Part shown: piece by piece, positions 1 through 64,000 of the stretch
How positions within the stretch are numbered: position 1 is the stretch's first letter
How the letters are laid out: each line of letters begins with the position of its first letter
Made by a program: the position numbers and the translations under genes
Source of the DNA: Reyranella sp.
GTDB taxonomy: Bacteria > Pseudomonadota > Alphaproteobacteria > Reyranellales > Reyranellaceae
Assembly (NCBI GenBank): GCA_022844015.1
Contig: JALHMO010000010.1
Location: forward strand, 1-64,000
DNA length: 64,000 nt
Reading direction: 5' to 3'
The notes under the pieces: generated by a model
Database searches by the model: none
What the model was told of the DNA's origin: nothing
Seen by the model: only the letters and a program-made list of their open reading frames with translations

Positions 1-1
1 A

Positions 2-1192
2 TGGCGCTACTGGCTGGACCACGAGATGGCCTGGCTCGACCGCAGCGCCATTCCGCTGTGGAACTGCACCAGCAACCATACGACCTACGACACGACCAGC
101 GAGGCCGTGTTCCGCGAGATGCTGAGCCATCTGCCGCGCAACGGCCCGCTTGGCCACGAAGGCCTCTCCTACTGGGTACGGCGTGGCGACCTGCTGCTGG
201 TCGTCGTCCATACGCAGTGGTCGGGCCTCGGCGGCGAGGGTCGCGTCGAGACGGCGTGGCTGCGCGAGGTGCTCGGCCGGCATGGCGATGCCCGGCACAA
301 GCTCGTGATGGGCCATCATCCCGTGCATCCGGTCAACGGCTTCTCGGGCGCCTACCAGCGCGAGATCGGCCCCGAGCATGCCGGCGACTTCTGGGATGCG
401 CTGGTCGACAACGGCGTGCTTGCCTACCTGTGCAGCCACATCCTGGCCTTCGACGTGCAGGTCCATCGCGGCGTGCTGCAGGTCTGTACGGCCGGCGCGG
501 GGACGGCGCATCGCATGCCCGAGGGCGTCGAGTATCTTCATTGCGTGCAGGCGGCGCTCGATGCCGGCGGGTTGCACTATCAGGTGCTCGATGCGCAAGG
601 CAGCGTGCGGGAGCGGCTGCAGTGGCCTTTGCGCCTGCCCGCTGTCGAGCGGTGGCACTCGCTCGCGGCCGGCGATCATGCCGCGCCCTTCAGCGGCGAT
701 CCGGGCGCAGATCGGATCGCGGCGTTCCGCTTCGTCGGCCGCACCGCGCCGGCCGGCGACGGCTCGCCGCAAACCCTGGTGTCGGCGTTTCAGACCGGCC
801 TCCTGCCGGCGCTGTGGATCGGCCTCGTCGGTCCCGAGCAGCGCCTGACCGTGATCATCGGGCGCGAGCCGCGGCGCAGCCCGTACTATTGGCACGGTCC
901 CGCGCTCGCGCCGGACGAGGCCTTCGACGTTCGGCTTGTCCTGCACGCCGGCATGGGCCCCGGTGGCGTGATGTCCTGCATCGGCGCCGACGCGCCGTGG
1001 TCTTCGCTCGGCGCCGCGTCGCCGTGGGGCGCCGAGAGGCTGCACTGGCCGGCGCGCTGGTCGGTCGGCCAGGCGTCGCGCGGCGCCGGCGACCAGCCGT
1101 TCCGCGGATCGATACTGCAGGTGTCGTTCTGCCGGATCGACGCCCCGTCAAAGCGTCGCGCCGAACTGGCTGCCGAGCGCCCGCCGTCCTGA
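2..1192 (+). CDS. Metallophosphoesterase with C-terminal lectin-like domain (5' truncated by window)
   Basis: The frame is open from base 2, so the true start lies before the window; the first internal ATG is at 26. The visible N-terminal half carries a calcineurin-like metallophosphatase signature, MGHHPVHP near visible residue 103, the usual metal-binding GH(H)xxH block. An earlier strand ends in WNCTSNHT. The last ~110 residues (FQTGLLPALWIGL... to PFRGSILQVSF) resemble a concanavalin A/LamG-like beta-sandwich, which often binds carbohydrate or membrane. A secreted or surface phosphoesterase is likely, but the signal peptide would lie outside the window. Its 3' end overlaps the convergent ArsR gene by 45 nt. 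Phosphoesterase family is fairly sure; substrate is unknown. Confidence 0.75.
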   Translation, partial: WRYWLDHEMAWLDRSAIPLWNCTSNHTTYDTTSEAVFREMLSHLPRNGPLGHEGLSYWVRRGDLLLVVVHTQWSGLGGEGRVETAWLREVLGRHGDARHKLVMGHHPVHPVNGFSGAYQREIGPEHAGDFWDALVDNGVLAYLCSHILAFDVQVHRGVLQVCTAGAGTAHRMPEGVEYLHCVQAALDAGGLHYQVLDAQGSVRERLQWPLRLPAVERWHSLAAGDHAAPFSGDPGADRIAAFRFVGRTAPAGDGSPQTLVSAFQTGLLPALWIGLVGPEQRLTVIIGREPRRSPYYWHGPALAPDEAFDVRLVLHAGMGPGGVMSCIGADAPWSSLGAASPWGAERLHWPARWSVGQASRGAGDQPFRGSILQVSFCRIDAPSKRRAELAAERPPS

Positions 1193-1846
1193 ATCGGTGA
1201 GCCGTACGGTGCGGCTGCGCCGCAGCCGCTCGGCCCAGCCGCGCCGGAAGAAGGTGTCGGCGATGGCCGCACCAAGTGCGCCCGAGATGTGCGGCCGCCG
1301 TTCGCTCCAGTCGAGGCATTGGCGCGCGAAGTGACGGCTGCCGGCGCGACGCGCGCCGTCGACATCGACGCCGATGCGCTGGCAGAACAGGTCGCCGCCA
1401 TCGGTCAGCTTCCAGTCGCGCGTGCCCTCGGGCTCGATGTGGCCGGCCCGCGTCAACGCGTCGGTCACGGCGATGCCGACCTGGCCCGCGAGGTGATCGT
1501 AGCAGGTGCGGCAGAAGCGCAGGTCGGGATCGCGCCGCCACGCGGCGCTGGCCGAGGCCGGCGGCGCGCGCATCCCGGCGACATTCATCAGCGATTCGAT
1601 GGCGTGCGCCACCTCGGACGAGGCCAGCCGGTAGAAGCGGTTGCGGCCCTGCGCGCGGGCGGCGAGCAGGTTGCCGGCGACCATGCGCGCCAGGTGCCCG
1701 CTCGCAGTCTGGGCGGTGATGCCGGCGGTAAGCGCCAGCTCGGACGCGGTATGGGCGCGGCCGTCCATCAGGAGCGACAACATGGCGGCACGCGCCGGGT
1801 CGCCCATCAGGGCGGCCACCTCGGAGAGGGCGTTGATGGTCGTCAT
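1148..1846 (-). CDS. ArsR-family transcriptional regulator
   Basis: The 232-residue protein starts MTTINALSEVAALMGDPARA and contains an ArsR winged helix at about residues 15-85, with recognition-helix text ITAQTASGHLARM. A ~130-residue C-terminal extension contains CRTCYDH, a feature of long ArsR-like regulators (HTH_20 type) rather than of minimal 100-residue metal sensors. The paired cysteines could bind metal or sense redox state, but this is inference. The gene overlaps the end of the convergent phosphoesterase by 45 nt. Its own upstream side is a repeat-filled gap, so no operon partner or target operator is evident. Confidence 0.85.
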   Translation of the reverse strand: MTTINALSEVAALMGDPARAAMLSLLMDGRAHTASELALTAGITAQTASGHLARMVAGNLLAARAQGRNRFYRLASSEVAHAIESLMNVAGMRAPPASASAAWRRDPDLRFCRTCYDHLAGQVGIAVTDALTRAGHIEPEGTRDWKLTDGGDLFCQRIGVDVDGARRAGSRHFARQCLDWSERRPHISGALGAAIADTFFRRGWAERLRRSRTVRLTDSGRRALGSQFGATL

Positions 1847-1920
1847 GCGGGAAATCTATGCGCGCGCGCGCGGTGCCGCCATGGTTGATAGTTCGGCAGG
1901 GGCCGAAGGATCATTGCCGT

Positions 1921-2160
1921 GAGCGCGCCGCTCGAGGCGGAGCAACCTCCTCCGACGGGCGTTCATATTCTCCTCCCCAGCTTCGCTGGGGAGGTGTCGC
2001 GTCATACGCGACGGAGGGGTCATGAGCCACGGGAGAGGGTCGAGCCTGAGGCTCATGACCCCTCCGTCTGCGATGACGCGGACACCTCCCCAACTACGTT
2101 GGGGAGGGGAACATGAGCGCCACGCCAGCGGAGGTTGCTCCGCCTTACGTGGCGCGCTCC
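1921..2160. repeat. Composite nested palindromic repeat (C outer arms, A inner unit)
   Basis: The outer arms GAGCGCGCC...GCGGAGCAACCTCC (1921-1950) and their reverse complement (about 2131-2160) enclose an inner palindromic unit at 1970-2112. The inner unit has two terminal hairpins, CCTCCCCAGC-ttc-GCTGGGGAGG and CCTCCCCAAC-tac-GTTGGGGAGG, around an internal arm pair containing GGTCATGAGCC/GGCTCATGACC. Nothing in 1847-2170 looks coding. The same units recur elsewhere in the window. Confidence 0.85.
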
Positions 2161-2170
2161 CGGCGATGAA

Positions 2171-2530
2171 TCACCGCCACCTCGGGTTGGCGATGGCGAT
2201 CTTGTCGGCGATCGTCGCATCGAGATGGGCCATCAGCCCGGCGTCGCGCTCGTCGCGCTCGCCGGTGCGCAGCTGGCGGGCGAGCTCGCGGTTGAGGTCC
2301 TCGAGCGTGCCGTCGCGCCGCAGCAGCACCCTGAGGCGCGCGTGCTCGCGCGCGTCGGCGCCGGCGCCGAGACGGGCCTCGCGCTCGAGGATGGCGAGCG
2401 AGTTGGCGGCGACACGCATCTGGAAGCCGAGCCGCGGCTCGGCGCGGTCGAGCGCCGGCGTCGCCTCCTCCCTGAGAAAGTCGGCGATGGCGGCCAGCAG
2501 CTCGGCGGCGGTCGGACGATCTTGCGCCAT
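2171..2530 (-). CDS. DUF6285 domain protein
   Basis: A 119-residue acidic, helix-rich protein beginning MAQDRPTAAELLAAIADFLRE and ending IANPRWR. This start is chosen because it gives the usual length of the DUF6285 family and removes an arginine-rich antisense-like extension. The family is typically encoded directly downstream of aminoglycoside-phosphotransferase-like kinases, as here (17 nt after the kinase stop). The function is unknown. Co-conservation with ACAD10/11-like kinases suggests a part in acyl-CoA or hydroxyacid metabolism, which is inference. Confidence 0.75.
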   Translation of the reverse strand: MAQDRPTAAELLAAIADFLREEATPALDRAEPRLGFQMRVAANSLAILEREARLGAGADAREHARLRVLLRRDGTLEDLNRELARQLRTGERDERDAGLMAHLDATIADKIAIANPRWR

Positions 2531-2547
2531 GTCAGGCCTGCACCATG

Positions 2548-3573
2548 TCACGCGCCTTCCTTCAGCAGTTGCAGGAGATCGACCTCGGTCTCGACGGCGC
2601 GGCGTCCGATCGAGGCGAGCTCCATCGACTTCACCGCGCCGGAGAGATGCCGCCATGCCTGGGTGTGGCAGATGATGCCCCAGCGCGCCGTGCCCAGCAC
2701 TTCCCACCAGTGGGCGCGCGCCGGGTCGACCTTGGCGCCGCCGGCGCGCTCGTAGGCGGCCCACAGCTCGGCGCGGCTGCCGAAGCCGCCGGCCGGCTTG
2801 TCGACCGCGCCGAAGCGCCAGCTCTTGACGCACAGCCAGCCGAGGTCCTCGACCGGATCGCCGAGATGGGCGCCCTCCCAGTCGAGGATCGCGGTCACGC
2901 CGGTCTCGTCGACCAGGTAGTTGCCGGTACGATAGTCGCCATGCACCAGCAGCGGCCGGCCGATCGGCGGCGGCTTGCGCCGGTCGAGCCACGACAGCGA
3001 CAGCTCGAGCACCGGCTGCGGCGTGCCCAGCTGGTCGAGCGACTGGCGCAGGTTGGCGATCTGGTCGGCCGCCTGGCGCGTGACAAGCGGCGGCAGGGTG
3101 GCGAGGTCGGTGGCGTGGATGCGCGCCAGGATCTCGCCCAGCTGGCCGGTGACGCGGCCGCGCGCGGCGGCGTAGGGCGGATCGCGCAGCAGCTTGCGGG
3201 CGATTGCCGTGCCGCCGACCCGGCGCATGACATAGGCCTCGCCCAGCCCGTCCTCGGGCTGCATCTCGAACAGCACCTCCGGGGCGCGAACGCCCGCCTT
3301 CCAGGCGGCGGCGATGACGCGGAACTCGGTGGCGCGGTCGAGCGCGCTCGAGCGCTCGCCGCCGGGACGGCCCTGCAACGGCGGGTCACGCCGCAGGATC
3401 AGGCCGTGGCACTCGCCGTTCACCGTCGCGTCGAAGCTCCAGGTCTGGCGCGAGGCGCCGCCCGACTCCTGGCCAAGGTTCTCGATGCTCGCCGTGCCGC
3501 CAAAATGGCGGCTGGTGGCATGGGCGAGGGCGGCCGCGACGATCTGGGACTCGGACGTCGTATGAACAATCAT
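2548..3573 (-). CDS. Phosphotransferase family protein (APH/ACAD10-like kinase)
   Basis: The 341-residue protein has the aminoglycoside-phosphotransferase/choline-kinase fold. The catalytic loop LLVHGDYRTGN sits near residue 211, and the metal-binding LDWEGAHLGDP follows near 230. The N-terminal lobe has NLGQESGGASRQTW (glycine-rich nucleotide loop) and LILRRDPP (ATP-anchoring region). Alphaproteobacterial relatives of this type accompany acyl-CoA dehydrogenases and are related to the kinase domain of ACAD10/11, which phosphorylates 4-hydroxyacyl-CoA. A true antibiotic-resistance role is unlikely. It forms a tight pair with the DUF6285 gene and is divergent from maoC. Confidence 0.85.
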   Translation of the reverse strand: MIVHTTSESQIVAAALAHATSRHFGGTASIENLGQESGGASRQTWSFDATVNGECHGLILRRDPPLQGRPGGERSSALDRATEFRVIAAAWKAGVRAPEVLFEMQPEDGLGEAYVMRRVGGTAIARKLLRDPPYAAARGRVTGQLGEILARIHATDLATLPPLVTRQAADQIANLRQSLDQLGTPQPVLELSLSWLDRRKPPPIGRPLLVHGDYRTGNYLVDETGVTAILDWEGAHLGDPVEDLGWLCVKSWRFGAVDKPAGGFGSRAELWAAYERAGGAKVDPARAHWWEVLGTARWGIICHTQAWRHLSGAVKSMELASIGRRAVETEVDLLQLLKEGA

Positions 3574-3643
3574 TTACCGGACTGTGGCACAGGCCTCGCT
3601 GCGTGGTAAGAGGGCGCCCGCCAATGGGGGAGATCGAGCGACA

Positions 3644-4090
3644 GTGAGCAATGCCTTCGCGGCCATGAACGGCCTTTATCTCGAGGACCTGAAGCCGGGC
3701 ATGTCGGCGATGTTCGGCAAGACGGTGACCGAGGCCGACATCATGGCGTTCGCCGGCGTGTCCGGCGACACCAACCCGATCCATCTGCACGACGGCTTTG
3801 CCCGCACCACGCGGTTCGGCCAGCGCATCGCCCACGGCATGCTGGGCTCGAGCTTCATCTCGACGGTGATCGGCACCAAGCTGCCCGGCCCGGGCGCGGT
3901 CTACATCTCGCAGACCCTGTCGTTCATGGCGCCGGTGCTGATCGGCGAGACCATCACCGCCGTCGCCACCATCACCGCCATCGACACGACCCGCCGGCGC
4001 GTGACGCTCAAGACCCAATGCCTGAACGGCGACAAGGTGGTGATCGACGGGGAGGCGGTAGTGCTGGTGCCACGACGCGACGCGGCATGA
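3644..4090 (+). CDS. MaoC family (R)-hydratase-like protein
   Basis: The 148-residue single hot-dog protein shows the hydratase-2 motif: FAGVSGDTNPIHLHDGFA, with Asp near 42 and His near 47, followed by RIAHGMLGSSF. This predicts enoyl-CoA hydration or a related thioester reaction in the cytoplasm. The GTG at 3644 is preferred: a GGGGGA ribosome-binding site lies 12 nt upstream, and the length fits the family. An ATG at 3584 would add 20 unlike residues, and an ATG at 3665 is also possible. The stop overlaps the ribF start (ATGA), so the two are translationally coupled. MaoC next to ribF is common in alphaproteobacteria. Confidence 0.85.
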   Translation: MSNAFAAMNGLYLEDLKPGMSAMFGKTVTEADIMAFAGVSGDTNPIHLHDGFARTTRFGQRIAHGMLGSSFISTVIGTKLPGPGAVYISQTLSFMAPVLIGETITAVATITAIDTTRRRVTLKTQCLNGDKVVIDGEAVVLVPRRDAA

Positions 4091-5022
4091 TCCCGGCGTT
4101 CGACGACTGGCGGAGCCTGCCTGCCGCCTGGCGAGGTGGCGTGGTCGCGCTGGGCAACTTCGACGGCGTGCATCGCGGCCATCAGGCCCTGCTGGCGCAT
4201 GCCGGCGAGCACGCGAAGAGGCTCGACGCCCCGCTGGTCGTGCTCACCTTCGAGCCGCATCCGCGGCGCTTCTTCGTGCCCGACACCGGCCCGTTCCGCC
4301 TGACCCTGCCGCCGGCCAAGCTGCGCCTGCTCGCCGGCTGCGGCGTCGCAGCCGTTCTGGCGCAGCAGTTCGACCAGGGCTTTGCCGGGCTGTCGTCGGA
4401 CGCCTTCATCGACGAGGTCCTGCTGCAGGGCCTCAGCGCGCGCCATGTCGTGTGCGGCTACGACTTCACCTTCGGGGCGCGGCGCAGCGGCAATGTCGAG
4501 AAGCTGCGCAAGCAGGGCAAGGCGAAGGGCTTCGGCGTCAGCGTCCTCGATCCGGTGATGCGCGAGGGCGAGATCTATTCCTCGACCCGCATCCGTGAGT
4601 CATTGCGCGCCGGCTGGGTGAGCGAGGCGTCCGAGCTGCTGGGCCATGGCTGGGAGATCGAGGGCGCAGTCGAGCTGGGCGACCAGCGCGGCCGCACCAT
4701 CGGCTTCCCGACCGCCAACGTGGTGCTGGGCGAGCATCTGCGGCCGCGCTTCGGCGTCTATGCCGTACGCGCCCTGGTCGACGGGACATGGCGCGATGCC
4801 GTGGCCAATCTCGGCCGCCGCCCCACCTTCGGCAAGATCCAGGAGAATTTCGAGGTCCACCTGTTCGACTTCGCAGGCGACCTCTACGGCAAGACGCTGC
4901 GCGTCGAGCTGGTCGATTTCATCCGCCCCGAGATGAAGTTCGCCGGCCTCGACCAGCTCAAGGCACAGATCGCCGCCGACGGCGAGTCGGCGCGGCGGGT
5001 ATTGCGGGAAGATCGCGGGTAG
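4087..5022 (+). CDS. ribF: Bifunctional riboflavin kinase/FAD synthetase
   Basis: Converts riboflavin to FMN and FMN to FAD in the cytosol. The 311-residue protein has the N-terminal nucleotidyltransferase domain with LGNFDGVHRGHQAL at about residues 22-34, the YSSTRIRESLRAG element, and the C-terminal riboflavin kinase domain beginning near 190 with GRTIGFPTANV. The start at 4087 overlaps the maoC stop by four bases. In many proteobacteria ribF lies immediately before ileS and lspA. Here about 3.2 kb of unrelated genes and repeats intervene. Confidence 0.95.
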   Translation: MIPAFDDWRSLPAAWRGGVVALGNFDGVHRGHQALLAHAGEHAKRLDAPLVVLTFEPHPRRFFVPDTGPFRLTLPPAKLRLLAGCGVAAVLAQQFDQGFAGLSSDAFIDEVLLQGLSARHVVCGYDFTFGARRSGNVEKLRKQGKAKGFGVSVLDPVMREGEIYSSTRIRESLRAGWVSEASELLGHGWEIEGAVELGDQRGRTIGFPTANVVLGEHLRPRFGVYAVRALVDGTWRDAVANLGRRPTFGKIQENFEVHLFDFAGDLYGKTLRVELVDFIRPEMKFAGLDQLKAQIAADGESARRVLREDRG

Positions 5023-5026
5023 CGGC

Positions 5027-5287
5027 GTGCCGGAGATTTGCCGTTTCTTCGGTATCATCATAGCGGTCTTTTACGAGGACCATCCGCCGCCACATTTTCA
5101 TGTTCGATACGGTAGCCAGCAAGCCATCTTCGACATTGAGTCATTGCGGATTCTCGAAGGTCGCTTGTCGCCGCGTGTCGTTGGTCTCGTGGTAGAATGG
5201 GCGATGTTGCACCGACCGGAGCTTGCTCGCGCTTGGGATCAGGCCCGCCGGCGTGAACCGATCGACCCTATCGCTCCACTGGAGTAG
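5027..5287 (+). CDS. DUF4160 domain protein
   Basis: An 86-residue protein, VPEICRFFGIIIAVFYEDHPPPHFHVRYG..., with the HPPPHFHV core and acidic/aromatic tail of DUF4160. It uses a GTG start 4 nt after the ribF stop. It sits 4 nt before a DUF2442 gene, a pairing found often on mobile or accessory DNA and sometimes annotated as a toxin-antitoxin-like module. No experimental function can be assigned. Codon use around 5040-5300 is visibly less GC-rich than ribF, which suggests recent acquisition. Confidence 0.8.
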   Translation: MPEICRFFGIIIAVFYEDHPPPHFHVRYGSQQAIFDIESLRILEGRLSPRVVGLVVEWAMLHRPELARAWDQARRREPIDPIAPLE

Positions 5288-5291
5288 GACG

Positions 5292-5564
5292 ATGTTGCGA
5301 GACGTCATTGAAGCAAAGGCCCTGAAAGGCCACCGCCTCGCCGTTACGTTCGACGATGGCGTCACAGGCGTGATCGAAGTTGCGATGATTGTTCCGTTCG
5401 AAGGAGTGTTCGCGCCCTTGCGTTCGGAAAGCGAGTTCGCCCGCGTGTTCGTTAATCGCGAGTTGGGGTCTGTATCATGGCCCTGCGGTGCCGATCTGGA
5501 CACGCAGGTGCTGTATGCGCGTGTTCGCGTCGACGAGGCCGGGACGAGCGCGCATAGGCGCTGA
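5292..5564 (+). CDS. DUF2442 domain protein
   Basis: A 90-residue protein, MLRDVIEAKALKGHRLAVTFDDGVTGVIEV..., matching DUF2442: an N-terminal strand pair with FDDG, a middle FAPLRSESEFARVFV, and LGSVSWPCGADLDTQVLY near the end. The start has an upstream GGA and lies 4 nt after the DUF4160 stop, so the two form a bicistron. DUF2442 proteins have been likened to the antitoxin-like partners of small basic proteins, but the role here is unproven. The last residues run into a repeat. Confidence 0.8.
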   Translation: MLRDVIEAKALKGHRLAVTFDDGVTGVIEVAMIVPFEGVFAPLRSESEFARVFVNRELGSVSWPCGADLDTQVLYARVRVDEAGTSAHRR

Positions 5565-5727
5565 CTTTACGTATCTCCTCCCCAGCGTCGCTGGGGAGGT
5601 GTCCGCGTCTTCGCGGACGGAGAGGTCAAGGGCACGGGTCTGGGGCTCATGACCCCTCCGTCGCCGTAAGACGGCGACACCTCCCCAGCGACGCTGGGGA
5701 GGAGATACGTAAAGTTAGCGCCCATGG
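5553..5727. repeat. Capped A-type nested palindrome
   Basis: Outer caps ATAGGCGCTGACTTTACGTA (5554-5573) and TACGTAAAGTTAGCGCC (5708-5724) are inverted copies. Inside lies an A unit (CTCCTCCCCAGCG...CGCTGGGGAGGAG), which itself contains the GGTCAAGGGC/GGCTCATGACC arms and smaller inner hairpins. The cap motif ATAGGCGCTAACTT recurs at 7855, 8036, 11153 and 62036, where it flanks a different inner unit. Confidence 0.85.
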
Positions 5728-5750
5728 GACGAGAGCCCCGGTCGCTTCTC

Positions 5751-5793
5751 GATGCATCGCTGTGGCAGACGCTTGCGAATGGAGCGATGCATC
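5751..5793. other. Inverted repeat downstream of nitronate monooxygenase-like gene
   Basis: Arms GATGCATCGC (5751-5760) and GCGATGCATC (5784-5793) pair perfectly over 10 bp around a 23-nt loop. This lies just beyond the stop of the minus-strand gene at 5821. No T-run follows, so a factor-independent terminator is doubtful. It may be an mRNA 3' stem-loop or another repeat fragment. Confidence 0.4.
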
Positions 5794-5820
5794 ACCTGTG
5801 CGTGGCCCTGTCCGCCGGGA

Positions 5821-6807
5821 TCACACGCGCACCAGCGTCGCACCACTCCGTAACACCGCCGCCGCGTCGTCGACGATCCGCTCGATCAGATCCTGCGCCG
5901 AGGGAATGTCGCGCACCAAGTCGACGCTCTCGCCGGCCCAGACGACGCGCTGGTTGAGATCATCGGGCGCGGTGGCCGAGTAGCTGGCATCGACTTCCTT
6001 CTGCTGCTCGGTCAACACGTCTTCCTTGCCGTGCCAGCGCTCGAAGAAGTCGTTGCGCAGCGCGCGCCCGGGATAGATCGCGGGCCACGCGGCGGCGCGG
6101 ACGATGTCGAAGACGCGGGTCTGCGCGGTCTGATCGCCGCCCGACGCGACTGTCTTCTCCTTCATGGCCTGGCTCCACAGCGATTCGCGGGTCGCCGTGA
6201 AGCGGGTGCCCATCGACACGCCGGCGGCCCCCAGCGACAGGGCGGCGGCGAGGCCTCGACCATCGGCGATGCCGCCCGCTGCGACCACGGGAATCGACCC
6301 GACGGCATCGACCACGGCGGGGACGAGGCCGATGGTGCCGCGCGTCGTGCCCGAATGTCCGCCGGCGTCGCGTCCCTGGGCGATGATCACATCCGCGCCG
6401 GCGTCGGCGGCCTGCTTGGCCTGGTCGAGCGTCTGCACCTGGCAGATGATCTTGCAGCCCGCCGCCTTGATGCGACCGGTGTAGGGTGAGGGGTCGCCGA
6501 ATGACAGCATGATCGCCGCCGGCCTGGCATCCAACGCCACGTCCAACGCCGCCGGGTTCTTGTCGAGCGCCCACAGGATGAACCCGATGCCGACGCGCGC
6601 ATTGCCCGCCTCGGACAGTTCGCGCCGGATCGCCTTCTCGTCGGCATAGCCCGATCCGAGCAGGCCGAGACCGCCGGCGTGGGTCACGGCGGCGGCCAGC
6701 TTGCCGCCAGCGGCGGAGCCCATCGGGGCGAGCAGGATGGGATGGCGAATCCCCAAGAGGCGAGTCAACGCGGTGTCGATGGTTGCCACAAGTTCCTCCC
6801 GATGCAT
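5821..6807 (-). CDS. Nitronate monooxygenase family flavoprotein
   Basis: The 328-residue TIM-barrel protein opens with LLGIRHPILLAPMGSAAGGKLA, the 2-nitropropane dioxygenase/NMO start. It has IIAQGRDAGGHSG near residue 147 (FMN phosphate site and catalytic-region His) and IPVVAAGGIADGRGLAAALSLGAAGVSMGT. It should be an FMN enzyme oxidising alkyl nitronates or a related enoyl-reductase-like substrate. It is single, on the minus strand, flanked by repeats, and one of the genes separating ribF from ileS. Class assignment is solid; true substrate is uncertain. Confidence 0.88.
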   Translation of the reverse strand: MHREELVATIDTALTRLLGIRHPILLAPMGSAAGGKLAAAVTHAGGLGLLGSGYADEKAIRRELSEAGNARVGIGFILWALDKNPAALDVALDARPAAIMLSFGDPSPYTGRIKAAGCKIICQVQTLDQAKQAADAGADVIIAQGRDAGGHSGTTRGTIGLVPAVVDAVGSIPVVAAGGIADGRGLAAALSLGAAGVSMGTRFTATRESLWSQAMKEKTVASGGDQTAQTRVFDIVRAAAWPAIYPGRALRNDFFERWHGKEDVLTEQQKEVDASYSATAPDDLNQRVVWAGESVDLVRDIPSAQDLIERIVDDAAAVLRSGATLVRV

Positions 6808-6879
6808 TCGGCACGTTACCGTAGCCTGTTATGCGCTGGTCCGCTTCGAGTTGGCGCACCACGCCGACGACAAATCCGC

Positions 6880-6950
6880 TGTCATCCCGAGCATGGCGAG
6901 GGATCTTTCATGGCGGCGGAAAGATCCCTCGCTGCGCTTCGGGATGACAC
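6880..6950. repeat. E-type inverted repeat
   Basis: GTCATCCCGAgCatgGCGAGGGATCTTT (6881-6908) pairs with AAAGATCCCTCGCtgcGCTTCGGGATGAC (6921-6949) around a short spacer. It is an imperfect ~28-bp palindrome in the gap between two minus-strand genes. A related cap (CGTCGTCCCGAGCGGAGC) occurs near 51300. Confidence 0.8.
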
Positions 6951-7011
6951 CAACGCGGTCGCGCGCAGTCGCGGCAGATCGCAATCGCAACAGGCGCGGC
7001 GCTGGTTGCTC

Positions 7012-7551
7012 CTACATCGGGCGGTGATCGTCGGCGTCGATGTAGCTGATCGGCGGCGTGTGCTTCTTGAACAACTTGCGGGTGTCGGGCTGCAGGCTGC
7101 GGAACACGGCCGGGGTCACGGCAAGGCCGGTGCTGGGCAATGCGGCGGCAATGTTGACCGTGCGGCCATAGACGTCGACGATCTCCTCGCCCGGGCTGCC
7201 GACGCGGCCGACCGCGACCGGGCCGATGTGCAGCTTTGCGAGAATGGCCGTCTTGAAGCCGCGCGCGCCCAGCCAGTCGCGGCCGATTGCCTGCAGCGTG
7301 CGCACGGCCTGGACGCCGGCGTCCACTCGGTCGGCGGGAAAGGCGACCAGGCCGGCATCGCCCAGTGTCTTGATCAGACGGCCGCCGGCACTGGCGACAA
7401 TCTGCCCGGTGCAGGCGAAATAACCCGTCATGAGATCGAGCAGCGGCTGCGGCTCGGTCGCTTCGGCGTAGCGCATGTAACCGCGCAGGTCATAGAAACC
7501 CACCAGGAGCTCGTGCTCCGCCGGCAGGCGCAGGTCTGTCCAGAAGGACAT
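7012..7551 (-). CDS. Minimal class III adenylate/guanylate cyclase-like domain protein
   Basis: A 179-residue protein consisting of almost nothing but one cyclase homology domain. The first metal aspartate is in GFYDLRGYM (near residue 21) and the second in IKTLGDAGLVAF (near 64). The dimer-interface element GEEIVDVYGRTVNIAAAL retains the Asn but lacks the usual transition-state Arg. No receiver, membrane or HAMP domain is present. GGAGAC precedes the ATG. It could be a low-activity cNMP cyclase or a regulatory relic. The loss of the Arg argues for checking activity before calling it a cyclase. Confidence 0.75.
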   Translation of the reverse strand: MSFWTDLRLPAEHELLVGFYDLRGYMRYAEATEPQPLLDLMTGYFACTGQIVASAGGRLIKTLGDAGLVAFPADRVDAGVQAVRTLQAIGRDWLGARGFKTAILAKLHIGPVAVGRVGSPGEEIVDVYGRTVNIAAALPSTGLAVTPAVFRSLQPDTRKLFKKHTPPISYIDADDHRPM

Positions 7552-7728
7552 GGCAGTCTCCGTGCTGTTGCTTGTGTGCGCAGGCGGCCTGGGTTCGCCC
7601 GGAGGGCGGTCCGCCAGTAGGGGAGAAAATCGCCGGCCCGATGTCCGGCAGTGGCCAATAATCGGGATCGCAGCCGGTCTTCGTCAAGCCCCGTCCGCCT
7701 GACCGACAAGACACAGAACTCTCCCGCT

Positions 7729-7811
7729 GGGAGCGCGCCACTCCGTGGGCGCTCTTCTTGCCGATCACAGATCCCATGAGCGCCATCGGAGTGGCGCGCT
7801 CCCAGCCATGA
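7729..7811. repeat. C-type inverted repeat
   Basis: GGGAGCGCGCCACTCCG (7729-7745) is inverted as CGGAGTGGCGCGCTCCC (about 7786-7802). Inner arms are GGGCGCTC and ATGAGCGCC. It is the same unit that forms the outer arms at 1921-2160 and the inner unit at 20390-20500. It belongs to a 700-nt stretch (7552-8246) that holds only repeats and the ileS promoter. Confidence 0.8.
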
Positions 7812-7849
7812 GTTTAGTCCATGAGGGGCGGCCGCCAGGCCGTCGGCAA

Positions 7850-8055
7850 GCTCATATGCGCTAACTTGCAAAGGGACCTCACCCTGAGGAGCGGCCCGGA
7901 GGGCCGCGTCTCGAAGGGTCGGCAACACAGAGGGTGGTGCGACACCCCTGTTTCGGCGATTCGCGTGCAACCCATCCTTCGAGACGCGCCCTCTGGGCGC
8001 TCCTCAGGATGAGGACCTTGTTGGGCCTTCGACCAAAGTTGGGTTAGCGCCTATG
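7850..8055. repeat. Capped B-type nested palindrome
   Basis: Caps CATATGCGCTAACTTG (7854-7869) and its inverted counterpart AAGTTGGGTTAGCGCCTATG (8037-8055) enclose a B unit: CCTCACCCTGAGGAGCGGCC...TCTCGAAGGGT on the left and CATCCTTCGAGACG...CTCCTCAGGATGAGG on the right. Inner hairpins such as GCGGCCC-gga-GGGCCGC are present. Sequence between the halves varies between copies. Confidence 0.85.
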
Positions 8056-8088
8056 GGTAGCAAGCTCCCATGGTCCGCTTGGCCTGCC

Positions 8089-8117
8089 TTGACCCCCCGC
8101 ACCCCCATCCCTAGATT
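8089..8117 (+). promoter_or_regulatory. Candidate sigma-70 promoter for ileS
   Basis: TTGACC (8089-8094) and TAGATT (8112-8117) are separated by exactly 17 bp. This matches the housekeeping consensus at five of six and four of six positions. Transcription would start near 8125, leaving a ~125-nt leader before ileS. It gives ileS a promoter independent of ribF, which fits the insertion between the two genes. Confidence 0.5.
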
Positions 8118-8246
8118 GCCGGCCCTATGTCTACCGGGGCCCTGCAGGAGCGAATTATCCGCCCGGTCCGCTGACGGCGGCCGGGTCGTCCAGATTCCTG
8201 TGACTGCCGTCCGGCAGTCGCTCCACGCTCCTCATCCGCAATCGAG

Positions 8247-11102
8247 TTGCCCGTGACAACCGACTACAAATCCAGCGTTTTCCTGCCCAAGACCGACTTT
8301 CCGATGCGCGCCGGCTTGCCCAAGAAGGAGCCGGAGCTGCTGAAGCGGTGGGCCGAGATGGGCCTCTATGACCGGCTGCGCGCCGAGAGCAAGGGGCGGC
8401 CGAAATTCGTCCTGCACGACGGCCCGCCCTACGCCAACGGCAACCTCCATATCGGTCATGCCCTCAACAAGATCCTCAAGGACCTGGTGAGCCGGACCCA
8501 GCAGATGCTGGGCAAGGACAGCCATTACGTCCCCGGCTGGGACTGCCACGGCCTGCCGATCGAATGGAAGATCGAGGAGGAGTACCGCGCCCGCAAGCAG
8601 GACAAGGATACCGTGCCGGTCGGCGAGTTCCGCCGCCAGTGCCGCGCCTTTGCCGACCACTGGATCACCGTGCAGCGCGAGGAGTTCAAGCGACTCGGCG
8701 TCGACGGCGACTGGGACAACTACTACTCGACCATGGCCTACGGATCCGAGGCCACGATCGTGGGCGAGATCGGCAAGTTCCTGATGAACGGCGGCCTCTA
8801 CAAGGGCTCCAAGGCGGTGCTCTGGTCGGTGGTCGAGAAGACCGCCCTGGCCGAGGCCGAGATCGAGTATCACGACCATACGTCGGACACCGTGCATGTC
8901 CGTTTCCCGGTCGTCAGGTCGAAGGACGGCACGCTCGACGGCGCCGCCGTGGTGATCTGGACGACCACGCCGTGGACCATCCCCGGCAATCGCGCGCTCG
9001 CCTACGGGCCCGACATCGCCTATGCGCTGGTCGAGGTGGCTGCGGCCGGCGAGGGCAGCCGGGCGGTCGTGGGCGAGACGCTGATCGTGGCGCGCGAGCT
9101 GGTCGGCGCCGTGGCGGAGGCGTGCAAGTTCACGCCGCGCCTGGTGCGCGATGTCGCGGCCGACGAACTCGATGGTTTGGTCACCGGCCATCCGCTGCGC
9201 GGCCAGGGCTACGAGTTCGACGTGCGGCCGCTGCCCGGCGACTTCGTGACCGCCGACGCCGGCACCGGCTTCGTGCACATCGCGCCGGGCCACGGCGCCG
9301 ACGACTACGAGCTGGGCGTCGCCAACGGCGTCGAGGTGCCCGACACGGTTGCCGAGGACGGCAGCTACTATCCGCACGTGCCGCTGTTCGCCGGCCTGCT
9401 GGTCTACACGTCGGTCGGCAAGAAGGGCCCGGCCAACAAGGCGGTGATCGAGGCGCTCGACAAGGCGGGCAAGCTCCTGGCGTCGGGCCGCATCACCCAT
9501 TCCTACCCGCATTCGTGGCGCTCCAAGGCGCCGGTGATCTTCCGCAACGCGCCGCAATGGTTCATCGCCATGGACCAGCCGATCGCCGAGATCGGCGGCA
9601 CGCTCCGCGAGAAGGCACTGGCGGCGATCGATGCCACGCGCTTCGTGCCGCGCGCCGGCTACAATCGCCTGCGCAGCATGATCGAGCAGCGGCCCGACTG
9701 GTGCGTGTCGCGCCAGCGCGCCTGGGGCGTGCCGATCGCGGTGTTCGTCGACAAGCAGACCGGCGAGCCGTTGCGCGATCCCGAGGTAATGGCGCGTGTC
9801 GTCGAGGCGTTCCGAGCTGAGGGCGCCGACGCCTGGTTCGAGAGCCCGCCCGAGCGCTTCCTCGGCAACGCGTACAAGGCGCAGGATTTCGAGCAGGTGA
9901 AGGACATCCTCGACGTGTGGTTCGATTCGGGCTCGACCCACGTCTTCACGCTCGAGGGCAACACCGACCTCAAATGGCCGGCCGACCTCTATCTCGAGGG
10001 CTCCGACCAGCATCGCGGCTGGTTCCATTCCTCGCTGCTCGAGAGCTGCGGCACGCGCGGCCGGGCGCCCTATGACGGCGTGCTGACGCACGGCTTCACG
10101 CTCGACGAGCAGGGCCGCAAGATGTCGAAGTCGCTGGGCAACATCACCGCGCCGCAATCGGTGTGCGACCAGTACGGTGCCGACATCCTGCGGCTCTGGG
10201 TGGTCGGCACCGACTACACCGAGGACCAGCGGATCGGGCCTGAGATCCTGAAGCATCAGGCCGAGGCCTATCGCCGGCTGCGCAACACGCTGCGCTACCT
10301 GCTGGGCAGCCTCGACGGCTACAGCGCGGCGGAGCAGGTGGCGTATGCCGACATGCCCGAGCTCGAGCGCTGGGTGCTGAATCGCCTGGCCGAGCTCGAC
10401 GCGATGTTCCGGCCGGCGGTCGACGACTACGACTTCCACCGGATCGCCACCGAGCTGCACAATTTCTGCGCGGTCGACCTGTCGGCCTTCTACTTCGACA
10501 TTCGCAAGGACGCGATCTACTGCGACGCCGCCTCGGCGCTGCGTCGGCGCGCCGCGCGCACGGTGATGGCCGAGCTGTTCTCCTTCCTGACGGCCTGGCT
10601 GGCGCCGATTGTCTGCTTCACGGCGGAAGAGGCATGGCTGGCCCGCCCCAGGGACGTGCCGGACGGCGAGCGCGAGAGCGTGCACCTGCGGCTCTATCCG
10701 ACGATCCCCGACATGTGGCGCGATGATGCGCTGGGCGACAAGTGGCGGACGGTGCGCAACCTGCGCCGCGTGGTGACAGGCGCGCTCGAGCTCGAGCGCG
10801 CCGAGAAGCGCATCGGCTCCAGCCTGCAGGCGGCGCCGCGGGTTCACGTGGCGCCCGAGTATCGCACCGCGCTGGCCGGCCTCGATCTCGCCGAGATCTG
10901 CATCACCTCGGGCGGCGAGCTGGTCGAAGGCGCTGCCCCGGCGGGCGCCTTTGCCCTTGCCGACGTGGCCGGCGTTGCCGTCGAGCCTGCGCTTGCGCAC
11001 GGCAACAAATGCGCGCGCTGCTGGCAGGTCCTCGAGGAGGTCGGCAAATCTGCGCGCCATCCGCTGCTCTGCCTGCGCTGCGACGCGGCGGTGGATGGGT
11101 GA
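8247..11102 (+). CDS. ileS: Isoleucine-tRNA ligase
   Basis: Charges tRNA-Ile with isoleucine and has post-transfer editing. The ~950-residue class I synthetase shows NLHIGH at about 66-71, the tryptophan-rich CP1 editing domain ([14 protein letters not shown]), KMSKSLGN near 625, and a C-terminal zinc finger CARCWQV...CLRCDAAV. Two starts are possible: TTG at 8247 (PVTTDYKSS) or GTG at 8253 ([11 protein letters not shown]), with neither well served by a ribosome-binding site. Relatives begin close to DYK, so both fit. It is followed by lspA after a repeat-filled gap, as in the conserved ileS-lspA order. Confidence 0.96.
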
Positions 11103-11130
11103 TGCGGGCAATCTCATTTGCTGGGGGCGC

Positions 11131-11352
11131 GCCACTCATAGGCGTTAACTCACTCATAGGCGCTAACTTAAGAAGGGGCCTCACCCTGAGGAGCGGCCCG
11201 CAGGGCCGCGTCTCGAAGGGTCGGCAGCGCGGCAGGTGCTTCGACACCGTTTTGTCAGCGATCTCGTGTGTAGCCCATCCTTCGAGACGGCCGCTGCACG
11301 GCCTCCTCAGGATGAGGATATTGTTGACCGCTCGACCAAAGTTAGCGCCCCC
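11131..11352. repeat. Capped B-type nested palindrome
   Basis: The left cap is doubled: CTCATAGGCGTTAACT (11137-11152) then CTCATAGGCGCTAACTT (11153-11169). The inner B unit runs from CCTCACCCTGAGGAGCGG to CTCCTCAGGATGAGG (11181-11316), and the right cap AAAGTTAGCGCC is at 11339-11350. It fills the ileS-lspA gap and ends ~20 nt before the lspA start. Confidence 0.85.
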
Positions 11353-11370
11353 AGCCATGAGTTTGAGTTC

Positions 11371-11853
11371 ATGAGGCCCATCGACCGCCAGGCGATGGTC
11401 CTGGTCGCGATCACGCTGGTGGCCGACCAGGTGTCCAAGCAGCTCCTGCTCGGCTATCTGCAGCAGGCGGGCGCCGTGGTGCCGGTGATCGACGGTTTTT
11501 TCCGCCTGGTCATCGTGTGGAATCGGGGCGTGAGCTTCGGCCTGCTCGGCGGCGAGGAGGCGCTGCCACCGTGGGTCCTGTCGGCGGTGGCCATCGCGGT
11601 CTGCATCGGGCTGTTCGTCTGGTTGAGACGAAACGACAATGCCCTCACCGCATGGGGCATCGGTCTTGTCATGGGGGGCGCCATCGGCAATGTTATCGAC
11701 CGCGCCCGGTGGGGAGCGGTGTTCGATTTCGCCGATTTCCATATCGGACGCTGGCATTGGCCGGCGTTCAATGTCGCCGATTCGGCGATCGTTGTCGGCG
11801 TCGGCCTGATGCTCATCGATTCCCTGATCGGCGACCGGCGGCGCGCGCCCTGA
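11371..11853 (+). CDS. lspA: Lipoprotein signal peptidase (signal peptidase II)
   Basis: Removes signal peptides from prolipoproteins in the inner membrane. The 160-residue protein has four hydrophobic segments and the catalytic aspartates in GNVIDRARWG (Asp110) and FNVADSAIV (Asp137). The start MRPIDRQAM is chosen because upstream in-frame sequence lies in repeat DNA and reads as nonsense. The next gene encodes a lipoprotein, a natural substrate. Confidence 0.94.
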   Translation: MRPIDRQAMVLVAITLVADQVSKQLLLGYLQQAGAVVPVIDGFFRLVIVWNRGVSFGLLGGEEALPPWVLSAVAIAVCIGLFVWLRRNDNALTAWGIGLVMGGAIGNVIDRARWGAVFDFADFHIGRWHWPAFNVADSAIVVGVGLMLIDSLIGDRRRAP

Positions 11854-11898
11854 AGTGGCCATGATCGACGGACAAGAATGAAATCCGAAGGACGAACG

Positions 11899-12489
11899 AT
11901 GCAACGGACGACCTTTACCTCCTCGAGCCTCGTCACCGTCGCCGCCGTTCTGTGTGGCGTCGCATTGGGCGGCTGCGGCGCCTTCGAGAACATCGGTGGC
12001 GGCAAGAAGGTATCGCCCGACGAGTTCAAGATCGTCTCGCATTCGCCGCTCACCATGCCGCCCAACGCCGAGCTGCGCCCACCGCGGCCGGGCGAGCCCA
12101 GGCCCCAGGAGATGACCCCGGCCGACCAGGCCAAGGAGGCGTTGTCGCCGGCGCTGGCCGGTCGCGTGCAGCAGCGCACCACCGGCGGCGGCGCCTCGAC
12201 CCGTGGCACCAGCTCGGAGCAGTCGCTGGTCGCGCGCGCCGGGCAGGGCGGCATCGACCCCGAGATCCGCAGCCGGGTCAACCAGGACACCAAGACGATC
12301 AACAACAGCGACAAGGGCTTCATCGACAGCCTGATCTTCTGGCAGGAGCCCGTGCCGGCGGGCACCGTGGTCGACCCGACCAGGGAGCAGCAGCGCATCC
12401 GCGACGCCCAGGCGGCCGGCCAGCCTGCGACCGGCAACACGCCGACCATCACGCGGCGCAAGCGCGGCATCCTCGAAGGCATCTTCTGA
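11899..12489 (+). CDS. DUF3035 family lipoprotein
   Basis: A 196-residue exported lipoprotein: a hydrophobic stretch ends in the lipobox LGGC with Cys26, followed by FENIGGGKKVSPDEFKIVSHSPLTMPP, the hallmark of DUF3035 proteins. The ATG at 11899 is preferred because GAAGGA lies 6-11 nt upstream; an in-frame ATG also exists at 11878. The proline-rich body and basic tail (RRKRGILEGIF) fit an outer- or inner-membrane-anchored scaffold of unknown role. In alphaproteobacteria this gene sits between lspA and two M16 peptidases, as here. Confidence 0.85.
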   Translation: MQRTTFTSSSLVTVAAVLCGVALGGCGAFENIGGGKKVSPDEFKIVSHSPLTMPPNAELRPPRPGEPRPQEMTPADQAKEALSPALAGRVQQRTTGGGASTRGTSSEQSLVARAGQGGIDPEIRSRVNQDTKTINNSDKGFIDSLIFWQEPVPAGTVVDPTREQQRIRDAQAAGQPATGNTPTITRRKRGILEGIF

Positions 12490-13865
12490 CGCCGCGCGCC
12501 AAGATCGGCCGCCGATCATTGCTCGGTGGTCTCGCCGCTGGTGCGGCGCTCGCGCCGGTATGGCCGGCGTGCGCCAAGCTGCTCTCTGTCGGGCGGCGAC
12601 AGGTCGACACGTTCAGCCTGTCCAACGGCCTCCAGGTGGTCGCCCTGCCGTCGTCGCGCGCGCCGATCGTCACCCAGCTCCTGGTCTACAAGGTCGGCAG
12701 CGCCGACGAGGTACCCGGCAAGACCGGCATCGCCCATTTCCTCGAGCACATGATGTTCAAGGGCACCGACATCGTCGGCCCCTCGGAGTTCTCGCGCGTC
12801 GTGTCGAAGAACGGCGGGCGTGACAATGCCTACACCACCTACGATTCGACGGGCTACTACCAGACCGTCTCTCCCGACCGGCTCGAGCTGGTGATGCGCA
12901 TGGAGGCCGACCGCATGGCCAATCTGCGCATGACGGAGAAGGAGCTGGCGCCGGAGCGCCAGGTCGTGCTCGAGGAGCGGCGCATGCGCATCGACAACTC
13001 GCCGTCCGCCCTGCTCGACGAGGTCGTGAACGAGAGGCTGTACGGGCAGGGGCAGCCCTACGGCATGCCGATCAGCGGCACCGTGGCCGATGTCGAGGCG
13101 CTGACGCTCGCCGACCTGAGGGAATTCTATCGTCAGCACTACATGCCCAATAACGCCATCCTGATCGTCGGCGGCGACATCACGTCCGAGCAGGTGCGCG
13201 GGCTCGCGGAGAGATTCTACGGGCCGATTCCGGCACGTCCCGTTGCGCCGCGCCGCCGTCCCGATCATGGCGCTTCCGGCCTGCCGCAGACTGTCAGCCG
13301 CGCCGACCCGCGGGTGCGCGAGCCGCGCTGGTCGCGCCACTACCTGGCGCCGTCCTACAACAAGGGCGAGTCGCAGTACGCCTATGCGCTGCAAGTCCTG
13401 GCCCAGCTCCTGGGCGGCACGGAGACCAGCCGGCTGTGGCGTGTCCTGGTCGTCGACGGCAAGCGGGCGCTCTCGGCCTGGGCGGGCTACCGTCCGAACA
13501 GCCTCGGCCTCGCGAGCTTCGACATCGGCATCCATCCGGCGGCGTCGGTGACCATGGCCGAGGTCGAGAGCGCGGTAACGGCCGAGCTCGGCCGGCTGAT
13601 CGACGGCGGCGTCGGCAACGACGAGCTCGAGCGGGCGCAGAATCAAATGCTCGCCTCGGCGATCTACGCTCAGGATTCCCTGCAGAGCGGGCCGCGCATC
13701 TATGGCGGCACGCTCAGCACCGGCAGCACGGTTGCCGATATCGCCGCCTGGCCCGAGCGCATCTCGTCGGTCCGGCCGGACGACGTCGTTGCCGCGGCCC
13801 GGCACGTGTGGCAGCCGCAACGCCTGGTGACCTCGCTGCTCACGCCTCCCTCGGGTATCCGATGA
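12486..13865 (+). CDS. M16 zinc peptidase, catalytic member, Tat/Sec exported
   Basis: The pitrilysin-family periplasmic peptidase has the inverted zinc motif HFLEHMMF (His84, Glu87, His88) and the distal Glu near 163 in ERQVVLEERRM. The C-terminal half has a second M16 fold (LLGGTETSRLW). No ATG or GTG exists in the frame near the start. The best start is CTG at 12486, preceded by GAAGG at a 6-nt spacing and overlapping the upstream stop. It yields a twin-arginine-like signal (IGRRSLLGGLAAG). A TTG at 12519 would lose the arginines. It forms a pair with the next gene. Confidence 0.88.
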   Translation: MTPRAKIGRRSLLGGLAAGAALAPVWPACAKLLSVGRRQVDTFSLSNGLQVVALPSSRAPIVTQLLVYKVGSADEVPGKTGIAHFLEHMMFKGTDIVGPSEFSRVVSKNGGRDNAYTTYDSTGYYQTVSPDRLELVMRMEADRMANLRMTEKELAPERQVVLEERRMRIDNSPSALLDEVVNERLYGQGQPYGMPISGTVADVEALTLADLREFYRQHYMPNNAILIVGGDITSEQVRGLAERFYGPIPARPVAPRRRPDHGASGLPQTVSRADPRVREPRWSRHYLAPSYNKGESQYAYALQVLAQLLGGTETSRLWRVLVVDGKRALSAWAGYRPNSLGLASFDIGIHPAASVTMAEVESAVTAELGRLIDGGVGNDELERAQNQMLASAIYAQDSLQSGPRIYGGTLSTGSTVADIAAWPERISSVRPDDVVAAARHVWQPQRLVTSLLTPPSGIR

Positions 13866-15190
13866 CGACCCGCCGTCGCCTCCTCGGGGCTGCGCTCGCG
13901 TCGACCTTGGTGGGGCTGCCGACGGCGGCCGGCGCGGTCGACATCAAGGTGGTGACGACGCGGCTCGGGTTCACGGTCTGGCTGGTGCAGGACAAGAGCG
14001 TGCCGGTGCTGTCGCTGTCATTCTCCCTGCCCGGCGGCACGGCTTCCGATCCGGCCGGCCAGTCGGGCGTCACTAGTCTCATGGCCACGCTGCTGACCGA
14101 CGGCGCGGGTTGGCTCGATGGCCAGGCCTTTCGCCAGCACCTCGAGGATGCCGCCGCTTCCCTGAGATTTGGCGCCTCGCTCGATCGGCTGGGCGGGTCG
14201 TTGCGCGTCCTGGCGGCGACCCGCGACGAGGGCTTCGAGCTGTTGCGCCTGGCACTCACCCAGGCGCGCTTCGCTCCCGACATGATCGAGCAGCGGCGCA
14301 CGCAGACCATCGCCAGCCTGAACCAGGCGAGCCAGCGGCCGTCGTCGGTTGCCGCGCGGACCCTGATGGCGACCGAGTTCGCCGGCTATCCCTACGCCGC
14401 CGATCCCGACGGAACGCCAGACGATCTCCGCAAGCTCACCGCCCACGACCTCGAGCGGCGCGCCGCCGCCCTGCTGGAACGTCGCGGCCTGGTGATTGCC
14501 GTCGTGGGCGACATCGCGGCCGACGACCTGGTGCGTCGGCTCGACCATGTTTTCGGCGGCCTGCCCGCGGGCGCCCCGCCGCAGGCCCTGCCGGCGTGGA
14601 CGCCGCCCACCCGGCCGCGCACCGTCGTGGTCGAGCGGCCGATGCCGCAGAGCACGGCGCTGCTCGCCCTGCCGGGAGTCCTGCGCCACGACCCCGACTG
14701 GTACGCCGTCGTCGCCCTGAACCACATCCTGGGCGGCGGCGGCCAGCGATCGCGCCTGTTCACCGAGGTGCGCGAGAAGCGCGGCCTGGCCTACGGCGCG
14801 TCGAGCAGCCTGCGCGCCTACGCCAAGGCCGGCCTGATCGTGATCTCGACGGCGAGCGCCAACGAGCGCATCGCCGAGACGCTCGACGTCGTGCGCACCG
14901 TGCTGGCCCGCCTGCGCGCCGAGGGCCCGACCGAGCAGGAATTGGCCGACGCCAAGACCTATCTCGGCGGCGCGCTGTCGCTGTCGCTCGATTCGTCGCC
15001 GGCAATCGCCGGGTTGCTGCTGTCGATGCAGGTCGACGATCTCTCGCCCGATCACCTGACGCGACGTGACAAGCTGATCGAGGCGGTCACCCTCGACGAC
15101 GTGCGCCGGCTCGCCCATCGCCTGCTGAACGACGAGCTTCTGACCACCGTCGTCGTCGGCAAGCCGGCAGGAATCGTCACCGACCCCTGA
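13862..15190 (+). CDS. M16 family peptidase, non-catalytic partner
   Basis: The 442-residue exported M16 homologue starts MTTRRRLLGAALASTLVGLP, with a basic-hydrophobic signal sequence. At the position of the zinc motif it reads GQSGVTSLMATLLTDGA, with no HxxEH, so it cannot bind zinc itself. The C-terminal R/Y substrate-clamp region (RSRLFTEVREKRGLAYGASSS) is intact. Such proteins pair with an active M16 subunit, as in mitochondrial processing peptidase and bacterial relatives. The ATG overlaps the stop of the active subunit by four bases, supporting co-expression and a heterodimer. Confidence 0.88.
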   Translation: MTTRRRLLGAALASTLVGLPTAAGAVDIKVVTTRLGFTVWLVQDKSVPVLSLSFSLPGGTASDPAGQSGVTSLMATLLTDGAGWLDGQAFRQHLEDAAASLRFGASLDRLGGSLRVLAATRDEGFELLRLALTQARFAPDMIEQRRTQTIASLNQASQRPSSVAARTLMATEFAGYPYAADPDGTPDDLRKLTAHDLERRAAALLERRGLVIAVVGDIAADDLVRRLDHVFGGLPAGAPPQALPAWTPPTRPRTVVVERPMPQSTALLALPGVLRHDPDWYAVVALNHILGGGGQRSRLFTEVREKRGLAYGASSSLRAYAKAGLIVISTASANERIAETLDVVRTVLARLRAEGPTEQELADAKTYLGGALSLSLDSSPAIAGLLLSMQVDDLSPDHLTRRDKLIEAVTLDDVRRLAHRLLNDELLTTVVVGKPAGIVTDP

Positions 15191-15335
15191 CGAGGTTTCT
15201 CATGTCGTACAAGACTACAGGCTCGAGACCATGTTCGCCATCGAGCTGTGGGGCGTCGACGCCTTCGACCAGCCCGCCGTCGAGGAGAGCAAGATCGTCA
15301 CCCGCCAGTATCTTTCCGCAAGGCGGCAGGCGTAG
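15191..15335 (+). pseudogene. pgi: 3' remnant of glucose-6-phosphate isomerase gene
   Basis: One frame reads ...HVVQDYRLETMFAIELWGV and then DAFDQPAVEESKIVTRQYL up to a TAG at 15333. This resembles the C-terminal end of phosphoglucose isomerase (GV-x-FDQPAVE-x-x-K motif plus terminal helix). The several hundred residues before it are absent, since the M16 gene ends at 15190. pgi next to mutL is seen in some alphaproteobacteria, so a deletion has probably fused the end of pgi to the M16 gene. Assignment is by motif only. Confidence 0.65.
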
Positions 15336-15347
15336 GCTCAGCCCCCC

Positions 15348-17159
15348 ATGAGCGCACTTCGCCGCCTCCCATCGACCCTCGTCAACCGCATCGCCGCCGG
15401 CGAGGTGGTCGAGCGGCCAGCCAGTGCTGCCAAGGAGCTTGTCGAGAACGCCATCGATGCCGGCGCCCGGCGCATCGTCGTCAGCCTGAAGGAGGGCGGC
15501 CGCACCTTTCTGTCGGTGGTCGACGACGGCGTCGGCATGACGCCCCAGGAGCTCGAGCTGGCGGTCGAGCGGCACTGCACCTCCAAGCTGCCCGATGACG
15601 ATTTCGACGACATCCGCACCTTGGGATTCCGCGGCGAGGCCCTGCCGTCGATCGCGTCGGTGAGCCGCATGGCCCTCACCTCGCGCCCGGCCGGCGCGGA
15701 GACGGCGTGGTGCCTGGAGATCGACGGCGGCGCCAAGGGCGAGCCGCGGCCGGCGGCACACCCGTTCGGCACGCGGGTCGAGGTGCGCGATCTCTTCTTC
15801 GCCACGCCGGCGCGGCTGAAGTTCCTCAAGGAGCCGCGCACCGAGTCGGGCCATGTCGCCGATGCGCTGCGCCGGCTGGCGATGGCCCATCCAACTGTAG
15901 GCTTCAGGCTCGACAGCGACGAGCGCACCCTGATCGACCTGCCGGCGGCCCCGCCCTCGCTGCTCGAGAAGCCGGACGCCGGCCGCCTGGCACGCCTCGC
16001 CGCCATCATGGGTCGCGAGTTCGCCGACAACACCGTGGCCATCGATGCCAACCGCGAGGGCTTCCGGCTCACCGGCTTCGCCGGCCTGCCGACCCTCAAC
16101 CGGCCGACCGGCCAGCACCAGTATCTCTTCGTAAATGGCCGGCCGGTGCGCGACAAGCTGCTGGCCGGCGCGGTGCGCGGCGCCTACCAGGACTTCCTGG
16201 CGCGCGACCGCCATCCCATGGTGGCGCTGTTCCTCGAGGCGCCGACCGGCATGGTCGACGTCAATGTCCATCCCGCCAAGACCGAGGTCCGCTTCCGCGA
16301 TGCCGGCATCGTGCGCGGCCTGATCGTCGGCGCGCTCCGGACGGCGCTGGCGGCAGCCGGGCACCGCGCAAGCACCACGGTCTCCGATGCCGCCTTGGGC
16401 GCCTTCCGCCCGCACACCGGCCAGGCGCTGGCGCTGCCGATGGGTGGCGGCGGCAAGTCGGCGTGGCTGCCGTCGCGCGGTCTTGCCGAAGCGGTGGCCC
16501 AGTTCATGGCGCCGCTCGGCCAGCCGTCGGCCCGCGTCGAGCCGACGTCCGGACCGGCCGCAAACGGCAATGGCGCTGCCTATCCGCTGGGCGTGGCGCG
16601 GGCCCAGCTGCACGAGACCTACATCGTCGCCCAGACCGCCGAGGGCGTGGTCATTGTCGACCAGCACGCCGCGCACGAGCGGCTGATGCACGAGCGTCTC
16701 AAGGGTCAGCTCGAGGCCGATGGCGTGAAGCGCCAGGCGCTGCTGCTGCCCGAGGTCGTCGAGGTGGGCGAGGATGGCGTCCGCCGCCTTGCCGGCCGGA
16801 TGGCCGAGCTCGCCGACATGGGCCTGGTGCTGGAGCCGTTCGGCGTCGGCGCGGTGGTGGTGCGCGAGACGCCGGCCGTGCTGGGCGAGCTAGATGTCCA
16901 GGGCCTGGTGCGCGATCTCGCCGACGAGCTGGCCGAGCTGGGCGATCACCTGTCGCTCAAGGAGAAGGTCGAGGAGGTCTGCGGCACGCTCGCCTGCCAT
17001 ACCTCGGTGCGCGCCGGCCGGAGGCTCTCCGTCGACGAGATGAACGCGCTCTTGCGGCAGATGGAAGCGACACCGCACTCCGGCCAGTGCAATCACGGCC
17101 GGCCGACCTACGTCGAGCTGAAGCTCGCCGACATCGAGCGCCTGTTCGGCAGACGATGA
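15348..17159 (+). CDS. mutL: DNA mismatch repair protein MutL
   Basis: The 603-residue protein couples MutS mismatch recognition to strand incision. The N-terminal GHKL ATPase has [26 protein letters not shown], and [13 protein letters not shown] proline/glycine-rich linker covers about 330-420. The C-terminal domain contains [12 protein letters not shown] near 438, the full DQHA(x)2E(x)4E endonuclease motif, plus CNHGRPT near the end. This predicts a nicking MutL, as expected in an organism without MutH. It is followed by a coupled small exported-protein gene. Confidence 0.96.
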
Positions 17160-17626
17160 TCCGCTTTCTCGTCGGCTTGCTGCTGGTGGCGGGCGCCGTC
17201 ACGGCCAATGCCCAGACGCGGCCGGCCACCGCGCCGCCGGCCGCGACCTCGCGCGACGGAACGCCCGCGCCGGTCTCGCCGCTCGACGGCCAATGGCGCG
17301 GCCGCAGCGACGGCGGCTCGTGCAACGCGCCGCTCGATTACCTGCTCGTCATCCAGAACGGCTTCGTCGACGGCTCGGCCTACGACTCCACCGCGCACGG
17401 CCCGGTGCCCAACCAGCGCAAGGCGGCGCCGCCGGCGCCGACGCCCAGCCTGTGGCAGATCCACGGCCTCGCCCGGAGCCCGGGCGCGTTCTCGCTGGTC
17501 GCTGTCGCCTCGGTGAAGGCCACCGACCGCCGCACGGGCAAGCTCTCGGTGCGCAGCGAGGGCGGCAGCCTGGTGGTCAGCGAGACCTCCGGCTGCCGCC
17601 GCACGGCCCGGCTGACGCGCGGTTAG
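17156..17626 (+). CDS. Small exported protein of unknown function
   Basis: A 156-residue protein with a clear Sec signal ([20 protein letters not shown]) and a low-complexity proline/alanine linker, then [23 protein letters not shown]. Two cysteines (in GGSCNAP and SGCRRT) may form a disulfide. The body looks like a small beta-structured periplasmic domain. The ATG overlaps the mutL stop (ATGA), so it is translated with mutL, though the products need not share a function. No known family recognised. Confidence 0.75.
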
Positions 17627-17628
17627 AG

Positions 17629-18237
17629 CTAACCGCAGACGATTCGTTCCTCGCGGCCGGCGAGCAGGCGGAAGAAGGCGTCCTGCGGCTTCTCCAGGAC
17701 GAACATCGCGCGGGCGTCGAGGCCGAGATTGAGGCCGCGCAGGACGGCGCCGCTGACGCCGTGGCCGACGATCACCGTGCGCACGCCGGCGGCGGCGACC
17801 TCGGCCAGCACGGCGGCGGAGCGGGCGTGCAGCTCGGCATGGGTCTCGCCGCCCGGCGGGCAATAGCCGTGCGGGTCGGCGCGCCAGTCGGCGAGCGCCG
17901 TCGGATGGCTGACCTCGATGTCCTTCCAGGCGAGACCCTCCCACGCGCCGTAGCTCAGCTCGACGAGACGCGGGTCGTCGCGCCATTGCCCGGGATCGAG
18001 ACCGATCTCGCGGCCGATGATGGCGGCGGTTTCGCGCGCCCGGCCGAGCGGGCTGCGCAGGAATACGGTCGGTCCCGTGGTGCCCGCCAGCTCGCGCGCG
18101 AGGGTTCGCCCCATTGCCTCCGCCTGCAGGCGTCCACGCTCCGTCAAATTGGAATCGCGCAGTCCCTGCATGCGCCGTTCGGTGTTCCAGGCGGTCTCGC
18201 CGTGCCGCAGCACGTAGAGCGGGATGGAGAGGGTCAT
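17629..18237 (-). CDS. Histidine phosphatase family protein
   Basis: A 202-residue phosphoglycerate-mutase-like enzyme with the phosphohistidine motif VLRHGETAWN (residues 9-18), the second-His motif VIVGHGVSG near 158, and SPLGRARETA, the third conserved block. It is a small cytosolic phosphatase of the cobC/gpmB type; the substrate cannot be told. The ATG overlaps the rsmD stop (ATGA), so the gene order rluB-rsmD-phosphatase reads as an operon on the minus strand. Confidence 0.9.
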   Translation of the reverse strand: MTLSIPLYVLRHGETAWNTERRMQGLRDSNLTERGRLQAEAMGRTLARELAGTTGPTVFLRSPLGRARETAAIIGREIGLDPGQWRDDPRLVELSYGAWEGLAWKDIEVSHPTALADWRADPHGYCPPGGETHAELHARSAAVLAEVAAAGVRTVIVGHGVSGAVLRGLNLGLDARAMFVLEKPQDAFFRLLAGREERIVCG

Positions 18238-18803
18238 CGGGTCTTTCGCAGGATCACGATCTTCGCCGCACCGTAGCGGCGTTCGTCGATCGCCTCGAAG
18301 CCCGGCGGCGCCTCGATGTCCTCGTTGTGCGCCAGCTCGATGGTGGCAATGGCCTCGGGAGCGAGCCAGCCGGCGGCGTCGAGGGCGGCAAGCGCCGGCG
18401 CGGCCTGGCCCGAGCGATAGGGCGGGTCGAGGAAGACGAGGTCGCAGGCGGCCTGCGCCGGCGGCGGGCGCGTGGCATCGCCGCGCACGACCCGGGCCGC
18501 TCCGATCTCGCCGAGCTTGCGCAGGTTCTCGCCGATCGAGCGGATGGCGTCGGCGTCCTTGTCGAGAAAGGTGGCGTGCGCGGCGCCGCGCGACAGCGCC
18601 TCGATGCCGAGCGCGCCGGAGCCTGCGAAGGCGTCGAGCACGCGGGCCTCGATCAGGGGCGAGGTGCCGTCGTCGCGCCAGCTGGCGTGCATCAGGATGT
18701 TAAACAGCGATTCGCGCGCGCGGCTCGCGGTCGGGCGCACGCTCTGCCCTTCGGGCGCCGCCAGGGCCCTGCCGCGATGCCTGCCGCCGATCACGCGCAG
18801 CAT
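18234..18803 (-). CDS. rsmD: 16S rRNA (guanine(966)-N(2))-methyltransferase
   Basis: The 189-residue SAM-dependent rRNA methyltransferase starts MLRVIGGRHRGRALAAPEG, typical RsmD. It has RPTASRARESLFNIL, the SAM site VLDAFAGSGALGIEALSRGA, and the catalytic DLVFLDPPY near residue 125. It modifies G966 of the small-subunit rRNA. Its start directly abuts the end of the rluB-like gene, and its stop overlaps the phosphatase start. The rluB-rsmD arrangement is a known alphaproteobacterial cluster. Confidence 0.94.
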   Translation of the reverse strand: MLRVIGGRHRGRALAAPEGQSVRPTASRARESLFNILMHASWRDDGTSPLIEARVLDAFAGSGALGIEALSRGAAHATFLDKDADAIRSIGENLRKLGEIGAARVVRGDATRPPPAQAACDLVFLDPPYRSGQAAPALAALDAAGWLAPEAIATIELAHNEDIEAPPGFEAIDERRYGAAKIVILRKTR

Positions 18804-19594
18804 CACGCCCGCCGCTTCTTCGCCTTGGCCACGGAATTGGCCTTCGGCCTGGCCCAGCCCTGCTTGCGCCGCGGCGGCTCGAGGCCCAGCAGGTTGTCGA
18901 GCGCCTGGGGTGGCACCTCCTCGACCTGCTCGCGCTCGAGCTCGCCCAGGTAGAACGGCCCGAAGGCGACGCGGATCAGCCGCATCACCGGCAGGTCGAG
19001 ATGGGTGAGCACGCGGCGCACCTCGCGGTTCTTGCCCTCGGTGAGCGCGATCTCGAGCCACGCATTGGTGCGCTGCTGGCGCTCGAGGTGAGCCTGGATG
19101 GCGCCGTAGCGCACGCCCTCGAGGGTGATGCCGTTGGCCAGCCCGGCGAGCCGCGCCGGATCGACCGTGCCGTGCACGCGCGCCCGATAGCGCCGGATCC
19201 AGCCATTGGCTGGCAGCTCGAGCCGGCGCGCCAGGCCGCCATCGTTGGTCAGCAGCAGCAGGCCCTCCGACATGAAATCGAGACGGCCGACCGTGACCAC
19301 CCGCGGCAGGGTCTTGGGCAGCGAGTCGAAAATGGTGCGCCGGCCCTCGGGATCGCGCGCCGTCACCAGCTCTTCGGGCGGCTTGTGGTAGCGCCACAGC
19401 CGGGCCCGATCGGCGTCGGGCAGCTTCTTGCCGTCGACCTCGATCACGTTCTTGTCGGTGACCGTGAAGGCCGGCGTCTCCAGCACCTTGCCGTCGACCT
19501 TGACGCGGCCGGCAGCGATCCAGCGTTCGGCGTCGCGTCGCGAGCACAGGCCGGCGCGCGCCAGGCGCTTGGCGATTCGTTCCGGTTCGCTCAC
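18803..19594 (-). CDS. rRNA pseudouridine synthase, RsuA/RluB family
   Basis: The 263-residue protein has an N-terminal S4 RNA-binding domain (ERIAKRLARAGLCSRRDAERW) and an RsuA/RluB catalytic domain with the conserved Asp in VGRLDFMSEGLLLLTNDG near residue 105. GKNREVRRVL follows, the uridine-contacting loop. The basic tail (PRRKQGWARPKANSVAKAKKRRA) probably aids RNA binding. The GTG start at 19594 sits in the GTGA overlap with the amidotransferase stop. It most likely makes the 23S rRNA pseudouridine of RluB. Confidence 0.9.
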   Translation of the reverse strand: MSEPERIAKRLARAGLCSRRDAERWIAAGRVKVDGKVLETPAFTVTDKNVIEVDGKKLPDADRARLWRYHKPPEELVTARDPEGRRTIFDSLPKTLPRVVTVGRLDFMSEGLLLLTNDGGLARRLELPANGWIRRYRARVHGTVDPARLAGLANGITLEGVRYGAIQAHLERQQRTNAWLEIALTEGKNREVRRVLTHLDLPVMRLIRVAFGPFYLGELEREQVEEVPPQALDNLLGLEPPRRKQGWARPKANSVAKAKKRRA

Positions 19595-20307
19595 GTCGCC
19601 GCGGCCGCCCCCAGGAAGGCGCGGAACAGCCTTGCGTCGCCCTCCGATATCAGGAACTCGGGATGCCACTGCACGCCGATGCAGAAGCGGTAGCGCGGCG
19701 CCTCGATGCCCTCGATCACGCCGTCCGGTGCGGTGGCGTTGACCACGATGCCGGCGGGCGAGTCGGCGGCCGCCTGGTGATGGGCGCTGTTCACCGAAAG
19801 CTCGTCGGCGCCGACGATGCCGTGCAGCTGCGTGCCGCGCGCCACCGTCACGACGTGGCCCGGCTCGTTGCGCGGGTTGGGCTGCTCGTGCGCCAGCGCA
19901 TCGGCCACGGCGTCGGGGATGTGCTGGATCAGCTTGCCGCCCAGCACGACATGCAGCAGCTGCTGGCCGCCGCAGATGCCCAGTACCGGCATGTCGCGGT
20001 CGAGCGCGCCCCTGGTGACGGCGAGCTCGAAGGCGGTGCGGCGATCCTTGGTGACCACGGTGGCGTGGGCCGGCCCGCCGCCGTAGTGGGACGGGTCGAC
20101 GTCGAAGGCGCCGCCGGTCACCACCAGGGCGTCGATGCGCTCGAGATAGTCGCCGACGCGGTCGGGCTCGTGCGGCAGCGCGACCGCCAGGCCGCCCGCC
20201 GCGTCGATCGCGTCGAGATAGTTCTGGCGCAGCGCATACCAGGGAAATTTCGAGTAGCCCCCCGGCTTTTCCGCATCCAGGGTGACTCCGATGAGGGGAC
20301 GAGGCAT
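19591..20307 (-). CDS. Gamma-glutamyl-gamma-aminobutyrate hydrolase family (peptidase C26)
   Basis: The 238-residue class I glutamine-amidotransferase fold has the nucleophile elbow LGICGGQQLLHV (Cys near 111) and the His-Glu pair in QWHPEF (near 217-221). It begins MPRPLIGVTLDAEKPGGYSKFPWYALR, typical of PuuD-like enzymes that hydrolyse gamma-glutamyl amides in polyamine catabolism. A longer start at 20343 is rejected as it enters repeat DNA. The stop overlaps the rluB-like start by four bases. Confidence 0.85.
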   Translation of the reverse strand: MPRPLIGVTLDAEKPGGYSKFPWYALRQNYLDAIDAAGGLAVALPHEPDRVGDYLERIDALVVTGGAFDVDPSHYGGGPAHATVVTKDRRTAFELAVTRGALDRDMPVLGICGGQQLLHVVLGGKLIQHIPDAVADALAHEQPNPRNEPGHVVTVARGTQLHGIVGADELSVNSAHHQAAADSPAGIVVNATAPDGVIEGIEAPRYRFCIGVQWHPEFLISEGDARLFRAFLGAAAAT

Positions 20308-20332
20308 GTCCTCAGGATACGCGCCGGCGGGC

Positions 20333-20569
20333 TCGCGCGCCACTCATGGTCTTCCGGACCGCGAGCGTCCCGCTCGCTCATGGCCGGGAGCGCGCCACTC
20401 CGTGGCGCTCATAGAGACAGAAGACATGCCGATTGCGGATCGGAAGAAGAGCATGAGTGCCACGGAGTGGCGCGCTCCCGGCGCATGAGCGCGGGTGAGA
20501 CGCCCGCGGTCCAGGAAGAGCTGATGAAACATGAGCGAGCGGGACGCTCGCGGTCCGGAAGATCATGAG
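20333..20569. repeat. Composite repeat: D outer arms around a C unit
   Basis: Arms CTTCCGGACCGCGAGCGTCC (20352-20371) through CGCTCATG and their reverse complement (20530-20564) form the outside. Inside lies a C unit GGGAGCGCGCCACTCCGTGGC (20387-20407) inverted at about 20459-20479. A second partial D arm (AGACGCCCGCGGTCC) sits at 20499-20513. It fills the 255-nt gap between two minus-strand genes and overlaps the stop of the acyl-CoA dehydrogenase. Confidence 0.8.
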
Positions 20570-21825
20570 CTCGACACGATGTTCCGCGGCACGTCGCGGA
20601 ACGGCTTGTCGGTGTCGACGCTGATCTCCTTGGGCATCTTCAGCACGCGCTCGGAGATGATGTTGCGCTGGATCTCGTCGGTGCCGCCGGCGATCGAGGT
20701 GGCGGGGACGGAAACCAGGATCTCGGCGATGACCCCGCCCATCGGGCTGTCCTTGCCGCGCAGCAGGGCGTCGGCGCCGGTGATGTAGGTGTGCACGCGC
20801 GCCGCCTGGCGGGCGACGTTGCTCGACACCAGCTTGCCGAGCGAGCCCTCGGGGCCCTGCGGCCGGCCCTGCTCCTGGGCGGCGCGGGCGCGGCGGGCGG
20901 TCCATTCGGCCGTCTTCGACATGATGAGCAGCCTGGCGATCTCCTGGCGCATGATGGGATCGTCGATCTTGCCGGTCTCCCTGGCGCGTTCGAGCACGAG
21001 GTCGACGCGGCCGGCGCGCTGCGGATACCATTTGTAGGGCTCCATGGTCGTGGCGACCTCGGCCCGTTCCTCCTCGTAGATGCGGCCCTTGCGGTCCGAG
21101 CCGGTCGCCCAGCTGCGCAGGCCGTCGGCGCCGCGGCGCTCGTGCATCAACGTCGTGGTCGCCACCGTCCAGCCATCGCCGACGTCGCAGATCATCATCT
21201 CGGGCTCGACGATGGCGTCGGTGAAGAACACCTGGTTGAACGAGGCGTGGCCGTTCATCTGCTTCAGCGGGTGGACCTGCACGCCGGGCTGCTTCATGTC
21301 GAGGACGAAGTAGGCGAGGCCCTTGTGCTTGGCGACGTCCCAGTTGGCGCGCGCCAAGAGCAAGCCCCAGTGCGCCTTGTGGGCGCTGGTGGTCCACACC
21401 TTCTGGCCGTTGATCACCCACTGGTTGCCGCGTCGGTCGGCGCGCGTCACGGCACCCGCCATGTCCGAGCCGCTACCCGGCTCGGAGAACAGCTGGCACC
21501 AGGTGTCCTCGCCGGTCAGAATCCGGCGCAGGAACTTCTCCTTATGGAGATCGGTGCCGTGCGCCAGGATGGTGGCGGCCGCCAGGGTGCGGATGCCGGC
21601 CTTGGCGACGCCGACCGCGCCCACGCGCGCGAACTCCTCGTCGACCACGGCATTCATCGCCACCGGCAGGTCGCGGCCGTACCATTGCCTGGGCCAGTGC
21701 GGCGCGCCCCACCCCGATTCGATCAGCCTGGTGCGCCATTCGATCAGGCCGTATTCGGGATTCCAGTTGGCCTCCAGCCAGGCTCGGACCTCGGCGCGGA
21801 CTGTGGCTTCGTCGTGCTCGCTCAT
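20563..21825 (-). CDS. Acyl-CoA dehydrogenase family protein
   Basis: The 420-residue FAD enzyme catalyses alpha,beta-dehydrogenation of an acyl-CoA thioester. It has WCQLFSEPGSGSDMAG (FAD/substrate-binding loop), GQKVWTTSAHKAHWGLLLAR, and near the C terminus ATSIAGGTDEIQRNIISERVL, the classic C-terminal motif. It is the second gene of a two-gene operon, 11 nt after the other dehydrogenase, an arrangement found for heteromeric dehydrogenases acting on steroid or bulky side chains. Substrate unknown. Confidence 0.9.
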   Translation of the reverse strand: MSEHDEATVRAEVRAWLEANWNPEYGLIEWRTRLIESGWGAPHWPRQWYGRDLPVAMNAVVDEEFARVGAVGVAKAGIRTLAAATILAHGTDLHKEKFLRRILTGEDTWCQLFSEPGSGSDMAGAVTRADRRGNQWVINGQKVWTTSAHKAHWGLLLARANWDVAKHKGLAYFVLDMKQPGVQVHPLKQMNGHASFNQVFFTDAIVEPEMMICDVGDGWTVATTTLMHERRGADGLRSWATGSDRKGRIYEEERAEVATTMEPYKWYPQRAGRVDLVLERARETGKIDDPIMRQEIARLLIMSKTAEWTARRARAAQEQGRPQGPEGSLGKLVSSNVARQAARVHTYITGADALLRGKDSPMGGVIAEILVSVPATSIAGGTDEIQRNIISERVLKMPKEISVDTDKPFRDVPRNIVSSS

Positions 21826-21836
21826 GATCCCGCTCC

Positions 21837-22964
21837 TCAGTGCTTCCAGTGCCGCATCATCTGCTCGCGATGCCAGTTGGCGTCGCCGAACAGGATCTCC
21901 GAGCTCTTGGCGCGCTTGAACCAGAGATGCGTGTCGTTGTCCCAGGTGAAGCCGATGCCGCCATGCATCTGCACCGCATGGATCGCGGTCTGCAGGTAGG
22001 CCTCCGACGCCGCGGCCTTGGCGAGCGCCGCCAGCGCCGGCAGGTCGTCGTCACCCTCGTCGAGCGCCGCCGCGGCGTAGTAGGCCGCCGACTTCGCCAT
22101 CTCGACATCGACCAGCATGTCGGCCGCCTTGTGCTTGGTGACCTGGAACGAGGCGATCGAGCGGCCGAACTGCATGCGCATCTTGGTGTAGTCGAGCGCG
22201 TCCTGGCGCAGCCGGTCGGCGCCGCCCACCATCTCGTTGGCGAGACAGATGACGGCCTGCTGCATCGTCCGGTCGAACGCGGCAGCAGCCTTGCCGGGCT
22301 CGCCGAGCGGCGACGCCTCGACCGAGGCGAACTGCAGTCGGGCGAGCTTGCGCGTCTCGTCCATTGTGTCGAGCCGGCGACGGTCGAGGCCGGCCGCATC
22401 GCCGGCGACCGTGAAGAAGGCAAGGCCGCTGTCGCCCCTGGTGCCGGCAAGGCGGGCCAGCACGACGATCAGGTCGGCGGTGTGGCCGTCGAGCACGAAG
22501 CTCTTGGTGCCGACCAGCCGCCAGACGCCACCCGACTGGGTCGCAGTCATGGCGATGCCCGCGGCGTCGTTGCGGCCGTTGTCCTCGGTCACGGCCAGCG
22601 TCGCGGTCCTGCTGCCGTCGGCGAGGGCTGGCAGCAGGGCGCGCTTCTGCTCCTCGCTGCCGGCATTCTGGATCGCCATGGCCGCCAGCGCCGTCGACAG
22701 GAAAGGGGCGCAGAGCAGGCTGCGGCCCATCTCCTCGAGCACGATGCCGAGCTCGCCGAAGCCGAAGCCCTGGCCGCCATATTCCTCGGGGATCTGGATC
22801 GCCGTCAGGCCGAGCTCGCTGTTGAGCCGTTGCCACCCGTCGCGCTCCCAGCCCGCCTCGGTGGCCATGAGGCGGCGCACCTCCTTGGTGGGCGAGCGGG
22901 CTTCCAGCGCGCGGCGCAGGCCGGCACGGAACTCCTCCTGCTCGGGCGTGAAGCTGAATCGCAT
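21837..22964 (-). CDS. Acyl-CoA dehydrogenase family protein (paired subunit)
   Basis: A 375-residue acyl-CoA dehydrogenase starting MRFSFTPEQEEFRAGLRRALE, with IPEEYGGQGFGFGELGIVLEEMG and the C-terminal QMHGGIGFTWDNDTHLWFKRAK. The start is set by GGGAGGAG 9 nt upstream. It lacks the intact GGTxEIQR end of its neighbour, whereas the neighbour keeps it. Complementary active-site halves in alpha2beta2 FadE-type enzymes are known, so these two may form one heteromeric enzyme (inference). Its 5' end is divergent from tadA with ~42 nt between. Confidence 0.88.
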   Translation of the reverse strand: MRFSFTPEQEEFRAGLRRALEARSPTKEVRRLMATEAGWERDGWQRLNSELGLTAIQIPEEYGGQGFGFGELGIVLEEMGRSLLCAPFLSTALAAMAIQNAGSEEQKRALLPALADGSRTATLAVTEDNGRNDAAGIAMTATQSGGVWRLVGTKSFVLDGHTADLIVVLARLAGTRGDSGLAFFTVAGDAAGLDRRRLDTMDETRKLARLQFASVEASPLGEPGKAAAAFDRTMQQAVICLANEMVGGADRLRQDALDYTKMRMQFGRSIASFQVTKHKAADMLVDVEMAKSAAYYAAAALDEGDDDLPALAALAKAAASEAYLQTAIHAVQMHGGIGFTWDNDTHLWFKRAKSSEILFGDANWHREQMMRHWKH

Positions 22965-23006
22965 GGCATACTCCTCCCGACTTCTCTTGGCGCCATTCTC
23001 ATCCTT

Positions 23007-23465
23007 ATGCCCGGCCCGACAAGACCATCGCCCATGGAACGTGCGCTCGCCGCGGCGCGTGCAGCCGCTGTGCGGGGGGAAGTCCCGGTCGGCGCGGTGA
23101 TCGTCGGCCCCGGCGGCACCGTCCTCGCCGAAGCCGGCAATCGCACGGAGGAGGATCGCGACCCTACTGCCCATGCCGAGATGCTGGCGATCCGCCGGGC
23201 GGCGGCAGCGCTCGGCGCGCCGCGCCTGGTCGGTTGCGACCTCTACGTCACGCTCGAGCCCTGCCCGATGTGCGCCCAGGCGATCTCGTTCGCCCGCATC
23301 CGAAGGCTCTATTGGGGTGCACCCGATCCCAAGGGCGGCGGCGTCGAGCACGGGCCGCGCCTGTTCGACCAGCCGACCTGCCACCACAAGCCGGAGCTTT
23401 ATCCCGGCCTCGGCGAGCGCGAGGCGGCAGAGCTGCTGAGGGCGTTCTTCAGGGAGCGGCGGTGA
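23007..23465 (+). CDS. tadA: tRNA adenosine(34) deaminase
   Basis: Deaminates A34 of tRNA-Arg to inosine. The 152-residue protein (143 if the ATG at 23034 is used) has GEVPVGAVIV, the zinc/proton-shuttle HAEMLAI (His56, Glu58) and EPCPMCAQA (Cys87, Cys90). The C-terminal part has WGAPDPKGGGVEHGPRLF and LRAFFRERR. The product is essential in most bacteria. It is divergent from the acyl-CoA dehydrogenase pair and convergent with the zinc-ribbon gene. Confidence 0.93.
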   Translation: MPGPTRPSPMERALAAARAAAVRGEVPVGAVIVGPGGTVLAEAGNRTEEDRDPTAHAEMLAIRRAAAALGAPRLVGCDLYVTLEPCPMCAQAISFARIRRLYWGAPDPKGGGVEHGPRLFDQPTCHHKPELYPGLGEREAAELLRAFFRERR

Positions 23466-23480
23466 CTTGCGGCCCGGTCC

Positions 23481-24206
23481 CTACTCGCGATCCCGCGGCC
23501 CCAGATCGCGCTGAACCTCCGCCAGGGCCTGCGGCTCTATCAGCAGACCTTGCCGCTCGTAGCGTTTGCGGGTCCGGCTGAAGCGGACGACGACCGCAGA
23601 CTTGGCGCTCTTCGCCTTGACGCGGCGCGTCAGCAGCGCGTCGCCCGCCTGCAGGAACTCCAGATCGTCGAGGCCGGCACAGCGCAGGCACGCCGGTCCA
23701 GGCTGCTCCATGATCAGCATGCCGCCGCCATTGCCGCACCGATGGCAGGTCCAATCGTTGTTCAAGGGCAGGATCACGACCAGCTCGGGGGCCGTGCTCG
23801 CCTTTTCCGCCAGCGCTCGCGCTTCTTCTCCGAAAGGACCTTCGAGACCCAGTGTGTCCTGTAGAGTTTTCTCGATCGTCGGGTCGCCGCTCTGGCTGAA
23901 GCGCGAGGTCTGGCGTTGCGGCGTGAGCGCAGCGTACTGGGTCGCGCTGGGAAACAGTCCCTTCGCGGCAGCCCACGACCGGAAGGCCTTCATGGCCTCG
24001 GAGATGCGCGGCAGATTGCTCTGGACGACGCGCTCGAGGCACGGCACCCGCCCGAGCCGCCAGAGCTTCACCGCTCCCGGATCGAGCCAGCCCATGCGGA
24101 CGAGGACATCGATGGCGCTCACATGATTCTGGGCTGCCAGGGAGGCCTCGGCGGCCTCGGCGACGCGGTCGGCGATGGGACGGACGGCGGTTCTTCTCCG
24201 GCTCAT
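23481..24206 (-). CDS. Uncharacterised zinc-ribbon protein
   Basis: A 241-residue protein, not recognised as a named family. It has an N-terminal helical region (LAAQNHVSAIDVLVRMGWLDPGAV), a middle part, and a treble-cysteine zinc ribbon WTCHRCGNGGG...CLRCAGL (about residues 152-173). The conserved-looking end RYERQGLLIEPQALAEVQRDL is basic then amphipathic. The ribbon suggests nucleic-acid or protein contact. It lies 42 nt downstream of, and on the same strand as, the 2OG oxygenase-like gene, so the two may be co-transcribed. Confidence 0.7.
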   Translation of the reverse strand: MSRRRTAVRPIADRVAEAAEASLAAQNHVSAIDVLVRMGWLDPGAVKLWRLGRVPCLERVVQSNLPRISEAMKAFRSWAAAKGLFPSATQYAALTPQRQTSRFSQSGDPTIEKTLQDTLGLEGPFGEEARALAEKASTAPELVVILPLNNDWTCHRCGNGGGMLIMEQPGPACLRCAGLDDLEFLQAGDALLTRRVKAKSAKSAVVVRFSRTRKRYERQGLLIEPQALAEVQRDLGPRDRE

Positions 24207-24248
24207 CGCGACATGATGCGCCGGCCGGCTCCACGCGCAAGGCCGTCG

Positions 24249-26567
24249 TCATCCGGCGGCCAGCGCCGCCTCGTGCTCCAGGTCTGCCCGGCGCTGTGCC
24301 GCCCGCCGTTCGTAGCTCGCCCGGTTCTTGGTTGCGACGAGCGCGTGGGGACTGCCGTGCCGGTCGGTCGCCAGGTCGACGTCGCAGCGGCAGTTTCGGA
24401 CGTTCGCCTCGACATGGGTCCGGCGCGCCTGGGCGGCCTTCAGATGCCACTGCCGTCGCTTGGGATCGACCAGGAATGCTCCGAGCTCGCGGCAGTCGGG
24501 GCATTTGCACTTGATCGGGTCGTCGCGGGCCCAGTCTTGCGGTGCCTCCAGCTCGAGCGCGATGCGCTTGCGCAAATGGTCCTGGCACGCGTGGCGCAAC
24601 TTCTCGACGGCCGGCCACCCTCTGCACTCGGGCCGGCTGGCCAGGGCGACAGCGGCCGGCACCAGCACGGCGTCGAGCTTGTAGGTCTTGAGCCAGGCCA
24701 GCACGTGGTCGACCGCCCGGCGCGCAAGCCCGGGATCGATCAGGCTCGTCGCCGTGACGAGATCGTCGACCAGGTCTGCGGTCACGGGATCGGTACGGCG
24801 TTGGGCGAAGAGCCCGGCATCCTCGTCCTGCGCGCGCGGCAGAACGTCGATGAAGGTCGCGGCGATGCGGGCCATGTCGCCGAGCCGGCCTTCCGGCGCC
24901 ATCACGCGGCGCTTCAGCAGGTCGGCGCATGCTCCGGGGTGCGTCGGCGTGTTGTGCCGGACGATCTGGATCAGCACCTTGCGCGCGCGTTCCGGTGCCA
25001 ACAGCGCCGCGGCACGTATGATGGCCTCGTTGTCGGATGCCGCGTAGTCACCCTTTGCCGAGCGTGCCGCGAGAAAGGCATCGATGCGGGCGACGGCGCC
25101 GAGCCGCGCCAGCGCATCGAGCATCCGGCGCGCATTGGTATCGTCGTCGCTTCGCCACGAGGGCCACGTGCGCATCATGTGCCCGGCAAGCTCGTCGGCC
25201 TCCTGCCAGAGCGGCGAGTCGGTTGCCGAAGCGCCGCTCGCCCGCCAGCGGGCCGTCAGGTCCTCGAGATGCGGCAGCGTCACCGCGAGCCCGGCCTGGT
25301 TCAGCACGGCGAGCCGGCGGGCGCGTGGCCACAGCACCAGGCCGGCGCGAACGTAGGTGCGGTCGAACGAGGCGCCTTCGTTGCCGGTGGCTTCGTGAAA
25401 GTGCTGCTTGTCCGGCGTCAGATCCTCGAAGGCGTCGGGCGGGCAGAGCTCCTCCTCCGAGAAGGGGAGTTCGGCACGCTCCGGTGCGCTACCATCCGGC
25501 CGCCGCAGGTGCGACAGGGTCAGGTACCGGTCGATTACTTCCTCGACCTCGAATGCGTCATCGTCGTCGCCACCATCATCATCATCATCGTCCTCGTCAT
25601 CTCGGTCCCGGCCCCTGCCGCGCCAGCCTCCTCCGCCATAGTCGTCGGCATAGGTGGCGCTGCCGCTTTCCTCGATCGAGACCAGCGCCAGGTGAAGGTC
25701 GCACGCCGCTTCCGCGGCCGCGCCGGCGAGCACGGACGCGATCGCGGCATCGCGTCCCTTGAGCCGCTCGAACGACAGCTCGGCCGGCGTATAGGCATGC
25801 TCGAGCGGCAGGATCAGCTTGTCCGGCTGCTCGCCCGAGTCGGTCCATTGCCGCAACCGCTCCGTGATCCGTTTCTGCTCGGTTCGATGGTCGGGTGGCT
25901 TGGGCAATCGCTTCCGGTCGAGGAAGCGCAGGCTGTAGACCAGCACCACGCGGCTGCCTGTGACGATGGGGCGGACCTCGTGCACGCAGTCGGCATAGAA
26001 GGCCGCGAAGCCGATCTCCGACGGCTCTTCGGGGTGATGGTCGAAGACCACCTCGCGGTCGAGATGCCGGACCACCAGCTCGCCACCGCGATGGACCGAG
26101 GGCAGCACCAGCACCAGCGTCGCGAACATGCCGGGTACCTTCTCGGTATCGCGGTGGTGGACGAAGAAGGCGCCGGAATCGTAGACGAGGAGCTTGTAGA
26201 ATTCGGCCGCGACCGACCCGCTCACGCCGAGGCCGAGAGCGACATCGGCGACGAGCTCGTCGAGCGTCTTCTGCCAGCGACGGCCGCCGATCCGGACCCG
26301 GGCGGGGTCGATCTGCCACGTTCTGCGGACGTCGCGGTCGACGAGCGTTTCCTCGCCGCGCCCGTAGGGTGCGCTCTCGGCGATCGCGATCAGCTGCTCT
26401 ACCTGCGCCGGCAGCAACGGATAGGAGAGCCTGCCGACGCCTTCGACATCGATCGCCGGCATGACGATCTCCAGCTGGCCGCCGGCGCAGAAATCACCCG
26501 GCCGCTCGACCGTTCGAAGCAGGGTGAGGAGGGCGGTACCGACCGAGGGCATGGCGACTCCGGGCAT
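24249..26567 (-). CDS. Large 2-oxoglutarate/Fe(II) dioxygenase-like protein
   Basis: The 772-residue protein carries a prolyl-4-hydroxylase-like 2OG-Fe(II) domain at about 60-215. Iron ligands are His138 and Asp140 (VHHRDTEK) and His196 (CVHEVRP), and the 2-oxoglutarate arginine is near 206 (GSRVVLVYS). An acidic Asp-rich linker at about 315-335 follows. The ~400-residue remainder is helical, ending with a CKCPDC element and a coiled basic tail. A second ATG at 26552 has GGAG 5 nt upstream and may be the real start. It could be a protein or nucleotide hydroxylase. Confidence 0.72.
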   Translation of the reverse strand: MPGVAMPSVGTALLTLLRTVERPGDFCAGGQLEIVMPAIDVEGVGRLSYPLLPAQVEQLIAIAESAPYGRGEETLVDRDVRRTWQIDPARVRIGGRRWQKTLDELVADVALGLGVSGSVAAEFYKLLVYDSGAFFVHHRDTEKVPGMFATLVLVLPSVHRGGELVVRHLDREVVFDHHPEEPSEIGFAAFYADCVHEVRPIVTGSRVVLVYSLRFLDRKRLPKPPDHRTEQKRITERLRQWTDSGEQPDKLILPLEHAYTPAELSFERLKGRDAAIASVLAGAAAEAACDLHLALVSIEESGSATYADDYGGGGWRGRGRDRDDEDDDDDDGGDDDDAFEVEEVIDRYLTLSHLRRPDGSAPERAELPFSEEELCPPDAFEDLTPDKQHFHEATGNEGASFDRTYVRAGLVLWPRARRLAVLNQAGLAVTLPHLEDLTARWRASGASATDSPLWQEADELAGHMMRTWPSWRSDDDTNARRMLDALARLGAVARIDAFLAARSAKGDYAASDNEAIIRAAALLAPERARKVLIQIVRHNTPTHPGACADLLKRRVMAPEGRLGDMARIAATFIDVLPRAQDEDAGLFAQRRTDPVTADLVDDLVTATSLIDPGLARRAVDHVLAWLKTYKLDAVLVPAAVALASRPECRGWPAVEKLRHACQDHLRKRIALELEAPQDWARDDPIKCKCPDCRELGAFLVDPKRRQWHLKAAQARRTHVEANVRNCRCDVDLATDRHGSPHALVATKNRASYERRAAQRRADLEHEAALAAG

Positions 26568-26827
26568 GCAGAGACGATGCCGACGATAGTCGATACTGAC
26601 TGTTCGACGCTTCGAGACTTACCCACAGCAGGAAGCCGACGCCTGCAGCGACGGCACGACGTCGCTGTCTTGGCCCCGGGTGCCGGCTGCGCGATCGGGT
26701 CCAGGACGAAGACCTGCGCGTCGCGTCGGCTGAGCTCGGCAACAGGATCAAGGAGCTGCGGGCCGGGTCTGGCCGGCTCGACCGGTGGAACGGCAAGACC
26801 GGCTTCGACTATCGACAGGCTCGGAGG

Positions 26828-27997
26828 TCACGCCGCGGCCGCCCATTCGGCGCAGACGACAGGGTCATTCTCGTGGCTCGAACGCCGGCGCTCGGCAACC
26901 TGATCCGGAGCGAGACGCGAGAGGGCCCATACCGCCGCGCCGCGCACCAGCGGCGACTGGTCGTCGAGCAGCCGCTCGATCGCCGGCAGGGCCGTCGCCG
27001 GCGCGGCGCTGTTGCCCAGCGCATAGGCGACATTGCGCACGAACCGGTCGCGGCCGATGCGCTTGATGGCGGTGCCGGCGAAGCGGCGGCGGAAGGCCGC
27101 GTCGTCGAGCGTCGCCAGCTCGGCAAGCGGCGGCGCCGAGAGCGCGGCGCGCGGCGCCAGCGCGGTCTCGCGTGCCTGGTGCGCATACTTGTTCCACGGG
27201 CACACCGCCAGGCAGTCGTCGCAGCCATAGATGCGATTGCCGAGCAGGGGCCTCAGCGCGCGGTCGATCGGGCCCTCGTGCTCGATCGTCAGGTAGGAGA
27301 TGCAGCGCCGCGCATCGAGCCGGTAGGGCGCTGGAAAGGCGCGCGTCGGGCAGATGTCGAGACAGGCCCGGCAGCTGCCGCAATGGTCGGTTTCGGGTGG
27401 ATCGGCAGGCAGCTCGACCGACAGCAGGATCTCCCCCAGGAACAGCCACGAGCCGAACCGGCGCGACACCAGGTTGGTGTGCTTGCCCTGCCAGCCCTGG
27501 CCGGCCGCCTGGGCCATCGGCTTCTCCATCAGGGGGGCGGTGTCGACGAAGACCTTCAGGTTATGGCGGTAGGTGTCCCAGATGAACCGCCCGAGCGCCT
27601 TGAGCTTGCTCTTCAGCACCTCGTGATAGTCGCGGCCCTGGGCATAGACGGAGATGGCCGCGCGCTCGCGCGCCTCGAGGACCGTGAGCGGATCGGCTGC
27701 GGGCGCGTAGTTGACGGCGAGCGACACCACCGTCCGGGCGTCGCGCCACAGATGTCGCGGGTCGGCGCGGGCCTCGGTGCGCTCGCCAAGCCAACCCATG
27801 TCGCCCTGCCACCCGGCGTCGACGAAGGCGGTGAGGCGCTGCAGGCGCAGGCGCCGCGCCTCCTCCGTCGGGATGGCCGGGGCGAAGCCGACGGCGTCGA
27901 AGCCCAGGCGCAAGGCCTCGGCGCGAATCGCATCGCGCAGCGCGGCCGGCGTGACCGGGCGCGGCGGGCGTTTGGGTGTCGGCGGTGTCCGCGTCAT
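26828..27997 (-). CDS. queG: Epoxyqueuosine reductase
   Basis: Makes queuosine in tRNA by reducing epoxyqueuosine, using cobalamin and two [4Fe-4S] clusters. The 389-residue protein has both ferredoxin motifs, [16 protein letters not shown] (about 204-219) and [12 protein letters not shown] (about 257-268). Upstream is [15 protein letters not shown], the B12-site region, and the C terminus carries HEAT-like repeats ([12 protein letters not shown]). The start at 27997 overlaps the queF stop (ATGA). queF then queG make an operon for the last steps of queuosine synthesis. Confidence 0.95.
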
Positions 27998-28452
27998 CCC
28001 CGCCCGCGGTACGGCGCCACGCCCTGATCGGGCAGCCACAGGCCCTTGGGCGGCTCGGCGGTCTGCCAGAACACGTCGATCGGCATGCCGCCGCGCGGAT
28101 ACCAGTAGCCGCCGATGCGCAGCCAGCGCGGTGCCAGCTCCTTGGCCAGCCGCTGCCCGATCGACAGCGTGCAGCCCTCGTGAAAGTCGGCATGGTTGCG
28201 GAAGCTGCCGAGGAAAAGCTTCAGCGACTTGCTTTCCACCAGCCTGGCCCGCGGCGCGTAGTCGATGACGAGATGGGCGAAGTCGGGCTGGCCGGTCATC
28301 GGGCAGAGCGTGGTGAACTCGGGCGCCGCGAAGCGCACGAGATAGAGCGCCCGCGGAATCGGGTTGGGCACCGTCTCGAGCACCGCCTTGTCGGGCGATT
28401 CGGGCAGCCTGGCGGGCCGGCCGAGCTGGCGAAGATGTGGGTACTTGGGCAT
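27994..28452 (-). CDS. queF: NADPH-dependent 7-cyano-7-deazaguanine reductase
   Basis: Reduces preQ0 to preQ1 in the queuosine pathway. The 152-residue short-type QueF has the catalytic Cys in [15 protein letters not shown] and the acid pair in HADFHEGCT, with [17 protein letters not shown] between. The ATG at 28452 ([11 protein letters not shown]) is selected as it gives the usual length; one at 28470 would add MAYDGA. The stop overlaps the queG start. Confidence 0.95.
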
Positions 28453-28602
28453 GGCACCATCATAGGCCAAGCGGGCCGTCCTGGCTCACCGCCAAGCACG
28501 AGACAGCCACCGGCACGCCGGTCGGCCGGCCTCGCGTGAAGTTGACGGGCCACGCGACCCTGTTGGTAGTCGCGCAAGGCTGCCGATCGCTCTATTGTCG
28601 CG

Positions 28603-28620
28603 CCAGTCCGGGGGGACTGG
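28603..28620 (+). promoter_or_regulatory. Hairpin overlapping the ribosome-binding site of the binding-protein gene
   Basis: CCAGTCC (28603-28609) and GGACTGG (28614-28620) form a perfect 7-bp stem with a GGGG loop. The 3' arm runs into the Shine-Dalgarno GGAGGG at 28619-28624, 9 nt before the ATG at 28629. It could sequester the ribosome-binding site or be a protein operator. Confidence 0.45.
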
Positions 28621-28628
28621 AGGGTTTC

Positions 28629-30200
28629 ATGGTGTTTCCGAGTCGTCGTGCCGTTCTCACGCTTGCCGCCGTGCTGGCCTTTGCCGCACCGGCCGCCGCG
28701 CAACAGACGCTCAGGGTGGCGTTGCATTCGGATCTCAAGATCGTCGATCCGGTGTGGACCACGGCGCTGATCTCCACCCATCACGGCTACATGATCTACG
28801 ACACGCTTTTCGCGCTCGACGAGAAGCTCGAGGTCAAGCCGCAGATGGTCGACAAGTGGGAGGTCTCGCCCGACAAGCTCACCTGGACCTTCACCCTGCG
28901 CGATGGCCTGGAATGGCACGACGGCAAGCCGGTGACGGCGGAGGATTGCGTCGCCTCGATCAAGCGCTGGGGCGCCAAGGATTCGATGGGCCAGAAGCTG
29001 ATGGGCGTGATCGCCGATCTCTCCGCGCCCGATGCCAGGACCATCAAGATGGTGCTGAAGCAGCCCTACGGGCTGGTGCTGCAGACGCTCGGCAAGTCGA
29101 GCTCGAACGTGCCGTTCATGATGCCCAAGGCCATCGCCAGCACCGATCCCAACACCCAGATCACCGAGTCGATCGGCTCGGGCCCGTTCATCTTCAAGAA
29201 GGACGAATGGAAGGCGGGCGAGAAGGCGGTCTACGTCAAGAACCCCAAGTACAAGCCGCGCGCCGAGCCGGCCTCGGGCCTGGCCGGCGGCAAGGTCGCC
29301 AAGGTCGATCGCGTCGAATGGATGACGATTCCCGACCAGCAGACCCAGGTCAACGCGCTGATCGGCGGCGAGGTCGACCTGGTCGAGATCGTACCGCCTG
29401 ACCTGCTGCCGCTGCTGGCCAAGGAAAAGAACATCAAGACCACGATCGTCAATCGCGGCGGGCGCCAGTACGCCATGCGCTTCAATACGCTCACCAAGCC
29501 GTTCGACAATCCCAAGGTGCGCCAGGCCGTCCTCTATGCGCTGGGGCAGAAGGAGTTCCTCGAGGCCAATGTCGGGAACCCCGAGTTCTTCCGCGAGTGC
29601 AAGTCGCTGTTCCCGTGCGGCTCGCCGCTCGAATCGACCAAGGGATGGGAGGACAAGCTCTCGGGCAACGTCGCCAAGGGCAAGGAGCTGCTCGCCGCCT
29701 CGGGCTACGACGGCACGCCCGCGGTGCTCCTGCACCAGACCGACACCGCCGGCCACAACAACCTCGCCACCGTGGGCAAGGCCCAGCTCGAGAAGATCGG
29801 CCTCAAGGTCGACCTGCAGCCGATGGACTGGCAGACCCTGGTGACGCGGCGCGCCAAGAAGGACCCGATCGACAAGGGCGGCTGGAGCGCGTTCTTCACG
29901 TCCTGGGGTGCGCCCGACATCCTGAACCCGGTGTCGGCCGCCTTCCTCAACGCCGCGTGCGACAAGGCGACCTTCGGCTGGCCGTGCGACGAGGCGCTCG
30001 AGAAGCTGCGCGATGCCTTCGCCTCGGAGACCGATCCGGCCAAGCAGAAGGCAATCGCCGAGCAGGTTCAGCTGCGTGTGCTCGAGTATCCCACCCACGC
30101 CCCGCTCGGCCAGTTCACCACGCCGACGGCGCACCGCACCAACCTCAGTGGCCTCCTGCACACGCCGTCGCTGGCGCTGTGGAACATCGAGAAGAAGTAG
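28629..30200 (+). CDS. ABC transporter peptide/solute-binding protein (family 5)
   Basis: A 523-residue exported protein: signal MVFPSRRAVLTLAAVLAFAAPAAAQ, then TLRVALHSDLKIVDPVWTTALIS, the SBP_bac_5 opening, with YDTLFALDEKLEVKPQMVDKWE following. It delivers a peptide, opine or related ligand to an inner-membrane ABC permease. No permease or ATPase gene lies beside it, so it is an orphan binding protein here. The start is fixed by GGAGGG 5-10 nt upstream. Confidence 0.92.
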   Translation: MVFPSRRAVLTLAAVLAFAAPAAAQQTLRVALHSDLKIVDPVWTTALISTHHGYMIYDTLFALDEKLEVKPQMVDKWEVSPDKLTWTFTLRDGLEWHDGKPVTAEDCVASIKRWGAKDSMGQKLMGVIADLSAPDARTIKMVLKQPYGLVLQTLGKSSSNVPFMMPKAIASTDPNTQITESIGSGPFIFKKDEWKAGEKAVYVKNPKYKPRAEPASGLAGGKVAKVDRVEWMTIPDQQTQVNALIGGEVDLVEIVPPDLLPLLAKEKNIKTTIVNRGGRQYAMRFNTLTKPFDNPKVRQAVLYALGQKEFLEANVGNPEFFRECKSLFPCGSPLESTKGWEDKLSGNVAKGKELLAASGYDGTPAVLLHQTDTAGHNNLATVGKAQLEKIGLKVDLQPMDWQTLVTRRAKKDPIDKGGWSAFFTSWGAPDILNPVSAAFLNAACDKATFGWPCDEALEKLRDAFASETDPAKQKAIAEQVQLRVLEYPTHAPLGQFTTPTAHRTNLSGLLHTPSLALWNIEKK

Positions 30201-30852
30201 TCACTCGCGCCGCAGACCGGTGAGCTCGATGATGCGGCGATACCGGGCCGTGTCGCGTGCGACCTGGTCTGCGATCTCGTGGGCGCTGCCCGGCATCGGC
30301 CGCAGGCCGATCGCTTCCAGCTTCTTCGCCATCTCCGGCTTGCGGCCGAGGTCGTTGGCGGCCTCGTTCAGTCGCGCGACGGCGGCGGTCGGCGTGCCCT
30401 TGGGCGCGACCAGGACGTTCCAGGTGTAGCCCATGAAGTCGGCGAATCCGGTCTGCTTGGCGACCGTCGGCAGGTCGGGCAGGCCGGGCAGCCGGCCGTT
30501 GCCGGCGGCCAGCGCCCGGAGCTTGCTGGCCTTGACCAGGCCCAGCGCGCTCGCCGCGCCGGCGAGGGCGATGTCGACCTCGCCGTTGGCCACCGCGGCG
30601 ACCGCCTGGCTGTCGCCGGGGAACGGCACGTGGAACAGCTTGATGCCGGCCGGCATCGCGAGGTGCTCGATCATCAGCTGCTGCGGGCCGGCGACGCCGG
30701 CCGAGCTGTAGGTGATCTTAGGTGGCACCACCCGGCGTGAACGGCACGACCAGGCGAACGACGCGGTCGGGATAGGATTGCGCCCCGGCTGTACGGCCAA
30801 AGGCGAGGGGAAGCGTCGGCGCGAGGGCGAGCGTGGTGCGGCGGGTGATCAT
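30201..30852 (-). pseudogene. Broken Bug-type (TctC) periplasmic receptor gene
   Basis: The 5' part (start 30852) gives MITRRTTLALAPTLPLAFGR and SYPDRVVRLVVPFTPGGAT, then a stop at 30718. The rest reads in another frame from PPKITYSSAGVAGPQQLMIEH to ELTGLRRE. An intact Bug protein has roughly 110 residues between these two blocks (the ligand-binding loop region). So an internal deletion of ~300 nt plus a frame change at 30718-30725 has inactivated it. Its ATG overlaps the stop of the acyl-CoA dehydrogenase, showing it was once co-transcribed with it. Confidence 0.85.
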
Positions 30853-32630
30853 GCGCCTCTCCCGTCCGAGACCAGGGCGCTGGCGCGGTCGAGCGCGATC
30901 GGCCCATCGGCCAGAAGCAGGATCTCCGCCCCGTCTTGCCAGTCGTCGTTCACCGGCATGGCGAGCGGGTGTGGCGGATCGAGGCGATGCTCGACCACGA
31001 AGCGCGACATCACCAGGCGGCGCGCATCGCCGCCCGCCGCTGCGATCCGGCACCCTTCCCAGGCCAGCAGGACCGCCGACAGCACGTTGTAGAGCGCGCT
31101 GGTGGCGAGGCGCGCGTGCTTCTCGCGTGCCGGATCGGCGGCGACGTGCCGGGCGAAGTCGATCGTGCGGTCGACGAGGCTTTGCAGGCGCTCGCGGTAG
31201 GATGTCGGCAGCCCGTCGGCCTCGCCCAGCAGGCGATGCAGCTCCGCCCGCAGCGCGCCGTCGGCGTGCGCCTTGGCGATCGCCCGGCGCACGACGTCGA
31301 TGGCGTTGATGACGCTGGTGCCCTCCCAAAACACCGGGATGAACGAGTCGCGCAGCAGGCGGGCATTGACCCAGTCCTCGATCACGCCGTTGCCGCCGCG
31401 GATCTCGATCGCCTTGCCGGTCGCCGCCACGTTGTCGCGGTTGCTGCGCATCTTGATCACCGGGGTGACGATGCGCAGCAGCCCGAGAGCGCTGTTCGAG
31501 CCTTGCTCGGCGCGGCGCAGCAGGTCGCCGCCGTAGCTCGCGGTCGACAGGGCCTGCTCGGCCGGGATCAGCACCTGGAGGAGCTGCCGCCGCATCAGCG
31601 GCTGGTCGAGCGCGGGGCGGCCGAACAGGCGGCGGCTGCGCGCGAAGGCGAGCGATTCGTGCAGCGCCCGCCGCATCGTCGCCGCCGCGCGCATGCCATG
31701 CGACAGGCGCGACATGTTCACCTGGTCGAGCAGAATCTCGAGCCCCTGGCGGCGCTCGCCCAGCATGCAGGCGAGCGCGCCTTCGTAGACGATCTCGCCG
31801 CTCGCCAGCGACCTGCTACCCATCTTGTCCTTGAGGCGCACGATGCGATAGGCGTTGCGCGTGCCGTCGTCGAGGTCGCGCGGCACGACGAAGGCGGTGA
31901 GGCCGGCAGTGCCCGGCGGATCGCCCTCGATGCGCGCCAGCAGCACGGCGACGCCGCAGTCGGCGTTGGAGCAGAACCACTTGTCGCCGTGCAGCCGCCA
32001 GTGCGCGCCGTCGGCGACGGCGCGCAGCTCGTTGGCGCCGACGTCCGAGCCGCCTGCCTTCTCGGTCATGAACTGCGCGCCCTGCAGCAGCTCGGCCGGA
32101 TCGAGCGAGATCATGCGCCGGCCGTATTTCTCGCGCAGCTCGGCCGAGCCGTAGCGCAGCACCAGCATGGCGGCGAGCTCGGTGACGGCGAGCGGGCACA
32201 TCAGGCCGAACTCGGCCTGCGAGAACAGGTAGTGCAGCGCGAACTTGACGGGCGGCGAGACGCCGGTCGGCCAGCCCAGGATCGGCCGGTGCGGCGCGGC
32301 GTGCAGGCCGAGCTCGAAGAAGCCGATGCGCTCCATCTCGCGATACGCCGGATGGTGCTCGATCCATTGCACGTCGCGGCCGAAGCGGTCGCGATGGTGC
32401 AGCACCGGCGGATGCTTGTCGGCGAGGGCGGCCCAGCGGTCGAGGTCGCCGCCGGCCAGCGCGCCCAGCCGATCGAGGTGCGGCCAGAAATGCGCCCGCT
32501 CCTCGCGCGTGAGGTAGAGCGCCAGCAGGTCGCGAAAGCCCGGATCGGCGCGAAACAGGTTGAGGCCGCGGCTGTCGCCGCCGACGTGATCCGAGCCGCG
32601 CGGCGGCGCGGTGAGCACTTGTCCATCCAT
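30849..32630 (-). CDS. Acyl-CoA dehydrogenase, AidB-like long form
   Basis: The 593-residue protein is longer than ordinary acyl-CoA dehydrogenases, with an extra ~150-residue N-terminal region and a long helical C terminus, like AidB and DUF-extended relatives. FAD-domain motifs include LLQGAQFMTEKAGGSDVGAN and GDKWFCSNADCGVAVLLARI. LFGRPALDQPLMRRQLL, IEIRGGNGVIEDWVNARLLRDSFIPVFWEGTSVIN near 430 is the AidB-type end. It starts with GGGAGG 8 nt upstream and is divergent from the LysR regulator. Confidence 0.88.
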   Translation of the reverse strand: MDGQVLTAPPRGSDHVGGDSRGLNLFRADPGFRDLLALYLTREERAHFWPHLDRLGALAGGDLDRWAALADKHPPVLHHRDRFGRDVQWIEHHPAYREMERIGFFELGLHAAPHRPILGWPTGVSPPVKFALHYLFSQAEFGLMCPLAVTELAAMLVLRYGSAELREKYGRRMISLDPAELLQGAQFMTEKAGGSDVGANELRAVADGAHWRLHGDKWFCSNADCGVAVLLARIEGDPPGTAGLTAFVVPRDLDDGTRNAYRIVRLKDKMGSRSLASGEIVYEGALACMLGERRQGLEILLDQVNMSRLSHGMRAAATMRRALHESLAFARSRRLFGRPALDQPLMRRQLLQVLIPAEQALSTASYGGDLLRRAEQGSNSALGLLRIVTPVIKMRSNRDNVAATGKAIEIRGGNGVIEDWVNARLLRDSFIPVFWEGTSVINAIDVVRRAIAKAHADGALRAELHRLLGEADGLPTSYRERLQSLVDRTIDFARHVAADPAREKHARLATSALYNVLSAVLLAWEGCRIAAAGGDARRLVMSRFVVEHRLDPPHPLAMPVNDDWQDGAEILLLADGPIALDRASALVSDGRGA

Positions 32631-32731
32631 TCGTGTTGCCTCCCGTCGGCCGAGAGATGGCCGTGGACGCGGTCGGCGACAAACGATTTAATCGGCATGA
32701 GATTTGAGTTTTTATCAAAACGCGGCAGCCG

Positions 32732-33685
32732 ATGCGCGACGACTATCCACCTCTGAACGGGCTCAGGAGCTTCGTCGAGGCTGGCCGGGAGTTGAGTTTC
32801 TCTCGCGCAGCCGACCGGCTCGGCGTGACGCCCGGCGCGGTCAGCCGCATGGTGCGCAAGCTCGAGCAGCATCTCGGCGTCAGGCTGCTCGACCGGACGG
32901 CGCATGGCCTGGTGCTGACCGGGCAGGGCGAGCTCTATTTCCGCGACGTCGTGGGCCCGCTGACGGCCGTGGGCGCGGCGACCCGCCGGCTCGCCGTCGC
33001 CCGCAATCCCAGACGCATCGTCGTCGCCTGCTACCCGACCTTCGCGGCGCGCTGGCTGCTGCCGCGCTGGAGCCGCTTCTTCGATCGCCATCCCGAGATC
33101 GACGTGCAACTCGCGACGTCGCTCACCGACATCGACTTCGCGCGCGACGACGGCATCGACATCGCCGTCCGCCTGGGGCGCGACGACGAGCTCGGCCAGC
33201 CGGTCACGGGGCTCGTGCGCGAGAAGCTGCTGGAGATCGAGACCATGCCGGTCTGTGCGCCCCGGCTGTTCGCGGGGTGCCGGACCGAGATCCGCCGCGT
33301 CGAGCGCCTCTCGGGGCAGGTGCTGGTGCATTCCAGGCCGCTGCCCGGCGAGTGGCGATCATGGCTCGCGGCCTATGCCGCTGCCGCGCGCGACGACGAT
33401 CTCGGGCGCGCATTGCGCGCCGTGGATCCGGCGCGCGGGCCGGACTTCGAGACTCTCAATCTCAGCTTCCAGGCGGCGGCCGAGGGTATCGGCGTCGCCG
33501 TCGGCATCGCCGCCTTTGCCGAAAGCGAGCTCGCCGGCGGCACGCTGGTCGCTCCCTTCGCCTTCCGGCGGCGCAGCAACCGCCATTTCCATGTCGTGTC
33601 GCGGGCCGGCGGCGCCAATACGCGCGCCGTCGGCCTCTATCGCCGCTGGCTCGCCGAGGAGGCGCGCCGCGTCAGTCGAGCCTGA
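32732..33685 (+). CDS. LysR-family regulator, GcvA-like
   Basis: A 317-residue LysR protein: helix-turn-helix in LSFSRAADRLGVTPGAVSRMVRKLE (about 22-46) and the two-lobe effector domain ending FHVVSRAGGANTRAVGLYRRWL. The GcvA subgroup is indicated by LNGLRSFVEAGRELSFSRAA and the AVSR/VRKLE helix. It is divergent from the AidB-like dehydrogenase with ~100 nt between. An A/T-rich stretch (32685-32720) holds GATTTAATC and TTTTTATC, likely shared promoter/operator. It overlaps the metallo-lactamase end by 14 nt. Confidence 0.9.
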   Translation: MRDDYPPLNGLRSFVEAGRELSFSRAADRLGVTPGAVSRMVRKLEQHLGVRLLDRTAHGLVLTGQGELYFRDVVGPLTAVGAATRRLAVARNPRRIVVACYPTFAARWLLPRWSRFFDRHPEIDVQLATSLTDIDFARDDGIDIAVRLGRDDELGQPVTGLVREKLLEIETMPVCAPRLFAGCRTEIRRVERLSGQVLVHSRPLPGEWRSWLAAYAAAARDDDLGRALRAVDPARGPDFETLNLSFQAAAEGIGVAVGIAAFAESELAGGTLVAPFAFRRRSNRHFHVVSRAGGANTRAVGLYRRWLAEEARRVSRA

Positions 33686-34487
33686 CGCTGATGCCTTCCA
33701 GGCCGGGCTTCGACACCGGGAAGCGCTTCATCACCTCGGCATCGTGGCCGGGGATCACCATGTCGACGTGGCCGTCGGCCAGCTTCTGGAGCTTGTCGTA
33801 GCCCGCCAGCATGTCGGCCACGGAGAAGACGATCGAGAACAGCTTCCTGTCGCGGATGCCCCAGTAGTAATGGCTGGCGTCGGAGGCCAGCACCAGCCAG
33901 CCGTTGCGCGTCATCACCCGCACCGACTGGATGCCCATCGTGTGGCCGCCGATCAGGTGCACCGAGAGGCCGGGCTGGATCTCCTCGTCGCCGTCGTGGA
34001 ACACCACGCGCTCGCCGTAGACGGCGCGCACGATGCCGACGATGTCCTCGACCTCGAAGGCGTGGCGGAACGTGCCGTGGCACATGTGCCGGCCGGTGGC
34101 GAACTGCATCTCCTTGTCCTGCAGGTGGAAGCGCGCCTTGGGGAAGCGGTCCCAGTTGCCGACATGGTCGTAGTGCAGATGGGTGATGACGACGTCCTCG
34201 ACCGTTTTGGCGTCGATGTCGAGATGGGCGAGCAGGTCGGCCGGGTTGGTCTTGACCTCGCGGCCGCGCTTCTTGCCGATCTGGGCGTTGAAGCCGGTGT
34301 CGATGACCACGGGCTTGCCGCCGATCGCGCGGTTGCCGCTCTCGTCGAGCGGGATCGCCACCCAGACGAAGTAATCCATCGGAAAGTCGGCGTCGTGCGG
34401 GTCCGGCGTGATCTGCACTTCCCAGGCCTTGCGCGGCAGGTGGGCATATTTGATCGCATGCACCTCATAGATGGGTGTCGAACGCAT
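33672..34487 (-). CDS. MBL-fold hydrolase, N-acyl homoserine lactonase-like
   Basis: The 271-residue metallo-beta-lactamase fold has the metal motif THLHYDHVGN (about 98-107), a downstream GGHTMG and DASHYYW, and the final IPGHD. This order is typical of AiiA/AttM-type lactonases and related quinolone or esterase enzymes. The ATG at 34487 has GAAGGA 7-12 nt upstream; the longer frame to 34529 is rejected. It is convergent with LysR and overlaps it by 14 nt. Substrate unproven. Confidence 0.85.
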   Translation of the reverse strand: MRSTPIYEVHAIKYAHLPRKAWEVQITPDPHDADFPMDYFVWVAIPLDESGNRAIGGKPVVIDTGFNAQIGKKRGREVKTNPADLLAHLDIDAKTVEDVVITHLHYDHVGNWDRFPKARFHLQDKEMQFATGRHMCHGTFRHAFEVEDIVGIVRAVYGERVVFHDGDEEIQPGLSVHLIGGHTMGIQSVRVMTRNGWLVLASDASHYYWGIRDRKLFSIVFSVADMLAGYDKLQKLADGHVDMVIPGHDAEVMKRFPVSKPGLEGISVRLD

Positions 34488-34598
34488 TAATGTTTCCTTC
34501 CCGATGGGTATGGCGCGGGAGGGTAGCAAGAAGGCCGGCCGCCACGCTATAGTGTGCGCATGGCCCTACGGGACTTCCCTGGTCGGCGAATTAGCACC

Positions 34599-34619
34599 CC
34601 GGTTTGCGCTGCAAACCGG
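34599..34619 (+). promoter_or_regulatory. Perfect hairpin in the leader of the ACT protein gene
   Basis: CCGGTTTGC (34599-34607) and GCAAACCGG (34611-34619) are perfect inverted repeats with a GCT loop. The hairpin lies between a TATAGT -10-like box (34548-34553) and the GAGGGAG ribosome-binding site near 34642. No U-tract follows, so an operator or leader structure is more likely than a terminator. Confidence 0.5.
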
Positions 34620-34656
34620 ACCGTCGCTGTTCGCCTGTCCTCGAGGGAGTCGTTCC

Positions 34657-34941
34657 ATGGCCACTATGCCGTCTACCGCCGCGCCGTCTACCGCCGTCCT
34701 GGCGCTCAAGCGTAATCACACCACCGTCCGCTACTGTTTCGAGGCCGACGCCGAGCCCGCCGTGCTGCCGCGCGCGCTCGAGTTGCTCGCCAAGCGCGGC
34801 CTCGTGCCGGCCCGCGTCTTCGCCCAGGCCGACGACGATCTCCTGTCGGTCGAGATCGAGGTCGAGGGCCTCGCCACCGACGTCGCCGACCATGTCGGCC
34901 GCTGCCTGTCGCAGATCGTGGGGGTGAGGCAGGTGTTTTAG
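34657..34941 (+). CDS. Standalone ACT-like domain protein (acetolactate-synthase small-subunit-like)
   Basis: A 94-residue protein, MATMPSTAAPSTAVLALKRN followed by TVRYCFEADAEPAVLPRALELLAKRGLVPARVF and DDDLLSVEIEVEGLA. The beta-alpha-beta-beta-alpha-beta pattern fits a single ACT domain of the IlvM/IlvN kind. Its partner enzyme is not adjacent, so the ligand (a branched-chain amino acid in family members) is uncertain. The start has a clear GAGGGAG 9 nt upstream. Length is typical for a lone regulatory subunit. Confidence 0.7.
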   Translation: MATMPSTAAPSTAVLALKRNHTTVRYCFEADAEPAVLPRALELLAKRGLVPARVFAQADDDLLSVEIEVEGLATDVADHVGRCLSQIVGVRQVF

Positions 34942-34961
34942 CCGCGTGATCAGTCTGACAA

Positions 34962-35072
34962 ACACCTCACCCTGAGGAGGGCGCGCAGCGCCCGTCTCGA
35001 AGGGTGGGGTGAATCGCAGCTGTTGCCCATCCTTCGAGACGCGCCCTTCGGTCGCTCCTCAGGATGAGGATT
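34962..35072. repeat. Uncapped B-type palindrome
   Basis: CCTCACCCTGAGGAGGGCGC (34968-34987), with CTCGAAGGGT, is inverted at CCATCCTTCGAGACGCGCCC (35030-35049) through CTCCTCAGGATGAGG. Caps are missing here, unlike at 7850, 11131 and 62033. It fills most of the gap between the ACT gene and the racemase-like gene. Confidence 0.8.
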
Positions 35073-35079
35073 TCTTCGC

Positions 35080-35769
35080 TCAGTCTTTCGTCAGCCGCTC
35101 GACGACGGAGTCGATATGCAGGCGGGCGACGTCGATCGCGGGGAAGCCGGCATTCTCCTCGGTGAAGATCACCGCGAGGTCGGTGCCGGCGAGCAGGATC
35201 GACTCGACGCCGTCGCGGCGCTGCAGGTCGGCCGCGATGCGGCGCAGGCCCGCGGTGTCGTCGTCGTCGCCCCGCTGCGTGTCGAGCAGGCGCTGGTAGG
35301 CTTGGCCGACGAAGGCGATCTCGTCGGGCCTGGGCTTCACGATCTCGACGTCGGGCGCGTGCTGCGCCAGCTGGCCCCACAGGCTGCCCTGCATGGTGAA
35401 GGTCGTGCCGAACAGCGCCACGCGGCGGAGCCGGCGCGCCTGCAGCTCGGCGCCGATCGTCGCCACGATGTCGATCATCGGCACGGGCGAGCGCGCGACG
35501 ATGCGGTCGATGCAGATGTGCGGGGTCACGGCAGGAAGCGCCGCTGCCGTCGCGCCGGCGCGCGCCAGGCGCTCGATGAAGGCGAGCAGGTAGTCGGCCA
35601 GTGCGTCGAGCTGGCCGGCGCGCACGAAACCCTGGCCCTTGTCGACGTCGGCATGGACGAATACGAGATCGGGCACGACACCCCGCGCTTTGCACTGCGC
35701 GGTGATCCGCTCGTAGTAGTCGACCGTGGCGCCGACGCCCAATCCGCCGACGATGCCGACGCATGCCAT
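35080..35769 (-). CDS. Aspartate/glutamate racemase family protein lacking both catalytic cysteines
   Basis: The 229-residue protein has the two-domain racemase fold opening (MACVGIVGGLGVGATVDYY). The first active-site segment reads ALPAVTPHICIDRI (about 77-90) in place of the usual xCNTxH. The second reads SILLAGTDLAVIF (about 191-203) in place of GCTEI. So neither cysteine needed for racemisation is present. It is unlikely to be a conventional PLP-independent racemase. It may be a decarboxylase-like or ligand-binding derivative. It ends close to a repeat and lies 22 nt downstream of the GST gene. Confidence 0.8.
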   Translation of the reverse strand: MACVGIVGGLGVGATVDYYERITAQCKARGVVPDLVFVHADVDKGQGFVRAGQLDALADYLLAFIERLARAGATAAALPAVTPHICIDRIVARSPVPMIDIVATIGAELQARRLRRVALFGTTFTMQGSLWGQLAQHAPDVEIVKPRPDEIAFVGQAYQRLLDTQRGDDDDTAGLRRIAADLQRRDGVESILLAGTDLAVIFTEENAGFPAIDVARLHIDSVVERLTKD

Positions 35770-35790
35770 GATCTGCCTCGCGCTCGCGCC

Positions 35791-36423
35791 TCAGCCGGGC
35801 GGAAAGTTGCGCGCCCACACGGGACGCAGCTCCACCACCTGGTCGGCGCGGCGGGCGATGGCGAACAGGCGCGGCGCCTCGCTCTCGAACCAGCCGCGCT
35901 TGGGCCGCCAGCGCGTCATGATGTCGACGTAGATGTCGAGCGCGGAGAAGCGCTCGCCGAGGAACCACGGGTTGCCGGCATGGCCATCGACCTGGCGCCA
36001 CAGGCGCTGGGCGTAGGCATCGGTGGCGGCGCGGAACGGATCGCGCGCGGCGTCGACCGAGACGAAGCGCGCCGGATCGTCGGCATAGGTGAAGGTCGGG
36101 TAAATGTTGGCGACGATGAACACCAGCCAGCGCAGGAACTTCCCGCGCTCGGGCGCCTGCGGCCCCGGCACCAGCGAGTCCTTGCCGGTGATGTCGGCGA
36201 GCAGCAGCGTGATCGCCGCGCTCTCGCTCATCACGCTGCCGTCGGGCATCACCAGGGTCGGCACCTGGGCCAGCGGATTGACCTTCTCGAGCTTGGCCCG
36301 CGCATCAGGCGAGCGGATGAGGTCGCCCACCGTCTCGAAGGTGAAGGGCAGCCCGTACCAGCTGAGCTGGGCCTCGACGATCGCCGAGCCCCAGCCCTCG
36401 CGGCCGTAGAGCCTGTAGGTCAT
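35791..36423 (-). CDS. Glutathione S-transferase family protein
   Basis: A 210-residue GST-like protein: an N-terminal thioredoxin-like domain (TYRLYGREGWGSAIVEAQLS, with PLAQVPTLVMPDG and SESAAITLLL for glutathione binding) and an all-helical C-terminal domain (ARFVSVDAARDPFRAATDAYAQ). The catalytic Ser/Tyr position near residue 12 is GSA, suggesting a serine-type enzyme. Its start sits 1 nt from the stop of the HIBADH-like gene, so the two are co-transcribed. Confidence 0.88.
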   Translation of the reverse strand: MTYRLYGREGWGSAIVEAQLSWYGLPFTFETVGDLIRSPDARAKLEKVNPLAQVPTLVMPDGSVMSESAAITLLLADITGKDSLVPGPQAPERGKFLRWLVFIVANIYPTFTYADDPARFVSVDAARDPFRAATDAYAQRLWRQVDGHAGNPWFLGERFSALDIYVDIMTRWRPKRGWFESEAPRLFAIARRADQVVELRPVWARNFPPG

Positions 36424-36424
36424 G

Positions 36425-37294
36425 TCACGCCCTTTGCAGCAGGTCGATCAGGCTGCACGTGTCCCAGCGGTTGCCGCCGCGCGCCTGCACGCGGGCATAG
36501 AACTGGTCGACCAGGGCGGCCAGCGGCACCTGCGCCTTGGCGCGGTTGGCCTCGGCGATGGCGATGCCCAGGTCCTTGCGCATCCAGTCGACGGCGAAGC
36601 CAAACTCGAACTTGCCCTCGACCATGGCCTTCCAGCGATTCTCCATCTGCCAGCTCTGCGCCGCGCCCTTGGAGATGGCGCTCATCACCTTCTCGATGTC
36701 GAGGCCGCTCTTCTGGCCGAGATTGATCGCCTCGGCGAGGCCCTGGACGATGCCGGCGATGCACATCTGGTTCATCATCTTGGTGAGCTGGCCGGTGCCC
36801 GGCCCGCCGATCAGGGTGATGGCGCGCGAATAGGCATCGGCCACCGGCTTCGCCTTGTCGAACGGTGCCTGCTCGCCGCCGCACATCACCGTGAGCTGGC
36901 CGTTCTCGGCGCCGGCCTGGCCGCCCGACACCGGCGCGTCGATGAAGTCGATGCCGCGCTTCTTGCCCTCGGCATGCAGCTCGCGGGCGATGTCGGCCGA
37001 CGCGGTCGTGTTGTCGAACAGGATGGTGCCGGCCGCCATGCCGGCGAACGCGCCGTTCTCGCCCGTCACCACCGCGCGCACGTCGTTGTCGTTGCCGACG
37101 CAGCAGAACACGATCTCGCGGCCGGCCGCTGCTTCCTTCGGAGTCTTGGCTGCCGTGCCCTTGTGCTTGGCCGTCCACGCCTCGGCCTTGGCGAAGGTCC
37201 TGTTGTAGACGACGACGTCATGTCCCTTGGCGGCAAGATGCCCCGCCATCGGAAAGCCCATCACGCCCAGCCCGAGAAATGCCACCTTGGCCAT
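36425..37294 (-). CDS. 3-hydroxyisobutyrate/tartronate-semialdehyde dehydrogenase family
   Basis: The 289-residue beta-hydroxyacid dehydrogenase uses NAD(P). It has FLGLGVMGFPMAGHL (Rossmann start), VYNRT, FIDAPVSGGQAGAENG (substrate loop), GQLTKMMNQMC (catalytic Lys near 170) and LAEAINLGQKSGLDIEK. It may act on hydroxyisobutyrate, glycerate or a related hydroxyacid; the subgroup cannot be fixed from sequence. It is upstream of the GST gene in a probable operon. Confidence 0.92.
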   Translation of the reverse strand: MAKVAFLGLGVMGFPMAGHLAAKGHDVVVYNRTFAKAEAWTAKHKGTAAKTPKEAAAGREIVFCCVGNDNDVRAVVTGENGAFAGMAAGTILFDNTTASADIARELHAEGKKRGIDFIDAPVSGGQAGAENGQLTVMCGGEQAPFDKAKPVADAYSRAITLIGGPGTGQLTKMMNQMCIAGIVQGLAEAINLGQKSGLDIEKVMSAISKGAAQSWQMENRWKAMVEGKFEFGFAVDWMRKDLGIAIAEANRAKAQVPLAALVDQFYARVQARGGNRWDTCSLIDLLQRA

Positions 37295-37380
37295 CGTCTT
37301 CTCCCGCGAAAATGTTTGCGGGCCGGATCATAGGGCCAATCCGGCACGATGCCAGCGGGGGTACAAAGCGACGCTCTTCA

Positions 37381-37592
37381 TGCTCCCCTCCCCACGCCTT
37401 GCGTGGGGAGGTGTCACGCCTGCCCTGAGCGAAGCCGAAGGGTCATACGCGACGGAGGGGTCATGAGCCATGGGACAGGGTCGAGCCTGAGGCTCATGAC
37501 CCCTCCGTCCGCGAAGACCCTTCGGCTTCGCTCAGGACAGGCGCGGACGCCTCCCCAGCTTCGCTAAAGGCGAAGCTGGGGAGGCGTGAGCA
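37381..37592. repeat. A-type palindrome with an inserted secondary palindrome
   Basis: Outer hairpins CTCCCCACGCCTTGCGTGGGG (37388-37408) and GCCTCCCCAGCTTCGC...GCGAAGCTGGGGAGGC (37550-37585) flank an A unit. Each half also carries the insert CCTGCCCTGAGCGAAGCC... (37418-37443) and its inverse CCCTTCGGCTTCGCTCAGG... (37518-37543). The same insert forms part of the 51243-51481 element. Total 212 nt, filling the gap between two minus-strand genes. Confidence 0.85.
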
Positions 37593-38489
37593 TCACTTCA
37601 CGAAGCTCAGCCCCGGCACGACGCTCCTCAGCCAGTCCTGTGTCCCCGACACGCGCGCGAAGAAGGATTGCGAGCCGTAGGTGTCGCCGGTGCCGTTGGC
37701 GTTGACGCCGGCGATCGCCCACAGGCCGCCGGCGAGCAGCCACGCCGAGCCGCCGCTGTCGCCCGAGCCCAGGATGCCGTCGAGGCGGCCGGCACCCTCG
37801 TCCTCGCGGCGCAGGGTGACGGCGAGCCAGTTGCCGGCATCGGCCTCCTTGGGCGGCGGCTGGAGGGCATCCATGACCTCGGCCACGATGTTCTCGGCGG
37901 CCGCCTTCCCGGGCAGGCCGTCGTACATCGAATCCTCGCCGGCCGAGCCGATGCCGCGGCCGCCGAAGCCCACCATGACGATGCGCTGGCCCTGCTCGCG
38001 CCGGCCGCCGTAGAGGCTGGGCGGCAAGCCGCCGTCCTCGATCGGCCCATCGAGGCCCACGATCGCCATGTCGTAGCCGGTGCGCTCGTCGTTGTCCCAG
38101 GTGTACAGCGGATGGAACGCGATGCTGGCGCCGTGGCGCACGATGCCGCCCGGCGTGCGGTAGAGATACTCCTCGGCCGAGCCGCCCTGCTCGAACACGT
38201 GCGCCGCGGTCAGGATCTGCGCGCGCCCGCCGAGATTGCCGATCCAGGTGCCCGAGGCGGCGCCCCAGGTCTCGCCGTCGTCGTCCGACAGGGCGATCAC
38301 GCCGGCGAACTGCGGCTGGCTGCCGAGTGCCACATGGGCGCGAAAGCCCGCGCTTTCCCTGTCCGGCCCGCCGCCCTCGGCCTGCCACGTGCTGTCGAGG
38401 ATGATGACCGCGCCAGCCGGTTGCGCCAGCACGGGCAGCAGCGGCGCGGCAAGGAGGCCGCCGAAGGCGCGACGACGGGACAGTCTCAT
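37593..38489 (-). CDS. Exported trypsin-like serine protease
   Basis: The 298-residue protein has a Tat/Sec signal (MRLSRRRAFGGLLAAPLLPVL) and a chymotrypsin-fold domain: His in ILTAAHVFE (near 94), Asp in YDMAIVGL (near 138) and Ser in GSGDSGGSAW (near 243). It should be active in the periplasm or outside. The specificity is unclear. The gene follows a lactate-permease-family gene by 30 nt on the same strand. Its stop runs into a repeat. Confidence 0.88.
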   Translation of the reverse strand: MRLSRRRAFGGLLAAPLLPVLAQPAGAVIILDSTWQAEGGGPDRESAGFRAHVALGSQPQFAGVIALSDDDGETWGAASGTWIGNLGGRAQILTAAHVFEQGGSAEEYLYRTPGGIVRHGASIAFHPLYTWDNDERTGYDMAIVGLDGPIEDGGLPPSLYGGRREQGQRIVMVGFGGRGIGSAGEDSMYDGLPGKAAAENIVAEVMDALQPPPKEADAGNWLAVTLRREDEGAGRLDGILGSGDSGGSAWLLAGGLWAIAGVNANGTGDTYGSQSFFARVSGTQDWLRSVVPGLSFVK

Positions 38490-38519
38490 GGGCGCACCGG
38501 GAGGATCAGGCCAGGAGGA

Positions 38520-39965
38520 TCAGGCCAGGAGAATCAGGGTTGCCGCGACGCCCGTCGACAGGGCAGGCAGCGCAAGCGGCCAGGCGCGGCGATAGAGCAC
38601 CGCATCCGACGTGGCAAGCGCCAGGATGGCGGCGCCCATCGAGACGCGGATCGGCGACAGCATGGTGAGATTGGTGCAGACGCTGTTCTGGATCGCGGCG
38701 ATCCACGCCGGATCGACGGCGACGGCGCGCGCCAGCGCCGTCACCATCGGCATCAGCATGGCGTTGGCCGCCGCGCCGCCGCCGGTCAGGAAGCCACCGA
38801 CGCCGGCGAACAGCGGCACCGCGGCGACCGCGTCGCGCCCGGCGGCGGCGCGCAGCGCCTCGGCGATCGCCTGCGCCATGCCGGTGCCGACATAGAACTC
38901 GGCCATGACGACGAACAGCAGGGTGACGGCGCACGAGCGCCAGGCGCCGCGCGCCGCCTCGCCCAGCACGCGCGCCAGCGGGGCGCGCGCCAGCACGACG
39001 ACGACGAGGCCGATCGAGACCAGCCAGAAGCCCGGCGCGTAGAGCGGCGCGAAGGCCGGCTGGTTGTCGAACGGCTTGATCGCCCACAGGGGCTTCAGCA
39101 GATCGCGCACGGGCGGCACCAGGCGTGTGGCGCAAAGCGCCACCGTCAGCGCGACATAAGGCGCCTGCGCGCGCAGCGCCGCGACGAGGCGCGCGCCGTC
39201 CGGCCGCTCGTCGCGCCAGAAGCGCAGCGCCAGCAGCGCCGCCGTCGAGGCGGCGCCGGCGATCTCGACGTCGCTGTAGAAGTTGAGCAGCCAGATCGAG
39301 GCGAGCAGCAGGGCCGTCCACAGGGCATCGTCGAGCTTCTGGACGAACGGCACGGCAACCCCGGCGTCGCGCGCGAAGCGCCAGTAGAGCACCAGGTAGA
39401 AGACATGGATCGGCACCTGCAGGACCGCCGAGGCGAGGCCGAGCTGGTTGGGCGTCAGCCCGGCCAGGGTCGCGCCCACCGTCGTGCCGGTGGCGAGCGC
39501 GCCCCACGGCACCAGCGACTGGCTGTAGAGGCCGAGCACCAGCGCGGGCAGCCCGCCCAGCCCGAGGCGGCGCAGCGCCGCCAGCGCGATGATGTAGCCG
39601 ACGCCGAAGCCCGTCACCGCCTCGGCGAACGGCGCCAGCAGGAAGCACACTGACCACAGCCGCCGCGGGTTGACCGGCAGGGTCTCTCCGTTGGCCGCGC
39701 TGCCGCGCGCCTGCAGGCAGCGGTGAAAGAACATGCCCGAGGCGATGATCGCGATGACCTGCCACGACAACCAGAGCCCGGCCGACGTCTCGCGCACGAA
39801 CAGCGCGCCGATCTCGCCGCCGCGCCCGGCGCCGGTCAGCAGCGTCAGGGAGACGGCGAGCGTCGCCGACAGGCCGGCCAGCCCGGCGACCAGCGCGCTC
39901 GCCCGGCCCGACGCCAGGAGGCCGATGACGATCAGGAGCGGGAGCAGGGCGAGCAGGGTGGCCAT
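38520..39965 (-). CDS. L-lactate permease family transporter
   Basis: A 481-residue membrane protein with about a dozen hydrophobic segments. It carries family hallmarks such as APFAEAVTGFGVGYIIALAAL and SQSLVPWGALATGTTVGATLAGL near 150, and GGGAAANAMLMPM near 400. LctP/Glc-type carriers move lactate, glycolate or a related 2-hydroxy acid by proton symport. The nearest lactate-metabolising gene is not in this window, so the substrate is open. The 3' end contains short direct repeats of AGGATCAGGCC. Confidence 0.85.
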   Translation of the reverse strand: MATLLALLPLLIVIGLLASGRASALVAGLAGLSATLAVSLTLLTGAGRGGEIGALFVRETSAGLWLSWQVIAIIASGMFFHRCLQARGSAANGETLPVNPRRLWSVCFLLAPFAEAVTGFGVGYIIALAALRRLGLGGLPALVLGLYSQSLVPWGALATGTTVGATLAGLTPNQLGLASAVLQVPIHVFYLVLYWRFARDAGVAVPFVQKLDDALWTALLLASIWLLNFYSDVEIAGAASTAALLALRFWRDERPDGARLVAALRAQAPYVALTVALCATRLVPPVRDLLKPLWAIKPFDNQPAFAPLYAPGFWLVSIGLVVVVLARAPLARVLGEAARGAWRSCAVTLLFVVMAEFYVGTGMAQAIAEALRAAAGRDAVAAVPLFAGVGGFLTGGGAAANAMLMPMVTALARAVAVDPAWIAAIQNSVCTNLTMLSPIRVSMGAAILALATSDAVLYRRAWPLALPALSTGVAATLILLA

Positions 39966-40119
39966 GGGGGGCGCACTCTATCGTGCGATGCGGCGGGATG
40001 ATCCCGCGAGAGCCACGAGTTTTTTCGATCCTCGCCCGCAACGATCCGTCCCCTCGCGGCCGGTTCGTGGCGGGGTTTTGGTGGCTCCGGGGGCGTTGTC
40101 GGGCGGGCCAGATCGCCGC

Positions 40120-40148
40120 TTGCGCAAAAGGGGTCTTTCCCCTAGAAC
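40120..40148 (+). promoter_or_regulatory. Candidate promoter for tRNA-Thr
   Basis: TTGCGC (40120-40125) and TAGAAC (40143-40148) are separated by 17 bp, placing transcription start about 4 nt before the tRNA. The GC-rich GCGCCGTG after the -10 is typical of stringently controlled stable-RNA promoters. Confidence 0.5.
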
Positions 40149-40157
40149 CCGCGCCGT

Positions 40158-40233
40158 GCCCCGATAGCTCAGCTGGTAGAGCACGTCATTCGTAATGATG
40201 GGGTCGGCGGTTCGATTCCGTCTCGGGGCACCA
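40158..40233 (+). tRNA. tRNA-Thr (anticodon CGT)
   Basis: A 76-nt sequence with a perfect 7-bp acceptor stem GCCCCGA/TCGGGGC, D-arm GCTC...GAGC, anticodon loop TTCGTAA, TTCGATT T-loop and an encoded 3' CCA. The CGT anticodon reads ACG (threonine). T-rich runs (TATTTTTC, GTTTTTCC) right after it can terminate transcription. The 3' side marks a drop in coding quality, so it may have served as an integration site. Confidence 0.95.
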
Positions 40234-40559
40234 TATTTTTCAACGTTTTTCCCTGTTGCTCGAGTCGCCCTTAATCAGGGGGACACACCGGGGACACAAT
40301 TGCGCGAGTTTGGGGCGGACGCAGTCTCTTCGAGCTGGTCGCCGCACGATACGAGCAGCGCTCGCTGGCCTCATCACCGAAAACCATGCCCGTTCAGCGA
40401 GTGGGGCAGAATTCGTCCGCGAAAGGTGGAGGTAGAGTGTCGCTGGCTTCTCACCTTGATTGTCGCACCGCAACCCGCCGCGCGCTTGCCCTTTGGATCG
40501 TTGGGCGGCCCCTGCATCTGTTGCTGGTGCGCTAAAGCAACAAATGGCAGGCTTGGCAT
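40234..40559. other. Non-coding stretch after tRNA-Thr
   Basis: Beyond the T-rich terminator (40234-40257), the short direct repeat GGGGACACA occurs twice (40280-40310, as in gggggacacaccggggacacaa). I see no protein-coding gene and no copy of the tRNA end. GC falls below the window average. It may be the worn edge of an integrated element. Confidence 0.4.
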
Positions 40560-41510
40560 TTGGGGGGTATCTCTGCCTTGCACCTGCTGAAGCTGCTAGT
40601 TCTTCTTGCGTGCTGCGCAGGTGGCGCATGTGCTGACGCAACAGCCGATGGGGCCACTGCCAGCAACGCCGCCGCCGCGTACAAGAGTGGCGACTATGCG
40701 ACGGCCTTTCGTCTCCGGAGCGCGCTGGCGGAGCGGGGCGACGCCGCCGCCCAGGTAAGCCTCGGCTACATGTACCACAACGGCCAAGGCGTGCCGCAGG
40801 ACTATGCTAAAGCGATGTCGTGGTATCGAAGGGCCGCCGACCAGGGCAACGCCGCTGCCCACGGCGCCATTGGCTATATGTACGCCAAGGGTGACGGCGT
40901 CCCGCTGAACTATGCGGCAGCGGCGTCGTGGTATGGAAAATCTGCCACGATGGGTAATGCCATTGCCCAGGACAACCTCGGTGTCATGTACGCCAAGGGC
41001 CAGGGCGTGCCGCAGGACTATACAGCAGCGGCGTTTTGGTACCGGAAGGCCGCCGCTCAAAGCTCAGACGGAGCCCGAACGCTCGCCCAGAAGAACCTCC
41101 AAGCACTCCTGAATAGAGCACCTGCTACAGCTTTGAGCCCGGCGCTCCCGCAGCAGAGCAGCGCGACCGAAGCAGCGAACCTGCAGGGGCAGTGGCGTAT
41201 GGATGTACCGGCGGACGCGACCTACGCTGGTATCGTGCTGATCGATTCTCAGTATCGGGCGACTCTCGATGCCTCATGGTTTCGCGAAGGTCGACCTGGC
41301 AGCGCCAAGGCTCTGGGATACGTCCAAGTCGATCTTCCCAAAGTCGAAATTATTTTGACTAATCGCTCTAAGGTTGAACGCATCGTCTGCAAACAACAGA
41401 CAGTGGACCAGATGACCTGCCGCACTGTGCTTTCGGACGGAGAGATCAGTGTGCCGTCGGCCATGACGCGCGTGGGCCCAGGGCCCAAAAACCTCATGGC
41501 CCCCTCTTAG
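40560..41510 (+). CDS. Sel1-repeat lipoprotein
   Basis: The protein has three consecutive 36-residue Sel1 repeats (AQVSLGYMYHNGQGVPQDYAK, HGAIGYMYAKGDGVPLNYAA, QDNLGVMYAKGQGVPQDYTA), which stack as helical hairpins for protein binding. A ~120-residue C-terminal domain of unknown fold follows. The N-terminus is a lipoprotein-like leader with CC after a hydrophobic core. The frame opens after a stop at 40533. TTG at 40560 or TTG at 40578 (with GGGGGG 10 nt upstream) are the candidates; the latter gives HLLKLLVLLACCAGG, a good lipobox. Confidence 0.75.
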   Translation: MGGISALHLLKLLVLLACCAGGACADATADGATASNAAAAYKSGDYATAFRLRSALAERGDAAAQVSLGYMYHNGQGVPQDYAKAMSWYRRAADQGNAAAHGAIGYMYAKGDGVPLNYAAAASWYGKSATMGNAIAQDNLGVMYAKGQGVPQDYTAAAFWYRKAAAQSSDGARTLAQKNLQALLNRAPATALSPALPQQSSATEAANLQGQWRMDVPADATYAGIVLIDSQYRATLDASWFREGRPGSAKALGYVQVDLPKVEIILTNRSKVERIVCKQQTVDQMTCRTVLSDGEISVPSAMTRVGPGPKNLMAPS

Positions 41511-41997
41511 CGATTTTTCGCGCGAGGGTAGAGCGTCCATCGGTCCAGTCCCTGCCTATGCTCTGGATCTGCGAGGCCAGGGGGCGTCGCAGTAGCCGCG
41601 CGGCAGAGACAACGAATGCGGCATCATTGGCCGCATTGTAGGCAGCCAGCCGCGCGGCCATTCGCCCGTAAGTCCGCCAGCGCATCCACTTCGGCTGTAA
41701 CGACAGCCCGGAACTCATGGAACGTGGCGTGACAATGGCCGGCGGCATCGTCGGTAACGGATGAGCGCGACGCCGGTCCCCGTGTCGGATCCTGACCGCT
41801 ACTGCCGGCGGCTCTGCGATCTAACGCGATTCCGGCTGGAGCGTGTCGACCTGCTGTTCGACCGTGCCAACGACAATAAGTCGCCAGCGCCACCGGCGAC
41901 GCTGCCCCTAGCTGCGCTTGCCTCAGGCAGAGGACTATCACTGCGGACTTTCTCGTCCGCAACCTGCTCGCCGTCCCGTCGAGGGATACCGTGCATT
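41511..41997. other. Gap with no supportable gene
   Basis: Several short frames exist on both strands (e.g. 41494-41748 minus and 41761-42135 plus) but none shows recognisable domains, good ribosome-binding sites or sensible length. The minus-strand text ALADLRANGRAAGCLQCGQ and the plus-strand RYCRRLCDLTRFRLERVDLL may be fragments of decayed genes, but neither can be assigned. Confidence 0.35.
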
Positions 41998-42411
41998 TCA
42001 GGGATACTGCAGCCTTTGGATCATCGCGTTGATACGATCGCGATTGATCTTGAGTTGATTCGTTGTGTTGTCGATCATCTTCTTGAGCTCATTTACCTGG
42101 CCGACATCGCAACCAGAGGCCCGGTATTCCAGTAGCTGCTGCAGGAATGATTGCGCCACGGGATCGAACGCTCTCATCGCATCATACCAGTCCTGCGCAT
42201 CGCGGCGGCGGATGCTCATCACATTTCGCCCATCTGCGTATGATGCTATGCGGTCCATGACTGCGTTCACAAGGGCGCTTTTCTCATTGTAGATGTAGAA
42301 GTCGTCGGAGATCTTCTGATATTTCGGCCGACAGAGTTCAGGTGGCATTTGTGCTTGGGCATTCGCTACAAGACCGATGGCTACGACTGCACCCAACAGT
42401 AGATTCTTCAT
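41998..42411 (-). CDS. Small exported protein of unknown function
   Basis: A 137-residue protein, signal MKNLLLGAVVAIGLVANAQAQ then a mature helical domain with two cysteines (PPELCRPKYQ, ASGCDVGQV). The start is set by GAGAGGA 7-13 nt upstream. The C-terminal half is amphipathic helix (VNELKKMIDNTTNQLKINRDRI). No family recognised. It sits in the patchy post-tRNA region next to a broken nuclease gene. Confidence 0.7.
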   Translation of the reverse strand: MKNLLLGAVVAIGLVANAQAQMPPELCRPKYQKISDDFYIYNEKSALVNAVMDRIASYADGRNVMSIRRRDAQDWYDAMRAFDPVAQSFLQQLLEYRASGCDVGQVNELKKMIDNTTNQLKINRDRINAMIQRLQYP

Positions 42412-42471
42412 GGCATATCCTCTCATTCTCCAGCAGATTCTGCCGGCTGATACCGATGTCCATAGAAGTAG

Positions 42472-42842
42472 TTAGCCAGCCTTGTGCTGCGTGAAGCCCT
42501 TCGCGCGCAGCAGCGTGTCGTATTCCTCGCGTGTCACGGGCAGCTGCGCCAGCGCCAGGGCGCCCATGACGGTGCCGTCGTCGGCCAAGTCGAAGTAGTG
42601 TCCAGGATCCCGCTCCGCGTCGTGCGCCTTGCCCGCGCCCTTCGATCGGTCGAGCTCGCGACCCAACACAGCGATCTCAGCCGCCGCCTCTGGCGTGTGG
42701 ATGAATTCCGGCACTGTGTCGGGCAGCTTCTCGATGGCGATGCCGCTGATCCATTCGTGGCCGGTAGCGCCCACGCCAAGCATTCACCCGCAGTGCACAA
42801 TAGGGTGACCGCTATGCAGGCACCGTCCAATTTTCCGATCAT
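42472..42842 (-). pseudogene. Truncated, frameshifted S1/P1 nuclease-like gene
   Basis: The frame from the ATG at 42842 gives a signal peptide (MIGKLDGACIAVTLLCTAG...CLAW). At about 42777 one G appears to be missing, since the next block GATGHEWISGIAIEKLPDTVP reads in a different frame. S1/P1 nucleases begin with W at the mature N terminus, matching this break. The readable part ends at KAG then a stop at 42472, after ~100 residues, whereas the family is ~300. So both a frameshift and a 3' truncation inactivate it. Confidence 0.7.
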
Positions 42843-44080
42843 CTCAGCTCTGTGCCCGCGCCTTGTTCTTCTGTGGTAAGAATATCATCGAGTGCCCTTG
42901 GCAGATCGGCAAGGCGCGATACAACGGTGCAACCAAACCGCTTTGCGACTGGCTTCGCAAGGTTGGCAAAGTATTTGTCGCTCCGCCAGACGGTGCAGTG
43001 AGGAATGTATAGGGCATGGAAGAAGTCTACGATGTCGCTGTCCAGCAGTTTGCGCCTCATCGGAGATGAGTCGATCACGGCAGTGAAATAGGGCGTCAGG
43101 AGGTCCTCCCAGAGTTTGGCGTTGCGGAGTGAGGGCACGTCCTCCTCGTAGTGACTGCTCTCGGTGTATGCCTTGGAAATCCCACGGACTGCCCGGTGAT
43201 GTTTCGTTGCCCTAACCGCCACGAGCAACAAGCCCGCAGCGCAGTCTCGAATCATCTGCTGCAATGCCTTGCAACTTTCCGGATCGTCCGGAATTCGGAT
43301 CCTGTCTGCCACCTCTCGAAGCTGTGTTAGGCCCTTGATCATCGTCGTCTTGAGCGTATCGAGATGGCTGTTCATGAAGCGCAAGGAAGACATATGTTCA
43401 TGCGCTAGGATGAGTTTGGTTGGACTTCCGATAAGCCTGAAGAAGCGCTCGTAGGCAACATCCGTTCGCGATTTTCCCAACAGCATACTGACAAACATGG
43501 CCACTAATTCGGTGCCGACGATTATCGGGTAGATGTCCGATTCCTCCACGATGCGCTGCGCCGTGCCTCTATCGACCGAAATGCGAGCCGTATTCCTTCG
43601 CTCCTTGCGGTTTAGCGGTCTGCCCAATTTTCTGCGAACAAGCTTCTCCAGTTCAATGGCCACTCCCTGCTCAAGGCCTGCGAACATCTCTTCTGCCGGG
43701 GGTAACTCCATTCGAAGCCACTGGCCGCCGAAAACCACCTGCTCTTGCGACACCCTGTCGAACTGTGTCGCGTGGCCGCGCCGTTCAGCCGCTTCCGCAA
43801 TGTCATAACCCAGCATCCAGAACAGGCTAGGAAAGGCGTTGCCGCCACAAAGCTCCTCGACAAGCGCAGCTTTGCGTCGAGCGATTTCTAGGCTCTCTGG
43901 ACTTAGTTGAAGCACTTCACTGATGACCATGTAGGAAGAGCAGAACCGAAACGTCCCATTCTCCGCGAACTTGCGCAAAGCATGGTAAACCGGGAGCAGG
44001 TCCTCTTTTCCTCTACCGTTGATGGCATCTGCAATGTTCGAATAGTCCTGTGCGTCCAGGTAGACAATTTTGGAGTGCAT
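42839..44080 (-). CDS. PIN-like domain protein of unknown function
   Basis: Starting at MHSKIVYLDAQDYSNIADAI (44080), the 413-residue protein has an N-terminal Asp-containing strand (YLDAQDYSN) and a C-terminal SDIVDFFHALYIPHCTVWRSDKYFANLAK. These acidic positions resemble PIN-like nucleases with widely spaced catalytic residues. The middle is helical. The open frame reaches 44374, but the extra 98 residues lie upstream of an intrinsic terminator and match a separate decayed gene, so the shorter start is preferred. Its stop overlaps the broken nuclease start. It could be a toxin or defence RNase. Confidence 0.6.
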   Translation of the reverse strand: MHSKIVYLDAQDYSNIADAINGRGKEDLLPVYHALRKFAENGTFRFCSSYMVISEVLQLSPESLEIARRKAALVEELCGGNAFPSLFWMLGYDIAEAAERRGHATQFDRVSQEQVVFGGQWLRMELPPAEEMFAGLEQGVAIELEKLVRRKLGRPLNRKERRNTARISVDRGTAQRIVEESDIYPIIVGTELVAMFVSMLLGKSRTDVAYERFFRLIGSPTKLILAHEHMSSLRFMNSHLDTLKTTMIKGLTQLREVADRIRIPDDPESCKALQQMIRDCAAGLLLVAVRATKHHRAVRGISKAYTESSHYEEDVPSLRNAKLWEDLLTPYFTAVIDSSPMRRKLLDSDIVDFFHALYIPHCTVWRSDKYFANLAKPVAKRFGCTVVSRLADLPRALDDILTTEEQGAGTELR

Positions 44081-44188
44081 GGAGGTAGCAAGATCGTCAT
44101 GGAGAAGGTGGGCGCAGCTGAGCTCTGCTCCACTATGAAACAGCGCTAACGTTGCGCCGGAGGAAGCCGATCCGTCCAGCCAAAAGAA

Positions 44189-44217
44189 AGCCCGGCCGCT
44201 GGTGTGCGGGCCGGGCT
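44189..44217 (-). terminator. Intrinsic terminator on minus strand
   Basis: Reading the minus strand, AGCCCGGCC (44217-44209) pairs with GGCCGGGCT (44197-44189) as a 9-bp GC-rich stem with an 11-nt loop, followed by TTCTTTTGG. It would end transcripts coming from above 44217, before the PIN-like gene starts at 44080. Confidence 0.75.
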
Positions 44218-45612
44218 GTATCCACGGTGCTTCGCTTGGGGTTACGTGGTGGGGCCCCCCCCCGTTCGCCTTGCGCCACCTGGGCGACAGCGGCTCGATC
44301 TCGCCGCCCCAGTGGTCAGCCGTGTATGCGGCACTCCCGATGGCGAAGGTTGCCTGATGGATCTGCGCCACCACCGCCTTGATCTTCTCGAGCGGCGTGA
44401 GGGCGTCGCTGAGCTTCCTCGCGCTCGATGAAGTGCACGAGCATCTCGGTCATTGCAACGATGCAATGTCGAGTGCCCTAGATCTCGGCCACCATGTTGC
44501 GGATCGTCGGGCCGGCATCCTTTCGTGATCTTGGCATCGCCCGGGATCTGCCATGAAGCGGGCTCGCGTCACGGCCTTCCGTCGCGCGGCCGGCGACAGT
44601 GCGATGTGTGGGGGCACTCGCGCTGGCACCTCGCCGGTCAGGCCAGTCGCGCGACGAACGGCGACCGTGCCCTCTTCCAGATCGTCGAGAGACCTGCTGA
44701 GCTCGCCGGCAGTCGCGCGATATACTCGACCTGCGGCCATTTCCGCTCGATCTCTGCGTCGATCTGGTCGCGGTGTGGATCGAGACAGTGGATGGCGAAG
44801 ACTTCCAGAATGCCGGCCAGGCGCTCCATATCGGAGCAAATAACGCTGGCCGTGCTCCATGTGGCGTCGACCTTCTCGACGACGGCGCCGCGCTGCGTCT
44901 TGCGGCCGACAGGGCTGGGCGGCGAAGACAGCTTCGTCGCTCTGGAGGTCTGGCGGGTTCATCGGCCTGTGCGAGGCCCGGTCCACGGATACAAGTGTTC
45001 GCTGGCGTTTGTCGTTCGCGGTGTTGGCGCGGCTGGCGCGGCGCGACGTGAATCCGTGCATGGCGACGTGGGTGTTCTGGTGACTGCCGGCGTGCTCGAC
45101 AGGACCGAGGACGGCGTCGAGTTTCCCTATAACGTGGTCCATGTCGACTTCACTTTGGGGAAGGCGGCCTGAGCGCTCGTCGACGGTCCTTCGCGCCCCT
45201 GGTCGCGCCGGCCCCTTGCGTAGTCCATGGGTAGCCACATGAGCAAGCCCAGCTCCGGTCGGGCTTATCTCAGGCGCTCACGAGTCATCGTTGCGGAGTT
45301 CCGTCTCGACCAGCTCCGAGCGCCGGATGACCGCTTCACTCGGTGTTGCTGTGCCGGCTGCCCGCCGGGGGATACGGGACTTCACCCAGGCAACCCGGCT
45401 GGCGTGATGCTTGTGAGGCATGCGGCAGCCACCGCGGCCGACCGGCACCCTGCCCCCTGAATCGAGCTTGTTCCGTGGCCGAGGTCATGCCGAACCGCGT
45501 TCTATCGGGCGCGGGGTGCATGAGAAGCGCCCGCCGCGCACATTGCCCGGCCGCAAGGTCGCGCTGGTGTAAGTCGTTGGTAGCTGTCACATAGTCGAAT
45601 TCACGGGAGAGA

Positions 45613-45624
45613 GTTCGAATTCGA
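45613..45624. promoter_or_regulatory. 12-bp palindrome before the exoprotein gene
   Basis: TTCGAATTCGAA is a perfect 12-bp palindrome just upstream of AAGGGG, the ribosome-binding site of the gene at 45636. A related TCGAATTC copy lies at 45594-45601. It could be an operator. Confidence 0.45.
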
Positions 45625-45635
45625 AGGGGTCTGCG

Positions 45636-48017
45636 ATGGCATGGTACACGGGCAAGACGTTTCGCGGGGTCGACTACAATCCGACCTGGCCGACCTGGAC
45701 CCAGGGTCCCGGTGAAAACAACGTCGATCTGAGAAAGCAGACGTTCGATTCCGACATGTTCAACGACGCCTTCGCCTCGCTGTGGGGCAAGGAGTTCCAG
45801 ACGCCGCCGACGGGCCACGCATCCTTCAGCGTGCCGATCCAGAACCCCGTCTACCGCGATGACCTTGGGACGATCGCCAAGGATGGTTTCAACCTGGTGC
45901 GAATCTACAACTGGGACGTCGCCCGCGGCACCCCGTCCGGAGGGGACCAGAACAAGGGGCTCGATCACGCCAACTTCCTGACCTATGCCAAGTCGCTCGG
46001 CCTCACGGTCGTGGTGGGTCTGCCCGATTTCATGCTGACCAACGGTCAGTTCGCCTGGAATCACCGGATGCCCGACAGCACCTACTCGTTCGGCTCGGCG
46101 ACGTCCGACATCCAGGCCGACTTCAAGCAGTTCATCGCCAGCATCACCGATCCCGCGACGGGCAAGATCTTCACCAACGTCCACATCAGCGTGGGCAACG
46201 AGGGCGATATCGGCGAAGGCGGCATCTTCATCAAGGATAATCCCGGCGCCAGCACCAACGCCTCGGAGTTCATCGCCCGCATCAACTGGTGGATCCACAA
46301 CCTGCACCAGCAGATCAACGGCGAAGGCCCGACAGGCCCCGACGGCCTTCCCGTCGTCAACGGCGCGAACGGTGCGATCGTGCCGATCACCTCGACCTTC
46401 GCCCATGGCGACGCGGGCAACGGCGGCGTGAACGGGGCCTGGATGAACTGGGTGGTCTCGGGGGTCCAGGCGGGGCAGCCCAGCCCCAATGGCTGGCAGC
46501 CCAACGGCCAGACCTTCACCTCGACCGTGACTGGCCTCGCCGCCGTCGACCCGAACTACGCGAGCTTCTACTACAACAGCTTCAACATCGGCCAGGCGCC
46601 GCAGACGGCGCCTTACGACAACCACATCACCGAGTGGCTGATCAAGTACGACGCCGCCCAGACGCCGTGGCCGGGCAGCGGCGTCGCCGGCGTTCCGCTG
46701 ATGCTGATGGAGGTGTTCAACGCCAACCGCAACAGCCCAGGCTGGGGAAATCCGACGAACCAGGCCTTGTCTGCCGTCAACGAGGCCAAGTCGATCGAGA
46801 AGTATCTCGCCCTCAACAAGGCCGGCACGCCGGGCAGCACGACCAACCTGATGGGCTACAACTATTTCGAGTTCAACGACGAGCCGGCGTCGGGCAAGTT
46901 TGTCGGGCTCTATCAGTACAGCGACGCTCACCAGGACGCCCAGACCGGAACCAGCGGCATCTTCTACATTGGCCGCGGCGGCTTCGAGAACTTCACCTTC
47001 CCGGTCCATACGCTCGTGCCGACGCCGGGCCCGAACGGCCAGGGCACGCTGGCGGGGGCCTGGGCTGCCACCTTCCCGGACTTCCTGAACTCGCACAACG
47101 ATGCCTTCGTGGTCCTGCAGGGCAGCTCGCTGGGCGAGGGGCCGAGCTTCTCGGTGGCCGCCGCTGCCGCGCCGTTCGGCGTGTTGACCAACGACGTGTC
47201 CGAGCTGCCCGCAGCGGTAGCGCTGCGGTCGGCGGCGGTGCACGGCGAGCTGGAGCTCGGTGAGCTGGGCGGGGTTTCCTACACGGCGGGCCCCGGATTC
47301 AGCGGCATCGACAAGTTCAGCTACTTTGCCTTCGGCGAGTACGGGGCGGCAGACCACTCGGGCGTTGCGATTCACGTCGTGCCCGTCAACGTCGGCGCGA
47401 CGTCGACGTCGTTGAACCTGCTGTCGGTCACGCCCGCCGAGCTGGTGGCCGCGACCTATGCCGCCTACTTCGGCCGCGCCGCCGATGCGAAGGGATACGA
47501 GTTCTGGCTCGGCCATTTCAACAAGCTCCTGCCGACCCAGGGCGTCGCGGCCGCGCTCACCAACGTCGCGCACTCGTTCGGCACCAGCGACGAGGCCAAG
47601 GCGCTCTACCCGTTCCTGGCCAACCCGGGCGGCTCGAGCGACGCGCAGATCGCCGCGTTCGTGGACAGCGTCTTCGGCAACCTTTTCGCCCGCTCGACCG
47701 ACGCCGCCGGATCGGACTACTGGGTGGGGCAGATCAAGCAGGCAGTGCAGGCCGGCGGCCAGTCAATCGACCTGGTGCTGGTCAACATCATGAGCGGTAC
47801 GCAGGAGACCGCGGCGACCAAGGACATCACGACGATGATGAGCCGGGTGGCCGTGAGCATGGAGTACGTCTACCAGCAGGAGCTCCATGGAACCGTATGG
47901 GCAGGCGCGAGCGACGTCGCTGCGGCGACGACGCTGCTCCATAGCGTGAACTCCGATCCGGACAGCCTGCTGATCGGCGTCAGGACCGCCCAGGAGCTGA
48001 TCATCAATCATCCTTGA
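45636..48017 (+). CDS. GH17-like glycoside hydrolase with DUF4214 C-terminal domain
   Basis: A 793-residue protein with no N-terminal signal peptide. The N-terminal ~450 residues look like a TIM-barrel beta-glucanase, with KDGFNLVRIYNWDVARG and the likely proton donor in VGNEGD (near 187-189); MLMEVF (Glu near 359) may be the nucleophile. A cadherin-like linker (GVLTNDVSELPAAV) follows. From about 602, the DUF4214 region (LVAATYAAYFGRAADAKGYEFWL, then a second copy with SDYWVGQ) ends the protein. Signal-less proteins with this end usually leave by type I secretion. Substrate is inferred. Confidence 0.75.
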   Translation: MAWYTGKTFRGVDYNPTWPTWTQGPGENNVDLRKQTFDSDMFNDAFASLWGKEFQTPPTGHASFSVPIQNPVYRDDLGTIAKDGFNLVRIYNWDVARGTPSGGDQNKGLDHANFLTYAKSLGLTVVVGLPDFMLTNGQFAWNHRMPDSTYSFGSATSDIQADFKQFIASITDPATGKIFTNVHISVGNEGDIGEGGIFIKDNPGASTNASEFIARINWWIHNLHQQINGEGPTGPDGLPVVNGANGAIVPITSTFAHGDAGNGGVNGAWMNWVVSGVQAGQPSPNGWQPNGQTFTSTVTGLAAVDPNYASFYYNSFNIGQAPQTAPYDNHITEWLIKYDAAQTPWPGSGVAGVPLMLMEVFNANRNSPGWGNPTNQALSAVNEAKSIEKYLALNKAGTPGSTTNLMGYNYFEFNDEPASGKFVGLYQYSDAHQDAQTGTSGIFYIGRGGFENFTFPVHTLVPTPGPNGQGTLAGAWAATFPDFLNSHNDAFVVLQGSSLGEGPSFSVAAAAAPFGVLTNDVSELPAAVALRSAAVHGELELGELGGVSYTAGPGFSGIDKFSYFAFGEYGAADHSGVAIHVVPVNVGATSTSLNLLSVTPAELVAATYAAYFGRAADAKGYEFWLGHFNKLLPTQGVAAALTNVAHSFGTSDEAKALYPFLANPGGSSDAQIAAFVDSVFGNLFARSTDAAGSDYWVGQIKQAVQAGGQSIDLVLVNIMSGTQETAATKDITTMMSRVAVSMEYVYQQELHGTVWAGASDVAAATTLLHSVNSDPDSLLIGVRTAQELIINHP

Positions 48018-48064
48018 TCGCCGATCGAGGAAGGTGCTGGCCTGCGTGCTCGATGCACGCCTGA

Positions 48065-48100
48065 CCGCAGAGGCGCGCGCCCCGGAACGCGCCTCTGCGG
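48065..48100. terminator. Bidirectional terminator-like hairpin
   Basis: CCGCAGAGGCGCG (48065-48077) and CGCGCCTCTGCGG (48088-48100) form a perfect 13-bp stem with a 10-nt loop between two convergent genes. A smaller hairpin GCGTGC/GCACGC is at 48044-48060. There is no T-run, so it may act with a factor. Confidence 0.55.
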
Positions 48101-48179
48101 CTGCATCGCCGGATGCGGCCCGGCGCCGCCTGCAACGGCCAGCCCAATATGGGCTCGGGCACATCGGAACGAGATGCCG

Positions 48180-48935
48180 TCAGCGCATTCCCACGGGTGA
48201 TCCGCCGTCGACGACGACGGTCTGCCCGGTCACGCTATCGGCTTGGCACCAGGCGACGGCGAGCCGAGCGATGTCGGCGGCACTGCCGGTTCGCCCGAGG
48301 ACGGTCTGGGTGCGGGCCGTCTGCTTCACTTCCTCCGGCAGTCGCTCGGCCATGCGCGTTCCTTCGACCAATCCCGGTGCAATGCAGTTCACGCTCACAT
48401 CCGGTGCCAGGGCGACGGCCAGGCAGTGCGTGAGATGGATCAGCGCCGACTTGCTCGCAGCATAGGCGATGCTGCTGCCGCTGGGCGCCAGCCCGGCGAG
48501 CGAGGCGATGTTGACGATGCGCCCCGCGCCGTGCCGGCGCAGCTCGGCGGCGAAGGCGCGGCAGAGCAGAAAGGGGCCGCGCAGGTTGGTCTCGAGCACC
48601 CTGTCCCAGATGTCGGCGGTCAGCGTGTCGAGATCGCGGAACGGGATGCCGATGTTCCACGCCGCATTGTTGACCAGGATGTCGAGCCGCCCGAAACGCG
48701 CGAGCACGGCGCCGGCGCAGCGCTCGATCGAGGCCGGGTCACGCTGGTCGAGCAGGAAGGCGTGCCCTTGCCGGCCGATCCGGCGCACTGCCTCTACCGC
48801 GGCGTCGGCGCGAGGAACGTTGCCGACGTAGGAGATCGCGACATCCGCGCCGGCAGCGGCAAGAGCCTCCGCGATCGCCCTGCCGATGTCGCCCGAGCCC
48901 CCGGTGACAAGCGCGACTTTTCCCGACACATCCAC
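48180..48935 (-). CDS. SDR family oxidoreductase, FabG-like
   Basis: The 251-residue protein has the Rossmann motif TGGSGDIGRAIAEALAA (residues 11-27), NNAAWNIG and the catalytic YAASKSAL near 157 with Ser in IASLAG. It uses NAD(P)H to act on an alcohol or ketone. The GTG start at 48935 has AGGAGGG 4-5 nt upstream. It begins 9 nt after the stop of the NlpC-like gene, so these are co-transcribed. Confidence 0.9.
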   Translation of the reverse strand: MDVSGKVALVTGGSGDIGRAIAEALAAAGADVAISYVGNVPRADAAVEAVRRIGRQGHAFLLDQRDPASIERCAGAVLARFGRLDILVNNAAWNIGIPFRDLDTLTADIWDRVLETNLRGPFLLCRAFAAELRRHGAGRIVNIASLAGLAPSGSSIAYAASKSALIHLTHCLAVALAPDVSVNCIAPGLVEGTRMAERLPEEVKQTARTQTVLGRTGSAADIARLAVAWCQADSVTGQTVVVDGGSPVGMR

Positions 48936-48944
48936 GGCACCCTC

Positions 48945-49781
48945 CTACGACCAGCCCCACGGAACGTTGTCCAACTGCGGCGCGAAGATGTAGCGGAACG
49001 TCGTGACGCCCTTCTGCGCGTTGCTCGGGGTGGCCCAGCCGACCCCGAGCGAGCTGATCGGGCCCTGGGTGATGGTCTGCGTGCTCTCCCTGTAGTGCAT
49101 CTCCTCGCCGCCGTACCATCCCCACTCGCAGATCTTGACCCGAGCGCTCGAGCCGCTGGGGTGCCACTCCTCGATCAGCCCGACATGCTCGTAGGGCGCC
49201 TGCTGGCAATGCGTGACGATGGCGTCGCCCTGGCGGACCTCGCCGATGCTGGTCCGGCGGCGCGCAGGCGAGGCATAGACCGAGATGTGGGCATCGGGAT
49301 TGCCGCCATAGAAGTTGCCGACCAGGCAGTTGCAATCCAGCGTCATGAAATCGCGGGCGTACTCCTGCACCGTCATCCGCGCCGGCAGCCTGCCGTTGAC
49401 ATCGCGCCCGGTGCCGATCCGGCCCACGGCGAGCGCCAGCCGCAGGGCATCGGTGATCTCGTCGGGGCTGCCCTTGCCGACGAAGGCGCGAACCAGGCTG
49501 TCTGCAAGGAACTCCTCCAGGCGTGAGATCTGGGCGAGCGGCTTCTCGGAAAAGTAGAACATCGGACCGCAGGGGGTATGGGCGTTGTCGTGATGCGCCT
49601 TGCGCAACGCGTCGCGGAACACCGCATACTCCCGCTGGATGGCGGCGCCGGCGCCGGCCTTGCCGTTGCGCAGGTTCCAGCCCGAGCCGTAGCCGGTGAG
49701 CCCGCAGTTCAGCCGTGAACCGTCGAGCGGGCTGGGAATCGCGAGATAGGTGTAGCGATCGAGATACTGTTTCGGCGTCAT
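48945..49781 (-). CDS. NlpC/P60-like cysteine peptidase-like protein
   Basis: A 278-residue protein starting MTPKQYLDRYTYLAIPSPLDG. Its C-terminal half has the order LDCNCLVGNFYGG (candidate Cys), VRQGDAIVTHCQQ and YEHVGLIEEWH (candidate His), matching the Cys...GD...HVG layout of NlpC/P60 enzymes that cut peptidoglycan amides. No signal peptide is present, so it would need another export route or act on an intracellular amide. The start has GGAG directly upstream. The upstream 69-nt in-frame extension is rejected. Confidence 0.6.
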   Translation of the reverse strand: MTPKQYLDRYTYLAIPSPLDGSRLNCGLTGYGSGWNLRNGKAGAGAAIQREYAVFRDALRKAHHDNAHTPCGPMFYFSEKPLAQISRLEEFLADSLVRAFVGKGSPDEITDALRLALAVGRIGTGRDVNGRLPARMTVQEYARDFMTLDCNCLVGNFYGGNPDAHISVYASPARRRTSIGEVRQGDAIVTHCQQAPYEHVGLIEEWHPSGSSARVKICEWGWYGGEEMHYRESTQTITQGPISSLGVGWATPSNAQKGVTTFRYIFAPQLDNVPWGWS

Positions 49782-49973
49782 CTCCAGGCCTCCGCGGAGT
49801 GGGCGCTTGCGCCAATGCTCGCAAGCGCAGGCAAGACCCTGACGCGACAATCTGGAGAAGTGGCGGCCGTTTGGTGAGATGATTGTGTCGGGGCACGATA
49901 CGCGACGCTGCAGTCGCTTCCCTGGCCTCCGTCATTGTAGAGTGCCGGCCTCTGACGGAAGGGGGCCGGGGAC

Positions 49974-51242
49974 GTGCGTGAGGAGCTGGTATTCGTGGGC
50001 GTCTGCGACATAGCAGGCCATGTGCGCGGCAAGGGGTTTCCCCTGTCGGAGCTGCCGTCGCGGCGGCACAAGGGCGTGGGCTGGACGCACTCCAACCTGA
50101 TGCAGTCGGCCTTCGGCACCATCTTCGAATCGCCGTTCGGCACCGCGGGCGACCTGATGATCGTGCCCGACCCGGCCGCCGAGGTGCGGGTCGCCTTCGA
50201 CGCCGACACCGCCGTCGAGCACTTCTTTCTCGGCGACCTCCGCAACACCGACGGCTCGCCCTGGGAATGCTGCCCGCGCGACTTCGCGCGCCGCGGCCTG
50301 GCGGCGCTGGGCAAGGCCGCCGGGGTCTCCCTGCTCTCGGCGTTCGAGCAGGAGTTCGTCTATACCGGTGCCGCCGATCTGCCGGCGCACGCCTACAGCC
50401 TCGCCGCGTGGCGCGGCCAGGGCACGTTCGGCGAGACCCTGGTGGCGGCGCTGCGCGCCGCCGGCCTGTCGCCCGACAGCTTCCTGCCCGAGTACGGCGA
50501 GCGGCAGTTCGAGATGACGGTGGCGCCGGCCGCCGGCATCGCCGCCGCCGACCAGGCGGTGATCGCCCGCGAGATGGCGCGCAGTGCTGCCGTCCGGCAC
50601 GGCCATCGCGCGGTCTTCTCGCCCGTGCTGACCGCCGACGGCCTGGGTAACGGCGTCCATGTCCACATGAGCCTGCGCGACGCGGCCGGCGCGCCGGCGT
50701 CGTACGCGCCGGGCGAGCCGATGGGGCTGAGCCCGCTGATGCGCCGCTTCTGCGCCGGCATCCTCGAGCACCTTCCGGCGATCGTGGCGCTCACCGCGCC
50801 CTCGCCGGTGTCCTACCTGCGGCTCAGGCCCAATCGCTGGGCCCCGACCGCCATCGACATCGTGCAGCAGGATCGCGGCGCTTCGCTGCGCGTATGCCCG
50901 GTCTTCCTCCCCGGCGAGGCGTCGGACGTCGCGCGCCAGTTCAACGTCGAGTTCCGCACCGCCGACGCCGCGGCCAGCCCCTACATGGTCCTGGGTGCGC
51001 TGGCTTTCGCCGGTGCCGACGGCATTGCGCGCAAGCTCGACCTGCCCTCGCCGGAGGGGCGCCGTCCTCTGGCCACGTCACTCGCCGAGGCGCTCGACCT
51101 GCTGGCCGGCAGCACGGCGGCGCGCGGCTGGCTGGGCCCGGTCTTCCTCGACACCTACCTGCAGCACAAGCGGGCCGAGCTGGCCCACGTGAAGGACCTC
51201 TCGCTCCCGGAACTCTGCGCCCGCTACGCCGCCGTCTACTGA
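49974..51242 (+). CDS. Glutamine synthetase family protein (PuuA/GlnA-like)
   Basis: A 422-residue protein with the glutamine synthetase fold: an N-terminal beta-grasp segment (FVGVCDIAGHVRGKGF), LLSAFEQEFVY (metal-site Glu), YGERQFEMTVAP and GNGVHVHMSLRD (ATP/Glu site), and RLRPNRWAPT (the arginine that binds the gamma-phosphate). The sequence differs from housekeeping GlnA and is nearer to ligases acting on amines such as gamma-glutamylputrescine synthetase. The GTG start has GGAAGGGGG 10-15 nt upstream. It is followed by a repeat and a convergent DapA-like gene. Confidence 0.85.
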   Translation: MREELVFVGVCDIAGHVRGKGFPLSELPSRRHKGVGWTHSNLMQSAFGTIFESPFGTAGDLMIVPDPAAEVRVAFDADTAVEHFFLGDLRNTDGSPWECCPRDFARRGLAALGKAAGVSLLSAFEQEFVYTGAADLPAHAYSLAAWRGQGTFGETLVAALRAAGLSPDSFLPEYGERQFEMTVAPAAGIAAADQAVIAREMARSAAVRHGHRAVFSPVLTADGLGNGVHVHMSLRDAAGAPASYAPGEPMGLSPLMRRFCAGILEHLPAIVALTAPSPVSYLRLRPNRWAPTAIDIVQQDRGASLRVCPVFLPGEASDVARQFNVEFRTADAAASPYMVLGALAFAGADGIARKLDLPSPEGRRPLATSLAEALDLLAGSTAARGWLGPVFLDTYLQHKRAELAHVKDLSLPELCARYAAVY

Positions 51243-51481
51243 GCGCCGGCGAGCGCCCTCGGACCGTCCGCCAGGGCTATCGCATCTGCCATCGTCTCCG
51301 TCGTCCCGAGCGGAGCCGAGCGTAGCGAGGCGGGGTCGAGGGACCTGTCACTATCGACGGCACAGCAAGACGGGTCCCTCCACTGCGCCACCCTTCGGCT
51401 TCGCTCAGGGCAGGCGCTACGCTCGGCTCCGGCCGGGACGACGGAGTCCGATGCGATAGCCGGTGCGAAGCCTCGCCGGCG
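51243..51481. repeat. E/F-type nested palindrome filling the GS-DapA gap
   Basis: Outer arms GCGCCGGCGAG (51243-51253) and CTCGCCGGCGC (51471-51481) enclose GGCTATCGCAT.../ATGCGATAGCC (51275 and 51450), then CGTCGTCCCGAGCGGAGCCGAG / CTCGGCTCC...GGGACGACG, then the CCCTTCGGCTTCGCTCAGGGC insert. It spans exactly from the GS stop to the DapA-like stop. Confidence 0.85.
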
Positions 51482-52390
51482 CTACTCGGCCGCCCGTCGC
51501 ACCGCAGGGTCCACCGTGCCCAGGGCCTGCAGCGCGCGATGAATCGCGGCCTGCTGTGCCGGCGAGGCGGCCGGCATCGGCGCCCGCGGCGAGGTCGGCG
51601 GCAGCCCCTGCAGCATCTGCGCGTGGCGCGTGCAGGCCGGCAGGTTGTCGGCCAGGATGGCGTTCCACAACGCCAGCAGCTTCCTGTGCAGCCCGAGCGC
51701 CTTCTTGTGATCGCCGGCGCGGACGGCATCCCACAGCGCGACCGAGGCATGCGGCGCCGCCGTCAGGATGGCGGCGATCGAGCCCGCGGCGCCCAGCGTG
51801 TAGGAGGGATACATGAGCGCATCGACGGCGCTGTAGATCAGCTTGTCCGGCGCCATCTCCATGAGATCGGCGAACAGCTTCAGGTCGCCGGCGCTCTGCT
51901 TGACGCCGATCACCATCGGCACCTCGGTCATGATCCGCGTCAGCAGCGCCGGCGAGAGGTAGGTCCACGGCACGACGTTGTAGATGATGACGGGCAGCCC
52001 GGTCTCGTCGACGATGCTGCGGAAGTGCCTGACCATCGCCTCGTCGTCGGGCTTGAAGAGATAGTGCACCGGCGTCACCTGCAGCGCGGCGACATTCAGG
52101 TCGCGCACCAGCTTGCCGCGCCGGATGGCATCGCGGGTCGAATCGACGATGATTCCTGCGATCACCGGCAGGCGTCCCCTGGCCGCCTCGACGGTCGCGG
52201 CGATCAGGTCGCGAAACTCCTCGTGATCGAGCGTATGACCCTCGCCCGTCGAGCCGCCCGCGGCGACGCCGTGCACGCCCGCGCCGCAGAGCCAGTCGAG
52301 CTGGGCGCCGACCAGCCCGAGATCGATCTCGCCGTCCTCGCGGAAGGGCGTGGTCATCGGCGGGATGACGCCACGGGGATACTCGGTCAC
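51482..52390 (-). CDS. Dihydrodipicolinate synthase/N-acetylneuraminate lyase family aldolase
   Basis: A 302-residue class I aldolase: GGSTGEGHTLD (loop contacting pyruvate), the Tyr in IIYNVVPW near 131, and the Schiff-base Lys in GVKQSAGD near 161. The (beta/alpha)8 family includes DapA and many sugar-acid aldolases; the variant here cannot be named. The GTG start has AGGAGG 5-10 nt upstream. It is divergent from an IclR gene with a candidate operator between them, suggesting IclR control. Confidence 0.9.
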   Translation of the reverse strand: MTEYPRGVIPPMTTPFREDGEIDLGLVGAQLDWLCGAGVHGVAAGGSTGEGHTLDHEEFRDLIAATVEAARGRLPVIAGIIVDSTRDAIRRGKLVRDLNVAALQVTPVHYLFKPDDEAMVRHFRSIVDETGLPVIIYNVVPWTYLSPALLTRIMTEVPMVIGVKQSAGDLKLFADLMEMAPDKLIYSAVDALMYPSYTLGAAGSIAAILTAAPHASVALWDAVRAGDHKKALGLHRKLLALWNAILADNLPACTRHAQMLQGLPPTSPRAPMPAASPAQQAAIHRALQALGTVDPAVRRAAE

Positions 52391-52410
52391 GCTGGCCTCC
52401 TGGGTTGCTG

Positions 52411-52425
52411 TCCCGGTATTTGGGA
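52411..52425. promoter_or_regulatory. Candidate IclR operator between the DapA-like and IclR genes
   Basis: TCCCGGTATTTGGGA (52411-52425) is a 15-bp imperfect palindrome (TCCC-N7-GGGA) in the 157-nt divergent gap. The size matches IclR-type operators. The only evidence is position and symmetry. Confidence 0.45.
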
Positions 52426-52546
52426 TAGGCTCCCGGACCCTGTCAAGCGCCCGCCGCAGGCCCGATCGCGGTCGCGTGCTTGATCGGCCGCGGCCGTGCC
52501 TGTATGCGACCCGGCCATGCGGGCACCGGGAAAAGGCGGGAAGGCG

Positions 52547-53323
52547 ATGGCTGCCGGGCCGGGCCGGGGGCGCCAATCGGAAGAGGCGCTGAAGTCGCTG
52601 CAGAAGGTCGTCTCGATCCTCGAGGCCTTCTCGACGACCCGGCGGTCCCTGTCGCTGGCGGAGATCTCGGCGGCGACCGGCTTCCCGCGCAGCACGGCCC
52701 ATCGCTTCGCCGCCTCGATGCGCGAACTCGGGCTGCTCGACCAGGACCGCCGGCGCGATCAGTACCGGCTCGGCCTCAAGCTGCTCGAGCTCGGCAACGT
52801 CGTCCTGGCGAACATGGACCTGCACCGCGAGGCGCGCCCCCAGGTCGACGCGCTCAGTCGCATCACCGGCCATCTCGTGCATCTCGCCGCCTTCGACGGG
52901 CGCCACGCCATCGTGATCCACCGCGTCGATCCGACGCCGGATGGCGGCACGCCGCTCACGCTGATCGAGACGGCCCCGGTCCATTGCACCAGCGTCGGCA
53001 AGGCGATCCTGGCGTTCCAGGTACCCTCGGTGATCGATGCGATCGTCGCCGGGGGCTTGAAGCGCTACACCGGGGCGACGATCACCGACGGCCGCCGGCT
53101 GCGCGCCGAGCTGAAGCGGATTCGCCAGCGCGGCTTTGCGGTGGACGAGGGCGAGCACCAGCCGGGAATTCGCTGCATCGGCGCGCCGATCCGCGAGCAG
53201 TCGGGACGCGTGGTCGCCGGGCTGAGCGTGAGCGGCCCGGCACGCGGCATGCCCAAGGACCAGATCGAGGAACTGGCCAGGATCGTCGTGCATCACGCCG
53301 ACCTGATCTCGGCGAGACTGTAG
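52547..53323 (+). CDS. IclR-family transcriptional regulator
   Basis: A 258-residue IclR: a winged helix at about 12-70 (LSLAEISAATGFPRSTAHRFA) and an effector domain with CTSVGKAILAFQ and GFAVDEGEHQPGIRCIGAPI, typical of IclR ligand pockets. The ATG at 52547 has AAAAGG 10 nt upstream; two earlier in-frame starts (52496, 52517) have no ribosome-binding site. Divergent from the DapA-like gene, it probably represses or activates it, with the GS-like gene perhaps part of the same catabolic set. Confidence 0.9.
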   Translation: MAAGPGRGRQSEEALKSLQKVVSILEAFSTTRRSLSLAEISAATGFPRSTAHRFAASMRELGLLDQDRRRDQYRLGLKLLELGNVVLANMDLHREARPQVDALSRITGHLVHLAAFDGRHAIVIHRVDPTPDGGTPLTLIETAPVHCTSVGKAILAFQVPSVIDAIVAGGLKRYTGATITDGRRLRAELKRIRQRGFAVDEGEHQPGIRCIGAPIREQSGRVVAGLSVSGPARGMPKDQIEELARIVVHHADLISARL

Positions 53324-53332
53324 CGCTGTCCG

Positions 53333-53866
53333 TCAGGGCAGGGCGACCTTCACGAGCCTGCCGCCGCGCACGTCGACCCGCTGCATCATCGAGCCGCCTT
53401 CGACCTGGGCCGGGCCCTGCCACTTGACGCTGCTGGTGACGTACCAGACGCCGTCGGGAACGCGTGCGAAGGAGAAGCTGCCTGCGGCGTCGCAGCGCGT
53501 GGAGCGCAGGCTCGAGACATAGAGCGGATCGTCGTGCTCGAACTTCACCGGCCCGAGGCTGGCGGCGCGCGTGCCCCTGGTCGTGTTGCCGAAGATCGCC
53601 GCCATCCTCGCCCGCGCATAGGCGCTGTCGGGAATCAGGTTCGCCGACTGTCCCTCGCAGGTGTGGCTCGTGCCGCCGGCCTTCACGATCGCGGTGCCGC
53701 TCACCGAGTTCGTGCCGGGCTTGCGGGCCCAGTCGATCTCGGCGGGGGCGATCGGCGTGGAGAGCGCCGAGCCCTGCGGCGTCGACAGCGCGCCGAGCTG
53801 GGCGCATCCACCGACGGCAAGGGCAGTTCCCAGGATCACCGTCCAGGGCCATCCAGCAGGCTTCAT
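53333..53866 (-). CDS. Lipoprotein of unknown function
   Basis: A 177-residue lipoprotein: MKPAGWPWTVILGTALAVGGC carries the lipobox VGGC, followed by AQLGALSTPQGSALS. The mature part is beta-rich with CEGQSANL and STRCDAAG cysteines and ends VDVRGGRLVKVALP; VWYVTSSVKWQG suggests a carboxypeptidase-regulatory-like beta-sandwich. GGGAAGGA precedes the start. It is convergent with iclR, 9 nt apart, with no shared terminator visible. Confidence 0.72.
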   Translation of the reverse strand: MKPAGWPWTVILGTALAVGGCAQLGALSTPQGSALSTPIAPAEIDWARKPGTNSVSGTAIVKAGGTSHTCEGQSANLIPDSAYARARMAAIFGNTTRGTRAASLGPVKFEHDDPLYVSSLRSTRCDAAGSFSFARVPDGVWYVTSSVKWQGPAQVEGGSMMQRVDVRGGRLVKVALP

Positions 53867-53985
53867 GCGCGAGGCATCCTTCCCTTGCAGGAGGGTAGAC
53901 AGAAACCCAGGCATAGGGCTGTGTTCAAGCGGTGGCCTGGGACACCGTCCTCGACGGCTGCCGGGCGCGGCGGCGCGACGGAAGC

Positions 53986-54065
53986 TCATGCTCCTCTGGA
54001 CCGCGGGCGTCTCGCCCGCTCATGCTGGTGAATCATAAGCGGGCGAGACGCCCGCCGTCCAGAAG
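53986..54065. repeat. D-type inverted repeat
   Basis: CTCTGGACCGCGGGCGTCTC (53994-54013) GCCCGCT is inverted as AGCGGGCGAGACGCCCGCCGTCCAGAAGAG (about 54038-54067). Same unit as at 20352-20564. It lies 5' of the nucleoside hydrolase gene and ends 15 nt before its start. Confidence 0.8.
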
Positions 54066-54080
54066 AGGGGAGAGGCGACG

Positions 54081-55022
54081 GTGCGCAACAGGCTGATCTT
54101 CGACACCGATGGCGGCGTGGACGACGCCCAGGCGTTGCTGCTGCTGATCGGCAACGGCCGGCCGCCCGATGCCATCACCACGGTGTTCGGCAATGTCGAC
54201 GTCGATACAGCGACCAACAACGTGCTGGCGATCCTGGCCGTGGCGGGGGCGGCGATCGAGGTCCACAAGGGGGCGGCCGAGGCGCTGGAGCAGGAGCTGA
54301 TCCATGCGCGGCATGTCCATGGCGAGGACGGGCTGGGCGGCGCACCGCGCCCGCCGACCGTCGCCGACATCGCGGGCTTCGATGCCGTGGGCTTCCTGGT
54401 GGCGACGCTCGGCGAGGCGGCAACCACCGGCGCGGCCGTCGACCTGCTGATGGTGGGGCCGCTCACCAATCTCGCCCTGGCGCTGCAGGCGGCGCCCGGG
54501 ATCGCGCGGGGCATCGGCCAGCTCACCATCATGGGCGGCACGCTGCACGGCCGCGGCAACCACACGCCGGCCGCCGAGTTCAACGTCTATGCCGATCCCG
54601 AGTCGGCGGCGATCGTGCTCGCCGCCGACATCCCCACCGTCGTGGTGCCGTGGGAGCCCTGCAAGACGCACTTTCTTACCGGGCCACAGACGGATGCGCT
54701 GTTCGCCGCCGTGCCCGACAACCCCTACAAGGCGTTCGCGCTGGCGCTCGCCGCCCATTCGCGCAAGACGCCGGCCGGGCGCGACAGAGTCGACTGCCTG
54801 TGCTTCGTCGATCCGCTGGCTGCGGCGGTCGTCGTCGAGCCGGGCATCGTGACGCGCTCCCTGCGCGCTTCGGTCGACGTCGCGCTGGCGCCCGGCATCA
54901 CCCGCGGCATGACCGTGGTCGATCCGTCGGGCCGGCTCGGCACGCCGATGGTGACCCTGGTCGAGGAGGCCGACATCGATCGCCTCGCGGTGCTCTATGC
55001 GAGGTCGATCGGCGGGACGTGA
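54081..55022 (+). CDS. Nucleoside hydrolase family protein
   Basis: The 313-residue protein splits nucleosides to base and ribose. It has the calcium site DTDGGVDDA (residues 8-16), VGPLTNLALAL, MGGTLHGRGNHTPAAEFN followed by NVYADPESAAIVL, and FVDPLAAAV; the Asp cluster is intact. The GTG start at 54081 lies right after a D repeat. Subclass and base preference are unknown. Confidence 0.92.
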   Translation: MRNRLIFDTDGGVDDAQALLLLIGNGRPPDAITTVFGNVDVDTATNNVLAILAVAGAAIEVHKGAAEALEQELIHARHVHGEDGLGGAPRPPTVADIAGFDAVGFLVATLGEAATTGAAVDLLMVGPLTNLALALQAAPGIARGIGQLTIMGGTLHGRGNHTPAAEFNVYADPESAAIVLAADIPTVVVPWEPCKTHFLTGPQTDALFAAVPDNPYKAFALALAAHSRKTPAGRDRVDCLCFVDPLAAAVVVEPGIVTRSLRASVDVALAPGITRGMTVVDPSGRLGTPMVTLVEEADIDRLAVLYARSIGGT

Positions 55023-55023
55023 C

Positions 55024-55153
55024 GACGCGCGCGAGCGTGTGATGAAACAGCATTCGTCTCCGGCCGGGCCACCCGTGCCCACGCGTGCGACGAAACCGGC
55101 CGGTCGTCGCTACTGAAAGAGCCGTCTGGCGCCGTGCCCACGCGCGCGAGCGT
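55024..55153. repeat. Short direct repeats after the nucleoside hydrolase gene
   Basis: ACGCGCGCGAGCGTG occurs at 55025-55039 and again near 55139-55153, and GTGCCCACGCG occurs at about 55075 and 55134, in a 200-nt gap. It looks like a small tandem duplication. Confidence 0.55.
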
Positions 55154-55223
55154 GATACTCGAACGTGGCCCAGCCGTTCATGACGTAGGCCATCTGGACC
55201 GACGAGGCTCCTGTCCGACCGCC

Positions 55224-56000
55224 TTACAGGACGCCGGCATAGTGCGCCGCGCCACCGTCGATCGTGACGACCGTGCCGGCGATGTGCGATGCCCGGTCGG
55301 AAGCGAGGAAGGCGACGAGATCGGCGCACTGCTCGGGCGTGCCGACCGGCGGCGCGGTGGGGATCAGCTCCTGCCAGCGTGCGGCATCGCCGAGCTTGGC
55401 CGCGGCGGTGGCGCGCAGCATCGTCTCCATGCGCTCGGTGCGGATGAGGCCGGGATTGCAGGCGACGATGCGGATGCGGTCGACCAGGCTGGTGCCGCCC
55501 ATCCCGCGGGTGAAGGCCATCAGCGAGGCATTGCCCGCGCTGCCGGCGATGTAGCCCCAGGTCGGCCGCTCCCCGGCGACGCCCAGGACGTTGACGATGA
55601 CGCCGCCGCCGCGCGCCTTCATGGCGGGATAGACCGCGCGGCAGAGATTGATGTAGCCGAACACCTTGAGATTCCACGCGTCGCGCCACCGCGCCTCGTC
55701 GATCGCCTGCAGGTCGCCGGCGGGAATGGCGCCGGCATTGTTCACCAGGATGTCGATGTCGTGGCAGTCCGCCGCCAGCGACCGCGCGGTGTCGCCGTTG
55801 CTGAGATCGCAGGCATGGATCGTCACGGAGACATTGTGGCGGGCCTGGATCGAGTCGCGGGCGCGCTCGAGGTCCACCTTCGTCCGGGAAGCGAGATGCA
55901 GATGACAGCCTTCCTCCGCCAGTTGCCGGGCGCACGCCAGGCCAATTCCCTTGGAGGCGCCAGTGACGAGGGCGATCTTGCCGCGCAGATGGAGATCCAT
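55224..56000 (-). CDS. SDR family protein with degenerate catalytic motif
   Basis: The 258-residue protein has GASKGIGLACARQL (cofactor loop, residues 14-27) and VNNAGAIPAGDL. At the active site YxxxK is expected but the sequence reads WGYIAGSAGNASLMAFTRGM, a Ser replacing Lys four residues after Tyr. The same substitution occurs in a recognisable SDR subgroup with YIAGSxGNA, so activity may rely on other residues. GGAG lies upstream of the ATG in the gap shared with the hemolysin III gene. Confidence 0.85.
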   Translation of the reverse strand: MDLHLRGKIALVTGASKGIGLACARQLAEEGCHLHLASRTKVDLERARDSIQARHNVSVTIHACDLSNGDTARSLAADCHDIDILVNNAGAIPAGDLQAIDEARWRDAWNLKVFGYINLCRAVYPAMKARGGGVIVNVLGVAGERPTWGYIAGSAGNASLMAFTRGMGGTSLVDRIRIVACNPGLIRTERMETMLRATAAAKLGDAARWQELIPTAPPVGTPEQCADLVAFLASDRASHIAGTVVTIDGGAAHYAGVL

Positions 56001-56209
56001 GCCAACCTTCTCGAATGACGGTCGTGAAACCGATTTGCTCCTGAGCGGACACTCCGCCCCACCGCAGTTTAGCTGGACGGACCGTCACGCTCTCCTCGAG
56101 CCCGCCAGCGTATCAGCGATCCGGCAACCCGCCTATCCTTGCGCGAACGTTGGGGAGAAGGATCAGAAGGGCGACCGGGAACGTGCGGGTTCACAGGGCA
56201 GGCGCGGGC

Positions 56210-56887
56210 ATGTCATTGTGGCGGGCGATGGCGTTCCAGGGAGCGACGAGACTTGCTGGGCCGCGCGAGCGTGCGGCCGATGCCGTGGTCCACGTGCTGG
56301 GGCTGGGCCTTGGCGTGCCGGCGGCGGTTGCCGTCGTGGTGCTCGCCGCGATCGTCGGCTCGGCGGGCGACGTGGTGACGGCGGCAATCTACGCCGCGGG
56401 CATGGTCGCCATGCTGGGGTGCTCGGCCGCCTACAACATGCTGCAGCACCATCGCTGGCGCGACTGGCTTCAGCGCCTCGACCACGCAGCGATCTTCGCC
56501 ATGATCGCCGGGACGTACACACCCTTCACGCGCCTGCTGGAGCCCGGCTGGGCGGTCGGCCTCACCGCCGCGGTGTGGGGCGTCGCGGGCGCCGGCATCG
56601 CCGGCAAGCTGTGGCGCCCTTTGGGGGGCGGCACGCCCGTGCGCGTACCGTCGGTCGTGCTCTACCTGGCGCTGGGCTGGATCGGCCTGATCGCCATCGA
56701 GCCATTCGTGACCTCGCTCGCCTGGCAGACACTGCTGCTGATCGGCGTCGGCGGCGTGATCTACTCGGCCGGCGTCATCTTTCACCTGTGGCACCGGCTC
56801 GCCTACCAGAACGCGATCTGGCACGGCTTCGTGCTGATCGCGGCAGGTATCCATTACGCCGCCGTGCTGACGACCTTCGTGGCCTGA
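56210..56887 (+). CDS. Hemolysin III / PAQR family membrane protein
   Basis: A seven-segment membrane protein of the hemolysin III/progestin-adipoQ type. The diagnostic AYNMLQHHRWRDWLQRLDHAAIFAMIAGTYTPF (about 75-107, counting from 56210) is present, and WHGFVLIAAGIHYAAVL carries the last conserved His pair. PAQR members bind zinc and have hydrolase-like activity. An upstream in-frame extension to 56150 exists but reads as basic non-hydrophobic sequence. Confidence 0.9.
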   Translation: MSLWRAMAFQGATRLAGPRERAADAVVHVLGLGLGVPAAVAVVVLAAIVGSAGDVVTAAIYAAGMVAMLGCSAAYNMLQHHRWRDWLQRLDHAAIFAMIAGTYTPFTRLLEPGWAVGLTAAVWGVAGAGIAGKLWRPLGGGTPVRVPSVVLYLALGWIGLIAIEPFVTSLAWQTLLLIGVGGVIYSAGVIFHLWHRLAYQNAIWHGFVLIAAGIHYAAVLTTFVA

Positions 56888-57001
56888 CCCTGACATGGGC
56901 GATAGCCCGGCCGTCAGGGGCGTGCCGGGCGCCCGCGGCGGCGCAGCCGACCGCGACTTCCTGCCGGCCGTCGCTCGCCACGACCGGGAAGCCCGCTCGT
57001 C

Positions 57002-57559
57002 TCAGCGATGCGCGCGGATGTCGTTGTTGACGGTGCGATCGCCGGCCGACCAGCGGCGCAGGGTCTCGTGCGCGGTGGCGCGCTGATGCGCGGCGATCGT
57101 GTCGGCATCGGGCGCGTCGGCGGTGAACTCGACGATCAGGCCGTCGGGATCCTGCACGTAGATGGACGTGCAGTAGCCATGATCGACCTGACGCACCGGC
57201 TTGCCGGCGGCGGTGAGCCGCTGCTTGATCTCCTTCTGCGCGGCGTCGCTGACGGCGAGCGCGATGTGGACGAAGGAGGGTTGCTGGCGTGCCTTGAAGG
57301 CCGCCGCCGCCTCGGGGTCGGGGAACTCGAAGAAGGCCAGGGCGCCGCCGTCGCCGATGCCGTAGAAGGTGTGGCTGTAGGACAGGCGCCTGCCCGGGAA
57401 TTGCGGGAACTCGGCTTCCTCGATCCAGGTCGCCAGCAGCGGCAGGCCGATGATGTCCTCGTAGAACTGGCGCGTCCGCTCCTGGTTCTCGCAGACATAG
57501 GCGTTGTGATGCAGACGCTGCGGCAACTCGTTCAGGATGCGACTGGATGGGTTGGTCAT
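57002..57559 (-). CDS. VOC family protein (glyoxalase/dioxygenase fold)
   Basis: A 185-residue vicinal oxygen chelate protein: metal ligands candidates are HHNAYVC (17-18), FVHIALAVSD and the Glu in LIVEFTAD, over two beta-alpha-beta-beta-beta modules. It is a small metal enzyme such as a glyoxalase, dioxygenase or drug-binding relative. It is single and on the minus strand, followed downstream by the hemolysin III gene end. Confidence 0.85.
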   Translation of the reverse strand: MTNPSSRILNELPQRLHHNAYVCENQERTRQFYEDIIGLPLLATWIEEAEFPQFPGRRLSYSHTFYGIGDGGALAFFEFPDPEAAAAFKARQQPSFVHIALAVSDAAQKEIKQRLTAAGKPVRQVDHGYCTSIYVQDPDGLIVEFTADAPDADTIAAHQRATAHETLRRWSAGDRTVNNDIRAHR

Positions 57560-57691
57560 GTCCGTCTCCTCGCGGTCTTGCGTTGGCGGCAGTGGCGTTC
57601 GCCCGGATCGATCGCCGTGCGCGACCGCAGTCTAGCTCCGGCGCGAGCGTGTCCGTAAGGTCCTCGAAGACGAAGACGACGGGGAGCCGGC

Positions 57692-58170
57692 TTGGTTTCG
57701 ACATTCATCGCTCACGGGGCGGCCGCGTACGATCACTACATGGGCCGCTGGAGCCGCCGGCTCGCGCCGCTTTTTCTCGACTTTGCCGGCAGCGCCGCGG
57801 GCGAACGCGTGCTCGATGTCGGCTGCGGCACCGGCAGCCTCAGCCTGGCGCCGGTCGAGCGCACCGCGGTCGAGGCCGTCGAAGCCATCGATTTCGAGCC
57901 CGACTTCGTCGCCTCCTTGCAGGCGAAGATTGGCACAAAGCCGATCACGGCGCGCCAGGGCGATGCCTGCAGCCTGCCTTTCGGCGATGCGGTCTTCGAT
58001 CGTGCTCTACCGGGCAGGGCAACCTGGCGCAGCTCGTCGACGGCCTTGCGGCGCCGACGCGCGCGCGCGTGATCGAGGCGGTGCGTGCAGCCTTTCTCGG
58101 CGGTCGCGCGGATGGACCGCGCAGCTTCGCGAGCGTCGCCTGGGCGGCGCGCGGCGTCGTGCCGGGCTAG
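57692..58170 (+). pseudogene. Internally deleted SAM methyltransferase gene
   Basis: The first ~105 codons encode a class I methyltransferase start: YDHYMGRWSRRLAPLFLDF, then VLDVGCGTGSL (SAM site) and LPFGDAVFDRAL. At about 58002-58016 the frame changes and the next readable block, LAAPTRARVIEAVRAAFLGG and DGPRSFASVAWAARGVVPG, is the very C-terminal end of this methyltransferase family. About 110-130 codons between are missing. The gene is therefore a deletion derivative. Confidence 0.8.
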
Positions 58171-58269
58171 GGTTGGCCAGGAGAAGCGCAGCCCACGGCT
58201 CGCGGCGTGGCGATTGTCGGAACAGCCGCGAGCTCTTGGACTTTCCGCGAGCCACACGTCAGGCGTCCC

Positions 58270-58626
58270 ATGACCCCCGATCGATCGAGCGATGACCTGG
58301 AGGAGCTGGGACGCCGGGCGGCTGCGCTGCAGGCGGCCGCCGAGGCCCAAGCGCAGCGCTACAATCGTCAAACCTGGATGCGCTGGCTCGGGGTCATCTT
58401 CCCGATCCCGTTCATCGTCGTGCTGACGCGGCTCTATCTCGAGGCCTGGACCTACTACGTCGCCGGCGGCGCGCTGATCGTGTCCGCGATGGTCCTGTTC
58501 GAGCTCGACACGGCAGCCCGCGACCGCAGCAACGCGGCCGGGCAGGCGGCGCAAGCGGCGCAGCGCGACTACGAGGCGGCGCTGGCCACGGCGCGATCGC
58601 AATCAGACGCACCCGCTCCGGGTTAA
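58270..58626 (+). CDS. Small membrane protein of unknown function
   Basis: A 118-residue protein with an N-terminal amphipathic stretch (LEELGRRAAALQAAAEAQAQ) and two adjacent membrane segments, WLGVIFPIPFIVVLTRLYLE and WTYYVAGGALIVSAMVLFEL. An Ala/Gln-rich coil ends it. Start MTPDRSSDDL is chosen; a longer frame to 58207 reads poorly. Its stop overlaps the convergent DUF551-like gene by four bases. No family recognised. Confidence 0.65.
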   Translation: MTPDRSSDDLEELGRRAAALQAAAEAQAQRYNRQTWMRWLGVIFPIPFIVVLTRLYLEAWTYYVAGGALIVSAMVLFELDTAARDRSNAAGQAAQAAQRDYEAALATARSQSDAPAPG

Positions 58627-59057
58627 CCGCGCGGCGGCGGGATCAGCGGCGCCCAGTATCTCGGCTGGAGCTCGACGTACTCGATCCACGGGCCGGTCTC
58701 GGCCTGGCCCTCGTCGAGGTGGCCGACATCGCTGACCCAGTAGCCGAAGGTCCGGCGATTGGCGTCGAACTTCCAGACGCCGATCACGATCTCGCGCGCG
58801 GCATGGCCATTGAGCCCGGGGCAGAACAGCAGCACCGGCTGCGAATCCTTGGGGGCGGTGCCGATCGGCTGCCATCCGGCCACGACGCCGCGCAGCTGCT
58901 CGATCTCGGCTGCCGCCCGCCAGCGCAGATCGTCGGCGACCTGCCGCAATTCCTCGTCGGTCGGCCCGTCGGGCCGGCGCATCAGGCCGCGCGCGTCGTG
59001 ACACGCGGCGCGCAGAGCCTCGACGATGTCGGCGAGCGTCTCCTTGGCATCCGTCAT
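58623..59057 (-). CDS. DUF551-like phage-type protein
   Basis: A 144-residue protein with N-terminal helix (ETLADIVEALRAACHDARGLM) and the distinctive WQPIGTAPKDSQPVLLFCPG, IGVWKFD, and RYWAPLIPPP. This pattern (WxPIxTAPKDG... ending with a W-P) is DUF551, frequent in prophages and their remnants. Function unknown. Its stop overlaps the small membrane protein by four bases. Confidence 0.75.
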   Translation of the reverse strand: MTDAKETLADIVEALRAACHDARGLMRRPDGPTDEELRQVADDLRWRAAAEIEQLRGVVAGWQPIGTAPKDSQPVLLFCPGLNGHAAREIVIGVWKFDANRRTFGYWVSDVGHLDEGQAETGPWIEYVELQPRYWAPLIPPPRG

Positions 59058-59138
59058 GTCGGCAACCCCGATCGTCGATTCAAGTCATGGTTCAGGCGGC
59101 TTCCTAATGCATTATGGCGCGACTGCACAGGGGGGCGC

Positions 59139-59255
59139 ATGACGCTGATTCATCGCCTGATGGTGTTCGACGGCAAGCCCTTCTTCGGCCAGGACCGCTT
59201 CGATCAGCTCAAGTGTCGCATGGAGCAGAAGGGGCTGGCGAAGCGGCGGGGCTAG
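59139..59255 (+). CDS. Possible 38-residue small protein
   Basis: ATG at 59139 has AGGGGGG 3-9 nt upstream. The product MTLIHRLMVFDGKPFFGQDR continues FDQLKCRMEQKGLAKRRG. It has a basic, hydrophobic-to-polar composition that could be a real small protein. The 3' end overlaps the convergent J-domain gene by 4 nt. Confidence 0.4.
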   Translation: MTLIHRLMVFDGKPFFGQDRFDQLKCRMEQKGLAKRRG

Positions 59256-59944
59256 CTGCGTTTCGTCGCGCGATTGCGCGGCGCGCGGTCCTCGGCGGCG
59301 GCCGGCCATTGCCGCGAGGGGCCGAGTAGCGTGTCGCTCGCCTGCTGGACCTTGGCGGCGAGCCAGGCCGAGCCGCCGCGATCGGGATGGACGAGGCCGA
59401 GCAGGCGCTTGCGCGCGGTGCGGATCGCGGCGTCGTCGGCACCGGGCTCGAGGCCCAGCACCTCGAGCGCCTCGCCGTTCGACATGGCCTCGCCGCGCCG
59501 CTCGTCGGTCAGCGCCATCTGGTCGGTCACCGCCACCGCCGCGGATCTGGCGACGTAGGCTTCGAGGATGGCCGCCGCCCGGCGCACGGTCTCGGGGTCG
59601 TCGACGGGATCGAAGTCGCGCACCTCCATGTCGAATGGCGCGGGCCGGCGACGGAACAGGCTCGCGACCCAGTGCAGCGGCCCGAGGAGGGAGCGCCACT
59701 TCAGCACCGTGGGCACGATCAGCAGGGCGGCGCCGACCAGCATGGCGAGCGACCATTGCCCCTCGGCGATGGCGTAGATCAGCAGCCCGATGCCGGCGAT
59801 CAGCAGCAGCAACATCATCCAGCGCGCGGTGCGCAGCATGGTCCTGGGATCGCTGTGCACGAACCAGTCGAGGAACTTGGCGAGCGTCGCCAGCACGGAC
59901 AGGCCGAGAACGATGGCACTGATCACGACCATGTAGTCCATCAT
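59252..59944 (-). CDS. Membrane-anchored J-domain protein
   Basis: A 230-residue protein: two to three membrane segments at the N terminus (MVVISAIVLGLSVLATLAKF, MLLLLIAGIGLLIYAI, LAMLVGAALLIVPTV), then a cytosolic linker and a C-terminal J-domain with the HPD tripeptide in LVHPDRGG (near 184) and helix IV KVQQASDTLLG. The J-domain would stimulate DnaK at the membrane. This DjlA-like order with C-terminal J resembles the DnaJ-family subgroup in alphaproteobacteria. ATG at 59944 or 59941. Confidence 0.85.
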   Translation of the reverse strand: MMDYMVVISAIVLGLSVLATLAKFLDWFVHSDPRTMLRTARWMMLLLLIAGIGLLIYAIAEGQWSLAMLVGAALLIVPTVLKWRSLLGPLHWVASLFRRRPAPFDMEVRDFDPVDDPETVRRAAAILEAYVARSAAVAVTDQMALTDERRGEAMSNGEALEVLGLEPGADDAAIRTARKRLLGLVHPDRGGSAWLAAKVQQASDTLLGPSRQWPAAAEDRAPRNRATKRS

Positions 59945-60065
59945 CGCGCTCCCGCGAGGGTCGACGTTCGCCGCAACACTACTTCAGTCGCGACAGGAAG
60001 CCAGCATCGGACGGGCTCGGCGCCGCCCGCGAACCACACTCGCATCTCTGTACAACGGTGGACAT

Positions 60066-60093
60066 TTGCATCGCCGCGTCACGTGTCTACTAT
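60066..60093 (+). promoter_or_regulatory. Candidate promoter for the Tat-exported oxidoreductase
   Basis: TTGCAT (60066-60071) and TACTAT (60088-60093) are separated by 16 bp, 38 nt before the ATG at 60131. Matches to consensus are four and five of six. Confidence 0.45.
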
Positions 60094-60130
60094 CACACGC
60101 CGACGAAATGAATCCGATAGGGAGGTCGAG

Positions 60131-61957
60131 ATGGCAAGGCGCAAGAAGACGGCAACCAAGAGCCCTCAGCGCGGAGGCCCCGGCGTCAAGACCGGCTCGT
60201 CGTCGGGGAAGGTGCCGGCCGCTCGCGCCACCGCCGCCGACTATTCCCGGCGTCGCGCCGAGGTCGACGAGCACGACCACAAGGAATTCCAGACCTACCT
60301 GGCGGACAAGAAGGAAGCCGACGAGCGCAAGGCCAAGGCCGTCGCCGTCGCCGAGCCGCCCAAGCGCGGCGGCATCAGCCGGCGCACCATGTTCAACGTC
60401 GCCGTGGGCACCGCCGCCGTCGCCGAGGCCGGCGTCATCGGCTACAAGGTGCTGGGCAGCGGCTCGGTGTCCGACCACGGCGTGCTCCACGGCGGCGCCA
60501 ACTACACCGAGGCGCAGCGCCACAACATCACGCGCGAGGTGGTCGACAGCCGCGCCGACCTGCGCGGCCAGAGCCTCGGTAAGTGGGTCGCGCTGCTGCC
60601 GACCAAGATGGGCGGCGGCACCTACGCCATCGACCTCAACTCCAACCGCGTGCTGGCCTCGATCTGGTACTGGAACTACGGCGACTACAACCCGATCAGC
60701 CATCATCTCTGCGCCTTCCCGAGCGCCGATCCGATGCACGGCTTCGAGTTCGTCAACAGCACGCAGGGTGGCCAGAACTCGCTGATCTACGGCATGCCGA
60801 CCGCCGTGACGGCCGAGACGGCCCCGGGTGGCACCAACATCTACCGCGTGCGCTTCGACGGCACGCAGATGCAACTGGTCGAGAACGTCTCGGAGACCAC
60901 CGGCCTGGGGCTCGGCGTGCACGTCACGGTCAACCCGAAGGACGCGCAATCCTACTTCGTGACCGACGGCCAGAAGGACATCGCTGCCTGCTTCGACCGC
61001 ACCACCTCCAAGGTCAAGGCCGCGCTGCGCTTCGACTGGGAGCCCAACGTGCGCGACCTTCGCGTTGCCTGGACCAAGGGCGGCACGATGACGATCAGGA
61101 AGATGTATCCCGACCCGCGCACCGGCCTGTTCGACTACCGCGGCACCAAGGGCAACAAGATCGACTGGGAGATGGTGCCGATGGGCGAGCTGTTCGTCGA
61201 GGAAGGCTCGCTGCCGGGCGACGATCCGCTGGCGCTGACCGGGGCCGACGGCACGATCTGGCATCCCGAGGGCCGCTGGGCCGCCACCGTGGTGCGGCTG
61301 TGCGGCGGCATCTGCATCCTCGATCCCGAGAAGAACTTCGATCCGGTGGCGTTCCTTCAGTTCAACAAGGATTCCCCCGGCCAGTACAAGGTCGAGCAGG
61401 TCGACAAGGACACCTGGAAGGTGGTGTTCGACAAGATCAACTCGCCAGGCCACGAGATCGGCTTCTCGCCCGACGGCAAGTTCCTCGTGATGATGAACAA
61501 TCTGCGCGAGAACAACTGCTCGATCTTTTCCTGCGCCGACCCCGATCCGCGCAACTGGCGCAAGATTGCCCATGTCGAGGACCCGCTGTGGCGCGGCAAG
61601 TATCCCAACCCTTTCCACATGGTGTTCTCGCTCGACAGCTCGAAGCTCTACCTGTCGATCCTGCATCCCTCGCCGGCGTTCAGCGGCATCATGGTGGTCG
61701 ACACCAAGACGTGGACGATCGCCAAGGAGATCCAGGGTATCGGTCCCGACCTGCAGACTCCCGCACTGACCTACGACGGCAAGTACGTGCTGACGCCGTT
61801 CAGCGGCTTCCAGCGACAGTCGAGCGGCATCGCCGTGATCGACACCTCGACCGACACGCTGATCGGTATCCTGCCGAGCAACGGCGGCCACCACGACTGC
61901 GTCATCATCCCGACCAAGCTCGAGCACATGAAGCATACGCGGTCGTGCACTTTGTGA
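60131..61957 (+). CDS. Tat-exported beta-propeller protein (NosZ / thiocyanate dehydrogenase-like)
   Basis: A 608-residue protein with a long lysine-rich N-region (~80 residues) before a twin-arginine signal ISRRTMFNVAVG near residues 82-93. The mature part is a beta-propeller with ISHHLCAFPSADPMHGFEF, GLGLGVHVTVNPKD, SPGHEIGFSPDGKF, PFHMVFSLD and GGHHDCVIIP. This set of spaced His residues is like the NosZ-related copper enzymes and thiocyanate dehydrogenase. The CuA domain of NosZ is absent. Copper binding and substrate are inferences. Start has GGGAGG 8-13 nt upstream. Confidence 0.6.
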   Translation: MARRKKTATKSPQRGGPGVKTGSSSGKVPAARATAADYSRRRAEVDEHDHKEFQTYLADKKEADERKAKAVAVAEPPKRGGISRRTMFNVAVGTAAVAEAGVIGYKVLGSGSVSDHGVLHGGANYTEAQRHNITREVVDSRADLRGQSLGKWVALLPTKMGGGTYAIDLNSNRVLASIWYWNYGDYNPISHHLCAFPSADPMHGFEFVNSTQGGQNSLIYGMPTAVTAETAPGGTNIYRVRFDGTQMQLVENVSETTGLGLGVHVTVNPKDAQSYFVTDGQKDIAACFDRTTSKVKAALRFDWEPNVRDLRVAWTKGGTMTIRKMYPDPRTGLFDYRGTKGNKIDWEMVPMGELFVEEGSLPGDDPLALTGADGTIWHPEGRWAATVVRLCGGICILDPEKNFDPVAFLQFNKDSPGQYKVEQVDKDTWKVVFDKINSPGHEIGFSPDGKFLVMMNNLRENNCSIFSCADPDPRNWRKIAHVEDPLWRGKYPNPFHMVFSLDSSKLYLSILHPSPAFSGIMVVDTKTWTIAKEIQGIGPDLQTPALTYDGKYVLTPFSGFQRQSSGIAVIDTSTDTLIGILPSNGGHHDCVIIPTKLEHMKHTRSCTL

Positions 61958-61964
61958 TGATCAT

Positions 61965-62366
61965 GCACCTCCCCAGCTTCGCTGGGGAGGTGGCCCGTAG
62001 GGCCGGAGGGGTCATGGCTGAGAGCGTGCCACTCATAGGCGCTAACTTTACCGAATACCTCACCCTGTGGAGCGGCCCGGAGGGCCGCGTTTCGAAGGGT
62101 TGGCAACAAATCGGGTGCTGCGACACCGGTTTCCCAACGATCTCGTTGTCGCCCATCCTTCGAGACGATCGCTACGCGACCTCCTCAGGATGAGGACTTT
62201 GCTGGGCCGGTCAAAGTTGGCGCCTATCAGCGCGCCACTCCCGTGGCGCTCATGGGACGTGCGTTTGATCAACGAGAGGGTGCGCCACAGGACTGGCGCG
62301 CTCCGGGGCCCTATGACCCCTCCGCCCAGTATGAAGGGGCACCTCCCCAGCGCAGCTGGGGAGGAT
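61965..62366. repeat. Three-level nested repeat: A halves around capped B and C units
   Basis: A-left CACCTCCCCAGCTTCGCTGGGGAGG (61966-61990) pairs with A-right CACCTCCCCAGCGCAGCTGGGGAGG (62340-62364) at the ends. Between them lie a capped B unit (caps CTCATAGGCGCTAACTTT at 62033 and AAAGTTGGCGCCTAT at 62212) with CCTCACCCTGTGG... / CCTCAGGATGAGG, then a C unit GCGCGCCACTCCCGTGGCGC (62228-62250) inverted near 62280-62305. It fills the whole gap and supplies GGGGAGGA upstream of the permease start. Confidence 0.85.
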
Positions 62367-62374
62367 GATTGACC

Positions 62375-63586
62375 ATGCGCGGGCTGCTCGCGAACCTTGC
62401 CCTGCAGAATCTCGGCCGGCGCAAGGCGCGCACGCTGCTGCTGATCGCGGCGGTCGCGGTCGGCAGCGGGGCGCTGTTCGCCGGCGCGACCCTGATGAGC
62501 AGCATCGAGCGCAGCATGGCGGTGGGCTTCACGCGCATGGGCGCCGACCTGATGGTGGTGCCCGACGGCGCGCTCACCAACATCACGGCGGCCCTGCTCA
62601 CGGTCGAGCCGACCGATCTCGTGCTCGACGCCGACCTGGTCGACAAGGCCAGTCTCACCAGCGTCGGCCGCAGCGCGCCGCAGAAGATCGCTCGCGTCGA
62701 GCATTCCGGCATCGGCAGCCATCACGACTCGGTCGACCTGATCGGCTTCGACCCGGCGCGCGACTTCACCATCCAGCCGTGGCTGGTCGAGAAGCTCAAT
62801 CGCGGCCTGCAGGCGGGCGACGTCATCCTGGGCGCCGGCCGCGACGCGCCGCTGGGCTCGCAGCTCCTGATCTTCGGCAAGCCGCATGTCGTCTACGGCC
62901 GGCTCGGCCGCACCGGCGTCGGCACGCACGAGCGCGGCGTGTTCATGGCCTCGGCCACGCTGGAGGCGCTCGCCGGTGCCATCCAGGGCTATGGCAAGCC
63001 GATGCCCGTGCTGCAGCCCGGCAAGGTGACCGGCTTTCTGATCGAGCTGGCGCCCGGCGCCACCTCGCTGCAGGCGCGCTTCGCCATCCTGTCGACCCTG
63101 CAGGGCGTCAAGGTGGTGAGCGGCGACACGACCTTGAGCGGCATCCGCCAGGGCCTGACCTCGCTACTCGACGGCATCCTGGTGCTGATGATCGTGATGC
63201 TGGCCAGCACGGCCCTGATGGTGAGCGTGCTGTTCTCGGCCATCGTCACCGAGCGCCGCGGCGAGCTCGGCCTTCTGAAGGCGATCGGCGCCCGCCGTGC
63301 CCAGGTGCTGGGCATGATGATGGTCGAGGCCATGCTGGCGACCGGCATCGGCGGGGCGCTCGGCGTGGCGCTGGGCGTGCTGGTCATGCGGCTTTACGAA
63401 CGCTCGCTGGTCTACAATCTCGATCGCCTCGGCGTGCCCTTCGTCTGGGACGATCTCGCGAGAACGGTGGCCTTTGCCGCGGGCGCGGTCGTGCTGTCCG
63501 TGCTGGTCGGGGCGCTCGGGGTGCTCTACCCCGCCTGGCGTGCCAGCCGGCGCGACGCCTACGACCTCGTGCGCGGCGAGGCCTGA
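62375..63586 (+). CDS. ABC transporter permease, MacB/LolC-FtsX-like
   Basis: A 403-residue membrane protein: N-terminal membrane helix after MRGLLANLALQNLGRRKAR, a ~200-residue periplasmic region, then FtsX-like helices LVLMIVMLASTALMVSVLFS, VMLASTALMV..., and the last helix VVLSVLVGALGVLYPAW. The EVRLGLLKAIGARRAQ helix-turn contacts the ATPase. Start ATG 62375 (or TTG 62369) with GGGGAGGA upstream contributed by a repeat. An ATPase gene follows directly, so this is a macrolide- or lipoprotein-exporter-type operon. Confidence 0.88.
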   Translation: MRGLLANLALQNLGRRKARTLLLIAAVAVGSGALFAGATLMSSIERSMAVGFTRMGADLMVVPDGALTNITAALLTVEPTDLVLDADLVDKASLTSVGRSAPQKIARVEHSGIGSHHDSVDLIGFDPARDFTIQPWLVEKLNRGLQAGDVILGAGRDAPLGSQLLIFGKPHVVYGRLGRTGVGTHERGVFMASATLEALAGAIQGYGKPMPVLQPGKVTGFLIELAPGATSLQARFAILSTLQGVKVVSGDTTLSGIRQGLTSLLDGILVLMIVMLASTALMVSVLFSAIVTERRGELGLLKAIGARRAQVLGMMMVEAMLATGIGGALGVALGVLVMRLYERSLVYNLDRLGVPFVWDDLARTVAFAAGAVVLSVLVGALGVLYPAWRASRRDAYDLVRGEA

Positions 63587-63590
63587 GGCG

Positions 63591-64000
63591 ATGCTCGCCT
63601 GCCGGCAGCTCAGCAAGACCTACCGCACCGAGCGCGGCGACGTCGACGCGGTGGTCGAGCTCGATCTCGAGGTCGAGGCGGGATGTTATGCCGCCATCAT
63701 CGGGCGCTCGGGCTCGGGCAAGTCCTCGCTGATGGCGATGATCGGCGGCCTCAGCCGGCCGAGCGGCGGCACGGTGACGATCGACGGCACCGACATCTGG
63801 CGCCTCGGCGACGATGCCCTGGCGCGCTTCCGCAACGGGCGGATCGGCTTCGTCTTCCAGTTCGCGAGCCTGCTGCCGACGCTGCGGCTGGTCGACAACG
63901 TCGCCCTGCCGGCGATGCTGGGGGGCGCGCGGTCGAGCGCCTCGACCTACGACAAGGCGTCGGCCTTGCTGGCCCGCATGGGCCTGCGCGACCGCGTCGA
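63591..64000 (+). CDS. ABC transporter ATP-binding protein (3' truncated by window)
   Basis: The first 136 codons are visible: MLACRQLSKTYRTERGDVDA, Walker A GRSGSGKSSL, and the Q-loop FVFQFASLLPTLRLVDNVALP, as in MacB/LolD-type ATPases. The gene starts 4 nt after the permease stop, so the two form an operon. The rest lies beyond the window. Confidence 0.92.
   Translation, partial: MLACRQLSKTYRTERGDVDAVVELDLEVEAGCYAAIIGRSGSGKSSLMAMIGGLSRPSGGTVTIDGTDIWRLGDDALARFRNGRIGFVFQFASLLPTLRLVDNVALPAMLGGARSSASTYDKASALLARMGLRDRV

Follow-up and report, generated by a model that had tools for sequence, protein, structure and literature searches.

The window analyzed here is a stretch of 64,000 nt from a Reyranella sp. 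contig (JALHMO010000010.1). Near its end, two genes of the plus strand, the left one ending at 61957 and the right one, encoding an ABC-type permease, starting at 62369 or 62375, are separated by a gap of approximately 400 nt (61966-62364). Read from left to right, this gap consists of one half of a palindromic unit A, a stump of a unit C, a unit B, the rest of C, and the other half of A (Table 1). The initial annotation had placed an A half, a capped B unit, a C unit, and the second A half between 61965 and 62366 and had described them as palindromes nested on three levels. This order is indeed present, and the nesting is genuine. However, B sits within C and C within A, and the levels are four rather than three: A encloses C, C encloses the TIR shell of B, and this shell encloses a second palindrome, the B core. 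Structure prediction, which had been proposed as a check, gave a strong fold for the gap as single-stranded DNA, with -132.8 kcal/mol compared to -81.3 ± 4.5 kcal/mol in shuffled sequences (z = -11.4). The nested arrangement of palindromes is far beyond chance.

Table 1. Positions of the repeat units in the gap and of a related arrangement elsewhere in the window
Feature	Position	Strand	Description
A unit, left half	61966..62016	+	terminal hairpin CCTCCCCAGC-TTC-GCTGGGGAGG, followed by inner hairpin GGCCCGTAGGGCC and, toward the center, GGAGGGGTCATG
C unit, left stump ("cap")	62017..62033	+	
Target duplication, first copy	62023-62033		AGCGTGCCACT, in the left stump of C
B unit	62034..62228	+	195-nt MITE
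B TIR, left	62034-62049		CATAGGCGCTAACTTT
B TIR, right	62213-62228		AAAGTTGGCGCCTATC
B core palindrome	62058..62195	+	CCTCACCCTGTGGAGC..CATCCTTCGAGACG..CCTCAGGATGAGG, within the B TIRs
Target duplication, second copy	62229..62239	+	AGCGCGCCACT, 10/11 identical to the first
C unit, right part	62229..62309	+	whole C an 80-87-nt palindrome, GCTGGGAGCGCGCCACTCC..GAGCGCCACAGGAGTGGCGCGCTCCCAGC
A unit, right half	62310..62364	+	CCTATGACCCCTCC.. inner hairpin ..CACCTCCCCAGC-GCA-GCTGGGGAGG
B-type ends around a whole A unit	5553..5726	+	CATAGGCG..CGCCCATG, target duplicate 9/11

When B and one 11-nt duplicate were excised from the sequence, a canonical 87-nt C unit was left. Therefore, the "cap," previously taken for a separate module, is an arm of C that is present twice, having been doubled as the target site of B. 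The same gene pair also occurs in 29 further genomes of the genus, in which the left flanking gene shows 88-91% DNA identity. The two genes abut in all of these 29 orthologous loci, with a gap of 0 to 66 nt and typically with overlapping stop and start, and the element is absent from every one of them, indicating that it represents an insertion in this lineage. The 11-nt target duplication of B, the restoration of C upon excision, and the absence of the element from the 29 orthologues all support the earlier proposal that one element was repeatedly inserted into another. That proposal had also raised the matter of target duplications, which were found for B (11 nt) but not for A and C when offsets of -3 to +3 and lengths of 2 to 12 were scanned. 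Judging from the anatomy of the gap, an A unit would have been inserted between the two adjoining genes, a C unit, that is, a RAYT-type REP pair, would then have entered the center of A, and the B MITE would finally have been inserted in an arm of C, generating the 11-nt duplication. We consider it likely that mobile palindromes nested in one another make up the gap, formed by A, then C, then B, and that A, C, and the B core belong to three families, each with its own nuclease. The 11-nt duplications of the B MITE allow nested insertions to be dated clearly relative to one another.

The genome from which the window comes (6.76 Mb in 240 contigs, 83% complete; hereafter the host genome) was searched for the units and, in addition, sampled in 40 stretches of 20 kb, picked regardless of repeat content. 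Each unit turned out to be a high-copy family in this genome. There were 411 first-look candidates for A and 229 for C, and the motif of the A center (CATGACCCCTCCGNCC) occurred 175 times, compared to 0 times for the reversed control. The composite used as a query gave 66 matches in the host genome, including one further full-length A[C[B]] (L002, 80% identity), and no homologous composite was found on plasmids. In the 864-kb sample of the host genome, the units were found singly and in various orders. Taken together, the loci examined showed single A and single C units, A[C], C[B], A[C[B]], B within the stem of A, and B ends around A. The palindrome of the B core was also found alone and around GIY-YIG genes. 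We resolved 68 A-type frames in the host genome and read their centers. Most were plain centers of 12 to 30 nt; nine contained C (in three of these, C with B), two contained D, which is another RAYT-type palindrome, and four contained remnants of DUF559 genes. A search for each unit alone and in combination had been suggested in the initial annotation as a test of whether the nest is one old element of fixed order; the free arrangements that it found disfavor this possibility.

According to such an explanation, the nest would be an old composite that was copied as a block instead of having arisen by serial insertion. The second full composite at L002 fits block copying, and the C[B] composites present at several loci may indeed have spread as blocks. 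However, every unit also occurs alone and in other orders, the A subtypes and the A-C junctions differ between the two A[C[B]] composites, and target duplications of B are found at many different sites. The free arrangements largely rule out block copying of a composite, which we regard as very unlikely. We give hardly any credence to the idea that the gap harbors a conserved regulatory RNA or terminator acting between the two genes. Its strong fold (z = -11.4) would suit such a function, but the sequence is missing from 29/29 orthologous loci, has no Rfam match, and consists of units that recur in many unrelated gaps. A regulatory RNA as the original function is ruled out by the lack of an Rfam match at the locus and by the absence from the orthologues; a local effect of the element on transcription is possible.

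The B unit, the innermost layer of the serial insertions, is a MITE of approximately 190 nt (mostly 171 to 220 nt) with TIRs of 16 to 24 nt and without coding capacity. Its target duplication is exactly 11 nt long and is perfect in 14 of the 39 copies in the host genome. For these 39 copies, the identity between the flanks was 0.80 at 11 nt, compared to 0.46 in shuffled pairs, and was at or near background at other lengths from 6 to 15 nt. The TIRs and the fixed length of the duplication suggest that the B TIRs would be moved by a conventional transposase. No autonomous element or parent transposon with B ends was found when the sampled stretches were scanned over distances of up to 4.5 kb. 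About 7 of 16 B insertions in the 864-kb sample are located in stems of A or C units, while the recognizable A halves and C arm ends make up 0.6% of this sample, indicating that B prefers such stems. B ends occur almost exclusively in this species, since 68 sites were found in the host genome, 6 in the closest congener, and 0 or 1 in twelve others. They form a shell for different palindromes, as shown by the A unit that replaces the B core at 5553-5726. Like the bacterial MITEs Correia/NEMIS, ERIC, and RUP (PMC2229807), B has long TIRs, carries no gene, is present in many copies, and generates a target duplication of fixed length. It differs from them in the 11-nt size of this duplication, in having a second palindromic family within its TIRs, and in its frequent insertion in the stems of other palindromic repeats.

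Some B copies (L005, L007, L008, and L013) harbor an extra insert of approximately 23 nt in one arm of the core, which then measures 161 to 163 nt instead of 139 nt. In L005 and L007, this insert is a hairpin (GGGCGAAGGTT.CTTCGCCCGAAT), and it is perhaps a fifth nested element. Another copy (L093:13342-13576) has flanks without an 11-nt duplicate (CGGCTCAGGCC / GGTCTCGACCA) and is possibly a recombinant of two copies.

An association matrix between repeats and nuclease genes was established for 41 Reyranella genomes, with arms being required on both sides of the gene. A or E arms were present at 33 of 36 DUF559 loci (host genome included), B or F arms at 26 of the 30 small GIY-YIG genes of the genus, and C or D arms at all 19 Y1 genes (8/19 C and 11/19 D), compared to 0 of 29 control loci and 7 of 1000 random windows; as the motif classes A to F were defined after inspection of the loci, this matrix shows specificity and does not constitute an independent discovery. 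No Y1 locus of the genus was flanked on either side by a complete pair of A or E arms. An inverted-arm test that is free of motifs agrees with the motif-based matrix. Of the units in the gap, the left arm of A is identical at 48 of 49 nt to the arm around a DUF559 gene at two congener loci (L161 and L190), the B core at 47 of 49 nt to a GIY-YIG arm in a congener (L276), and the C arm at 24 of 25 nt to one that flanks a Y1 transposase gene at another congener locus (L299). In the reading favored here, the A and C units and the core of B would be non-autonomous representatives of three repeat families, namely, those of DUF559, RAYT (HUH/Y1), and GIY-YIG, respectively.

DUF559 proteins are PD-(D/E)XK-like and Vsr-like, and the host genome has nine matches. 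Each of the seven small DUF559 genes or gene remnants in this genome lies inside a long palindrome, at its center, with arms of A type in three cases and of E type (CCTCTCC(C)) in four; only one small gene is intact. Within the genus, DUF559 falls into two clades that are separable by sequence and whose arms differ, even in one genome. The A centers agree with the DUF559 element at its two inner ends, with 13 to 18 of 20 positions matching. A thus keeps these inner ends, which fits derivatives formed by internal deletion. In the A hairpins, pairing is kept by compensatory changes at 7 of 46 pairs, indicating that the structure, rather than the exact sequence, is partly maintained.

Among 80 named DUF559 loci from Alpha-, Beta-, and Gammaproteobacteria, Planctomycetota, Nitrospirota, and other groups, 54 had tight inverted arms (an inverted pair with a score of 40 or more within 400 nt), compared to 0 of 236 control windows of the same loci, and clear arms were missing at about a third. 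Protein similarity and arm similarity were correlated in Mantel tests, with r = 0.41 across 72 loci, 0.69 for the 22 loci of the genus, and 0.43 for the 50 loci elsewhere, and 0 of 2000 permutations reached the observed r in each set. Host relatedness may contribute to the correlation outside the genus, and the association of genes with repeats could partly reflect it as well; yet the two DUF559 clades with unlike arms share a genome. The same Vsr-like PD-(D/E)XK family includes the Caulobacter DUF559 protein VsrA, for which a 2026 paper proposed a function in mismatch repair tied to cytosine methylation (PMC12907096). A term search of the text of that paper found no mention of palindromic repeats, and VsrA may represent a different branch with a distinct role.

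GIY-YIG genes had tight arms (score of at least 36, the control maximum being 28) at 15 of 28 other alphaproteobacterial loci. Strict CGTC-type REPs, defined by a tag CGTC, TGTC, or CCTC, a stem of 8 to 9 bp starting with AT, a loop of 4 to 5, and a tail CCA, were located in inverted orientation on both sides of 6 of 29 GIY-YIG genes of the class, in six different alphaproteobacterial genomes. Such pairs numbered 0 in the DUF559, Y1, and control groups and 0/30 for the GIY-YIG genes of the genus. The loop of the B core is enlarged, and this core falls outside the strict CGTC REP consensus. In Alphaproteobacteria, Neisseria (dRS3), and Rickettsia (RPE-4/6), CGTC-tagged REPs are reported to have no dedicated transposase (PMC3733652), whereas the candidate partner here is a GIY-YIG nuclease.

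C units are high-copy palindromes arranged in inverted pairs. In this respect, and in having arms that flank Y1_Tnp in congeners, C resembles the REPs and REPINs of RAYTs (REP-associated tyrosine transposases, IS200/IS605-like; PMC2817692 and PMC3116915), although, unlike RAYT-linked REPs, its consensus contains no GTAG tag at the hairpin foot. RAYT genes are flanked by two inverted REPs and coevolve with them (PMC2817692). A shares this layout, which is REPIN-like, and its gene is also located between two inverted, co-varying arms. However, A goes with DUF559 and the B core with GIY-YIG, and neither goes with a Y1 transposase. The statement that the units are not explained by simple REP elements thus applies to A, which is REPIN-like but has another nuclease, and not to C, which is of the RAYT/REP kind. 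No match to a Y1 gene (PF01797) was found in the host genome, the assembly of which is 83% complete, and C may be an orphan REP family in this genome or one whose gene is missing from the assembly. With no Y1 gene and one intact small DUF559 gene, the A and C families may now be inactive there. A RAYT as the mover of all layers was rejected, since the host genome is without Y1 and the Y1 loci of congeners have only C or D arms. The Caulobacter CIR repeats, which are CcrM-associated and approximately 110 bp long (as reviewed in PMC2229807), are likewise alphaproteobacterial intergenic repeats of comparable size that have two hairpin arms. No GANTC site, as in CIR repeats, is present anywhere in the element described here.

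Palindromic intergenic repeats are abundant in proteobacteria and poorly explained. In the open PMC literature, we found no enzyme proposed for palindromic repeats other than the RAYT-linked REPs. From the association described above, we infer that the nucleases may mobilize their repeats, as proposed for RAYTs. Each nuclease would recognize and nick its cognate repeat hairpin, and repair or replication would subsequently copy gene-bearing units and, in trans, gene-less ones. We lean slightly toward the general reading that common bacterial palindromes are spread, in a RAYT-like manner, by dedicated nucleases that are not transposases, with DUF559 (Vsr-like) acting on the CCTCCCC/CCCTCTCCC type and small GIY-YIG proteins on the CGTC and B types, and that genomes would thus gather nested composites. 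Conversely, the DUF559 and GIY-YIG genes could be mere passengers, that is, selfish or defense nucleases that settle in palindromes, the loops of intergenic hairpins being safe or preferred targets, while the palindromes multiply otherwise. Palindromes do gather insertions here (C in A centers and B in A and C stems). However, the repeat types are specific to the nuclease families and hardly cross between them, the arms of the two DUF559 clades remain unlike within one genome, the arms co-vary with the protein sequence, and gene-less A units retain the inner ends of the gene-bearing element. The possibility of passengers appears weakened by this specificity and co-variation, and we consider it unlikely.

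While the link between RAYTs and REPs is already known, we found no report tying DUF559/COG2852 or GIY-YIG to palindromic bacterial repeats in titles, abstracts, and term counts of the open PMC literature, subscription literature lying outside this search. A specific and co-varying link between repeats and genes names candidate enzymes and gives a role to two widespread families of small nucleases, and the relation between repeats and nucleases can now be tested by simple assays.

Several individual DUF559 loci showed additional features. In Sinorhizobium meliloti pSymB (L366, CP090106.1), a DUF559 gene annotated as "endonuclease domain-containing protein" lies between inverted arms of 114 nt, of the CCCTCTCCCC type, and adjoins an ISRm16 transposase. 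The clade 2 remnants at L080, L082, L084, and L086, located within E-type palindromes (CCTCTCCGCCCGCGTAGCGGGGGGAGAGG), are mostly decayed pieces of 80 to 190 nt. Finally, at L166, L169, L171, and L174, the DUF559 reading frame enters the palindrome, giving C-terminal tails that are translated repeat, e.g., DPSAPAGHLPI.
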